Positions 1 through 43,361 of a DNA stretch of 43,361 nucleotides are shown one piece after another. A program made the translations under genes and the position numbers. This DNA comes from Paraglaciecola polaris LMG 21857 (GTDB lineage Bacteria; Pseudomonadota; Gammaproteobacteria; Enterobacterales; Alteromonadaceae). Within the stretch, counting starts at the first letter, position 1; every line of letters begins with the position of its first letter. The stretch is taken from contig NZ_BAER01000091.1 of NCBI RefSeq assembly GCF_000315055.1, forward strand, positions 1 through 43,361. Direction: 5' to 3'. The notes beneath the pieces were generated by a model that did not search any database, was not told where the DNA came from, and was given only the letters and a program-made list of their open reading frames with translations.

Positions 1-33
1 TTTTTGCGGTTCTAAGTGATAGAACAACCCTAA

Positions 34-261
34 TTAGTTGCCCAATAACCCTTTCATGACATTATTTAAAATTTGCTTTTGCGCTTCGGCGGCATTTTTA
101 CATTCTTGCGTTTTACTGTCTTCACCCTTCATCAACTTAGCCGTACACTCAGCTAGCACGTCAGTTAACAACTCAGGATCATCGATCAAGTCTTCCACCG
201 AAGGGGTACCACAAGCAGTCAATGCAAACACCAATGGCAATATACCTATAATTTTTTTCAT
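34..261 (-). CDS. Small predicted lipoprotein
   Basis: A 75-residue protein with an N-terminal signal (Lys-Lys then a hydrophobic stretch) and a lipobox LTAC ending at Cys17, so the mature protein is probably a lipid-anchored periplasmic peptide of about 59 residues. The mature part is acidic at first (VEDLIDDPELL), has two further cysteines (in AECTAK and TQECKN) that could form a disulfide, and is helical in composition. The spacing of the DDPELL segment and the two cysteines recalls small EexN-like lipoproteins, but this is a weak resemblance. Function unknown. It is divergent from the beta-barrel gene that starts at 554. Confidence 0.7.
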   Translation of the reverse strand: MKKIIGILPLVFALTACGTPSVEDLIDDPELLTDVLAECTAKLMKGEDSKTQECKNAAEAQKQILNNVMKGLLGN

Positions 262-553
262 TTTTCTTCCTTAAATACCCATCAAAAAACCCTTAACGCT
301 TGGGTTGAACGCCAAGTTTGCCCCTTCAACTCGTTGAAAAGGCGAGATTTACATATCTATTAACAATTTATCATTTTTAGATACTAAAAAAATATCCCTA
401 AAAATACAATTTTTTCTATTGAAAATCAGCTGCTTATCATCATCTCTCAGGGGAGAACAAAAGTAACTTGTGCGTATTAGGAGCATGGTTACATCAACTA
501 TCTTCTATTGCTTTTGTTGCTCACTCATCTCAATTTTATATTAAGGAATCTCA
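262..553. other. Divergent intergenic region
   Basis: 292 bases between two divergent envelope-protein genes. Two small inverted repeats are visible: CTTGG/CCAAG (299-303 and 312-316) and TTCAAC/GTTGAA (325-330 and 333-338). The rest is AT-rich (about 345-420). No convincing -35/-10 pair could be assigned with proper spacing. Promoters for both flanking genes must lie here. Confidence 0.4.
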
Positions 554-1114
554 ATGAAAGCTTCAAAAATTGCTTTATTCGCAGCAACAGTTATCTCCGT
601 GCCTTCCGTTTACGCTGCTTCTCCTGATTTCAATTATGTTGAAGGGGGTTACGCCAAAATTGATGTCGACAACAGTGATTATGAGCCCGATGGCATTAAA
701 GTATCCGGTTCCGCGTTGGTTGGCAAAAATGTCTTTGTGAATGGCTCATATACCGACACGTCTGATGAAATCGCGAACCGTGACGTTGACTTTAATCAGC
801 TTAGCCTAGGTATTGGTTATCGTATGGCCGCTTCTAGCAATACCGATGTGTATGGCGTAGTTAGTTATGAAGAAGCTGAGCTTGAGTCATATGACGAAAA
901 TGGCTATGGCTTAACCGCGGGTATTCGTTCCCGCGTCACACCGAATATTGAGTTGGATGGCGGCGTGTCATATATCGATTTGGACGATGATGATGATACT
1001 TACCTGAATTTGGCTGCTAGTTATTATTTCACTCCAGCCGCCGCAGTGAGTGTGTCATATCGCACGTCTGACGATAACGACATCATGGGTGTCTCTGCGC
1101 GTTATTCGTTCTAA
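554..1114 (+). CDS. Small outer-membrane beta-barrel protein
   Basis: A 186-residue protein with a cleavable signal peptide (cleavage near VYAA|SPDF), alternating hydrophobic and polar residues throughout, and a C-terminal phenylalanine (SARYSF), the usual signature of outer-membrane barrel proteins. The size suggests an eight-stranded barrel. It is strongly acidic with Asp/Glu-rich loops (a DDDDD run near residue 145), typical of marine surface proteins. It resembles the general outer-membrane beta-barrel/Ax21-like families, but no specific substrate can be assigned. A GC-rich hairpin follows the stop. Confidence 0.75.
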   Translation: MKASKIALFAATVISVPSVYAASPDFNYVEGGYAKIDVDNSDYEPDGIKVSGSALVGKNVFVNGSYTDTSDEIANRDVDFNQLSLGIGYRMAASSNTDVYGVVSYEEAELESYDENGYGLTAGIRSRVTPNIELDGGVSYIDLDDDDDTYLNLAASYYFTPAAAVSVSYRTSDDNDIMGVSARYSF

Positions 1115-1128
1115 CCCTTGCAAAATCT

Positions 1129-1162
1129 AAGACGAGGGAACAAATAGATGTTGCCTCGTCTT
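1129..1162 (+). terminator. Hairpin terminator after the barrel gene
   Basis: Arms AAGACGAGG (1129-1137) and CCTCGTCTT (1154-1162) are perfectly complementary, and the loop contains a further AACA/TGTT pair. It lies 15 bases after the stop codon of the outer-membrane barrel gene. There is no strong T run after it, so rho-independent action is likely but not certain; it could also serve the convergent thioesterase gene. Confidence 0.6.
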
Positions 1163-1197
1163 GTGTTTACTGTATGTGTTTTATGCTAGGCAGTACC

Positions 1198-1614
1198 CTA
1201 AAAATTTTCTAACACGTAATCCGGCAAGTCATCTTCGGACGGCAGTGGCATGGGTACGCCGTGTTCGTCTATGGCGACAAATTTAAAACGTCCTTGAGTT
1301 ACTTTTTCACGCAAACCAATTCGGTCTCGTCGAACCCAAGCTTCGACATTTATCACCATAGAGGTACGCCCCAACTGCACAACGCTCGTATAAAGGCCTA
1401 AAATGTCCCCTACTCTCACTGGGCGAATAAAACTCATGCCATCCACAGACACAGTGACTACTCGACCTTGGACACGCTGGCCAGCACAAATACCTGCGGC
1501 AATATCCATTTGAGACAATACCCAGCCGCCAAAAATATCGCCGGCTGCATTTGTATCAGCTGGCATGGCTAGGGTTCGTGTGGTCAATTTACCTAGGGCT
1601 TTTTCTTTGTGCAT
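1198..1614 (-). CDS. yciA: Acyl-CoA thioesterase, YciA type
   Basis: A 138-residue single-domain hotdog-fold protein. The segment MPADTNAAGDIFGGWVLSQM with the following DIAAG matches the active-site region of YciA/acyl-CoA thioesterases (the Asp is the usual catalytic residue). The family hydrolyses acyl-CoA to free fatty acid and CoA in the cytoplasm, with wide chain-length tolerance. Full length for the family. It stands alone between convergent and co-directional neighbours. Confidence 0.88.
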   Translation of the reverse strand: MHKEKALGKLTTRTLAMPADTNAAGDIFGGWVLSQMDIAAGICAGQRVQGRVVTVSVDGMSFIRPVRVGDILGLYTSVVQLGRTSMVINVEAWVRRDRIGLREKVTQGRFKFVAIDEHGVPMPLPSEDDLPDYVLENF

Positions 1615-1678
1615 TTCGCTACCTTTATGCTAGTTGTAAGCGGGATAATGAGGGCTGTAGCGAGATTGTAGCATCAAT

Positions 1679-2587
1679 TTAGCCTGTGATTTGATACCAA
1701 AGTGCAGGATTTTGTAACGGTGTTTGCAGCGGTAAAATTGGATTTGGCAAATCGATGATCCTGCGCTCACCTAAGCTTCCTTTACGAATAAGCCACTCGT
1801 TATATTTCATAAATAACGCTTCGAACGAGCCATCGTCGATAGCAGCCAATAAACCTCGCTCTATATCCGCAGCAAGCGTTTTATCATCCCCATTCACAAA
1901 GAAATAAATGGCGGCTGGGTAGCGCAACAAAATGTTCTTTTCCACCGTTAAATTAAATTCAGGTCGTGCTTCCAATTCATCCCAGATTTCAATCAGCGAA
2001 CGAGGGAAAAAATCGAAGCGTTCTTTATTTAGCATATCAAACAGCCGCTCATATTTAGACGATGACATCACATCAATGTCACTATTGTTCAATATGTAGG
2101 TGTCTGGCCAATCATGGCCTTGCCCCGCGGTTAGTTTTTGTAAATCCTGCAGATTGTTTATTTGGTCGAATTTGCCTTGGTCACTGGCATGGATCAAAAA
2201 CAATCGCCATCCTATCAGTCCTTTATAAATCGGTATTCGTATGGGAATAAAATTGTCTTCACGCTCTTGCGTTGTCATTGTCCACACCACGTCGGCAGCA
2301 TTTTCTTTACCCACCATACGCAGGGCGCGACTTTGCGTCATCAGTGCATTGCTTTGTTTGAGTCGGTAGGTTTTATTCAGTTTGCTGATCGCCAGTTGCA
2401 ATAAGCGTACTGGATAAATAGGGCGACTATCTTTTATTGAAAGGGGTTTTGGGTAAAGGATGACCGTTTCGGCTCCAGCTTGATCTTCTGTCGCGCCTTG
2501 GCCAACCCGCGTAAATAGCGACAATAGTGCAACCACTAGAAATACACTGACGTGCCTTGAATAGGTATTCAAATTAGGCCTCCTCAT
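1679..2587 (-). CDS. Periplasmic solute-binding-like protein
   Basis: The reading frame is open from 2671, but the Met codon at 2587 starts a normal signal peptide (MRRPNLNTYSRHVSVFLVVALL, then cleavage after GQGA), so it is the preferred start and gives about 302 residues. The remainder looks like the type II periplasmic binding fold (SBP_bac_3-like): paired alpha/beta lobes and a C-terminal DDGSFEALFMKYNEWL helix like the one closing amino-acid-binding domains. No ABC permease or ATPase lies next to it, so a sensory or orphan role is as likely as transport. It is divergent from the alpha-amylase; no functional link can be shown. Confidence 0.65.
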   Translation of the reverse strand: MRRPNLNTYSRHVSVFLVVALLSLFTRVGQGATEDQAGAETVILYPKPLSIKDSRPIYPVRLLQLAISKLNKTYRLKQSNALMTQSRALRMVGKENAADVVWTMTTQEREDNFIPIRIPIYKGLIGWRLFLIHASDQGKFDQINNLQDLQKLTAGQGHDWPDTYILNNSDIDVMSSSKYERLFDMLNKERFDFFPRSLIEIWDELEARPEFNLTVEKNILLRYPAAIYFFVNGDDKTLAADIERGLLAAIDDGSFEALFMKYNEWLIRKGSLGERRIIDLPNPILPLQTPLQNPALWYQITG

Positions 2588-2737
2588 TAGCCTATAGCTT
2601 GGTACATTTATACCCCGTACGTACCCGCTCACTTGGGTATCGAATTTACCTTTTTTAATTGACTTAATCAATTTAACAGTTCACACGAATAACGCTACTG
2701 AAAAATAAGCCATCTCACTTAGGGTGGTTCCTCCCCC

Positions 2738-2751
2738 TGAATACGTATGCA
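2738..2751 (+). promoter_or_regulatory. LacI-family operator candidate
   Basis: TGAATACGTATGCA is a 14-bp near-palindrome (12 of 14 positions symmetric) with the central CG step and TGnA/TnCA ends typical of LacI-family operators. It sits about 100 bases before the alpha-amylase start, where a maltose-type repressor/activator would be expected. No LacI-family gene lies in the window, so the regulator would be encoded elsewhere. Confidence 0.4.
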
Positions 2752-2851
2752 TGGCCTAGCCTATTGCTGCGGCTTCACCAATAATGAGCGTCAGCTAAAG
2801 CACCCGACCAGCATGTTAATATAAGCCTACATCGAACAAAAGGATCACCGA

Positions 2852-4564
2852 ATGTCCCATTTATATCGAGCACCTTTTTATCAGATTATTATATGTTTAA
2901 GCGTACTTTGGGCGTTCCCTGCCAGCGCACTTGTAAAACCGTCTTCACCTAGCCCATCGGTGGATCCGTTTTGGAAAAATGCCGTGGTTTATTTCATGCT
3001 GACCGACCGTTTTGCCAATGGTGATAAGCACAACGATAACAACTTCAACCGTCAGCAAGATGGCGCCACGCTTAGAAATTTTATGGGCGGTGATTTAAAG
3101 GGCGTTACCCAAAAGATAAAATCCGGCTACTTTCACGACCTGGGCGTTAGCGTGTTGTGGATAACCCCAGTAAATGAACAAATTCATGGTTATTGGGACG
3201 AAGATTGGGGACGTAGTTATCCATTTCACGGTTATTGGCCAAAAGATTGGACTTCCGTTGATCCTAACTTCGGCACTGAAGCTGAGATGGCCGAAATGAT
3301 CGCCACTGCCCATCAACATGGTATGAGAGTATTGGCCGATGTGATCATTAATCACACCGGACCTAAAACACTCAGCGATGTGGCCTGGCCAAATGAATGG
3401 ATCAGAACTCAACCTACCTGTAGTTGGACCAGTTATGCAGGCAACGTAACCTGCGCCCTTGCCGACAGCCTGACTGATATACGTACTGAGTCTGACGACC
3501 CAGTTGACCTGCCCGCTTTTTTAATCGAAAAATGGCGCACAGAAGGGCGGCTTGAAAAAGAACAAACAGAACTTAATGCCTTTTTCGCCCGCACCCAACT
3601 GCCAAGGGCACCGAAGAATTACATCATCAAGTGGCTCACCGACTGGGTACGGGAATACGGCATTGATGGCTTTCGAGTCGATACCGCTAAACATGTGGAA
3701 GCCCAAGTGTGGCAAACCTTGAAGATTGAAGCGACCACAGCCCTTAACCAATGGAGAACTGCGCACCCTGAGCGAGCGCTTGATGACAAACCCTTTTTCA
3801 TGATCGGGGAGGTCATGCATTTTGGTGTGAACGGCTTTAAAAACACCCCAAAGGGTACACGCTTATACGACTACGGTGATAAGCAAGTGGATTTCTATGA
3901 TTATGGTTTTGATAGCTTAATCAATATGGGGTTTGCTACCCATGCTAACCAGCCAATGGAGCAAATATTCAGTACGTATTCCCATGAGCTAAACCAAGGC
4001 CCATTAAGCGGTGTTGGGGTACTTAACTATGTGGTTTCCCACGACGATCCTGAGCCTTATGATCCCCAGCACACAACCCCTTATCAAACCGCTCTTAAGC
4101 TAATGCTCGCCCCAGGGGCAGTACAAATTTATTACGGCGATGAACTAGCCCGTAACCTCAGCTACCCAGACGCCATCGGAGATGCCACATGGCGCTCATT
4201 CATGAACTGGCAAGATCTAGCTCAGCCTGAAACCCAACGATTATTACAACATTGGCAAAAACTCGGGCAATTTCGCCAAGCACATTTAGCTGTTGGTGCG
4301 GGCATACATAAAAAGTTGAGTGACAAACCCTATGTATTTCAGCGGACTTTGGCTGAACAAGGCACACACCAAGCCGACAAGGTGTTAGTTGGAATTGCTA
4401 TGCCCAAGGGTGAGAAAACCCTGCACCTTAACGGCTTGTTCCCGGATGGCAGTGAAATAACAGATTATTACTCAAATACCCGAGTCGAAGTACATGATAA
4501 CAAAGTGATCCTCAATACGCCTTTTAGCGTGGTGTTACTGGGTGTACAAAGTGAAAACGATTAA
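2852..4564 (+). CDS. Secreted alpha-amylase, GH13
   Basis: A 570-residue protein with an N-terminal signal peptide (cleavage near residue 26, PASA|LV). The GH13 catalytic barrel is clear: DVIINH at 163-168 (region I), GFRVDTAKH with catalytic nucleophile Asp277, general acid Glu320 in MIGEVM, and His397-Asp398 in VVSHDD. The short beta domain (about 535-565) closes the protein. The family cleaves alpha-1,4 glucan linkages; in a marine alga-associated bacterium the substrate may be starch, glycogen or floridean starch. It is transcribed alone, with a LacI-type operator candidate upstream and a large inverted repeat downstream. The exact GH13 subfamily was not determined. Confidence 0.92.
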   Translation: MSHLYRAPFYQIIICLSVLWAFPASALVKPSSPSPSVDPFWKNAVVYFMLTDRFANGDKHNDNNFNRQQDGATLRNFMGGDLKGVTQKIKSGYFHDLGVSVLWITPVNEQIHGYWDEDWGRSYPFHGYWPKDWTSVDPNFGTEAEMAEMIATAHQHGMRVLADVIINHTGPKTLSDVAWPNEWIRTQPTCSWTSYAGNVTCALADSLTDIRTESDDPVDLPAFLIEKWRTEGRLEKEQTELNAFFARTQLPRAPKNYIIKWLTDWVREYGIDGFRVDTAKHVEAQVWQTLKIEATTALNQWRTAHPERALDDKPFFMIGEVMHFGVNGFKNTPKGTRLYDYGDKQVDFYDYGFDSLINMGFATHANQPMEQIFSTYSHELNQGPLSGVGVLNYVVSHDDPEPYDPQHTTPYQTALKLMLAPGAVQIYYGDELARNLSYPDAIGDATWRSFMNWQDLAQPETQRLLQHWQKLGQFRQAHLAVGAGIHKKLSDKPYVFQRTLAEQGTHQADKVLVGIAMPKGEKTLHLNGLFPDGSEITDYYSNTRVEVHDNKVILNTPFSVVLLGVQSEND

Positions 4565-4608
4565 CTGACGGTCACGGTATATTTGCCCAAAACAGCGGGA
4601 TAAATAGG

Positions 4609-4662
4609 ATGATTAACCACTCTATATTTGCAGCACACATTGCGTATGTTGTGGTTAATCAT
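4609..4662. terminator. Bidirectional terminator-like inverted repeat
   Basis: Perfect 12-bp arms ATGATTAACCAC (4609-4620) and GTGGTTAATCAT (4651-4662) enclose a 30-base loop. It lies between the convergent alpha-amylase and glutathione transferase genes, 45 bases after the first stop and about 10 bases from the second stop, a position suited to a shared terminator. The arms are AT-rich and the loop is long, so this is not a textbook terminator. Confidence 0.45.
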
Positions 4663-4672
4663 AAGAACTATT

Positions 4673-5428
4673 TTAAAATATTGGACACCACTGCAAGATA
4701 GCTTTTGCAAAACTCTCTCTTGCATGCAGTTTATTTGCCCATGCTTGTACTGCGGGAAACTGTGCAAAATTGTAACCTACACCCGACAACGTGAAATGCA
4801 ACGGCACCCACGTAATGTCTGCCAGCGTAAATTGCTCGCCAACCAACCAATCTTGGTGAGTTAATCTGGTATTCGCTTTTTCAAAAAAGTGGTCCAAGGT
4901 TTGCTCCGCTTCTTTAGCGTCTGCCACTGAGAAACCTTTACTGCTCGCGTTATGAAATTCCACTAGCTCTTTATTCGTTTGCAGCTTCTCATAGGCCTGT
5001 CGCTGTTGGTCCGACTGTTTCATTTTTCCCTGCATCTTATGGTAATAGATGTAGGTTTTCACTGCCTTTACATGGATCGCACCAGCGGATTTCATCCACC
5101 AGTACATTTCATCTAAGTCTTCTGAGGATTCCGGTCTAAGGGCCGACTCGGGGAAGGTTTGGTCAATATAGTCAATAATGTCATCGGATTCGATGATCAC
5201 CACGCCGTCGTGCACCAAAGTCGGTACGACCCCATTGGGATTAATCCCAAAATATTCCGCTGTAATGTGCTCTTTTTTGGTGATATCTAAGTGATGGCTA
5301 GTCCAGGCTAGTTTTTTCTCTTCCAGCGTCATGCGCACACGCATTGCACAGTTTGACACACCCGAATGATACAAATGTAAGCCCTTGAACCCGAGCACCT
5401 CTTTGTTGGTTGGTGTAACAATCCCCAT
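4673..5428 (-). CDS. Glutathione S-transferase family protein
   Basis: 251 residues. The N-terminal thioredoxin-fold domain begins at about residue 15 (LHLYHSGVSNCAMRVRMTL), with NGVVPTLVHDG carrying the cis-proline of the glutathione-binding site and ESDDIIDYID the conserved acidic/Ser pocket. The C-terminal all-helical domain spans about 100-250. The family conjugates glutathione to, or reduces, electrophiles in the cytoplasm; the substrate is unknown. A good GAGGT ribosome site precedes the ATG. It is divergent from the LysR gene at 5537, with 108 bases between, so control by that regulator is likely. Confidence 0.85.
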   Translation of the reverse strand: MGIVTPTNKEVLGFKGLHLYHSGVSNCAMRVRMTLEEKKLAWTSHHLDITKKEHITAEYFGINPNGVVPTLVHDGVVIIESDDIIDYIDQTFPESALRPESSEDLDEMYWWMKSAGAIHVKAVKTYIYYHKMQGKMKQSDQQRQAYEKLQTNKELVEFHNASSKGFSVADAKEAEQTLDHFFEKANTRLTHQDWLVGEQFTLADITWVPLHFTLSGVGYNFAQFPAVQAWANKLHARESFAKAILQWCPIF

Positions 5429-5536
5429 GGCAGTACCTCACAGCAAGTAAATAAAAGAGGCTTACTATAATTAAACTCCAATAGAATGATAATATTCAAA
5501 AATAACTACTATTTGTTCACATTTTGGAAACAATAA

Positions 5537-6490
5537 ATGAATGAACTAGAATGCATACGGGCGTTTGTAAAAGTAGCGGAAGTCGGCAGCTTTACCGAAG
5601 CCGCTCGGCAAATGAATGTCGCTAAGTCAGCCGTCACAAAACGTATTAATCAACTTGAACAACACCTTGAGTTGCAGTTATTTCAACGATCCACCAGGCG
5701 TCTTTCCATTACCGAAGGCGGCACTGTCTTCTATCAGCGCAGCATTCATGTTCTTGGGGAGTTGGAACAAGCAAAAGCAGACGTAAGTACCCTTGAGTGG
5801 AGCCTAAGCGGTACCTTGCGGGTGAGCTGTGTTTCCTCCTTTACTCAGCTCTATTTAGCGGATGACCTATGCGAATTTCGCCAACAACACCCTGATTTGC
5901 TGATTGATTTTAGCCAGCACGACCGCTATTGCGATCCGGTGCAAGAAGGCTTTGATTTAAGTATTCAAACTGACGTTGCCCACAGCGAAATTCTGCAAAA
6001 AGTTGAAATTGCGCCTTTAAAGCGCCTTATAGTCGGCTCACCCGCCTATTTAGAAAAACAGGGAATACCAACAAAACCCGAAGACTTAAGCAAACATGCT
6101 CTGGCCCACAACCGCTATATTCATCCAGATTTCACCATGCATTTCGAAAATACAAAAGAGGTCGTTTCAGTCCCTTTTACCCCTACCTATTCATCGAACA
6201 CCATCATCCTTCTGCGTTCAGCAGTGATGAAAGGGCAGTGTTTAGCCATGATGCCAATCTTCTTTATCGAGCAGGAAATTATGTCCGGCGAGCTTGTTCC
6301 TGTGCTGACCGATTACCGCATGGAGGGAGCCAAACTGTGCGCCTTTTACCGAAAGTCAGCGTTTGTACCAATGAAAGCTCGGATTTTCTTAAACTTTCTC
6401 AAGCGCAAATACGGTGATATACCGCCCTGGGAACAAAGGTTACTCCTGAAAAACCCCGAATTATCTTACGCGTTGGGGATTGCCCCATAA
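5537..6490 (+). CDS. LysR-family transcriptional regulator
   Basis: 317 residues: an N-terminal winged helix-turn-helix at about 1-60 (AEVGSFTEAARQMNVAKSAV, then RLEQ-type recognition region) and a C-terminal periplasmic-binding-like effector domain at about 90-300. Length is normal for LysR regulators. The divergent glutathione transferase gene is the most likely target. A GGAAA ribosome site lies about 6 bases before the ATG. The stop codon is embedded in a short GCCCC/GGGGC hairpin. Confidence 0.88.
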   Translation: MNELECIRAFVKVAEVGSFTEAARQMNVAKSAVTKRINQLEQHLELQLFQRSTRRLSITEGGTVFYQRSIHVLGELEQAKADVSTLEWSLSGTLRVSCVSSFTQLYLADDLCEFRQQHPDLLIDFSQHDRYCDPVQEGFDLSIQTDVAHSEILQKVEIAPLKRLIVGSPAYLEKQGIPTKPEDLSKHALAHNRYIHPDFTMHFENTKEVVSVPFTPTYSSNTIILLRSAVMKGQCLAMMPIFFIEQEIMSGELVPVLTDYRMEGAKLCAFYRKSAFVPMKARIFLNFLKRKYGDIPPWEQRLLLKNPELSYALGIAP

Positions 6491-6498
6491 GGGGCTTT
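6482..6498 (+). terminator. Short hairpin over the LysR stop codon
   Basis: GCCCC (6482-6486) and GGGGC (6491-6495) flank ATAA and are followed by TTT. The stop codon of the LysR gene is inside the loop. A compact terminator between convergent genes is plausible. Confidence 0.45.
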
Positions 6499-6506
6499 CA
6501 CTCCAA

Positions 6507-7558
6507 TTACTCGTTATCCATGCCTGGTTTTTGCCATACACGCACGTACTCAATGGCAAAATCAACCACCCCATCGTCTTTTTCACCTTGAGGGCTATTA
6601 GCTTCAAGATCAGCTTTTGACTCAGGGTAACCCCGCCAAGGAAACGTCTCTTGGTCTAGCCACAAGTGCATGGCCTTATCGATCACGTAACCTTTTTTAA
6701 AGCCGCGTTTTTTAGCCCATTGCTCAATCGTCTCTTTTGATGCTTGACTAAAAAGCTCACCATCAATGAAGTACCGTATACCGCTGTGAGTCCATTCGAA
6801 CCCATAAGTATGGAAATCGTCAGCCACTCTAAAACCAAGATCCTTGGTTTCGGTGTAGGTCACGTTTTTACCGTTTTCTTGACCTAGGTTGGGATTCCAA
6901 TCGTGCAGCGACCACCACAAGTCACGATCTCTGTGGGCTTGGCCTTTAATACGATGACTACCGAAGTGCTCAAACATATCCAGTTCAAGCTCACTGTCAT
7001 TTCGTTGGCCGTTCTCAGTTTCATGGCGCGTCATCCAAAAAGCACTAGAGACTTCCGCATCGGCAGCCTTCGCGCGAATTTCCATGTAGCCATATTTGAA
7101 AATTTTGCGATTAATTAACGCTGCCGTAGTGATATTTTCATATTTACTGATAACTTGATCAGCCCCCATGGATCACTCGCTTGCTCACTAAAAGGAAAAT
7201 CGGGCTCCCAGCGAGTTTCAAGCATCAACTTGCCGTCTTCCAAGCGATAATTACGACCAGAAAACTGTGATGGTGCACGGCCAATCCACACTTCACGCTC
7301 AGGATGATCGGGATCTTTATAAACCGGCTTGCCATTTTCAAATTTACCCACCACATACCAACGATCCTCATCTAGGCTGCTGCCTTCGAATTCGTCACTG
7401 ACGTCCGTGTTTAATACCCAGCCGCCAGCATTGCTTGGATCAGAAAGAGGCATAACCTGGTCTGATGCAGCCCCTGATGTAGCGCTAAAAAACAGACCTG
7501 CAGCCATAGCACCCACGCCCATAAAGGATCGAAACCACCCAGTGGAATATGTACCCAT
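6507..7558 (-). pseudogene. GH16 family glycanase, frameshifted
   Basis: Two overlapping frames together code for one GH16 enzyme of about 350 residues. The first part (7558 down to about 7163) has a signal peptide (cleavage near SGAA|SDQ) and the entry strands of the fold, including WIGRAPSQFSGRNYRLEDGK. The second part carries KYGYMEIRAKA and the catalytic motif E-L-D-M-F-E (Glu192, Asp194 and Glu197 in joined numbering), then the C-terminal strand VDFAIEYVRVWQK. Adding one G to the G5 run at 7163-7167 joins the frames as SDPWG-ADQVISKYE. The sequence style is that of red-algal galactan hydrolases (agarase, porphyranase or carrageenan type), but the substrate cannot be settled. It may be a sequencing error or a real null allele. 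A GGGAGAAGG ribosome site precedes the ATG. Confidence 0.8.
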
Positions 7559-7607
7559 AATAACCTTCTCCCATCAAAAATTAATTGCAACAACAAACAT
7601 TGCACAT

Positions 7608-7630
7608 AATTAAACATATGATGTTTAATT
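7608..7630. promoter_or_regulatory. Palindromic operator candidate upstream of GH16
   Basis: Perfect 10-bp arms AATTAAACAT and ATGTTTAATT separated by three bases, centred about 60 bases before the GH16 start codon. The position and symmetry suit a dimeric regulator. The regulator is not identified. Confidence 0.45.
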
Positions 7631-7821
7631 TATCAATCTAAATGTTATTTTTTTGTTACTTAGGGTTAAACATGAAGACAGTTTCAGAGAAGATGCCCCT
7701 ATGACAGCTCACTTGATTTTGTCCCTCGGCCGAATATGACGAGGCCTATCCTGTGCTTTTAACACTTCGGTATATTAAGATCCCTGAGTAGGAGCTTGGT
7801 TTTTATATGTTTTGTTATAAA

Positions 7822-9003
7822 TCACACTACTTGCCCTGCTACGTATCCACTCGACCAGGCCCACTGGAAATTGTAGCCGCCCAACCAGCCAGTGACGTCC
7901 ATCACTTCGCCGATAAAATATAATCCCTCGACGTCTTTTGCCATCATGGTTTTAGAAGACAGCGCATCTGTGTCGACCCCGCCTAGGGTGACTTCGGCGG
8001 TGCGGTAGCCTTCGGTACCATTGGGTTTCAATTGCCACTGATGAAACGCCTGTGCAACCTCGTTTAGACTCTTGCCTTGATATTGTTTCAACGGCTTGTT
8101 CTCAATCCCTAGGTAAGGCAACACAGTTTGTACGTAGCGCTTGGGATAAAATGCTGATAGCGCATTGCTGAGCAAAACATCGGGTTGATGCTGCTGCGCT
8201 TTCTGCAGTTGCTCGTGTAAATCACCGTTGGGATATAAATCGAACTCAACCCCTTGACCTGGCTCCCAGAACGAAGAGATTTGCAGCACCGCTGGGCCGC
8301 TTAAACCGCGGTGGGTGAACAAAATATTTTCATTGAAGCTGGTGTCGTTACAACTGGCGCTAGCATCAAGTGAGATACCACTTAACCCAGCCAATACGCT
8401 TTTGTCTTGCTCGTGCAATGTAAAAGGCACTAAACCTGCGCGAGTGGGTTTGACTGGCAAGCCAAATTGTTCAGCTAATTTATAGCCAAAGGGGCTAGCA
8501 CCGAGTTTAGGTATAGATAAACCGCCAGTCGCCACTACCAATGACGCACACTGGTACTCGCCTTTGCTCGTTTGCAAGGTAAACCCGGAAGGTGTTTTTT
8601 CTACGTTAAGCACTTCGCATTGATTGGTGACGGTTGCTGCGGCTTTTTCACACTCACTTAACAGCATATTGAGTATGTCTTTGGCGCTGTCGTCGCAAAA
8701 TAGCTGACCTAGGGTCTTTTCATGATAAGCAATACCGTACTCGGCGACCAATCCGATGAAGTCCCATTGGGTATAACGGCTTAGAGCCGATTTGCAGAAG
8801 TGCTTGTTATCACATAGAAAGTTTTCGTGAGACGCATACATATTAGTGAAGTTACAGCGCCCGCCGCCTGACATTAAAATCTTGCCACCGATACGCTTGG
8901 CGTGGTCAAGCACGGCAACACTGCGCCCGCGTTTACCCGCATGGGCGGCACAAAACAAACCTGCGGCCCCTGCACCTAATACTACTACGTCAACTTTATT
9001 CAA
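7822..9003 (-). CDS. FAD-dependent oxidoreductase, HI0933/YhiN family
   Basis: 393 residues. The N-terminal dinucleotide-binding motif VVVLGAGAAGLFCAAHAGKRG, followed by the IGGKILMSGGGRCNFTN block, is diagnostic of the HI0933-like (YhiN) flavoproteins, and the C-terminal FIGEVMDVTGWLGGYNFQWAW block completes the FAD site. The family is widespread, cytoplasmic and poorly characterised; the true substrate is unknown. Length is normal. It is preceded by a 171-base divergent gap to the cyclase gene. Confidence 0.85.
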   Translation of the reverse strand: MNKVDVVVLGAGAAGLFCAAHAGKRGRSVAVLDHAKRIGGKILMSGGGRCNFTNMYASHENFLCDNKHFCKSALSRYTQWDFIGLVAEYGIAYHEKTLGQLFCDDSAKDILNMLLSECEKAAATVTNQCEVLNVEKTPSGFTLQTSKGEYQCASLVVATGGLSIPKLGASPFGYKLAEQFGLPVKPTRAGLVPFTLHEQDKSVLAGLSGISLDASASCNDTSFNENILFTHRGLSGPAVLQISSFWEPGQGVEFDLYPNGDLHEQLQKAQQHQPDVLLSNALSAFYPKRYVQTVLPYLGIENKPLKQYQGKSLNEVAQAFHQWQLKPNGTEGYRTAEVTLGGVDTDALSSKTMMAKDVEGLYFIGEVMDVTGWLGGYNFQWAWSSGYVAGQVV

Positions 9004-9175
9004 TTTACTGCCTGTTTATTTGCGCCATGTGAGTCGGCGCCGATTATAAGGAATTTAAACTCAAAAACCCAAATAATACCGACATCCATTAAAGTTCGAG
9101 TGGTCTGCACATGTATTCAATTTGCTATCAGTGCTAGTGTGCTGGCTTCGTCTGTTTATCACCTAAGAAGCTGCT

Positions 9176-9856
9176 ATGCCTAACAAGCCCCACCATAACA
9201 GTAAGTTTATTGATTTGAGTCACCGTATATATGACGGCTTGATCACCTACAAAGGCCTACCAGCACCTATTATGTGCGATTACCTGAGCCGAGAAGAGTC
9301 CAAGAAGATTTACGGTGAAAACTATCAGGTACAAATCGGTAAAATCGAGATGGTGAGCAATACGGGCACTTACATAGATACGCCTTTTCATTTCGCCGCC
9401 GATGGTGACGATCTTGCTCAAGTGTCTTTAGCATTATTAGCCGACTTACCTGTCTTAGTCATAGATGCGAAAGATAGCATCGAAGTGGGTGTGCACTTTT
9501 TCAAAGATCTGGAGGTATCTGGCAAGGCCGTGCTTATCAACACCAACTGGAGTAAACACTGGAATAGTGAACAATACTTTGAAAATCATGCTTTTTTGAC
9601 CGCGCAAGCAGCCCAACTGCTGCTTGATAAAGGCGTAAGACTAGTAGGAATAGATTCACACAACATCGATGATACCCGAGGCGCAGAGCGTCCTGTACAT
9701 AGTCTGTTGCTGGGTAATAATGTTCTAATTTGCGAGCACCTAACCAACCTAGAAAAAGTCCCCAGCACCGGCGGCCGATTCTATGCAGTTCCGCCTAAAA
9801 TCAATGGTGTGGGCACATTTCCTGTCAGGGCGTTTGTACAAATAAAAACAGATTAG
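9176..9856 (+). CDS. Cyclase-family metal-dependent hydrolase
   Basis: 226 residues matching the cyclase/kynurenine formamidase-like fold: IDLSHRIYDGLITYKG at the start, the metal-site region SNTGTYIDTPFHF (Asp68, His72) and GIDSHNID later. In classical formamidases this region reads HxGTHxDxPxH; here the first two histidines are replaced by Asn and Tyr, so the protein belongs to a variant branch and the metal centre may differ. The reaction cannot be named. Its stop codon overlaps the end of the convergent htpX gene by four bases. Confidence 0.75.
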   Translation: MPNKPHHNSKFIDLSHRIYDGLITYKGLPAPIMCDYLSREESKKIYGENYQVQIGKIEMVSNTGTYIDTPFHFAADGDDLAQVSLALLADLPVLVIDAKDSIEVGVHFFKDLEVSGKAVLINTNWSKHWNSEQYFENHAFLTAQAAQLLLDKGVRLVGIDSHNIDDTRGAERPVHSLLLGNNVLICEHLTNLEKVPSTGGRFYAVPPKINGVGTFPVRAFVQIKTD

Positions 9857-10734
9857 CCCTTTTGCAATGCCTCAATGCGTTTCTCTAAGGGTGGGTGGCT
9901 CGAAAACAGCTTTTGAACTTTGCCCGCGCTGATGGCAAATGCAGCCATTTCTTCCGGCATGGGCGGGGCATCTTGGTTTTGCTTTAAGCGCTTAAGTGCC
10001 GCTATCATATTGTTACGACCTGCTAAGCTTGCCCCACCTGCATCGGCTTTAAATTCACGATACCGCGAGAACCACATCACTATCATCGATGCAAAAATAC
10101 CTAAAATCACTTGGCTAATAATGGATACGATCCAAAACGCTGGCCCATGACCACGCTCTACTTTGAATACCACGCGGTCAACTACGTGACCAATTACCCG
10201 AGATAAAAATACCACGAAGGTATTCAGTACCCCTTGAATAAGTGTCATGGTTACCATGTCGCCATTGGCCACATGGCTAATTTCATGGGCCAGAACAGCT
10301 TCAACTTCACTTTGCGTCATGTTTTCAATTAAACCCGTGCTCACGGCTACTAACGCATTGTTTTTATTCCAACCTGTGGCAAATGCATTGGGGCTCCCAT
10401 GCACAAAAATACCCACTTCCGGCATGCCAATTTTCGCTTGCTCAGCTTGACGCTCCACGGTACGTAACAACCAACTTTCGGTGTCGTTCTCAGGACGCTC
10501 AATCACATGTACCTTCATACTGCGCTTCGCCATGAATTTAGAAAGCAAAAGCGAAATAATAGACCCACTAAAACCTATCACAGCGGAGTAAACAAGTAAG
10601 GCTTGCAGGTCTAAATCAACGCCGTTTTGCGCCAGCAACCCCTGAAAGCCGAACAGACTAAAGACCAAACTAATCAATGCCATCACGGCAATGTTAGTCG
10701 CTAAAAACATTAATATTCGAAACATACCCAGCAC
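9853..10734 (-). CDS. htpX: Membrane zinc metalloprotease HtpX
   Basis: 293 residues, full length for HtpX. Two N-terminal membrane segments (about 5-30 and 45-65), the zinc motif HEISH at 150-154, two further hydrophobic segments (about 165-215), and the FKADAGGASLAG motif with the third zinc ligand. HtpX degrades damaged inner-membrane proteins together with FtsH, facing the cytoplasm. It is a single gene, convergent with the cyclase gene and overlapping its end. Confidence 0.95.
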   Translation of the reverse strand: MLGMFRILMFLATNIAVMALISLVFSLFGFQGLLAQNGVDLDLQALLVYSAVIGFSGSIISLLLSKFMAKRSMKVHVIERPENDTESWLLRTVERQAEQAKIGMPEVGIFVHGSPNAFATGWNKNNALVAVSTGLIENMTQSEVEAVLAHEISHVANGDMVTMTLIQGVLNTFVVFLSRVIGHVVDRVVFKVERGHGPAFWIVSIISQVILGIFASMIVMWFSRYREFKADAGGASLAGRNNMIAALKRLKQNQDAPPMPEEMAAFAISAGKVQKLFSSHPPLEKRIEALQKG

Positions 10735-10862
10735 TCCAAATTAGATGTGGTTAATATGAGGTCGATATCAACGCAGCGCAATAGTCCTCTGAAAATATCC
10801 CTCACGTCAACGCGTAAACACAGCCCAAAACAGGTTCACTTTTATCAAACATATCAGGCAAA

Positions 10863-11078
10863 CTAGTCTTTCCCAGGCACATTTTGCAGCAACGCAATAA
10901 TAGTACTGTTGTTATTCAACTTAGCTAAATCAAGCAAATAGCCTTTCTCTAGCTCGTTCATCGACCCTTTTGGCAATAGATCTTTGACGGTTTGCTCTTC
11001 ACCATTGGCGATGGCCGTTTTCAGGGCGGCGAAGTGGGCGATCCCGTGCTTATTTTGTTCGGTTTGATTTGCACTCAT
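10863..11078 (-). CDS. Small hypothetical protein
   Basis: 71 residues, no signal peptide and no cysteine. The composition predicts three to four helices: HFAALKTAIANGEEQTVKDLL followed by GYLLDLAKLNNNSTIIALLQ, a layout like a pair of ankyrin-type helical hairpins. A GGAGAG ribosome site about 6 bases before the ATG supports it as a real gene. Function unknown. Confidence 0.6.
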   Translation of the reverse strand: MSANQTEQNKHGIAHFAALKTAIANGEEQTVKDLLPKGSMNELEKGYLLDLAKLNNNSTIIALLQNVPGKD

Positions 11079-11201
11079 GTATGACTCTCCATTAACGATT
11101 CACTTATAACCTAACAGCTCGCTCTTCAAAGAATCAACAAGCGTTAATGATTTGTAACGCTTGTATCTGTTCTCGTAAAAAAGAGCATTAAGAGACCCAG
11201 T

Positions 11202-11813
11202 CTATAACCAGCCATTTTGGTGGGCTATTCGTGCCGCTTCGATGCGGTTTTTGGCATCTAACTTACTGCATGCCGAAGATAAATAGTTACGCACCGTGCC
11301 TGGCGACAAAAACAGTTTACTGGCAATGTCTTCGGTAGACAGGCCGTCTTTGGCCAAGCGCAAGGCCCGGCGCTCTTTGTCCGACAACGGATCTTTTTCC
11401 ATCCACGATTCAACCATTAACTCGGGTGCAATGGCACTGCCCCCTTGATGGACTTTTTGAATAGCAGCAATCAGCTCGTGAGAGGGGGAGTCTTTAAGCA
11501 GGTAGCCTTTCACCCCTGAGTCCATTGCCCGGCGCAAATAGCCACTTCTGGCAAAGGTGGTCAAAATGATGGTTTTGCATGACATTTTAGCCTCAAAAAG
11601 GTGCTGGGCTAGCTCTAACCCCGTCATATCTGGCATTTCAATATCGCTAAGTACAATATCCACTTGTTGTCCGTGCTGGTATTGCATGTAATCAAAGGCC
11701 AGTTTGCCAGTGGCGCAGCTATGCACAACCTGTAAGTTGTCTTCTAAATCAAGAATGGTCGCCAAGGCATTGCGTAGCATGGTTTGGTCTTCTGCCAATA
11801 GGATGTTAATCAT
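11202..11813 (-). CDS. DNA-binding response regulator, NarL/DesR type
   Basis: 203 residues: an N-terminal receiver with the acidic pair in LLAEDQ, phosphoacceptor Asp57 in LSDIEMP and Lys in GYLLKDSP, then a LuxR-type helix-turn-helix at about 141-203 (LSDKERRALRLAKDGLSTED onward). It overlaps the kinase gene upstream by 8 bases, so the two are translationally coupled. It presumably controls the adjacent ABC exporter genes through the inverted repeat at 14869-14901. Confidence 0.9.
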   Translation of the reverse strand: MINILLAEDQTMLRNALATILDLEDNLQVVHSCATGKLAFDYMQYQHGQQVDIVLSDIEMPDMTGLELAQHLFEAKMSCKTIILTTFARSGYLRRAMDSGVKGYLLKDSPSHELIAAIQKVHQGGSAIAPELMVESWMEKDPLSDKERRALRLAKDGLSTEDIASKLFLSPGTVRNYLSSACSKLDAKNRIEAARIAHQNGWL

Positions 11814-12972
11814 GCGTTACCTCTCGTTCAGGCGTGTGCGCTTTACTGTGTTTTTGCATGGGTAAGGTTACTTCACTCAATGTGCCATTGAAATCACCAC
11901 CGCTTTTGACTTGTAAAGTGCCGTTAAGCTGCCCTACACGCTCTTCAATGCCTTGAATGCCAAATCCGCTACGTGCGCCTTGCTCATAGCCTTGACCATC
12001 ATCATAAACACTGAGCACAATCTGCTCGTTTTGTTTTTTTATCCTAGCGGTGACTTTGCTTGCTTTAGCGTGACGAAGAATGTTGGTCACCAATTCGCGC
12101 AGCACTATGGCTAACTCTTTGTTCGCCACAGGATCCAATTCAATGAATTGCTCGTCTAGGTTGTCAAACTGGTGATCAAAATCAATATCGACCCCAGCGA
12201 ATACATTTTTAGCGTTAGCCAACTCACTGAGTAAATCACTGGTACGATAACCGGATACCACTTCTCGCACTTGGCTCAGAGCATCTCGGGCGATATCTTC
12301 CAACTGCTTTATTTCCACCCTAGCTTTGGCTAAATCTTTGTCTAACAGTCGCCCAGCCAAGTCTGCTTTTAGGGTGATAACCGAAAATGTATGGCCGATT
12401 AAATCATGTAAGTCTCGGGCGATGCGCTCGCGTTCGGCAACCTTAGCTAGGCGCTGGGTTTCTTTGCGCGATAAGACCAATGCTTGCTTGTTTTGCTGTA
12501 GCGCATATTGATAGGTATTCATCAGCCCGACAATGACAGTAAAAGCCAAGCCTGGGACATAAAAATAAATCCCTAATTTGAATACAAAGCTTACTGCACA
12601 CATCCACAGTAATATGCCAAAGACAGTCGCCACCGCAAACTTAACTGATTTTAAACGACTGCACATTGCCCCGGCATAAATGAAAAATGTATTAGCCGTA
12701 GGGGTGAGTAAAGCAGCCAAGCTGCCTATCACTAAGATGGCAATGATATGATGGATAAGCTGATTGTTCGGTGCCCAGTAACAATGAAAATACACAGCCA
12801 AAAATGCTAAAGTCGCCAATGCCGCCCATAACAATTCCACTGGATTTTGATACGTAAAGGCCACTGGCACAAAGAAAAATGGCAAATAGATCAACAGTAA
12901 ATAAGGTGTCAGAGGTTCGCTTAAGTTTCTAGGCAACAAGCAATTATCCAGTTTTCGCAGTACTTTGATCAC
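11806..12972 (-). CDS. Sensor histidine kinase, DesK type
   Basis: 388 residues. The N-terminal half has about five or six hydrophobic membrane segments (about 25-155) with almost no periplasmic domain, so it probably senses the membrane itself or an agent in it. A short coiled coil leads to a HisKA_3 domain with phosphoacceptor His189 in RERIARDLHDLIGH, and a C-terminal ATPase domain with the DDGQGYEQGARSGFGI G box. This layout is that of DesK and of kinases linked to peptide- or drug-exporting ABC systems. It lies 47 bases after the permease gene, in the same direction. Confidence 0.88.
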   Translation of the reverse strand: MIKVLRKLDNCLLPRNLSEPLTPYLLLIYLPFFFVPVAFTYQNPVELLWAALATLAFLAVYFHCYWAPNNQLIHHIIAILVIGSLAALLTPTANTFFIYAGAMCSRLKSVKFAVATVFGILLWMCAVSFVFKLGIYFYVPGLAFTVIVGLMNTYQYALQQNKQALVLSRKETQRLAKVAERERIARDLHDLIGHTFSVITLKADLAGRLLDKDLAKARVEIKQLEDIARDALSQVREVVSGYRTSDLLSELANAKNVFAGVDIDFDHQFDNLDEQFIELDPVANKELAIVLRELVTNILRHAKASKVTARIKKQNEQIVLSVYDDGQGYEQGARSGFGIQGIEERVGQLNGTLQVKSGGDFNGTLSEVTLPMQKHSKAHTPEREVTHD

Positions 12973-13019
12973 GTATTCCCTTTCCTTGTATGCGCGTTTA
13001 TGTGCTTTTTCTATTCTGG

Positions 13020-13832
13020 TTAGACGCTTTTTTTGTTAAACGCTAACATGGCCGAAGCGAAAAACAACGCTGAGAATAACACGAGTATCAACAGATGCTG
13101 TATAAGCGACCCACCCGCGTCTTGCCCGACAACCTTTAGGGCTAATTGCGACAAATGATAAGGTGGCAAAAATTGAGCAAATGACTGTAAGTAATCCGGC
13201 AACATAGTGATGGGTATCCATAAGCCGGAAAGAAACGATAACGGTAAATAAATCACGTTAACCACAGCTGGGGCGCTTTCTGCTTTAAGGAATAAACCTA
13301 GGGTTAGGCCAAGTAGACAAAACGGTAACCCGCCGATAATAAGAATGCCTGATAACATCAATATTTGCAGCAATGATAAGCTCACTCCAGCCAGACCAAA
13401 CGCAACAACCCCTAAGGTAAGCAACACAATGACAGAGAACCCCATAGAGACAAACAGGCGACTCACAATTTGTGCGGACGCGGGCATGGGAGAGGTCTCT
13501 TTTATATCTAACCAACCTTGACCGCGTTCAACAGCGAGCCCTGCACCAAATGAAAATAGCGCAGGCCCTATCACGCCAAACGTGCCATAGGTACACAATA
13601 AAAACGTAGCGGCTTGCGGATCGTGTTGGTTCATCAGTACGCCAAAAAACAAATAGAAAATCGCAGGAAACAAAGTTGCCGGTAATGCAAACGCTGGATT
13701 ACGAATACTCTTTAGCCATTCAAATTTAGTTTCAAGATAGAAAAGCTTAGCCGTTTGCTGCGTGGTCAATTGCAGTGCCTCAACATCTATATTGGCATTC
13801 GGTGACGTAGAAATAATGTTTGAATTGCTCAT
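13020..13832 (-). CDS. ABC-2 type transporter permease
   Basis: 270 residues with six predicted hydrophobic segments, typical of ABC-2 exporters (drug, bacteriocin or lipid export). The PLSFLSGLWIPITMLPDYLQ segment is the usual signature between helices 5 and 6. The N-terminal tail (about 35 residues) is cytoplasmic. Its start overlaps the ATPase gene stop by four bases, so the two form one exporter. Substrate unknown. Confidence 0.87.
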   Translation of the reverse strand: MSNSNIISTSPNANIDVEALQLTTQQTAKLFYLETKFEWLKSIRNPAFALPATLFPAIFYLFFGVLMNQHDPQAATFLLCTYGTFGVIGPALFSFGAGLAVERGQGWLDIKETSPMPASAQIVSRLFVSMGFSVIVLLTLGVVAFGLAGVSLSLLQILMLSGILIIGGLPFCLLGLTLGLFLKAESAPAVVNVIYLPLSFLSGLWIPITMLPDYLQSFAQFLPPYHLSQLALKVVGQDAGGSLIQHLLILVLFSALFFASAMLAFNKKSV

Positions 13833-14803
13833 GCGTACTTTCCTTGATCCATATTGTTGTCGTTTAACTGTGTATACGCATCTTCTAGACCCGCACTTGA
13901 AACCGTTAAGTCTTGAATATCAGGTTGCTGTCTCAGCAGTGCAGTCAGGGTTTGATTCACATTACGGCTGGCTAACTCAGTAAACTTGCCACTCACCCGA
14001 ACATGCTCAACCGCTGGGATCTTTTTGTATGCAATCATGGTCTTGCTATTGGGCTCACCCCAGGGATCACTGACACTGAAGCGGATCGTCGAGTGAGAGG
14101 CACGTGCTTTTATCTCACTTGTGCTGCCGCGTTGAATAATGTCCCCCTGCTTAAGCAATACAATCTCATCTGCTAGGCTGTCGGCTTCTTCTAAATAATG
14201 GCTGGTTAACACAATTGCGGTGCCCGCGGCTTTAAGGTCAAGAATGGCTTGCCAAAGCCCTTTTCGGGCATCTACGTCCATGCCCACACTTGGCTCGTCT
14301 AAAAATAGCAACTTAGGGTTACCACAAATGCTCAAGGCAAACAGTAGTCGCTGCTTTTCACCACCAGACAGCTTCTTAGAGTAGCGGTGCTCCATACTTT
14401 GTAATCCCGCGTATTCGATGACTTTTTGATATGCCAGCGGATTAGGGTAGTAGCTTTGAAAAAGTTGAATATGCTCTTTTATTTTTAGGGTTTCGGGTAG
14501 CGACGCCACTTGCAATAAAGCCCCCGACTGACGCCTTGCCGCCAATGATCCTGGCGGGCAGCCGAACACACTGACTTCGCCCGCATCAGCCTTGAGTCGT
14601 CCAAGCAAAATATTGATTAAGGTTGTTTTCCCCGCGCCGTTAGCGCCAAGAATCGCTAACACTTGGGAGCAGTGAATATCTAAGTTGATACAATTGAGGG
14701 CTGCTTTACCGTTAAAGCTTTTGCCTACGCCTTGCAGACTAGCAATCACCTTGCCCTGTTGCCAAGTTAAGTGACCGGATACCGCGGTGGAGGAATCTAG
14801 CAT
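13829..14803 (-). CDS. ABC transporter ATP-binding protein
   Basis: The frame is open from 14848, but the ATG at 14803 has an AAGAAAGG ribosome site at a 7-base distance and is the better start (about 324 residues). Walker A LGANGAGKTTL, signature LSGGEKQRL and Walker B LLFLDEPSVGMD are all intact. The C-terminal region beyond about residue 215 resembles the DrrA/CcmA-type extension of ABC-2 exporters. It is the first gene of an ATPase-permease-kinase-regulator operon with the operator candidate about 65 bases upstream. Confidence 0.9.
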   Translation of the reverse strand: MLDSSTAVSGHLTWQQGKVIASLQGVGKSFNGKAALNCINLDIHCSQVLAILGANGAGKTTLINILLGRLKADAGEVSVFGCPPGSLAARRQSGALLQVASLPETLKIKEHIQLFQSYYPNPLAYQKVIEYAGLQSMEHRYSKKLSGGEKQRLLFALSICGNPKLLFLDEPSVGMDVDARKGLWQAILDLKAAGTAIVLTSHYLEEADSLADEIVLLKQGDIIQRGSTSEIKARASHSTIRFSVSDPWGEPNSKTMIAYKKIPAVEHVRVSGKFTELASRNVNQTLTALLRQQPDIQDLTVSSAGLEDAYTQLNDNNMDQGKYA

Positions 14804-14868
14804 GTTCATACCTTTCTTCGTTTGTGAGCCTAGGAAGATTATGAACAAGAGGAAGGTGTTACATCACA

Positions 14869-14901
14869 GACAATTGTCATCAATACCTGATGACAATTGT
14901 C
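14869..14901. promoter_or_regulatory. 33-bp inverted repeat, likely operator of the ABC/two-component operon
   Basis: Perfect 14-bp arms GACAATTGTCATCA (14869-14882) and TGATGACAATTGTC (14888-14901) around a 5-base spacer. Each arm contains its own palindrome (GACAATTGTC, and ATGACAATTGTCAT at 14890-14903), with centres 23 bp apart. So it is two dyad boxes in tandem, as expected for two dimers of a NarL/DesR-type regulator. It lies directly upstream of the ABC ATPase gene; autoregulation of the operon by its own response regulator is inferred. Confidence 0.7.
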
Positions 14902-14965
14902 ATATTCTAGCTGCCATGAAGGTGGCTAGATCTCAAATAAGTGCGAGCAGTGGCAAATAAAGCGT

Positions 14966-15439
14966 TTAAAGACTCGCCAACATAGTCTGGGCATCACTGA
15001 CTTCAAACTTACCTGGGGCTTCGATATGCAGCGCTTTTACGATGCTATTTTCGACCAGCATAGAATACCGGCCAGAGCGTAGCCCACCGAAAGTACCTGT
15101 GTCTTTTGCTAAGCCGATAGCTTGACTAAACTCGCCACCGCCGTCGGCCAACATAGTCACATGTTCAGCATTTTGCGACTTTCCCCAAGCTTCCATCACG
15201 AATGCATCATTCACCGACAGGCAGATGATATTGTCGACGCCTTTATCGGCTAGTTTGTCTGCCAGTGTGATATAGCCAGGTAAATGGGCGTTTGAACAAG
15301 TAGGGGTAAACGCACCGGGCACGGCAAACAACACCACTTTTTTATTGGTAAACAGATCTGCGGTAGTAGGGTTAGTGCCTTCGCCGTTTTCGCGCAAGCT
15401 AAAGGTAATTTCAGGTAAGGTATCGCCGACTTTAATCAT
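14966..15439 (-). CDS. Peroxiredoxin, Prx5-like
   Basis: 157 residues, the length of single-domain Prx5-type enzymes. The peroxidatic cysteine is Cys48 in PGAFTPTCSNAHLPGY, with the conserved Thr45 and, further on, the Arg in GGLRSGRYSMLVE. It reduces hydrogen and alkyl peroxides, usually with glutaredoxin or thioredoxin as donor, in the cytoplasm. Only one other cysteine (Cys74) is present. It is 36 bases from the glyoxalase-fold gene on the same strand. Confidence 0.9.
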   Translation of the reverse strand: MIKVGDTLPEITFSLRENGEGTNPTTADLFTNKKVVLFAVPGAFTPTCSNAHLPGYITLADKLADKGVDNIICLSVNDAFVMEAWGKSQNAEHVTMLADGGGEFSQAIGLAKDTGTFGGLRSGRYSMLVENSIVKALHIEAPGKFEVSDAQTMLASL

Positions 15440-15475
15440 GGTATGTCCTTGTTAATATTCGTAAATAAGATCTAA

Positions 15476-15889
15476 TTAAAACTTAGGTTGCAGTAAGTCC
15501 CACTTGTTGCCAAAGCAGTCTTGAAAGATAACGACTGTGGCATAGGGCTCATCTCTTGGTTGCTCTAAGAATGTTACGCCTTTTTGCTGCATGGCGTGGT
15601 AATCGCGCTGGAAATCATCGGTTTGCAAGAAAAACGCAACACTCCCTCCGGTTTGATTGCCAACCCACTGACTTTGCTGTTCTTGCGCTTTCATCAGCAC
15701 CAAGGCCGCACCCGACTGGCCCACTGCGTTGTTCGGCGCAACCCGTACCCAACGACTATCAGGGCCATTCTTAATATCATCAAGTAGGGAAAAGCCTAAT
15801 GACTGAGTATAAAATTCAATGCCTTTATCATAATCATTCACCAATAAACTGACGTTGCATACACTTTGTTGCATGGGGCTCCTTTTCAA
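15476..15889 (-). CDS. VOC (glyoxalase/bleomycin resistance) family protein
   Basis: 137 residues with the paired beta-alpha-beta-beta-beta modules of the vicinal oxygen chelate fold: NVSLLVNDYDKGIEFYTQSLGFSL at the start and VVIFQDCFGNKWDLLQP at the end. The usual metal ligand positions are only partly recognisable, so metal dependence is uncertain. Function cannot be named beyond the superfamily. It lies upstream of the peroxiredoxin on the same strand, perhaps one transcript. Confidence 0.8.
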   Translation of the reverse strand: MKRSPMQQSVCNVSLLVNDYDKGIEFYTQSLGFSLLDDIKNGPDSRWVRVAPNNAVGQSGAALVLMKAQEQQSQWVGNQTGGSVAFFLQTDDFQRDYHAMQQKGVTFLEQPRDEPYATVVIFQDCFGNKWDLLQPKF

Positions 15890-15967
15890 CTTGTTTGTGC
15901 TTTACGCTAACGCGGCCGGCAGACTCGCGTCAACATGCACTGTGCTAACCTTTCGGATCAGGCAACG

Positions 15968-16762
15968 TTAATTAATTAAATACACGTCAAAACGGTTCGC
16001 CTTGCCTTGCATTTCGATATGGGGTTTGCGCTCTGCCAAAAAAGGCGCGCCGGCCGGGCGTTTTACCACCACACGCTTTTTAGCCAAGGCCAATGCCGGG
16101 GCTAATAAGGCGTCGGCATCTTCATCTGGGCCGAGCAATTGTTGGAACAAACGCATTTCTTTTTTCACCGCAGCACTTTTTTTACGGTGAGGGAACATAG
16201 GGTCGAGATAAACCACATCGGGCGCCGTATCTGGCCAGTTAGCCATTAAATCGATAGCGATGCCATGATGTAAATGCATGCGTTTAGGTAACCATGAGGC
16301 GAGCTCTTCGCTGTACTGAGCGCGGGATAAACCATCCGCTAGTAACGCGGCCACCACAGGTGAACGTTCAATCATATCCACTGTGCAGCCAAGGCTTGCC
16401 AATATGAAGGCGTCACGCCCCAGACCGGCAGTGGCATCAAGCACCCGCCAAGCAGTTTGCCCTTTTAGCCCAACGGCTTTTGCTACGGCTTCTTTTTTTC
16501 CTCCGCCATGTAAACGCCTAAACGTTAAGGCGTCTGAGGCGAAATCCACCCGTACTTCACCGACTTTTGGTTCATTTAATTGCTTAAGCGCCAAGTGTGC
16601 CTCACTTTGCATTAACACCAAGCCATGGCTCACATTTTTCTCAAACCTGAGTTGCCAGTGACAAGCCGTATTTTGCGCTTTATCGATTAACGCGGCACTG
16701 GCGCCTGCGGGCACGGTCACCACGGGTAAACCTCTACCGAGGGGGTTATCAAGCATGACCAT
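15968..16762 (-). CDS. rsmJ: 16S rRNA (guanine1516-N2)-methyltransferase RsmJ
   Basis: The open frame reaches 16933, but the upstream part is the antisense of recG and looks non-coding; the ATG codons at 16762 and 16756 overlap the recG stop and give about 264 residues, close to the roughly 250 of E. coli RsmJ. SAM-binding motif I is DATAGLGRDAFILASLG, and the catalytic motif is LDPMFPHRKKSA. RsmJ methylates G1516 of 16S rRNA. The overlap with recG suggests coupled translation. Confidence 0.9.
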   Translation of the reverse strand: MVMLDNPLGRGLPVVTVPAGASAALIDKAQNTACHWQLRFEKNVSHGLVLMQSEAHLALKQLNEPKVGEVRVDFASDALTFRRLHGGGKKEAVAKAVGLKGQTAWRVLDATAGLGRDAFILASLGCTVDMIERSPVVAALLADGLSRAQYSEELASWLPKRMHLHHGIAIDLMANWPDTAPDVVYLDPMFPHRKKSAAVKKEMRLFQQLLGPDEDADALLAPALALAKKRVVVKRPAGAPFLAERKPHIEMQGKANRFDVYLIN

Positions 16763-18834
16763 AGTGCTCTTTATGACCCAACCAACGATTAATGATGGCC
16801 TGGGCGTTCGCTGGATATTGCTGCCATAATTGTTGAGACAAGGTTTGTACTTGGGGAATAAGTTCGGCGTCACGCACCAAATCCGCGATACGCAAATCGG
16901 CCAAACCGGTTTGTTTGGTACCGAGTAATTCACCTGGGCCGCGAATTTCTAGATCTTGCTGGGCAATATAGAAACCATCTTGGGACTCGCGCAACACCGC
17001 TAAGCGTTTAGCGGCAATTTTCGATAAAGGGCTTTGATACATCAATACACAGTGGCTTTCCACTAAGCCCCGCCCTACTCGGCCACGAAGTTGGTGCAAC
17101 TGGGCCAAACCTAAGCGCTCGGGATTTTCTATGATCATCAAACTGGCATTGGGTACATCAACGCCCACCTCAATAACGGTGGTCGCCACGAGTAAATCCA
17201 TTTCGCCTTCTTTAAATTGCTGCATGAGGCGTTGTTTTTCATCGGCTTTTAAGCGGCCATGCACTAAACCAACTTTCAGCTCTGGTAAGGCTGACGCTAA
17301 GGCAATGGCCGTTTCTTCAGCGGCTTGAGACTGTAATACTTCTGACTCTTCAATCAGAGTGCATACCCAATACGTCTGCCGACCATGCTCAACAGTGGCC
17401 AAACGCACCCGTTCTACCACATCGATACGGCGAGTTTCCGGTAATACCACAGTGGTGATAGGCTTTCGTCCAGGCGGTAACTCGTCGATGACAGATGTAT
17501 CGAGATCCGCATAAGCAGTCATGGCAAGTGTACGAGGGATAGGCGTCGCAGTCATGATCAACTGATGGGGAAATGCGCCTTGTTGTACGCCTTTTTCACG
17601 CAGCGCTAAGCGCTGGTGCACACCAAATCTGTGTTGTTCATCCACAATAACCAATGCGAGTGATTGATACTGTACCGCTTCTTGAAACACCGCATGGGTA
17701 CCAACTAATAGCTGCAGGTGTCCGCTGGCTAGATTTTCAAGCGTCTCATTGCGCGCTTTGCCTTTTAGCTTACCTGCTAACCAACCTACCTCTATCCCAA
17801 GCGGAGCAAACCAAGCTTGAAAATTAGTCATGTGTTGCTCGGCCAATAGCTCAGTAGGAGCCATCATCACGACTTGGTAACCAGCACTGATGGCCGACAA
17901 TGCCGCCATCGCCGCCACTAACGTTTTACCCGAGCCAACATCCCCTTGTACCAAGCGCATCATGGGCGTAGGCCGTTGCATGTCTTGCTGAATATCCTGG
18001 ATAACCCGCTTTTGGGCCCCAGTTAACTCAAACGGCAGGCTGTCCAATAGCTGCTTTAAAAGAGGATCACTTGGGGTAATGGCAAAGCCTTTTTGTTGCT
18101 GACTTTGCTGACTTTGCTGACGAACCTTAAGTACGCTTAAATGGTGCGCCAGTAACTCTTCTAGCGCTAAACGTTGTTGCGCTGGGTGTTTGCCCTCTTC
18201 CAGTAAGGTCAGGGTGACATCAGGTGGCGGTCTGTGGACTAGGTGCAGAGCGTCAATTAAGCCCACCTGATGTTGATACATACCATCGGGCAGTAGTTCG
18301 GCCAAACCACCTTTATCCAGTAACCCAAGGGCTTGCTCAGTCAAATTACGCAAGGTAATTTGCTTCACCCCTTCGGTTGACGGATAAACAGGTGTGAGTG
18401 ACTCGGCCAAGTCGGTTGGCGAGTCAGTGTTAATGATTTTGTACTCAGGGTGCATGATCTCAAGGCCAAACTTGCCTGCTCGCACCTCGCCAAAGCAACG
18501 AATGCGGGTGCCCTCTTCCAAGCCATTTTTTTGCGCCGCCGAGAAATGAAAAAAACGCAACGTGATCGAGCCGGTACCATCGCTGATACGGACAATAAGC
18601 ATACGCTTACGGCCAAATTGCACATCGCAGGACATCACGTCGCCCTCAACACTGGTATGTAAGTGCGGCATTAAATCAGCGATAGGATAAATTCGGGTGC
18701 GATCTTCATAGCGGTGAGGCAAATGGAACAGCAAGTCTTGCACATGATGCAAAGCAAGCTTTTGTAATTTTTTCTGCGACTTTACTACCCACACCTTTTA
18801 GCTGAGTAACCGGCATTTGAGCTAGTCCGAGCAT
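16749..18834 (-). CDS. recG: ATP-dependent DNA helicase RecG, N-terminal frameshift
   Basis: The continuous frame (from 18794) gives 681 residues with HLPHRYEDRTRIYPI, the wedge/OB domain, Walker A GDVGSGKTLVA, DEQH box, TATPIPRTLAM, and LRGRVGRG, all close to E. coli RecG (693 residues). But its first residues (GTG start, VWVVKSQK) do not match the family. In another frame the bases upstream, from the ATG at 18834, encode MLGLAQMPVTQLKGVGSKVA, which matches the RecG N-terminus. Removing one A from the A6 run (T6 at 18768-18773 on the plus strand) joins them as KVAEKLQKLALHHV. RecG remodels stalled forks and Holliday junctions. A 9-base tandem repeat codes QQSQQSQQQ near residue 225. Confidence 0.88.
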
Positions 18835-19075
18835 AGAATATCCGCACATCGAATGTCATCGTATTGGGCACTCGCGCTATGTATGCTGGCCCCTAATATC
18901 TTGGTGAGGCGCGTCAGCACTGGTGCAAAAAAATATAATTGTGAAAAAGAAATGGCCACACACCTTCTGTCTATATAACGTCGCGCTGCATATTATACTT
19001 CACGATTTACCCAAGTGGAGCAAGAACTTAACATCGATTAGTTAGCCTCTTACTAGATAACAGCAGCAAACAAGG
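18835..19075. other. Intergenic region between recG and the redoxin gene
   Basis: About 240 bases with no credible reading frame and no strong hairpin. It separates recG-rsmJ from the upstream redoxin gene on the same strand, so a recG promoter may lie here; no clear consensus was seen. Confidence 0.35.
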
Positions 19076-19723
19076 TTACAAGGAATATTTGGCAGCTTGA
19101 TATAATAACTCAGGGGCTAAGCGTTGCTTAAAATCGGGGTTCACATAGCTGAATTTGATCCTGCCTTGTTCGTCTAAAATGAATACCGCCGGGGCCGGTA
19201 GTACCGCTTTGTCAGACGTATCAGACGCGTTTAGGTCGATGTTCTTTTTGCTTTTGTACTTGGCTGTCGTCTCATCTGCCACATAATAGCCAATACCAAA
19301 GCCACGTATAGCGTTGAGTTTACTGTCAGACAACAGCTGCGCGCTAAATTTGCTTTGCAATTTTTGCGCTTGTAATTGAGCGGGCGTTTCCGGTGATATC
19401 GCTAGAATTTGGTATCCGAGTGCATCGAGAGCGTTTTCGATGTCTTGTAAACCAGCAAGTTGTCGATTGCAATATGGGCACCATCCTCCACGATAAAAAA
19501 TCAATACACTGGGCTTTTGCATGATCAGCGCTTGTAAACTTACCGGTGCGCCATCTGCGGTTTGCAGTTTGCTATTAGGCGCAGTTTGGCCCACTAAAAG
19601 CGGCGTCACGTTATTAGCAGCATCGGCTATAATCGTGCGATCAAGGGCAAAGCTAGCAATTGAAAAAAGTGAGCTGAGCAACAGCAAAGCGCTGCCAAAG
19701 GTGATTTTAATCTGGTTACGCAT
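19076..19723 (-). CDS. Exported peroxiredoxin-like protein (AhpC/TSA superfamily)
   Basis: 215 residues with a signal peptide (hydrophobic core about 10-25, cleavage near SFA|LD), so it is expected in the periplasm. The redoxin domain has FYRGGWCPYCNRQLAGL with Cys82 and Cys85 in a CxxC pair, which fits the peroxiredoxin-like/AhpC-TSA group that reduces peroxides or thiols. The C-terminal VFILDEQGRIKFSYVNPDFKQR is the usual end of the fold. The signal peptide distinguishes it from the cytoplasmic peroxiredoxin at 14966. Confidence 0.82.
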   Translation of the reverse strand: MRNQIKITFGSALLLLSSLFSIASFALDRTIIADAANNVTPLLVGQTAPNSKLQTADGAPVSLQALIMQKPSVLIFYRGGWCPYCNRQLAGLQDIENALDALGYQILAISPETPAQLQAQKLQSKFSAQLLSDSKLNAIRGFGIGYYVADETTAKYKSKKNIDLNASDTSDKAVLPAPAVFILDEQGRIKFSYVNPDFKQRLAPELLYQAAKYSL

Positions 19724-19828
19724 GTGATTTCCTTAGTCAGTTAGCGATATGAACACAAAGCCGTATCGATTAGCGGGCATAAAATACAGCCCAACGGCGA
19801 TGAATGCATTTTATTCTAACAGACTAGG

Positions 19829-20596
19829 CTAAGGACGTTTATTGGTATACGTCTGCTCGTTATCCCGGGCCGTTTCTTGTTCTAATTTACGCATGCCTTT
19901 AGCGGTCATTTGCATTTTTTGCCACCAGCTCGCGTCAGCGACTATGTGACCATTTTCATCGATATGGGGGTAGTCAATACCTTTGTTTTTACAGATTCGG
20001 GACAGAATAGGAAAGCCCCCTTCAAACAAAACCCGTTGGCACTCCTGTTCGCTCAAGTTAATGGTTTTATACATACCCACTAATTCCCGTTGACGCTGGG
20101 CCTCGTATAACACTACTGCAGCGGCAACTGATACGTTTAATGACTGCACCATTCCAACCATAGGTATGACGATATTTTTGTCAGCCAAGGCTATCGCTTC
20201 TTCGGTGGCGCCAGTCTTTTCTTGCCCCAAAATAATGGCGGTTGGTTTGGTGTAATCTATCTCACGAAAATCTACCGCATCATCCGATAGATGCGTTACC
20301 AATACTTGCATACCTTGCTGCTTTAAATGACTGACAGCGTCACCTATGCTGGGATGCATATCTGTGTACACCCAGTTTTCGGCGCCCATGGATGTTTTTT
20401 TGCGTAACCTGGCTTTGTTATCCCACACCGCATGTATTCGGTTGATACCTACCGCATCACAACTGCGAATAAGCGCCGACACATTGTGTGGCTTGTTTAC
20501 TTGCTCTAAACAGATCGTTAAGGAAGGCTGGCGGGTAGCAAGTAGTTTACGGATGCGCTGATAACGCTCTGCAGTCATGGAGGCTAAAGCAGTCAT
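19829..20596 (-). CDS. trmH: tRNA (guanosine18-2'-O)-methyltransferase TrmH
   Basis: 255 residues. SPOUT-class motifs are clear: NKPHNVSALIRSCDAVGI (motif 1 with the catalytic Arg), ILGQEKTGATEEA (motif 2) and IPMVGMVQSLNVSVAAAVVL (motif 3 with the knot). TrmH methylates the ribose of G18 in the tRNA D-loop. It follows spoT and ridA in the same direction as in the conserved gmk-rpoZ-spoT-trmH-recG order. The C-terminal extension is as in E. coli TrmH (229 residues) but longer. Confidence 0.93.
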   Translation of the reverse strand: MTALASMTAERYQRIRKLLATRQPSLTICLEQVNKPHNVSALIRSCDAVGINRIHAVWDNKARLRKKTSMGAENWVYTDMHPSIGDAVSHLKQQGMQVLVTHLSDDAVDFREIDYTKPTAIILGQEKTGATEEAIALADKNIVIPMVGMVQSLNVSVAAAVVLYEAQRQRELVGMYKTINLSEQECQRVLFEGGFPILSRICKNKGIDYPHIDENGHIVADASWWQKMQMTAKGMRKLEQETARDNEQTYTNKRP

Positions 20597-20742
20597 AGTT
20601 TTATATTCTTATTCTTTTGATGTGACCTTTCTAAATGATCAGCATCTTTTCGTCAGCGCAGGTTAGGTTGAAGCCACCGATGCGCAACACAGCGCCAAAC
20701 AGGCGCCGGTTATATGGTGTTATATCTGTATTAAAGCCTGTG

Positions 20743-21129
20743 TTATTCGGGCAATTCCATTACGCCGTCAATTTCAATTTGGGCGCCTCTAGGCAATTCT
20801 TTTACCCCAATTGCGGCACGCGCTGGGTAAGGTTGCTTGAAGTACTTGCTCATGATTTCGTTGACGGTGGCAAAGTTAGATAAATCCGTTAAGAAGATAT
20901 TCACTTTGGCTAAATCGTTAGTGGAGCCACCTGCCGCTTCACACACAGCTTGCACGTTTTTAAATACTTGCTCTGCTTGTGCGGCAAATTCCTCAGAAAC
21001 CATTTCCATGGTCTCAGCCACAAGTGGAATTTGGCCCGACAAATAAACCGTAGTGCCAGACTTGATCGCTTGGCTGTATGTACCAATAGCTTGTGGAGCC
21101 TTGTCAGTATGAATAACAGACTTAGACAT
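20743..21129 (-). CDS. ridA: RidA family reactive imine deaminase
   Basis: 128 residues, full length. [11 protein letters not shown] near the start and the Arg in [23 protein letters not shown] near the end are the hallmark RidA motifs. RidA hydrolyses 2-aminoacrylate and related enamines to protect PLP enzymes. It lies 21 bases after spoT on the same strand, an insertion into the gmk-rpoZ-spoT-trmH-recG order known in E. coli. Confidence 0.95.
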
Positions 21130-21150
21130 AATATGCTTACCTTTTAAAGT

Positions 21151-23280
21151 TTATACGTTAGGAGATTTATTCGGCTTGGATTGACTGTGTCGAGATACCC
21201 GTTGTACTTCGGGCATGATGCGGATTTTCCGCATGACGTCAGCGAGCTGAATACGATCTGTGGTGGTCAATTCGATATTGATGTAATAGATACCGCTTTC
21301 TTTTTCTTCGGTTTGTAGGCCGACAATATTAGAGCCACACGACGCAACATTATTGGTTAAGTTGGCCAGCGTCCCTTGGTGGTTAATTAATTCTATACGC
21401 AGTGCCGCTTTAAATTCGCCTTGGGGTTTATCGTCCCATTTCATCACTAATACACGTTGCGGCTCTTCTCTGCTTAGCTTACGAATATTGCTACATCCAG
21501 ATTGGTGGATCATCATGCCACGACCAGGACTGAGTACCGCAACAATTTCGTCCCCTGGGATCGGGTGACAGCAACGAGAATACGATACCAACAAGCCTTC
21601 CGTGCCACGAATGGCGACACGGCGACCGTTGTCTGGAATTTCAACCGCTTCACCGAGTAATCGCCGAGCGACGATGGCGCTCAACTCATTGCCTAGCCCG
21701 ATATCGACAAGCAAAGCGTCAAAATCAGCGTGCTTGGTTTCTTCAACGACACGGTCAATATCCGCTTGGGATATTTCATCTAATTTGGTTTTACCCAAGG
21801 CATGGCGCAATAAGCGATTACCCATGCTAAAGGCTTCTTCTGAGCGCTGATTTTTCAGATAATGGCGAATATGCGAACGCGCCCGGGCACTGACCACAAA
21901 ATTCAACCAACTGGCGTTGGGCTTAGCTCTTGGTGAGGTAATGATTTCAACGGTTTGCCCATTTTCCAGTGGTTTGCTCAATGAATAGGTGCGTCTTTCG
22001 ACTTTCACCCCGACACACGTATTACCCACCCCTGTGTGTACCGCATAAGCAAAATCTACCGCAGTCGCCCCAAGAGGCAACTCAATAATGCGCCCGTCTG
22101 GGGTGAACACGTATATTTCGTCTGGGAACAGATCGGTTTTCACGTTTTCAATAAATTCGAATGAAGAACTGGCGCTTTGCTGCAACTCAATTAATGACTG
22201 CATCCACTTACGAGCACGCACTTGAGCCGTGGTATTGCTCGACTCCGAATCGTCTTTGTACATCCAGTGAGCAGCGACGCCGATATCGGCCATTTTGTCC
22301 ATTTCGGCGGTACGAATTTGTATTTCCACCGGAATACCGTGGGGACCAATCAAAGACGTGTGTAATGACTGATAACCATTCGTACGGGGGATCGCCACGT
22401 AATCTTTAAAGCGCCCTTCGATAGGTTTATACAAACCGTGCATAGCACCAAGCGCGCGGTAACAGTTATCAACACTGTCGACCACCACGCGAAACGCGTA
22501 GATGTCCATGACTTCGTTAAACATCAACTCTTTGTTTTTCATCTTACGATAAATAGAGTAAAGGTGTTTCTCACGCCCAATGGTTTGCGCGTTGATCCCG
22601 AAGGCGGCTAAGCGACCTTCCACTTCTTTGCGGGTGTTCTCAATGATTTCTTTTCGATTCCCCCTAGCCTGCTTCACTGCCGCTTTCAGGGCACGGTGAC
22701 GCATGGGATACATGGCTTGAAACCCTAAGTCTTCCAATTCATTTTTAATATCATGAATACCCAAACGATGGGCAATAGGCGAATAGATTTCTAAGGTTTC
22801 ACGGGCAATACGGCGACGCTTATCAGGTCGAAGTGAGCCTAAGGTGCGCATGTTGTGGGTACGATCAGCCAGTTTGATCAAAATCACCCGAATATCTTGC
22901 ACCATCGCCATTAACATCTTGCGAAAGTTTTCGACTTGGGCTTCTTGTTTGTTACTGAAATGGATTTTTTCGAGTTTACTCACACCTTCAACCAACTCGC
23001 CAACCGCTTCGCCAAATTGCGCGCTGAGATCTTCTTTGCTGTGGTCGGTATCTTCAATGACATCGTGCAGCAACGCCGCCATGAGAGTCTCATGATCAAG
23101 ACGCATATCGGCGAGAATACCCGCAACCGCAACAGGATGAGTAATGTACGGATCGCCGCTGGAGCGCATTTGCCCATCATGGGCATCTCGGGCAACGACA
23201 AACGCACGCTGAGTTTCCGCTACCTTGTCCGGTGGCAGGTAAGCCTCAAGCTTTTGTTTTAAACCCTCAAAAAGATACAA
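21151..23280 (-). CDS. spoT: Bifunctional (p)ppGpp synthetase/hydrolase SpoT
   Basis: 709 residues (E. coli SpoT has 702). Domains in order: HD hydrolase with His72-Asp73 in LLHDVIED and KLADRTHNMRTL; RelA/SpoT synthetase with GREKHLYSIYRKM and TNGYQSLHTSLIG; TGS at about 390-450 (EIYVFTPDGRIIELP); zinc-finger/helical region with SRCCHPIPGD; and a C-terminal ACT domain at about 630-700. The intact HD box supports hydrolase activity; the synthetase is probably weak as in other SpoT proteins. It sits 116 bases after rpoZ on the same strand. Confidence 0.97.
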   Translation of the reverse strand: MYLFEGLKQKLEAYLPPDKVAETQRAFVVARDAHDGQMRSSGDPYITHPVAVAGILADMRLDHETLMAALLHDVIEDTDHSKEDLSAQFGEAVGELVEGVSKLEKIHFSNKQEAQVENFRKMLMAMVQDIRVILIKLADRTHNMRTLGSLRPDKRRRIARETLEIYSPIAHRLGIHDIKNELEDLGFQAMYPMRHRALKAAVKQARGNRKEIIENTRKEVEGRLAAFGINAQTIGREKHLYSIYRKMKNKELMFNEVMDIYAFRVVVDSVDNCYRALGAMHGLYKPIEGRFKDYVAIPRTNGYQSLHTSLIGPHGIPVEIQIRTAEMDKMADIGVAAHWMYKDDSESSNTTAQVRARKWMQSLIELQQSASSSFEFIENVKTDLFPDEIYVFTPDGRIIELPLGATAVDFAYAVHTGVGNTCVGVKVERRTYSLSKPLENGQTVEIITSPRAKPNASWLNFVVSARARSHIRHYLKNQRSEEAFSMGNRLLRHALGKTKLDEISQADIDRVVEETKHADFDALLVDIGLGNELSAIVARRLLGEAVEIPDNGRRVAIRGTEGLLVSYSRCCHPIPGDEIVAVLSPGRGMMIHQSGCSNIRKLSREEPQRVLVMKWDDKPQGEFKAALRIELINHQGTLANLTNNVASCGSNIVGLQTEEKESGIYYINIELTTTDRIQLADVMRKIRIMPEVQRVSRHSQSKPNKSPNV

Positions 23281-23396
23281 GTGTTGCTCATCTCAAACAG
23301 TGGAAAGTTTAAGGATACGGTGAATTGGGCGCTAAGCCAACGGCTAAAACATCTGTTTGATGCACGGCCGTTGGTATCAGGCTTTTTTTCTCGAAC

Positions 23397-23669
23397 TTAC
23401 TGTTCTTGAAGAATGTTTGCTGCAGACTCAAATTGAGCTTGGTCTTGTGCATGTTGATCACGCAAGTTTTCAGCATCAAGAGTCGAAGCGTTTACAAAAC
23501 CTTCTTCGATTTCACGTAATGCTACAACGGTAGGTTTATCAGTACCTACGGTTACATGTGCAACCTTGCCTTCAATTGCAAGTTGACGAGCACGACGTGC
23601 TGCGACTAAAACCAAATCAAACCGATTGCCAATTTTATTTACGGCATCTTCAACTGTTACGCGAGCCAT
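23397..23669 (-). CDS. rpoZ: RNA polymerase omega subunit
   Basis: 90 residues (E. coli 91). [20 protein letters not shown] and RARQLAIEG are the conserved N-terminal part that clamps the beta' subunit, followed by [10 protein letters not shown]. It promotes RNA polymerase assembly and forms part of one ppGpp site, matching its place between gmk and spoT. Confidence 0.97.
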
Positions 23670-23774
23670 TTTGATCTCCGTCGGGTAGCTATGTTTTCAA
23701 AAAAGGTCGCATAGTGTACTTGCAAACCTCAAATTAGAAAAGATCTTTCATGATCTAAGTGCGCAATAATTACC

Positions 23775-24422
23775 CTAATCCGAGGCTAATAAATTTTCAA
23801 ACAAGCTTTGATGACGCATGACTTGTTTTTCCTTGCGTAAACGGCGGCTCGAAACAATAGCATCAAGCTCAGCCAATGCCGCGTCAAAATCGTCATTTAC
23901 CACGATATAATCAAACTCGTGATAGTGAGATATTTCAGACACCGCTTTGTTCATGCGATCTTGGATCACCTCTGGGGCGTCTTGACCACGTTCGGTCAAT
24001 CGGCGCAATAACTCTTCGCGAGATGGTGGGGCAACAAAAATCGTGGCCGTATCCGGGATCTGCGCTTTCACTTGGCGAGCACCCTGCCAATCTATATCTA
24101 AAAATACGTCAATCCCTTTACGTAATGTTTGCTCAATAACCACCTTAGACGTGCCATAGTAATTACCAAACACCTCGGCCCATTCGAAAAATTCTTCTTG
24201 GGTAATGAGTTCTTGAAACACCTCACGACTGACAAAATGATAATGCACCCCATCAACCTCCCCCGGACGTGGCGCACGAGTGGTATGGGAAACCGATACC
24301 TGCATCGCATTGTTATGAATTTCAGTAGCGTCGTGGTTTTGCAGTAACGCTTTGATTAAGCTAGATTTACCTGCACCAGAAGGCGCTGCAAGTATAAATA
24401 AATTTCCGAGTGATTGAGGCAT
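23775..24422 (-). CDS. gmk: Guanylate kinase
   Basis: 215 residues. P-loop [10 protein letters not shown] near residue 13, the GMP-binding [20 protein letters not shown] segment, and [11 protein letters not shown]. It phosphorylates GMP to GDP in the cytoplasm. First gene of the gmk-rpoZ-spoT group; its activity is inhibited by ppGpp in many bacteria, a link to its neighbour. Confidence 0.97.
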
Positions 24423-24542
24423 ATGAGATTTTCAGTCAAGTAAGTGGATAAAGTGGGTGTTGAGATTTCGATGCAATGTTAGCATATTCCTTTATACAAT
24501 GGTGCCAATGCACCACAACTGCCCACACAAGGTGAAGCGACA

Positions 24543-24869
24543 ATGAACGACAGCCAATATCATCAAATGGTCGATGACCTGTTAATTAATTTAGAAGAAA
24601 TGCTCGACGACGTAAAAGCTGACATCGATTACGAATCTGCTAGCAGTATCCTCACCCTCATTTTTGTCAACGGCACTAAGATCATCATCAACAAGCAGCC
24701 GCCATTACATCAGTTATGGGTCGCCACCAAATTTAATGGTCATCATTTTAATTTTCAGGATGGTTTGTGGATTGATGAACGCACAGGTGTTGAGTTCTGG
24801 CAATTTATGAATGACGCTGCCACCAAGCAAGCGGGCGAGCCCGTTTCTTTCCCCCGCCCGGCCGTTTAA
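24543..24869 (+). CDS. cyaY: Frataxin-like iron donor CyaY
   Basis: 108 residues, full length. The acidic first helix (LLINLEEMLDDVKADIDYE) is the iron-binding ridge, followed by the frataxin sheet with NKQPPLHQLWVATKFNGHHF and DGLWIDERTG. CyaY binds iron and modulates Fe-S assembly by IscS. It is divergent from gmk and 22 bases ahead of the esterase gene. Confidence 0.96.
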   Translation: MNDSQYHQMVDDLLINLEEMLDDVKADIDYESASSILTLIFVNGTKIIINKQPPLHQLWVATKFNGHHFNFQDGLWIDERTGVEFWQFMNDAATKQAGEPVSFPRPAV

Positions 24870-24891
24870 GTTTTAAGAGAGTTTTTACCCC

Positions 24892-25563
24892 ATGAGTGAC
24901 AGTATTTTATCGTTTGTAGAAGTCAATCCGAGCCAACCCCACAGCGCGGTAGTGATTTGGTTGCATGGTTTAGGTGACTCAGGTAATGGCTTTGCCCCCA
25001 TAGTACCTGAACTGAAAATGCCTGAGTCATTACCGGTACGCTTTGTATTCCCCCATGCTCCGGTGCGTCCCATCACAGTGAACAACAACATGGAAATGCG
25101 CGCCTGGTACGACATTACCAGCATGGATTTCAATCACAGGGCAGATCGTGTCGGTGTTGAAGAGTCAGCTAAGCAAGTTGAACAATTAATCGATACTGAA
25201 ATTGCTAATGGCACCCCGGCTGAACGTATCGTGTTAGCGGGTTTCTCTCAAGGTGGAGTAATTGCACTGCACTTAGGTACTCGCATTAACAAAAAAATTG
25301 CCGGCATTATGGCGTTATCCACATATATGTGCGAGCCAGAGACCCTGACAAGCGAAGCGAGCAATGTGAATAAAGAGACACCCATTTTAGTGGCTCACGG
25401 TCAGCAAGATAATGTGGTACCTGTGTTTATGGGCAATGCAGCTTTTAAAGTGCTTGAAGAAAACGGCTATCCTGTGACTTGGCAAGATTACCCTATGCAG
25501 CACAGCGTCTGCTTAGAAGAGATCAATCACATTTCAGCTTGGTTACAGGCACGTTTCAGCTAA
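24892..25563 (+). CDS. Carboxylesterase / phospholipase, alpha/beta hydrolase
   Basis: 223 residues of the small bacterial carboxylesterase (acyl-protein thioesterase-like) family. The triad is visible: Ser119 in GFSQGG, Asp173 in HGQQDNVV, His204 in MQHSVC; the oxyanion region is VIWLHGLGDSG. No signal peptide, so cytoplasmic. It hydrolyses short acyl esters or lysophospholipids; the physiological substrate is unknown. A hairpin terminator follows the stop. Confidence 0.9.
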   Translation: MSDSILSFVEVNPSQPHSAVVIWLHGLGDSGNGFAPIVPELKMPESLPVRFVFPHAPVRPITVNNNMEMRAWYDITSMDFNHRADRVGVEESAKQVEQLIDTEIANGTPAERIVLAGFSQGGVIALHLGTRINKKIAGIMALSTYMCEPETLTSEASNVNKETPILVAHGQQDNVVPVFMGNAAFKVLEENGYPVTWQDYPMQHSVCLEEINHISAWLQARFS

Positions 25564-25581
25564 CGTCAGTGCAAAGCGAAC

Positions 25582-25613
25582 TTATCCCAAAAGGCTCGCC
25601 TCTTTTGGGATAA
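25582..25613 (+). terminator. Terminator hairpin after the esterase gene
   Basis: Perfect 12-bp arms TTATCCCAAAAG (25582-25593) and CTTTTGGGATAA (25602-25613) with an 8-base loop, 18 bases after the stop codon of the carboxylesterase gene. Confidence 0.7.
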
Positions 25614-25700
25614 AAATGTGATGAAATTAAATGCCTACTGCCGCGGTTTTATAGAGATATACATTCTTTAATAACAACACAGATAACGGTAGGTATTTTT

Positions 25701-26171
25701 ATGATTATTGACACAGTAACCCAAGCAGCAAAAGTTGCGGCTTTATTTATTATGCTTAGTTTCAGTGAAGGCGTCTTAGCACAAGATCCCATCGAAACTG
25801 GCTTTTTTAATAACAAGGCTATCTATGGTTACGACACTGTTGCTTATTTCACGCAAAATAAAGCCGTAAAAGGGCACAACACCTTTAGCAAAACCTGGCG
25901 CGGGGCAGATTGGTTTTTTAGCTCCCAAGCAAACCTTGATCTATTTAGCGATGATCCAGAGAAATACGCCCCTCAGTACGGCGGATACTGTGCTTATGCC
26001 ATGGCTACCGGTGATTTTGTGGGCATAGATGAAGACGCATTTGTTATCGACCAGGGTAAGCTCTACCTCAATTACAGCGCCAGCGTGCAAAAAAAATGGC
26101 TAGCCAATAAAGCCCAGTATATTGAGCAAGCTGACACCCAATACCCCCAATCAATCGCGCTCGATAATTAA
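25701..26171 (+). CDS. Exported YHS-domain protein
   Basis: 156 residues with a signal peptide (cleavage near VLA|QDP). The YHS-like core runs from AIYGYDTVAYF to YCAYAMATGDFVG and includes the paired cysteine/tyrosine positions of the family (GGYCAYAMA), often associated with metal ions. Proteins of this kind occur beside redox and metal-handling genes, but the function is unknown. The coding end overlaps the widest possible frame of the next gene. Confidence 0.8.
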   Translation: MIIDTVTQAAKVAALFIMLSFSEGVLAQDPIETGFFNNKAIYGYDTVAYFTQNKAVKGHNTFSKTWRGADWFFSSQANLDLFSDDPEKYAPQYGGYCAYAMATGDFVGIDEDAFVIDQGKLYLNYSASVQKKWLANKAQYIEQADTQYPQSIALDN

Positions 26172-26187
26172 TTGTTGGAACACGCTG

Positions 26188-26670
26188 TTGACCGAGCTAA
26201 CCATAGCGCCATTAACCAGCCAGCACAGCGCAGAAATATCTGCGCTAGCCATGCGTTCCAAGGCGCATTGGGGATACTCGCCAGCGTTCCTGAAGCAGTG
26301 TGAAGCTGAACTAAGCTATTCAGCCGAGCAAATAGCGCACAAAGATTATCATTTTGTCGCCGCTTGGTTAGCCCCCGATACGAATCCTAGCGCGCCCTTA
26401 GGTTTTTACGCACTACAGTGTTTATCAAGCAGCCAAATGGAGTTACTGGCCCTTTTTATCTGTCCATCAGCCATAAGCACAGGAGTTGGTCGAGTTTTAT
26501 TAGGTCACGCCATCGAGTTTGCAAAAAAACAGCGTGCCACCTCACTGATTGTTTATAGCGATCCCCATGCAGCAGGTTTTTATTCCCGTGCTGGCGCCGT
26601 TCATTGCGGCTACCAGGTGTCAGGCAGTATCCCTGGGCGCGAATTACCCATCTACCAATTTCCGCTTTAG
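26188..26670 (+). CDS. GNAT family N-acetyltransferase
   Basis: The frame is open from a TTG at 26122, inside the YHS gene; a TTG at 26188 gives a normal GNAT start (MTELTIAPLTSQHSAEIS), whereas the first ATG (26251) would remove the first beta strand. The start is therefore uncertain. The body has the SKAHWGYSPAFL segment of small GNAT enzymes, the acetyl-CoA loop region STGVGRVLLGHAIEFAKK (a variant of Q/RxxGxG/A), and FYSRAGAVHCG near the end. It would transfer an acetyl group to an unknown amine. Confidence 0.78.
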   Translation: MTELTIAPLTSQHSAEISALAMRSKAHWGYSPAFLKQCEAELSYSAEQIAHKDYHFVAAWLAPDTNPSAPLGFYALQCLSSSQMELLALFICPSAISTGVGRVLLGHAIEFAKKQRATSLIVYSDPHAAGFYSRAGAVHCGYQVSGSIPGRELPIYQFPL

Positions 26671-26861
26671 GAAACCGCTTAAGCACAGAGTATGTGTCAC
26701 GGCCGATACCAAGCCGCTACTTTCAAGATCCCCTACTAAATTCGGCGCTTGCTTATCGATAACGCGCCTTTTTCGCTAAAACTACGCTTTTGTCTACTCA
26801 AAACGAAGACAAATTCTGATAATATCCCTTTATAAACTCGTCAGTTAATAGTGAATTTTTC

Positions 26862-27791
26862 ATGTCAGATCGCGTCATTCGTATCGCCACACGCAAAAGT
26901 GCGTTAGCCATGTGGCAAGCAGAATATGTACAGGCCAAACTTCTTTCGGCTCATCCCCATATCAGTGTTGAGCTTGTGCCCATGTCTACCCAAGGTGATC
27001 GCATCCTAGACACTCCGCTGGCTAAAATTGGTGGCAAAGGTTTATTCATCAAAGAATTAGAAGTCGCCATGAGCGAGGGTCGTGCCGATATTGCCGTGCA
27101 TTCAATGAAAGATGTGCCGGTAGACTTCCCCGAAGGTTTTGGTTTGCATTGCATATGCGAACGTGAAAATCCTTATGACGCATTTGTTTCTAATACCTAC
27201 GCAAGCATCGAAGATTTACCCCAAGGTGCTGTAGTCGGTACCTCAAGTTTGCGCCGTCAGTGCCAAATTCGCAGTGCGCGTCCCGACTTGACCATTCGCG
27301 ACTTGCGCGGCAACGTGAACACACGTTTAGCCAAGTTAGACGAGGGACAGTACGACGCCATCATATTAGCTGCCGCAGGGTTAATACGTTTAGAGATGCG
27401 TGAGCGTATTAAGACTTACATCGAACCCACGGTATCTTTACCCGCAGTTGGACAAGGCGCGGTTGGCATTGAATGTCGCGACGATGACGCAGAGCTAATC
27501 GCATTGCTTCAGCCTCTCAATCATGCTGATACTGAATCCCGTGTTAAAGCTGAGCGTGCTATGAACGCCAAGTTGGACGGTGGTTGTCAGGTACCTATCG
27601 GCAGTTACGCCGTGCTAAACGGTGACGAGTTGTACTTACGCGGCTTAGTGGGCTCACCAGATGGTAGTGTGTTGTTACTGGCAGAGAAACGCGGCAAGGT
27701 GAGCGACGCGATTAACATAGGCGTTGATGTAGCAGAGCAACTACTTAGTCAAGGTGCCGGCGAGATCCTTAAGGCGTTATATCAAGATTAA
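26862..27791 (+). CDS. hemC: Hydroxymethylbilane synthase (porphobilinogen deaminase)
   Basis: 309 residues. Catalytic Asp84 in HSMKDVP and the dipyrromethane-cofactor Cys242 in DGGCQVPIG fall at the same numbers as in E. coli HemC. It polymerises four porphobilinogen units for haem and sirohaem synthesis in the cytoplasm. First gene of hemC-hemD-hemX-hemY; hemD follows after 3 bases. Confidence 0.97.
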
Positions 27792-27794
27792 CTT

Positions 27795-28517
27795 ATGACC
27801 CTGTTGATATTTCGCCCAGAGCAAAAATGCGCCATTAGCGCAACTCGTTTCATTGCAGCGGGATTACCCGCAATTGCTGTGGGCCTTATCGACACCCAAG
27901 CATGTGAAGCTGCACTTGCAACCTTGCCAAGCATACTTAGTACCCTTAATGCAGACGACAGCATTATCGTGACCAGTACGGTGGCCACGCAGTTATTAGC
28001 GCTGCGTCACATACGGCTACCCCAGCAGGTGAATACATATGCCGTCGGTGCCAGTACAGCCCAAGGGTTAATTGAACAAGGTTATCAGGTCATGGTACCG
28101 AGCGCGCCCACGACCGAGGGACTGCTAGCCCTGAATGAACTCAAACAGTTAACAGGTAAAAAAGTCGTTATTATTAAAGGCCAAGGCGGACGCCAAGACT
28201 TAGCTCAGCAGCTGACTTTGCGCGGTGCAGCCATATCCTTAGCAGATATTTATCAACGGATAAAAATTGCCACCCCAAAAGCCACACAACAGTGGCAAGC
28301 TGAGCAGATAAGATGCATCATTGCTACCAGTGGTGAAATGATTGAAAGCGCGTTTGAACAATTCGACCCTAAGTGGTTGCAATCTTTACCTTGGATTGTA
28401 GTGAGCCCCCGAACTGAACAAATTGCCGCTAAATTCGGTATAAACACAATATTATTAAGCGATGACGCTAGCGATCAGGCACTTATTCGCCGTGCCAAGG
28501 AATTTTTGGAGCATTAA
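27795..28517 (+). CDS. hemD: Uroporphyrinogen-III synthase
   Basis: 240 residues. The sequence is of the typically divergent HemD family: two alpha/beta domains, with VPSAPTTEGLLALNEL and the IIATSGEMIESAFEQF region forming the cleft, and WIVVSPRTEQIAAKFG near the end. It cyclises hydroxymethylbilane with inversion of ring D. Assignment rests on this plus its place between hemC and hemX. Confidence 0.92.
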   Translation: MTLLIFRPEQKCAISATRFIAAGLPAIAVGLIDTQACEAALATLPSILSTLNADDSIIVTSTVATQLLALRHIRLPQQVNTYAVGASTAQGLIEQGYQVMVPSAPTTEGLLALNELKQLTGKKVVIIKGQGGRQDLAQQLTLRGAAISLADIYQRIKIATPKATQQWQAEQIRCIIATSGEMIESAFEQFDPKWLQSLPWIVVSPRTEQIAAKFGINTILLSDDASDQALIRRAKEFLEH

Positions 28518-29831
28518 ATGGCAGACCAATCAGATACAAACAACGCTCAGGGCAACAAGCCGAAGGACGAGACACATGATAAGCCTAACACGATCAAGTC
28601 AAGTGCAGTGATTACCCCTGCACCACCTAAAGCTGAGCCAAAAACGAATACCGATATAAAGCATCCTACAGCTCCTTTGAAAAGCGACAACAACGTGAAA
28701 AAAACCTCCAGCACACGCGATACCTCCGCCACCAGCTCAACGCCCAAAGCGAAAGACGACAGCAATAACAAGCCCGTCAAAACGGGGATTTTATGGTTTG
28801 TAACCTTAATCAACTTGTTAATCTTATTGTTAATCGTGGCAGGTGCCTATTGGGGCTGGACCCAATGGGAACAGCAAAAGGCGAGTCAACAAAGCAGTCA
28901 AAGCGAACAACAAGACATTCTGAACCGTCAGGCTCAGCAAAATCTGTCAATTACCGATGAAGTACGAGAGCAGAATCGCCGCTTAGAAACACAACTTCGC
29001 ACCTTAGGCCAGGAGCTGCAAAGCGCCTCGAGCGATGCACAAGTTGCTAGCGATCAATCTCAAGCCAACAAACAAATGCTCAGTTCCATTGCTGGTCGTC
29101 GTCCGGCGGACTGGTTGCTAGCCGAAGCAGATTTTTTAGTACGCATAGCCGGTCGTAAATTATGGTTAGAACATGACGTTAAAACGGCGAGTGCCATGCT
29201 GCAATCTGCTGACAGCCGCCTACAGGATTTAGACGACCCAAGTTTACTGCCTGTGCGGGAACGTTTAGCAAATGACATACAAGCTTTGGCGCAAGTTAAC
29301 CCGGTTTCCCTGTCGACTATTGCGCTTAATATCAGTGCATTGCTGCCCCAGGTAGACAAGCTCCCGTTGAATACATTTGAACGCCCAGACATCGCAAGTG
29401 AACAGAGCAACCAAGTATCAGAGTCGGTTGACGATTGGCAGGCAAACTTGTCACGAGCCTGGGCCGCTTTTACGAAAGACTTCTTCAGTTACAAGAAAAA
29501 AGAGGTAGAAATTCAGCCTTACATGTCAGCTCAGCAGCAATGGTTAGCCACAGAGCAGCTTAAATTGTCACTACTGCAAGCCCAAAGCGCAGTATTAAGA
29601 GAGAATATTGCGCTATACCAAGCGTCGTTGCAAAACGCCCAGCGTGTATTAGCGACTGACTTCGCCGGTGATAATAGCGCGGTTAATCAGTTTTCTCAGC
29701 GTGTAGCCGAATTAGCAGACACAGATATCAAACGGGTCTACCCGAGTCAATTTAGCGCAGCCCCTGCACTTCAGGATGTGATCCAGCAACGTATCGACAA
29801 TGTGTTTGTTAACGGAGTCAGCCAACCATGA
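28518..29831 (+). CDS. hemX: HemX, membrane protein of the haem cluster
   Basis: 437 residues, starting directly after the hemD stop. An acidic/basic Pro-, Lys- and Thr-rich cytoplasmic tail (about 1-90) is followed by one membrane segment (about 93-113), then a coiled coil rich in Gln (about 120-190) and a helical periplasmic domain with RRPADWLLAEADFLVRIAGR. Often named a uroporphyrinogen-III methyltransferase, but it has no SAM-binding domain; its role is structural or regulatory and not well defined. Confidence 0.9.
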   Translation: MADQSDTNNAQGNKPKDETHDKPNTIKSSAVITPAPPKAEPKTNTDIKHPTAPLKSDNNVKKTSSTRDTSATSSTPKAKDDSNNKPVKTGILWFVTLINLLILLLIVAGAYWGWTQWEQQKASQQSSQSEQQDILNRQAQQNLSITDEVREQNRRLETQLRTLGQELQSASSDAQVASDQSQANKQMLSSIAGRRPADWLLAEADFLVRIAGRKLWLEHDVKTASAMLQSADSRLQDLDDPSLLPVRERLANDIQALAQVNPVSLSTIALNISALLPQVDKLPLNTFERPDIASEQSNQVSESVDDWQANLSRAWAAFTKDFFSYKKKEVEIQPYMSAQQQWLATEQLKLSLLQAQSAVLRENIALYQASLQNAQRVLATDFAGDNSAVNQFSQRVAELADTDIKRVYPSQFSAAPALQDVIQQRIDNVFVNGVSQP

Positions 29832-31009
29832 TCAGAATTCTCATGGTCTTTGTGGCCCTACTTATTGCGGTACTGATTGGCTCATTGATATTCGATGATA
29901 AAGGCTACGTTTTTATCGACTTTGCTGGTTATGTTATCGAAATGAACGTGTTTTCCATGGCGATCATGACCATTTTACTGATTGTCGGTTTGCTCTTGTT
30001 CTCTTGGGTGATTAAAAAGCTAATCATGCTCATTTCAGGCTCAAAGAACTGGTTAGGTAACTGGGGTTCACGCAAGAAAAAGCGCGCCTTTACCAATGGC
30101 TTGATTGCATTGGCTGAGCAGAACTATCTTGAAGCACGTAAGCAGCTTGCCAGCATAGAGCAGGAAGATTTCGACGGCTTGAATTTGTTAGCCGCAGCTG
30201 AAGCAGAGCTACAGCTGCAAAACCCAGCCGGCGCACAAGAAAACTGGCGATTAGCCACGTCCTATCCTAAATCCGCTTTTGCCGCCAAACTTTGCCTAGT
30301 GCGTGATCATTTACAACAGCAGCAGCCGGATAAAGCCCTAGCGATACTGGATGATCTGGAGGACAAACAAAAACGTCAGAAGTCAGTATTGCTGCTACGC
30401 GCACAAGCCATGGTGCAAGGGGGTAAATGGAACGAGTTAAAAGCCTGTCTTCCGTCTTGGAAAAAAGCCTTAGGCGAGCATTATGAGCATTACATGCAAT
30501 TGGCGTCACAAGGTAATTTCGCTGAAATTGCCAGCAAAGAAGGCGCCAATCAATTAAAAGAAAATTGGCATGCTTTGCCCAAGTCCACTCGCCGGGATCC
30601 CGCATTACAAGCTGCATATATTAAGCAGTTAATCGATCAAGGCATGCATATAGATGCCGAAGCAGAACTAGGTGAGTATCACAAAAATAAACCTCACCCT
30701 ATGTTGTTGCCGCTATATCGGGAACTTAAGTTGTCGCAACCGACTAGCGCTTTAAAACAGTTGGAGCAATGGCTCAAAGCAGACGATATGAACATAGAGT
30801 TACTCTCAACGTTAGGCGTATTGGCCTTTAACGCCAATGATTTAAGCCTAGCGGAAAAGGCCTTAAGTAAAGCCATAAAATTGGGTAACCGTCAGCGAGA
30901 TATTTTACTTCTAGCCAGAATTAAAGAGTCGCAACAAGACAGTCAGCAAGCGTTGGCACTTTATAAACAAGGCCTAGATCAAACCAACGAACTGACAAAA
31001 GCAGACTAA
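29828..31009 (+). CDS. hemY: HemY, haem-biosynthesis-associated TPR membrane protein
   Basis: 393 residues: two N-terminal membrane segments (about 1-20 and 40-65) followed by a long TPR-like helical-repeat domain (NGLIALAEQNYLEARKQLASI, later LSTLGVLAFNANDLSLAEKA). It overlaps hemX by four bases (ATGA). This is the enterobacterial-type HemY, not the protoporphyrinogen oxidase of the same name. The exact role is unsettled. Confidence 0.9.
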   Translation: MIRILMVFVALLIAVLIGSLIFDDKGYVFIDFAGYVIEMNVFSMAIMTILLIVGLLLFSWVIKKLIMLISGSKNWLGNWGSRKKKRAFTNGLIALAEQNYLEARKQLASIEQEDFDGLNLLAAAEAELQLQNPAGAQENWRLATSYPKSAFAAKLCLVRDHLQQQQPDKALAILDDLEDKQKRQKSVLLLRAQAMVQGGKWNELKACLPSWKKALGEHYEHYMQLASQGNFAEIASKEGANQLKENWHALPKSTRRDPALQAAYIKQLIDQGMHIDAEAELGEYHKNKPHPMLLPLYRELKLSQPTSALKQLEQWLKADDMNIELLSTLGVLAFNANDLSLAEKALSKAIKLGNRQRDILLLARIKESQQDSQQALALYKQGLDQTNELTKAD

Positions 31010-31010
31010 T

Positions 31011-32054
31011 ATGCCCTCATTTTTACCATTGGCGAAATGGTTGTTAGCCATTTCGCTTTTTTCTGCGACTCAGGTTTTCGCTCATGACTCCCATGCGCTT
31101 GGCGAAATCCTGGTGAAAAAAAACCACGCCCCGGCTTTTGAAGTTATCGTACTCGGAGACAGCGGTGGTATCGAAGATGGTAATCTAAGTGCTTTTTTAC
31201 TGCGAGGGGTTAACGAGCCCAACTATGTGGCCCTAGATGCTGGCACGTTGGTTAACGGTATTAATCAAAGCGTTAAGCGCGGCGCATTCGCCGATTTAGC
31301 CTTAGCTGATGATAACAAATGGGGTACGACCGGTACCATTTTGCGTGATCACGTTAAAGGCTACTTACTCAGCCATGCCCATCTTGATCATATAAATGGC
31401 ATGTTAGTCGCTTCGCCTGAAGATAGCGCAAAAAACATATACGCTTTGCCGTCGGTGAATAACATGATTGGCGAAACCTATTTTAATGGCATAGCCTGGG
31501 CCAATTTCAGTGATCGCGGCATACCGCCTTTACTCAATAAATACCATGTGGTGGATTTGCTACCAGGCAAAACAACCACGATTGCCAATACAGAACTAAA
31601 AGTGACCGCGTTTAGCCTCAGCCACCCAGTTGAGTCCAGTGCCTTTGTCATTGAGCAGGGTAACGATATGTTTGTATATTTTGGCGATACCGGAGCAGAC
31701 ATAGTAGAAAAACAGGGCAAGTTAGCAGCCATTTGGACTTATCTAGCCCAGCAGATTAAGCATAAAACCTTACGCGGTATCATCATTGAAACGTCATTTG
31801 AAAATGAGCGCCCTCATAACTTACTGTTTGGTCACCTCACGCCTGATTTACTGATGGCCGAGCTGGCTAGTTTAGCCGCTAAAATTGATGGCGACGCCCC
31901 ACTGAAAGATTTAACAGTGCTTATCAGTCATATTAAATATACTTTGGCCAAAAACGTTGACCCTAGAGCGACCATCAAGCAACAGCTAAATGACGCCAAT
32001 CAGTTAGGACTGAATATTATTATCCCTAAGCAAGGTCAAAAATTGCTTTTTTAG
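31011..32054 (+). CDS. cpdP: Periplasmic class II 3',5'-cyclic-nucleotide phosphodiesterase
   Basis: 347 residues with a signal peptide (cleavage near VFA|HDS). The metal motif SHAHLDHINGMLVASP fits the PDEase_II signature (HxHLDH), with a further His in FSLSHPVESS and the Asp in VYFGDTGAD, a metallo-beta-lactamase-type fold. The family hydrolyses cAMP; Aliivibrio fischeri CpdP is the periplasmic example. The ATG begins one base after the hemY stop, so it is very likely co-transcribed with the haem genes. No functional link is known from the sequence. Confidence 0.88.
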   Translation: MPSFLPLAKWLLAISLFSATQVFAHDSHALGEILVKKNHAPAFEVIVLGDSGGIEDGNLSAFLLRGVNEPNYVALDAGTLVNGINQSVKRGAFADLALADDNKWGTTGTILRDHVKGYLLSHAHLDHINGMLVASPEDSAKNIYALPSVNNMIGETYFNGIAWANFSDRGIPPLLNKYHVVDLLPGKTTTIANTELKVTAFSLSHPVESSAFVIEQGNDMFVYFGDTGADIVEKQGKLAAIWTYLAQQIKHKTLRGIIIETSFENERPHNLLFGHLTPDLLMAELASLAAKIDGDAPLKDLTVLISHIKYTLAKNVDPRATIKQQLNDANQLGLNIIIPKQGQKLLF

Positions 32055-32138
32055 TGGTGTCTTGGAAGAGTTAAGCAAGATATAAGAGCAATACTAAGTA
32101 CAGTGCCTACATCTTGCCTGCGAGCGAAAAAGCCTAGC

Positions 32139-33296
32139 TTATAAACACAATTCTCGTAACGGTATGGTGGCTGCGCCAATGGATACCGGGTGTTTATCTA
32201 CACCTGATACCACAATTTTAGGCATAGGGCGTTTAGCTCCCCGTCTAAACTGGGCGTATACATCAATTCGCGGTATCACCATCTCAGCCAACTCTTTAGG
32301 AATGTGTCCGCCTAAAATAATCGCCTCGGCATCAAGCAAGGCAGAGCAACAGGTCGCGACCAAGTCGAAAGAATCTTGCACTTTGAATATCCATTCTTCA
32401 ACGCCAGGCCAGTCCGGATCGAACTCTTCATGCAGGTTGTAGATTGAACTGAAATTAACGCCATTTTTCTTCAATATACGTTTCAGTAACTCTAGATTCG
32501 GATGGGCGTATATTTTGGTTGGTAACATGTCGCCCAGCTCCCCTGCGTTGCCGTAGCTACCGCGCAGTACTTCGGCATTGTTTACCACCCCACCACCAAA
32601 CGCTGACGAAACAAATAGGTATACGAAGTTTTTATATTGTCGGCCTACACCCGTAACACCTTCACCAGCAGCCGCGCCAGTGCCATCATTCACGACCCAG
32701 GTTGGCAATGTAAAGTGGCTAGACACTATTTGTACTATGTCCACTTGTGACCACTCTTCTAACATGTGGTGGGTATTCATCTTGCCGTCCATTGAACTGA
32801 AAAAGCCAGATATCCCCACCCCCATGCCTAACGCACGGCTTTCATCAAGCTTACATTCATCCGTTAGCTCACTGACTAAGGTTTGTGTGGTCTCAAGTAC
32901 ATGGGCAATGCTCATGTCGTCCATTTCACGCAATTTGGTCGCAATCACATTACCGGCAAAGTCCATCACGGCCACGCCGATTGCATCCAGCAATATAGAG
33001 ACACCAAAGGTATAGGCGTATTCTGGGTTTAGCTCGATGCCAAAGCCTGGTTTACCTTTTGGATTAGGGATCATTTCTTCGGTTTGGCGCAGCACTTTAG
33101 CCTGAGTGAGGCCTTTCAATAAACGGGATACCGTTTGTTGGGGAATTTTAGTCGCAGCCACAAGTTGACTTTGAGTCACTCGCCGTTCCCAGAAGACAAT
33201 TTTGATAATATCACGCTCAATATCTTGAAAAAGCTTACTGCCTTTACCTAGCGTAAACCCTGAACGTAAATATTGACTGTTGTCGATTGAAAACAT
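32139..33296 (-). CDS. ROK-family transcriptional regulator
   Basis: 385 residues: an N-terminal winged helix (about 25-70, VTQSQLVAATKIPQQTVSRLL) and a C-terminal ROK/actin-like domain with VVNDGTGAAAGE and NAGELGDMLPT. The usual ROK zinc site (H followed by CxCGxxGC) is missing after NAGELGD, so the protein probably does not bind zinc there and is unlikely to be a sugar kinase. It is the last gene of the minus-strand group with receptor, symporter and glycerate kinase, and is the obvious candidate regulator of the hexosyl-glycerate genes. Confidence 0.85.
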   Translation of the reverse strand: MFSIDNSQYLRSGFTLGKGSKLFQDIERDIIKIVFWERRVTQSQLVAATKIPQQTVSRLLKGLTQAKVLRQTEEMIPNPKGKPGFGIELNPEYAYTFGVSILLDAIGVAVMDFAGNVIATKLREMDDMSIAHVLETTQTLVSELTDECKLDESRALGMGVGISGFFSSMDGKMNTHHMLEEWSQVDIVQIVSSHFTLPTWVVNDGTGAAAGEGVTGVGRQYKNFVYLFVSSAFGGGVVNNAEVLRGSYGNAGELGDMLPTKIYAHPNLELLKRILKKNGVNFSSIYNLHEEFDPDWPGVEEWIFKVQDSFDLVATCCSALLDAEAIILGGHIPKELAEMVIPRIDVYAQFRRGAKRPMPKIVVSGVDKHPVSIGAATIPLRELCL

Positions 33297-33415
33297 CTGT
33301 AATACATCTACCTTAAAACGCTATAGCCTATTTGAAACCCCGGTAAAGAACAAGAAACTATCGCTGGGGACGTCTCTAGTTCGTTACCTTTGGGATAGAT
33401 AAAGCAAGCAAATTT

Positions 33416-33445
33416 CACGTTATACCCATAACTAGCCATAACGTG
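33416..33445 (-). terminator. Inverted repeat after the glycerate kinase gene
   Basis: Perfect 8-bp arms CACGTTAT and ATAACGTG with a 14-base loop, directly adjoining the glycerate kinase stop codon on the minus strand. It could end the receptor-symporter-kinase message or be an operator for the ROK gene. Confidence 0.4.
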
Positions 33446-34684
33446 CTATTCAATAATAATGGCTCGAAAATCGTTAACGTTGGTATTCGTCGGTCCGGTT
33501 ATAACCAAGTCGTTAATTGCGGCAAAAAACTGATGACTGTTATGAGTAGCCAATAGTTCACTGGCATTAACGCCTGCTGATGCAGCGCGGGTTAACGTCG
33601 TCTGGTCAATATAAGCACCTGCCACGTCTTTACTGCCATCAACACCATCGGTATCACAAGCCATGGCACAAATGCCCGCTACACCATCAAGTTCAAGCGC
33701 TAAGGCCATTAAATATTCTTGATTAGGCCCGCCGTCTCCATACTCTTTGCCTACAGTAACGGTTAATTCGCCGCCTGAAAACAGCATGACGCGCTGCCCC
33801 TTCGCCTTACATGCTAACGCGTGTTTGGCATGTATTTTAGCGACGTCTCTGGCTTCACCTTGAATATCGTAACCCAGTACTTGTGTTTGCCAGCCCTGCT
33901 TTTGAGCCACATCAATAGCAGCATCAATGGCGTGCTGTGCGTTTGCCACAATGTGATATTCGCTTGCAACCTTATGCCCAGGAGACGCTTCTGGTTTCGC
34001 CAGATAATTAGCAATGCTACCCACCGGCGACCAATGATATTTCTGTAAAATGGCCAATGCTTGAGCCTTAGTTGACGGATCAGCAATAGTCGGACCCGAG
34101 GCAATATCGGCGGCGTTATCACCGACCACATCCGAAATCATCAAGGTGACGTGCTTCGATTTAGCCGCCTCGGCCAATCTGCCGCCTTTCACTAGCGATA
34201 ACTGCTTACGCACAGTATTAATTTCATCAATACTGGCGCCGCTTCTGAGTAAAAACTGATTGAGTTGCTGTTTATCCGCAAAGGGTACATCGTCCACCGG
34301 CAAACACATCAGCGACGAGCCTCCACCTGAAATTAAAAACAAAATAGGCGTGGTCGCTGGGGTGCTTTTCACCAAGGCCAGTAGTTGTTTACCGGCAATT
34401 AAACTGTTGTCGTCAGGTGTCGGATGATTCGCTGTGAGTACTTCGATTTTGCCCGTATCACCGGCGCTTTCATATCCGTAACGAGTCACTACCGCACCGT
34501 AACACTTGTCACCCAAGGTTTTGTGTACTTCGGCGGCCATTTCTGCCGCCGCTTTACCTGCACCCACAACGCATATGCCATTGCTGGTATCGAGTTTACT
34601 TAACTGCTCGGCCATGCAAGCGCTAGGCTTGCAAGCTGCGACTGCGGTGTTAAATAAGTCGAGTAAAAAAGCGTGATATTTCAT
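33446..34684 (-). CDS. Glycerate 2-kinase (MOFRL type)
   Basis: 412 residues of the GckA/TtuD-like family: GAGKAAAEMA near residue 42, ISGGGSSLMCLP at about 128, RKQLSLVKGGRLA and ISDVVGDNAADIASGPT in the first domain, and the MOFRL domain at about 290-400 (LFSGGELTVTVG, GGPNQEY, DTDGVDG). It phosphorylates D-glycerate to 2-phosphoglycerate in the cytoplasm. Its ribosome site (TAAGG) overlaps the symporter stop, with only 9 bases between the genes, so translation is coupled. In this cluster it would use the glycerate freed from a hexosyl-glycerate. Confidence 0.93.
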   Translation of the reverse strand: MKYHAFLLDLFNTAVAACKPSACMAEQLSKLDTSNGICVVGAGKAAAEMAAEVHKTLGDKCYGAVVTRYGYESAGDTGKIEVLTANHPTPDDNSLIAGKQLLALVKSTPATTPILFLISGGGSSLMCLPVDDVPFADKQQLNQFLLRSGASIDEINTVRKQLSLVKGGRLAEAAKSKHVTLMISDVVGDNAADIASGPTIADPSTKAQALAILQKYHWSPVGSIANYLAKPEASPGHKVASEYHIVANAQHAIDAAIDVAQKQGWQTQVLGYDIQGEARDVAKIHAKHALACKAKGQRVMLFSGGELTVTVGKEYGDGGPNQEYLMALALELDGVAGICAMACDTDGVDGSKDVAGAYIDQTTLTRAASAGVNASELLATHNSHQFFAAINDLVITGPTNTNVNDFRAIIIE

Positions 34685-34693
34685 GAGAAAACC

Positions 34694-36274
34694 TTAAGCA
34701 AAAGCGGTTGGAATAAACAAACAAAATGCAATCATGGCTGCAAACATGCCCAGCAACAGCACCACATCTTTGCTCGTCAAAATTGACAATGAAATAGGGC
34801 CTTCTGCAATCTCTCTCTCGCTAGACTGATAGGTAAAGGGCTTAATCTTACTCATTAACATCGCCATAATAATCGTCACCACAAAGCCGATGAAGTTCCA
34901 CCAGAACCAAAAGATCTCCGGTGCGATAACCGATATCAGCAAGTTAAACAACACGCCACTAATCAGGCCAATGTTCACGTGCAAACCTGACGTACTTTTT
35001 GTCAACACGGCCAGTAAGAACACCGCGAGAATCGGTCCATAGAACAACGAACCCACCTTGTTAATCGCTTCGATAATCGTTGGCGCGATATTGCCCGCAT
35101 AAAGCGACAAGACTAGGGTCACTGCGCCCCAAACTAAGCCCATGTATTTAGCCAGTTTTAGGTAATTGTTTTGACTCAGCTCTTTGTTGGTTATGCGGCA
35201 GTAATCTTCGATGGTAACCGCTGATAATGAATTAATCGCTGAGCTCAATGACGACATAGCAGCAGCCAAAATGGCCACGACCAACAAGCCAATTAAGCCG
35301 TGGGGTAGGTAGTTAAGAATAAACATCGGCATCATCCAATCTGGATTATCCGTTGGGATCTTTGCCATAAAGCTGGGTTCAGTCATGGCCAGCGTGCCCA
35401 CAATCAAACCTGAGAGACAATATAAAATAGTGATAGGAAAACGAATAACACCGTTGGCCAATATCATATAACGAAGATTTTCTGGATCTTTAGCGGATAG
35501 TGCCCGCTGAGCCTGCGTTTGATCACAGCCGTAATAGGATGCATACAACACCACCCCACCAAATATCATGGGCCAGAAGCCAAAACCGTCACCACTAAAA
35601 CCGTATGAATCAAACTTAATGGCTTGCAAACGATCGGGATCGACATTGGCAACAAAGGCATCGACACCACCTAAATAATACAGGCCATAGCCGATACACG
35701 CGATGGTACCTAACACGATAATGACCATTTGGATGGCGTCACCGTATACCACTGCCTTCATGCCGCCTTGCAGCGAATAAAGCACGGTAATAACCCCAGT
35801 TAACAAGATGGCTTGCCATGCTTCAATACCCATGGTGCCTTGCAAAATGAGGGATACAGCATAAATCATAATGCCGGTAGCAAATGCCCGGCTAAACTGA
35901 AACACTATGCTGATCAATACGCGGGTAGAACGGCCAAAACGTTCTTCAAGGTAATCGTAAATACTGACAATGCCAGCCCGGTACAACTTAGGTAAAATGG
36001 TGGCCAAAATTAGGATCATGGCCAAAGGCACACCTAACTCGTATGACAGCCATTGCATGCCGCCACCTTCACGTAACCCCACAAAAGCGGGGGCTGAAAT
36101 AAAACTAATAGCTGATAGCTGGGTGGCCATGACCGACAACGCCAAGGGTTTCCATCCTAGACTTTTCCCACCCAGAAAATAGTCACTTTTATTTGTCTGT
36201 TCTCGCAACATAAATCCCATGACCAATAGGGCCACCAAATACAATGCAACAATCAAAAAATCTAGTGTATTCAT
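34694..36274 (-). CDS. Sodium:solute symporter (SSS family)
   Basis: The frame opens with a GTG at 36286, but the ATG at 36274 has an AAGAG ribosome site and begins a normal first helix (MNTLDFLIVALYLVALLVM). About 526 residues with 13-14 hydrophobic segments. The SSS-type core is clear: ATQLSAISFISAPAFVGLREGG, YDYLEERFG and a long PTIIEAINKVGSLFYGPIL stretch. It would take up a solute with Na+; the gene order suggests a hexosyl-glycerate. It lies between the TonB receptor and the glycerate kinase. Confidence 0.88.
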   Translation of the reverse strand: MNTLDFLIVALYLVALLVMGFMLREQTNKSDYFLGGKSLGWKPLALSVMATQLSAISFISAPAFVGLREGGGMQWLSYELGVPLAMILILATILPKLYRAGIVSIYDYLEERFGRSTRVLISIVFQFSRAFATGIMIYAVSLILQGTMGIEAWQAILLTGVITVLYSLQGGMKAVVYGDAIQMVIIVLGTIACIGYGLYYLGGVDAFVANVDPDRLQAIKFDSYGFSGDGFGFWPMIFGGVVLYASYYGCDQTQAQRALSAKDPENLRYMILANGVIRFPITILYCLSGLIVGTLAMTEPSFMAKIPTDNPDWMMPMFILNYLPHGLIGLLVVAILAAAMSSLSSAINSLSAVTIEDYCRITNKELSQNNYLKLAKYMGLVWGAVTLVLSLYAGNIAPTIIEAINKVGSLFYGPILAVFLLAVLTKSTSGLHVNIGLISGVLFNLLISVIAPEIFWFWWNFIGFVVTIIMAMLMSKIKPFTYQSSEREIAEGPISLSILTSKDVVLLLGMFAAMIAFCLFIPTAFA

Positions 36275-36341
36275 AATACTCTTCACATATCTGCACGAAC
36301 TAAAACCATACCGCTCGCGCTGCTAAATTAAAAGACGGTGG

Positions 36342-36379
36342 GTAATCCCCCTAGGGGATATTTTCCGTAGGGGGATTAC
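36342..36379. repeat. GC-rich inverted repeat between receptor and symporter genes
   Basis: Perfect 12-bp arms GTAATCCCCCTA (36342-36353) and TAGGGGGATTAC (36368-36379) with a 14-base loop, in the 147-base gap between the TonB receptor and the symporter on the minus strand. No T run follows, so a partial terminator or mRNA-stabilising hairpin that sets receptor above symporter expression is more likely than a full stop. Confidence 0.6.
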
Positions 36380-36421
36380 TCAACCTAAATGGCGCAAGCA
36401 GGCACCGACACACAAACTCAT

Positions 36422-38869
36422 TTAAAAATCATATCTCGCTGTTAGGCTCACGCGGCGTGGTAACACAGGTCGGCCAATGAAGAACTCTCCCCCCGACACT
36501 TGGCTGTTGCCTTGGCGCGGAGAACCTTCGGTAATGCCGTCACTGTCAAACAAGTTCCACACGTTGATACCAACACGAATTCGCTGGTCATTATTGAGCT
36601 CCCAAGAATAACCCGCGTTCAAAGTCGCAACTGTGTGGCTATCAAGCTCAACTGAGTTATCGTCGTTAGCGTAAGCATCACCGAAGTAGCTCAAACCTAA
36701 ACGCGCATCAACAAAGCCGTTGTTGTAAGACACAGCCAGGTTACCGGAGAATTCAGGTTGTCTTCTGGGTTGCTTACCCACGTTAGCGCCTTCACTAAAT
36801 TCAGCATCCTGATAGGTCACGTTACCCTCAAGGATCACTTCATCCGTCATATTCCAGCGAGTAATAATTTCAGCACCTGTGGTTTCAGTAGATTGCTGCT
36901 TAACCACTTCAAGTAGACCGCCAGCCCCGTCATTTTCAAAATCAACTGAACGACGATTATCCAAATTCGCTAAGAACAAAGACGCATCTATGTATAAACC
37001 TTTAGGGAAGTATTTAAAGCCAATCGCGCCTAGGGTGATATCTTCGCCCTCGTAACTTTGCGGCTCACCATTGTCGTTAAACGTAATACTTCTGATCTGC
37101 GGGAAGAAATAACCCGTTGACGCGTTTGCATAAAGGTTAAGGTTTTGGTCTTCCATTTTGTACAACAAGGCAGCAGAGAATGCTGCTTCAGTGGTTGCCA
37201 CTTCACCGTAGGTGAAACGACCATTACCCGTGGTATTAACTTGTAAGTTTGGCGCTAAAAAGGGGTCATCATTGACGACAACCTCCTCGCTGCCTTCTGA
37301 CTTAGTTGTCCCTTCTGCACGCTCAATACGCGCACCCACATCAAATGCCCATTGGTCATTTTCCATTTGGTCGGTGATGTAAAATGCCATGCGCTTGCTG
37401 GTCAAATCTTTGTTGGTATAACTTGTACCTGGCCCTACAACACCGTTTTTCGAATATTGCACTGTCTCACCTGCCTCATTGGTGAAAGACAGATCAACCA
37501 AACGTGCACTATCACCATTGCTAAAGTCGGCCAAATAGCTGGAGATAATGTTGTAATCCATTTGCGAAGAATTGATAAAGAAGGTACCGATATTCACCGT
37601 ATGATCGAAACCGCCGCCTTCTAACTCACCTGTTAAGTTGAATTCAGTACTGAAGAAATCACCGTCACGTTGACGATCGAGTAAGCGGTTACCAAATAAC
37701 TGGTAGTCGTCTGGCAGGGCGTTGCCCGTTTCCGACCATGTATAGTTTGCTGTGCCTAAGGCGCTTAAAACGTCACCATTTGCGGTACGTGCTAAGTTGT
37801 TGGCGTAGCCTTCTTGAGACTCAGGAGTATTGGCAATGCCGTCCCCGTCTAAAAATAAATTGAACTGGTGGTCGTAGCTGGCTACTTTCGCCTTACCCGC
37901 TAAGCGCCAAGTGTCAGTTAAGTCTTTTTCAAAATCGACACCAAATGAACCACCTTCGGTCAAAACACCATTACGAATAGGTGACTCGTACGTGCCATCG
38001 GCTGTGTCATAGCGTAAATCGGCTGCAGCTACGGTTTGCGCAACATAAACGGTTTTGCCGTCATTACCGGTTAAACGTTCACGGTTATCACCATCAAGGG
38101 GTAAAGGCAGGAAGAACTGAACTTGATCATCAATCATTTGACCATGAAAGGTAATATGGCCGTCGTCGAATTCTTTACGAATGTTACCTCTAAGTTGGTA
38201 ACCTTTGGTTTCTAAGCCCGTATCTAAAGGGCCTTCATCGTAACGGTAGAAGCCAGAAATCGCATAATACAGATTTTCATCACTGGAAAGTGCACCACTG
38301 TTATAAAAGTCAGTTCTAACACGGCCTTCTTCCGCCACTTCTACTTGCACTGTGCTTTCAGGATCATCGCTACCCGTGCGAGAAATATAGTTAATAATGC
38401 CAGCGACCGAGCCAGGTCCAAACAAGTTAGATACACCACCACCTACATACTCGACCCTTTCGATGCCGATGTCAGGACGGTAGTACACATCTTGCGCTGA
38501 CGATGTCATGCCAGATTGAAACGCAGGCATACCATCATAGTTAAGCGGCGTGAACTGAAATTGCCCGCCAGAGGGTAAACCGCGAACAAATGCATTAGTA
38601 GCCACTTCACCACCGCCACCTTCTACTTTAATGCCGGGAACACTCATTAGAATATCGGCCTGACTTGAGAAGCCAGTATTTGCTATTTGATCTTTTCCAA
38701 TCAAGGTCGTTTTTGCAGGTGTGTCTGCTTCTGTACGGGCAACGCTTGAACCGGTCACAATGATGTTTTCGAACTCATCGTTATTGGGTGTTTCCGTATT
38801 CGCTTCTTGAGCAAGTAGCGGTGTAGCAAACAATATCGAAATGGCGCAGGCAATAGGTGTCATTTTCAT
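36422..38869 (-). CDS. TonB-dependent outer-membrane receptor
   Basis: 815 residues from the ATG at 38869, which has a GGAG ribosome site; the open frame reaches 38881 through a TTG. Signal peptide 1-20 (cleavage LLA|QEAN), TonB box ENIIVTG at 34-40, plug domain to about 165 (DILMSVPGIKVEGGGGEV, FGPGSVAGIINYISRTG), then a 22-strand barrel with C-terminal Phe (SLTARYDF). It imports a substrate across the outer membrane with TonB energy. Next to the symporter, glycerate kinase and hydrolase, the substrate is inferred to be a hexosyl-glycerate rather than a siderophore. Confidence 0.93.
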   Translation of the reverse strand: MKMTPIACAISILFATPLLAQEANTETPNNDEFENIIVTGSSVARTEADTPAKTTLIGKDQIANTGFSSQADILMSVPGIKVEGGGGEVATNAFVRGLPSGGQFQFTPLNYDGMPAFQSGMTSSAQDVYYRPDIGIERVEYVGGGVSNLFGPGSVAGIINYISRTGSDDPESTVQVEVAEEGRVRTDFYNSGALSSDENLYYAISGFYRYDEGPLDTGLETKGYQLRGNIRKEFDDGHITFHGQMIDDQVQFFLPLPLDGDNRERLTGNDGKTVYVAQTVAAADLRYDTADGTYESPIRNGVLTEGGSFGVDFEKDLTDTWRLAGKAKVASYDHQFNLFLDGDGIANTPESQEGYANNLARTANGDVLSALGTANYTWSETGNALPDDYQLFGNRLLDRQRDGDFFSTEFNLTGELEGGGFDHTVNIGTFFINSSQMDYNIISSYLADFSNGDSARLVDLSFTNEAGETVQYSKNGVVGPGTSYTNKDLTSKRMAFYITDQMENDQWAFDVGARIERAEGTTKSEGSEEVVVNDDPFLAPNLQVNTTGNGRFTYGEVATTEAAFSAALLYKMEDQNLNLYANASTGYFFPQIRSITFNDNGEPQSYEGEDITLGAIGFKYFPKGLYIDASLFLANLDNRRSVDFENDGAGGLLEVVKQQSTETTGAEIITRWNMTDEVILEGNVTYQDAEFSEGANVGKQPRRQPEFSGNLAVSYNNGFVDARLGLSYFGDAYANDDNSVELDSHTVATLNAGYSWELNNDQRIRVGINVWNLFDSDGITEGSPRQGNSQVSGGEFFIGRPVLPRRVSLTARYDF

Positions 38870-39059
38870 GGTGTTCTCCAACTCTTTTTAAGATGGTCAA
38901 TGTCAATGGTGTGTTCGTCTGAAATGAAGCGAACGTTTAACTAATGTTATTAATTTGTTACTTCGAGATTGATTAAAACACACAAAAAAAACATTTACAA
39001 CCCATAATGAGTGCTTTAAGATTCGATTATCGTCAGATAACTCAAAAAGAGCACCCGTT
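38870..39059. promoter_or_regulatory. Divergent control region of the hexosyl-glycerate locus
   Basis: 190 bases between the divergent TonB receptor and hydrolase genes, AT-rich in the middle (about 38940-38995). A short inverted repeat GTTCG/CGAAC (38913-38934 region) and an ACTAAT/ATTAAT near-dyad (about 38941-38955) are the only symmetric elements seen. Promoters for both arms and the regulator's binding site must lie here, but no operator can be named with confidence. Confidence 0.45.
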
Positions 39060-40355
39060 ATGACTACCAATGTTAATAAAGTAAATTCTTCAGAGACTGC
39101 TGCACTAATCAAAAAAGCTAAAGAGACATTGGTTGCCAATGATCTTGGTGGCTATACAGTCCCAACCCATGGCTTGTATCCATTTCAATGGAACTGGGAC
39201 TCTGCTATCACAGCCCTAGGCTGGAAGCACTTCAACGAACCCCGCGCTTGGCAAGAAATCGAAGTATTACTCGACGGCCAGTGGGATAACGGCATGGTGC
39301 CACATATTTTGTTTCATCAAGACTCTACGACTTACTTCCCCGGGCCAGACGTTTGGGGGTCAGACAAGCGTGTTAAAAGTACATCTATTTCCCAGCCGCC
39401 CGTTGTAGCAAGCGTCGTTAAAGACATGTTAGAGACAGCTGACGATAAAACCTTCGCCCGCGGCAAAGCCGAATCATTATTTTCTAGCTTAGTCGACTAT
39501 CACCTATGGTGGTATAAAGAAAGAGATCCACTCAATACGGGTTTAGTGGTCAGTTACCACCCCTGGGAGTCAGGCATGGACAACAGTCCCGCATGGGACG
39601 AGGCCTTAGCGGCGGTACCTTGTGTTGACTGGGAATATGAGCGCCGCGACTTGGGCCATGTAGATTCATCACAACGCCCCCATAAAAGTGAATATGACCG
39701 TTTTCTATTTTTAGTCGACTTCTTTAAAAAGCATAAATTCGACAGCGAAGTCATCTTTAATGAGTGCCCTTATAAGGTAAACGACATAGGTATCATCGCT
39801 ATTTTGCATAAAGGCAGTAAAGATATACTCGCTTTGGGTGAAACTCTGGGTATACAAGATGAACGCTTAGATTACATCGCAGAACGTATTGCCCTCACCC
39901 AAAGCGCCATTTCAACTTTATGGTGCCCAGAAGCACAATACTTTTATTGCCGTAACGTGTTAACCGACACCTTATGTAAGGTACGCACATCGGCAGGCAT
40001 GCTGACCCTATTTGCAGGTTTGGCAAATACCGAGCAAAAAGAAATTTTAAACACCAAAGCTCAGCAGTGGAACGCAGCCAGCCAATATTGTATTGCATCT
40101 ACTCACCCAGAAGAGAGCCGCTATGAGCCACAGCGTTACTGGCGTGGACCAATCTGGCTACACATTAACTGGATGATCGCGCTAGGTTTTGAAAACGAAG
40201 GCTTTCAACAAACCGCAGATAAATTGCAAAGCGACTGTCGTGCATTGGTGGATTTATCTGGTTACTACGAATATTTCAACCCAGAAACGGGCGCAGGTTG
40301 TGGTGGTAAAGATTTCTCTTGGACTGCAGCAATCGCTTTGCATTGGTTGCTGTAA
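39060..40355 (+). CDS. GH63-type glucosyl-/mannosylglycerate hydrolase
   Basis: 431 residues, the size of the bacterial GH63 mannosyl-/glucosylglycerate hydrolases (Thermus MgH, Mycobacterium GgH). An (alpha/alpha)6 barrel with PFQWNWDSAITALGW near residue 41, GMDNSPAWD with the probable catalytic acid Asp174, RYWRGPIWLHINWM at about 359, and YEYFNPETGAG with the probable base Glu404, then FSWTAA. These enzymes release glycerate from alpha-glucosyl- or alpha-mannosyl-glycerate. No signal peptide, so cytoplasmic after uptake. It starts the plus-strand arm of the locus, followed by fructokinase and isomerase. The name rests on motifs and neighbours; other GH63/trehalase-like activities cannot be excluded. 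Confidence 0.8.
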   Translation: MTTNVNKVNSSETAALIKKAKETLVANDLGGYTVPTHGLYPFQWNWDSAITALGWKHFNEPRAWQEIEVLLDGQWDNGMVPHILFHQDSTTYFPGPDVWGSDKRVKSTSISQPPVVASVVKDMLETADDKTFARGKAESLFSSLVDYHLWWYKERDPLNTGLVVSYHPWESGMDNSPAWDEALAAVPCVDWEYERRDLGHVDSSQRPHKSEYDRFLFLVDFFKKHKFDSEVIFNECPYKVNDIGIIAILHKGSKDILALGETLGIQDERLDYIAERIALTQSAISTLWCPEAQYFYCRNVLTDTLCKVRTSAGMLTLFAGLANTEQKEILNTKAQQWNAASQYCIASTHPEESRYEPQRYWRGPIWLHINWMIALGFENEGFQQTADKLQSDCRALVDLSGYYEYFNPETGAGCGGKDFSWTAAIALHWLL

Positions 40356-40384
40356 CGTTTAACGCAGTACATGAAGGGCTTGGT

Positions 40385-41362
40385 ATGAAAAAAATACTCT
40401 GTTTTGGCGAAGCCCTAGTGGACTTGCTGTCGAACACCTTAGACGATGACAGCGTGACACAAGAGTCATTTATTAAATTTGCCGGTGGCGCACCGGCAAA
40501 CGTCAGTGTTGCCGCGGCTAAACTCGGTGGCAACGCGTATTTTTCTGGCATGCTTAGCAGCGACATGTTCGGTGATTTTTTATTGAAATCACTGCAAAAA
40601 CACGGCGTTAAAACCGATTATGTGTGCGTAATGAGCGAAGCCAAAACTGCCCTTGCTTTTGTATCACTCGACGATGAAGGTGAGCGCACCTTCGAGTTTT
40701 ACCGTGATAACAGCGCCGACTTACGATTCGCCTATAGCGACTTTAAAACTCATTGGTTCGAAGATTGTAGCCTGTTTCATTTCTGCTCGAACACACTCAC
40801 TGAGCAAAATATTTATGACAGCACCGCATTCGGCATCAAAATGGCCCAGGATAGTGGTTGTTTAGTGAGTTTTGATATCAATTTACGCCTGAATTTATGG
40901 TCAGCGAACGACATTCCCAGAGTGAAAATTCTACCGCTACTGGCAAGTTGCAACATTATCAAAGCCTCAAAAGAAGAATTACACTATCTGGCTGGTGAGC
41001 AACCCCCAGAAGAGTTTATTCAAGACGTACTCCACAGTGGCTGCCAACTGTTTGTAGTAACTGACAGCTGCCGGCCAATGCATTGGTATACCCAAAGTGG
41101 CCACGCAAGTTATTGCCCCACCAGCGTAAAAATGCTCGACGCCACCGCTGCGGGTGACGCATTTGTTGGCGGCTTACTTTATCAGTTGGGTCAATTAGAT
41201 TTAACCCAACAAAGCCTTAAAGCGCTATGTAAACAGCCGGATAAATTAACCCCAATCATGGAATTTTCCTCACTGTGCGGAGCACATGCAGCTTCTCGTA
41301 AAGGTGCATTCGTCTCGTTACCGTCTCAACAATCACTCGCTGAATTCAGGAGCTCACTATGA
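40385..41362 (+). CDS. PfkB-family fructokinase
   Basis: 325 residues from the ATG at 40385 (the open frame extends to 40319 without a better start). PfkB signatures: FGEALVDLL at the start, GGAPANVSVAAAKLGG at 34-49 and DATAAGDAFVGG at 252-263 with catalytic base Asp258 (the usual GAGD is AAGD, a common variant). Motifs fit fructokinase, giving fructose-6-phosphate. It overlaps the downstream isomerase gene by four bases (ATGA), so translation is coupled. Its place beside a mannose-isomerase-type gene supports fructose as substrate. Confidence 0.87.
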   Translation: MKKILCFGEALVDLLSNTLDDDSVTQESFIKFAGGAPANVSVAAAKLGGNAYFSGMLSSDMFGDFLLKSLQKHGVKTDYVCVMSEAKTALAFVSLDDEGERTFEFYRDNSADLRFAYSDFKTHWFEDCSLFHFCSNTLTEQNIYDSTAFGIKMAQDSGCLVSFDINLRLNLWSANDIPRVKILPLLASCNIIKASKEELHYLAGEQPPEEFIQDVLHSGCQLFVVTDSCRPMHWYTQSGHASYCPTSVKMLDATAAGDAFVGGLLYQLGQLDLTQQSLKALCKQPDKLTPIMEFSSLCGAHAASRKGAFVSLPSQQSLAEFRSSL

Positions 41363-42573
41363 CAACCGGCGCGCCACAATTTACTAGCCCTACATTTCTG
41401 CTTGCGCATATCAGCGACACGCTCAAATTTTATGAAAGCAACGTGGACGACCCTCACGGCGGTTTCTACCAAAACTTTTTAGACAACGGCGAAGTGTACG
41501 ACAAAGGCACACGCCATTTAGTCAGCTCAACACGTTTTGTGTTCAATTATGCGCGGGCCTATCAAGAGTTCGGCCAAGACAAATACCTTGCCCGAGTAAA
41601 ATCTGGCATTGAGTTTATTCGCCGTGCCCACTATATCCCGGCAACAGGCGGCTACAACTGGCTACTGGATGTACAAAACGGCAACGTCACCGCCAAAGAC
41701 CAAACAAACCACTGTTATGGCTTCGCGTTCGTGATCCTTGCCTACAGCTGGGCTTTGCGGGCCGGTATCGAAGAGGCCCGGGAGTATCTGCATGAAACCT
41801 GGCAAACCATGGAAAAACATTTCTGGGACGCCAGCGCAGGCTTATATAAAGACCAATGCAATGCCGATTTCAGTGTGTGCGACAGTTACCGTGGGCAAAA
41901 TGCCAATATGCACACCTGTGAAGCCCTCATTGCGGCCTTTGAAGCCAGTGGTGAACGTCGCTTCCTTGACCGCGCCATTGCCTTAGCCGACAAAATGACC
42001 AACCAACAAGCTGCCTTAATGGGTGGCTTGATTTGGGAGCATTATGATCTCAATTGGCAAGTCGACCTTGAATACAACAAAGCCGATCCGAAGAACTTAT
42101 TTCGCCCTTGGGGTTTTCAGCCAGGCCACCAAACTGAATGGGCTAAGTTATTGTTATTTATCGCTAAGCACGACCAGCGCCCGTGGTTAATTGAGCGTGC
42201 TAAAGCACTATTCGACCAATCATTAGCCGTCGCGTGGGATAACGAGCACGGTGGCATATTTTACGGCTTCGCCCCAGACATGAGTATTTGCGACAACGAA
42301 AAATACTTCTGGGTACAAGCTGAAACCATGTGCTGTGCAGCCTACTTACATCACCACACGGGTGACGCGGTTTATCAACAGTGGTACGACAAAATCTGGC
42401 AGTACTCATGGCAACATATGGTCGATCATCAATACGGCGCCTGGTTCAGAATACTGACTCACGACAATCAAAAAATCGACCAACTAAAAAGCCCCATAGG
42501 CAAAACGGACTATCACACCATGGGTGCTTGTTTTGACGTGCTCGCGTTAATTAAACGCCACCCCATGGCGTAA
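41359..42573 (+). CDS. AGE-family D-mannose isomerase
   Basis: 404 residues of the N-acylglucosamine 2-epimerase superfamily. The (alpha/alpha)6 barrel carries the isomerase residues: Arg59 in SSTRFVFNYARAY, His185 in ANMHTCEAL, His257 in GHQTEWAKLL, Glu322 in FWVQAE and His386 in DYHTMGAC, as in YihS/ManI aldose-ketose isomerases. It would convert mannose to fructose (and to some extent glucose) in the cytoplasm. Directly after fructokinase, this points to mannose to fructose to fructose-6-phosphate. Cellobiose 2-epimerase or sialic-acid-type epimerase activity is less likely in this context. Confidence 0.82.
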   Translation: MTTGAPQFTSPTFLLAHISDTLKFYESNVDDPHGGFYQNFLDNGEVYDKGTRHLVSSTRFVFNYARAYQEFGQDKYLARVKSGIEFIRRAHYIPATGGYNWLLDVQNGNVTAKDQTNHCYGFAFVILAYSWALRAGIEEAREYLHETWQTMEKHFWDASAGLYKDQCNADFSVCDSYRGQNANMHTCEALIAAFEASGERRFLDRAIALADKMTNQQAALMGGLIWEHYDLNWQVDLEYNKADPKNLFRPWGFQPGHQTEWAKLLLFIAKHDQRPWLIERAKALFDQSLAVAWDNEHGGIFYGFAPDMSICDNEKYFWVQAETMCCAAYLHHHTGDAVYQQWYDKIWQYSWQHMVDHQYGAWFRILTHDNQKIDQLKSPIGKTDYHTMGACFDVLALIKRHPMA

Positions 42574-42589
42574 ACGAGCAGCACGAGTG

Positions 42590-42616
42590 TGTATGGCGCC
42601 CCCTTTAAGCCATACA
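42590..42616 (+). terminator. Hairpin after the isomerase gene
   Basis: Arms TGTATGGC (42590-42597) and GCCATACA (42609-42616) around an 11-base loop, about 17 bases after the stop codon, extended by partial pairing on both sides. It probably ends the hydrolase-fructokinase-isomerase transcript, although no long T run follows. Confidence 0.5.
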
Positions 42617-42806
42617 TGCTCACCTATTTTCAGCGAATTAAATGCCAGATTATTCCGCTATAGCAAACACAATGAAACAAAAGTAAAACCGAAAGGGCAA
42701 TCGACTCAAAATAAACTTGCTCCACAAAGCACCAATTTCCCTCGAATAACAAAATAACACTGGAAAATGCCTACAGTTTCTTTAGAATCAGCGCTCACAA
42801 AATGAA

Positions 42807-42901
42807 GTACCCGTAGCTCAGCGGGATAATGATTGGTCGCAACGCGACGAGAGGTGACTTAACGTCACGTCGAGAGAGAAGAACGACAAATCGTGGATGA
42901 T
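42807..42901 (+). other. Structured stretch starting with a tRNA 5' fragment
   Basis: The first 22 bases match the start of the tRNA-Arg at 42955-42976 at 20 positions (acceptor 5' side and D arm), but no anticodon or T arm follows. Instead there are tight hairpins: GTCGC/GCGAC (42836-42840, 42844-42848), GTGAC/GTCAC (42854-42858, 42864-42868), with CGAC/GTCG (42845-42848, 42869-42872) able to pair outside the second. It could be a relic of a tRNA gene, an integration scar or a structured leader. Confidence 0.5.
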
Positions 42902-42954
42902 TTGGCTGGAACCAAGCTTCATGGATGAAAACGAAGAAAGTAAACTATATTAAT

Positions 42955-43031
42955 GCACCCGTAGCTCAGCTGGATAGAGCGTTGCCCTCCGGAGGCAAAG
43001 GTCATGAGTTCGAATCTCGTCGGGTGCACCA
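42955..43031 (+). tRNA. tRNA-Arg (anticodon CCG)
   Basis: 77 bases with encoded CCA. Acceptor stem GCACCCG/CGGGTGC is perfect, D arm AGCTCAGCTGGATAGAGC, anticodon stem TTGCC/GGCAA with loop CTCCGGA (anticodon CCG, reading CGG), T arm with GTTCGAATC. tRNA-Arg genes are common targets of site-specific integrases. Confidence 0.96.
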
Positions 43032-43076
43032 TTTTTAAAAGCCTATCAAGTTATCAACCACTAACACTTTACTCTC

Positions 43077-43097
43077 TGTGACCAGATTGTGACCAGA
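43077..43097. repeat. 10-bp direct repeat downstream of the tRNA
   Basis: TGTGACCAGA occurs at 43077-43086 and again at 43088-43097, one base apart, 45 bases after the tRNA end. Closely spaced direct repeats beside a tRNA can be recombinase or integrase arm sites, but no integrase is seen. Confidence 0.45.
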
Positions 43098-43118
43098 ATA
43101 TTTTTATTTAAAAGTCCA

Positions 43119-43361
43119 TTACTCCAATTCAGCTTTTTGAGCATGATTAATTTTAGTAGCTTGACTCAACTTATAAACCACTCTCAAACCACCCTTTGCT
43201 GTTTCCTCTTCATTAAATTCAAACAACTCAGTAGCCAACATAAAACTCTTTAATGTTTTATGGCCATAGCTCTCGCGTAAAACCGAAAGCTCATCATGCA
43301 TGTGCTCCCTTATTAAATTACCAGCCAAACTGAGCGGTACCCATCCATCTTCTTTACCCCC
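43119..43361 (-). CDS. C-terminal part of a protein with an OST-HTH/LOTUS-like domain (runs off the window)
   Basis: The frame stays open to the window edge, so this is the last 80 residues of a longer gene, not a small protein starting at 43328. The visible part (DGWVPLSLAGNLIREHM, then RESYGHKTLKSFM and LFEFNEEE) follows the OST-HTH/LOTUS winged-helix pattern (gW-v-Ls-lG ... yG-ktL ... fe). In bacteria such domains usually end NYN-domain ribonuclease-like proteins, so that is the likely whole protein. RNA binding is inferred. Confidence 0.6.
   Translation of the reverse strand, partial: GGKEDGWVPLSLAGNLIREHMHDELSVLRESYGHKTLKSFMLATELFEFNEEETAKGGLRVVYKLSQATKINHAQKAELE

What the first reader, a model, noticed from the sequence alone, without database searches (positions are those of the whole stretch)
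32139..42573. Complete hexosyl-glycerate (probably mannosylglycerate / digeneaside) utilisation locus
Seven adjacent genes in two divergent arms cover every step: TonB receptor, Na+ symporter, GH63-type glucosyl/mannosylglycerate hydrolase, glycerate 2-kinase, AGE-type mannose isomerase, fructokinase, ROK regulator. Seen: the gene order, overlaps and motifs. Known: GH63 hydrolases of this size split mannosyl- and glucosylglycerate, and MOFRL kinases make 2-phosphoglycerate. Inferred: the substrate is digeneaside, a solute of red algae, entering glycolysis as fructose-6-phosphate and 2-phosphoglycerate. It differs from the E. coli mng route, which uses a PTS and an alpha-mannosidase on the phosphorylated substrate.
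Basis: partly seen in the sequence, partly recalled or inferred. Interest (0 to 1): 0.85.

Follow-up and report, generated by a model that had tools for sequence, protein, structure and literature searches.

The report
Mannosylglycerate-eating gene cluster, marine bacterium
Seven neighbouring genes in a marine bacterium look like a complete kit for importing the seaweed and microbial solute mannosylglycerate, splitting it and burning both halves; every part is of a known kind, but the combination and its likely DNA switch could be tested directly.

Summary
Seven intact genes lie where stated, in two divergent arms; nearest relatives are Paraglaciecola. The hydrolase is closest to Thermus mannosylglycerate hydrolase (190 of 412 aligned residues identical), an enzyme type that accepts mannosyl- and glucosylglycerate about equally (PMC6608630), so it cannot decide the sugar. 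The isomerase can: a close solved relative is Marinomonas mannose isomerase (204 of 387). Mannosylglycerate is therefore most likely (0.78). Red-algal digeneaside as natural source was not tested. Corrections: fructokinase starts at 40385, and is absent between hydrolase and isomerase in the five distinct close Paraglaciecola compared. Of 80 related loci, 8 have all six partners and 9 lack only fructokinase. New: an inverted repeat (38999-39013) lies in 18 of 18 aligned divergent promoters, with a weaker second site 52-53 bases on. The receptor gene has a different tree from its neighbours. Digeneaside degradation genes were already reported in Zobellia (cited in PMC8072126). A good prediction of moderate interest: a new variant of a known kind.

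The parts
32139..33296 (-). ROK-family protein (385 aa) with a DNA-binding-like N-terminus; candidate regulator of both arms
   Evidence: Pfam ROK 71.7 bits, over cut-off; MarR_2 24.9 bits, just under its cut-off of 27. A relative lies within 8 kb of the hydrolase in 29 of 80 loci. Binding to the repeat below is inferred.
33446..34684 (-). MOFRL/DUF4147 glycerate kinase; product 2-phosphoglycerate inferred
   Evidence: Pfam 245 and 117 bits; closest solved chain 2b8n, putative glycerate kinase, 247 bits. The product is recalled family knowledge, not from a call.
34694..36286 (-). Sodium:solute symporter, inferred inner-membrane importer of the intact glycoside
   Evidence: Pfam SSF 151 bits; TIGR00813 224.9 bits over cut-off 184
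36422..38881 (-). TonB-dependent outer-membrane receptor (819 aa)
   Evidence: Pfam plug domain 54 bits, over cut-off; tree differs from those of the neighbouring genes
38999..39013 (.). Inverted repeat AACCCATAATGAGTG, candidate operator (site 1), between the two divergent start codons
   Evidence: A form of it is in 18 of 18 aligned divergent promoters. The degenerate pattern that I wrote from them occurs once in the own genome at 0 mismatches; the reversed control pattern occurs twice.
39052..39066 (.). Weaker second site CACCCGTTATGACTA, 53 bases from site 1, overlapping the hydrolase start codon
   Evidence: Best match between offsets 20 and 75 lies at 52 or 53 in 18 of 18 promoters; weak in the window itself (6.0 against 21.3 bits; 6 of 500 mononucleotide shuffles reach it)
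39060..40355 (+). MGH: mannosylglycerate/glucosylglycerate hydrolase (GH63-type); no signal peptide seen by eye, so taken as cytoplasmic
   Evidence: Pfam MGH1-like_GH 323.8 bits; 190 of 412 aligned residues identical to 2z07
40385..41362 (+). FRK: PfkB-family kinase, probable fructokinase
   Evidence: Pfam PfkB 167 bits; best NCBIfam model fructokinase PRK09434, 198 bits, under its cut-off of 450; best solved chain 3ljs, fructokinase, 268 bits
41359..42573 (+). AGE-family isomerase, probable mannose isomerase (mannose to fructose)
   Evidence: Pfam 348 bits; 3gt5 525 bits and 5x32 461 bits; 204 of 387 identical to 5x32, which PMC7762179 names D-mannose isomerase (passage)

Best explanation
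A locus for growth on 2-O-alpha-mannosylglycerate. The TonB receptor takes the anionic glycoside across the outer membrane and the sodium symporter takes it intact into the cytoplasm (inferred). The GH63-type hydrolase splits it into mannose and D-glycerate. The isomerase turns mannose into fructose, the fructokinase makes fructose-6-phosphate, and the MOFRL kinase makes 2-phosphoglycerate (all inferred from families). The ROK protein represses both arms from an inverted repeat between them, perhaps helped by a second site five helical turns away, until an intermediate releases it (inferred). Shown here: gene order, family membership, conserved active-site residues, recurrence of the set and of the repeat. 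Not shown: any activity, transport, binding or induction.
For: The hydrolase is nearer to Thermus MgH (416 bits) than to mycobacterial GgH (about 200-207 bits); 190 of 412 identical to the former. The catalytic and contact residues that PMC6608630 lists as conserved in MhGgH and characterised MgH (passage) have counterparts in the window protein: Y40, W44, W46, D47, Y92, Q112, G172, D174 (acid), R206, Y212, Y360, W361, E404 (base); I mapped them by eye on the printed alignments and took the positions. A relative of the isomerase's homologue 5x32 converts 67.9% of mannose and 5.4% of glucose (PMC7762179, passage). 17 of 80 loci have ROK, GK, SSS, TBDR and AGE within 8 kb. In Emcibacter (L063) a short-chain dehydrogenase, a mannonate dehydratase and an SMP-30 lactonase follow the hydrolase, which fits an oxidative mannose route (pathway recalled). 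The own genome has no PF09488 synthase, so no sign that the solute is self-made by that route.
Against: No specific NCBIfam equivalog cut-off is reached: hydrolase 335 of 550 (GgH), isomerase 220 of 600 (mannose isomerase), glycerate kinase 217 of 550, kinase 198 of 450 (fructokinase). The hydrolase family does not tell the sugar. Two alphaproteobacterial loci (L064, L069) have a ROK-family protein of kinase-like size nearby and no isomerase found, compatible with glucose. 43 of 80 hydrolase relatives have none of the six partners within 8 kb (18 of these have short flanks).
Confidence: 0.78

Rival explanations
1. The main substrate is glucosylglycerate; the isomerase acts on glucose, or both glycosides are used alike.
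For: Thermus and Selaginella MgH cleave both with similar efficiency (PMC6608630); the best NCBIfam model for the hydrolase is glucosylglycerate hydrolase, though under cut-off; a related isomerase has slight glucose activity (PMC7762179).
Against: That isomerase strongly prefers mannose; a glucose route would need only a glucokinase; the hydrolase is nearer MgH than GgH; mannonate dehydratase beside the hydrolase in L063.
Confidence: 0.13
2. A locus for mannosides or small alpha-glycosides in general, the hydrolase having a wider range.
For: Family GH63 includes alpha-glucosidases (PMC6608630); three further AGE-family genes lie elsewhere in the genome.
Against: Residues that contact the glycerate are kept, a glycerate kinase is in the cluster, and the related MhGgH did not cleave glucosylglycerol or glucosylglycolate (PMC6608630).
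Confidence: 0.06
3. Turnover of a compatible solute made by the bacterium itself.
For: MhGgH serves this in mycobacteria (PMC6608630).
Against: No PF09488 match in the own genome (among 14 control genomes it rang in Thermus composti). A TonB receptor and symporter point to uptake. The one-step synthase and glucosyl-3-phosphoglycerate synthases were not searched for.
Confidence: 0.03

Closest known systems
Mannosylglycerate hydrolase of Thermus thermophilus (PDB 2z07/4wva); others characterised in Rubrobacter and Selaginella (PMC6608630)
   Same: Same hydrolase family, 190 of 412 identical, same catalytic residues
   Different: Here it sits with a TonB receptor, sodium symporter, glycerate kinase, isomerase and fructokinase; the gene context of the Thermus enzyme was not examined
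Digeneaside degradation genes of Zobellia galactanivorans (Barbeyron 2016b, cited in PMC8072126; original not held)
   Same: Same proposed substrate and ecological role
   Different: A flavobacterium; its gene list could not be read here, so the enzymes were not compared
E. coli mng system (recalled: MngR, PTS MngA, GH38 MngB)
   Same: Same proposed substrate
   Different: No PTS or GH38 domain among the seven proteins, no phosphorylated glycoside, ROK-family regulator
Mycobacterial glucosylglycerate hydrolase (6g3n, 5ohc and others)
   Same: Same family and contact residues
   Different: About 200-207 bits; prefers glucosylglycerate; recovery from nitrogen starvation (PMC6608630)
Mannosides pathway of Shewanella with manI and manK (PMC2996990, table row and passages)
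   Same: manI assigned to mannoside use, with outer-membrane protein and permeases
   Different: 'mannosyl' occurs 0 times in that paper's main text

Membership tests
MGH1-like GH63-type mannosylglycerate/glucosylglycerate hydrolases | Family profile over cut-off | tested here: met
   PF22422 323.8 bits against 27
MGH1-like GH63-type mannosylglycerate/glucosylglycerate hydrolases | Catalytic acid and base and substrate contact residues | tested here: met
   Residues named in PMC6608630, mapped by eye on the alignments, positions
Glucosylglycerate hydrolase equivalog NF047898 | Score of 550 bits | tested here: not met
   335.2 bits
D-mannose isomerase (AGE family) | AGE family profile | tested here: met
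   PF07221 348 bits
D-mannose isomerase (AGE family) | Equivalog NF051846, 600 bits | tested here: not met
   219.8 bits; yet 204 of 387 identical to mannose isomerase 5x32
Glycerate 2-kinase (MOFRL) | DUF4147 plus MOFRL domains | tested here: met
   equivalog NF041176 not reached, 217 of 550 bits
PfkB fructokinase | PfkB family profile | tested here: met
   167 bits
PfkB fructokinase | Fructokinase equivalog NF006957, 450 bits | tested here: not met
   198.3 bits
Sodium:solute symporter | TIGR00813 cut-off 184 | tested here: met
   224.9 bits
ROK repressor | ROK domain plus DNA-binding N-terminus | tested here: inconclusive
   ROK 71.7 bits over cut-off; MarR_2 24.9 bits under its cut-off of 27
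E. coli-type mng system | PTS transporter and GH38 alpha-mannosidase | tested here: not met
   Neither among the seven proteins; the rest of the genome was not searched for them
Mannosylglycerate utilisation locus | Growth, hydrolysis and induction on mannosylglycerate | not testable with these tools
   Needs experiments

The most novel reading that the evidence does not exclude
A complete, non-phosphorylating import-to-glycolysis route for mannosylglycerate in marine Gammaproteobacteria, controlled by a ROK regulator dedicated to this one locus through two operators on one helix face (52-53 bases apart), with an outer-membrane receptor exchanged between lineages and a fructokinase that comes and goes; a specific readout of solute flow from red algae, or other producers, to bacteria.
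Probability: 0.4. Interest if true: 0.58.

Novelty: new variant of a known kind. Interest (0 to 1): 0.4.

Why it matters
Mannosylglycerate is a solute of some red algae (digeneaside, recalled) and of heat-loving marine microbes, yet the listings seen here show little on how ordinary marine bacteria eat it. The locus offers a candidate enzyme for each step, a candidate DNA switch, and marker genes for following this solute in seawater genomes.

Tried and rejected
Literature: ten searches. 'mannosylglycerate' with Pseudoalteromonas (6 papers), with TonB-dependent (1), with Alteromonas (6), and 'mannosylglycerate hydrolase' (11): by title and start of abstract only, none is about this cluster; most were not opened. 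'digeneaside' with degrad and bacteri (10) led to PMC6298971 and PMC8072126, which name digeneaside as a substrate of Flavobacteriia (passages). So I do not call the idea new. Most subscription journals and regulon databases were not searchable.

Hydrolase kinship as a test of the sugar: rejected, since characterised MgH enzymes accept both glycosides.

Order of fructokinase events: the hydrolase+isomerase DNA tree of six Paraglaciecola with two Pseudoalteromonas as outgroup leaves the window's place unresolved, so one loss, several losses or one regain cannot be told apart. The window's gene is nearest that of Pseudoalteromonas (64%) and has the same place and the same 4-base overlap with the isomerase gene as in L004, so I favour loss in the sisters.

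Operator caveats: the repeat was seen in, and the pattern made from, the same 18 promoters, which come from few lineages; L013 departs from the pattern at one base. Shuffles were mononucleotide; the second site was reached by 0 to 19 of 500 shuffles (19 in L005). L011, not used for the matrix and with another gene order, has its only match of 10 bits or more (19.5) in the ROK-receptor gap. Against: L018 has no match of 10 bits or more; in the own genome the real pattern matches once but the reversed control twice, so one match is no more than chance would give and the place, not the count, is the evidence; at up to 3 mismatches the window has 31 matches against 23.3 expected (8 of 100 shuffles reach it).

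Neighbour clustering suffers from a simple ORF caller in GC-rich DNA (the hydrolase cluster held only 66 of 80 loci), so tallies rest on tblastn and on Pfam for 30 neighbour ORFs of ten loci that I chose by hand.
Full report
Observation. The seven genes are there, intact, at the stated span. Leftward from 38881: TonB receptor, sodium symporter, MOFRL glycerate kinase, ROK protein. Rightward from 39060: GH63-type hydrolase, PfkB kinase, AGE isomerase. In the longer ORF from TTG 40319 the PfkB match begins at residue 23, the ATG at 40385. G+C of the seven (45-49%) is like that of the window (46%). Nearest named relatives are Paraglaciecola (93% and 91% hydrolase identity). The two genes to the left, a class II cAMP phosphodiesterase and one that I labelled hemY from memory, lie at the same place in L002 and L003.

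What the enzymes are. The hydrolase's best solved match is Thermus thermophilus MgH (2z07/4wva), 416 bits and 190 of 412 aligned residues identical, against about 200-207 bits for mycobacterial GgH. The residues that PMC6608630 lists as conserved in MhGgH and characterised MgH (passage) have counterparts in the window protein, mapped by eye. The paper's discussion says that Thermus and Selaginella MgH use mannosyl- and glucosylglycerate with similar efficiency while MhGgH prefers glucosylglycerate (passage). So the hydrolase fixes the aglycone (glycerate) better than the sugar.

The sugar. The isomerase matches 3gt5 (525 bits) and 5x32 (461 bits; 204 of 387 identical). PMC7762179 names 5x32 Marinomonas mediterranea D-mannose isomerase, and its own enzyme, modelled on 5x32, converts 67.9% of mannose and 5.4% of glucose (passages). 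In Emcibacter (L063) the hydrolase is followed by a short-chain dehydrogenase, a mannonate dehydratase and an SMP-30 lactonase, another chemistry that fits mannose (pathway recalled). Against: in L064 and L069 a ROK-family protein of kinase-like size, sugar unknown, is nearby and no isomerase was found.

Conservation. Within 8 kb of the hydrolase, at 35% identity or more over 150 residues, 8 of 80 have all six partners, 9 of 80 all but fructokinase, 43 of 80 none; 28 of the 80, and 18 of the 43, have under 8 kb stored on a side. Totals: ROK 29, GK 26, SSS 27, TBDR 35, FRK 8, AGE 22 of 80. The full set is in four Pseudoalteromonas, P. hydrolytica, Pseudocolwellia agarivorans, a Kangiellaceae and a Pseudomonadales genome. 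Of the 43, 23 have a gene clustering with an ABC permease of L019, another import solution. In the own family 57 of 246 genomes match at E 0.001, but only 16 of 246 have a strong match (350 bits or more); the other 41 have only matches under 50 bits. In a draw from the order 5 of 394 match at 1e-80. The distribution is patchy.

Fructokinase. In L002, L003, L084, L085 and L086, the five distinct close Paraglaciecola, 21-22 bases separate hydrolase and isomerase (L082 and L083 are contained in L002 and L003). Each of these genomes holds a distant relative elsewhere (31-32% identity; G054 also one of 39%), as does the own genome (33%), which could serve. Fructokinase in the locus looks optional.

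Receptor. Quick trees (SH-aLRT only) group Paraglaciecola with Pseudoalteromonas and Rheinheimera for hydrolase (98), symporter (88), glycerate kinase (96), isomerase (94) and ROK protein (99). The receptor tree instead groups it with P. hydrolytica, L011 and Pseudocolwellia (100). Receptor exchange is the simple reading; recombination tests were not run.

Control. All 18 aligned divergent promoters (window and 17 loci) hold a form of an inverted repeat, consensus AACCCAnnnTGGGTT. The best further match between offsets 20 and 75 lies 53 bases on in 16 of 18 and 52 in 2 of 18. In P. hydrolytica both copies score high (21.6 and 22.5 bits). 52-53 bases is about five turns of the helix, which would suit two dimers on one face (inference). 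In L011, where the structural genes run in one direction, the motif sits between ROK and receptor. L018 has none of 10 bits or more. In the own genome the zero-mismatch pattern occurs once, the reversed control twice: no second exact target, but the count alone is no evidence. That the ROK protein binds the repeat is inferred.

Mechanism and verdict. The best reading is a feeding locus for mannosylglycerate (0.78); glucosylglycerate is the main rival (0.13). The own genome has no PF09488 match, and receptor and symporter point to an outside source. Red-algal digeneaside is a plausible source, not a tested one. Digeneaside degradation genes have been reported for Zobellia (PMC8072126, passage; the 2016 original not held), and digeneaside is listed among possible substrates of North Sea Flavobacteriia (PMC6298971, passage). 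I file this as a new variant of a known kind with a testable switch.

Noticed in passing
36422-38881; L002-L017: The receptor gene has a different tree from the other cluster genes, suggesting exchange of the outer-membrane receptor between lineages.
   Followed up: partly
L063:1715-3460 and 11297-14192: Emcibacter carries a second, 581-aa MGH1-like protein, and a dehydrogenase, mannonate dehydratase and lactonase beside the hydrolase, perhaps an oxidative mannosylglycerate route.
   Followed up: partly
L020:16799-17698, L026:16773-17639; same cluster in L023-L025: A 3-hydroxyisobutyrate-dehydrogenase-family gene sits beside ROK in loci where no MOFRL glycerate kinase was found, perhaps another way to use glycerate.
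   Followed up: no
31011-32054: Class II cAMP phosphodiesterase with a hydrophobic, secretion-like N-terminus (by eye), just before the cluster.
   Followed up: no
6507-7169: Short (220 aa) protein with a partial GH16 match (45 bits).
   Followed up: no
own genome C133:136196-137251, C132:43612-44613, C132:49306-50337: Three further AGE-family genes, one nearly as strong a family match (333 bits) as the cluster's (348).
   Followed up: no
L018:5499-7220: An alpha-amylase-family gene lies between receptor and symporter in the Woeseiaceae version of the cluster.
   Followed up: no
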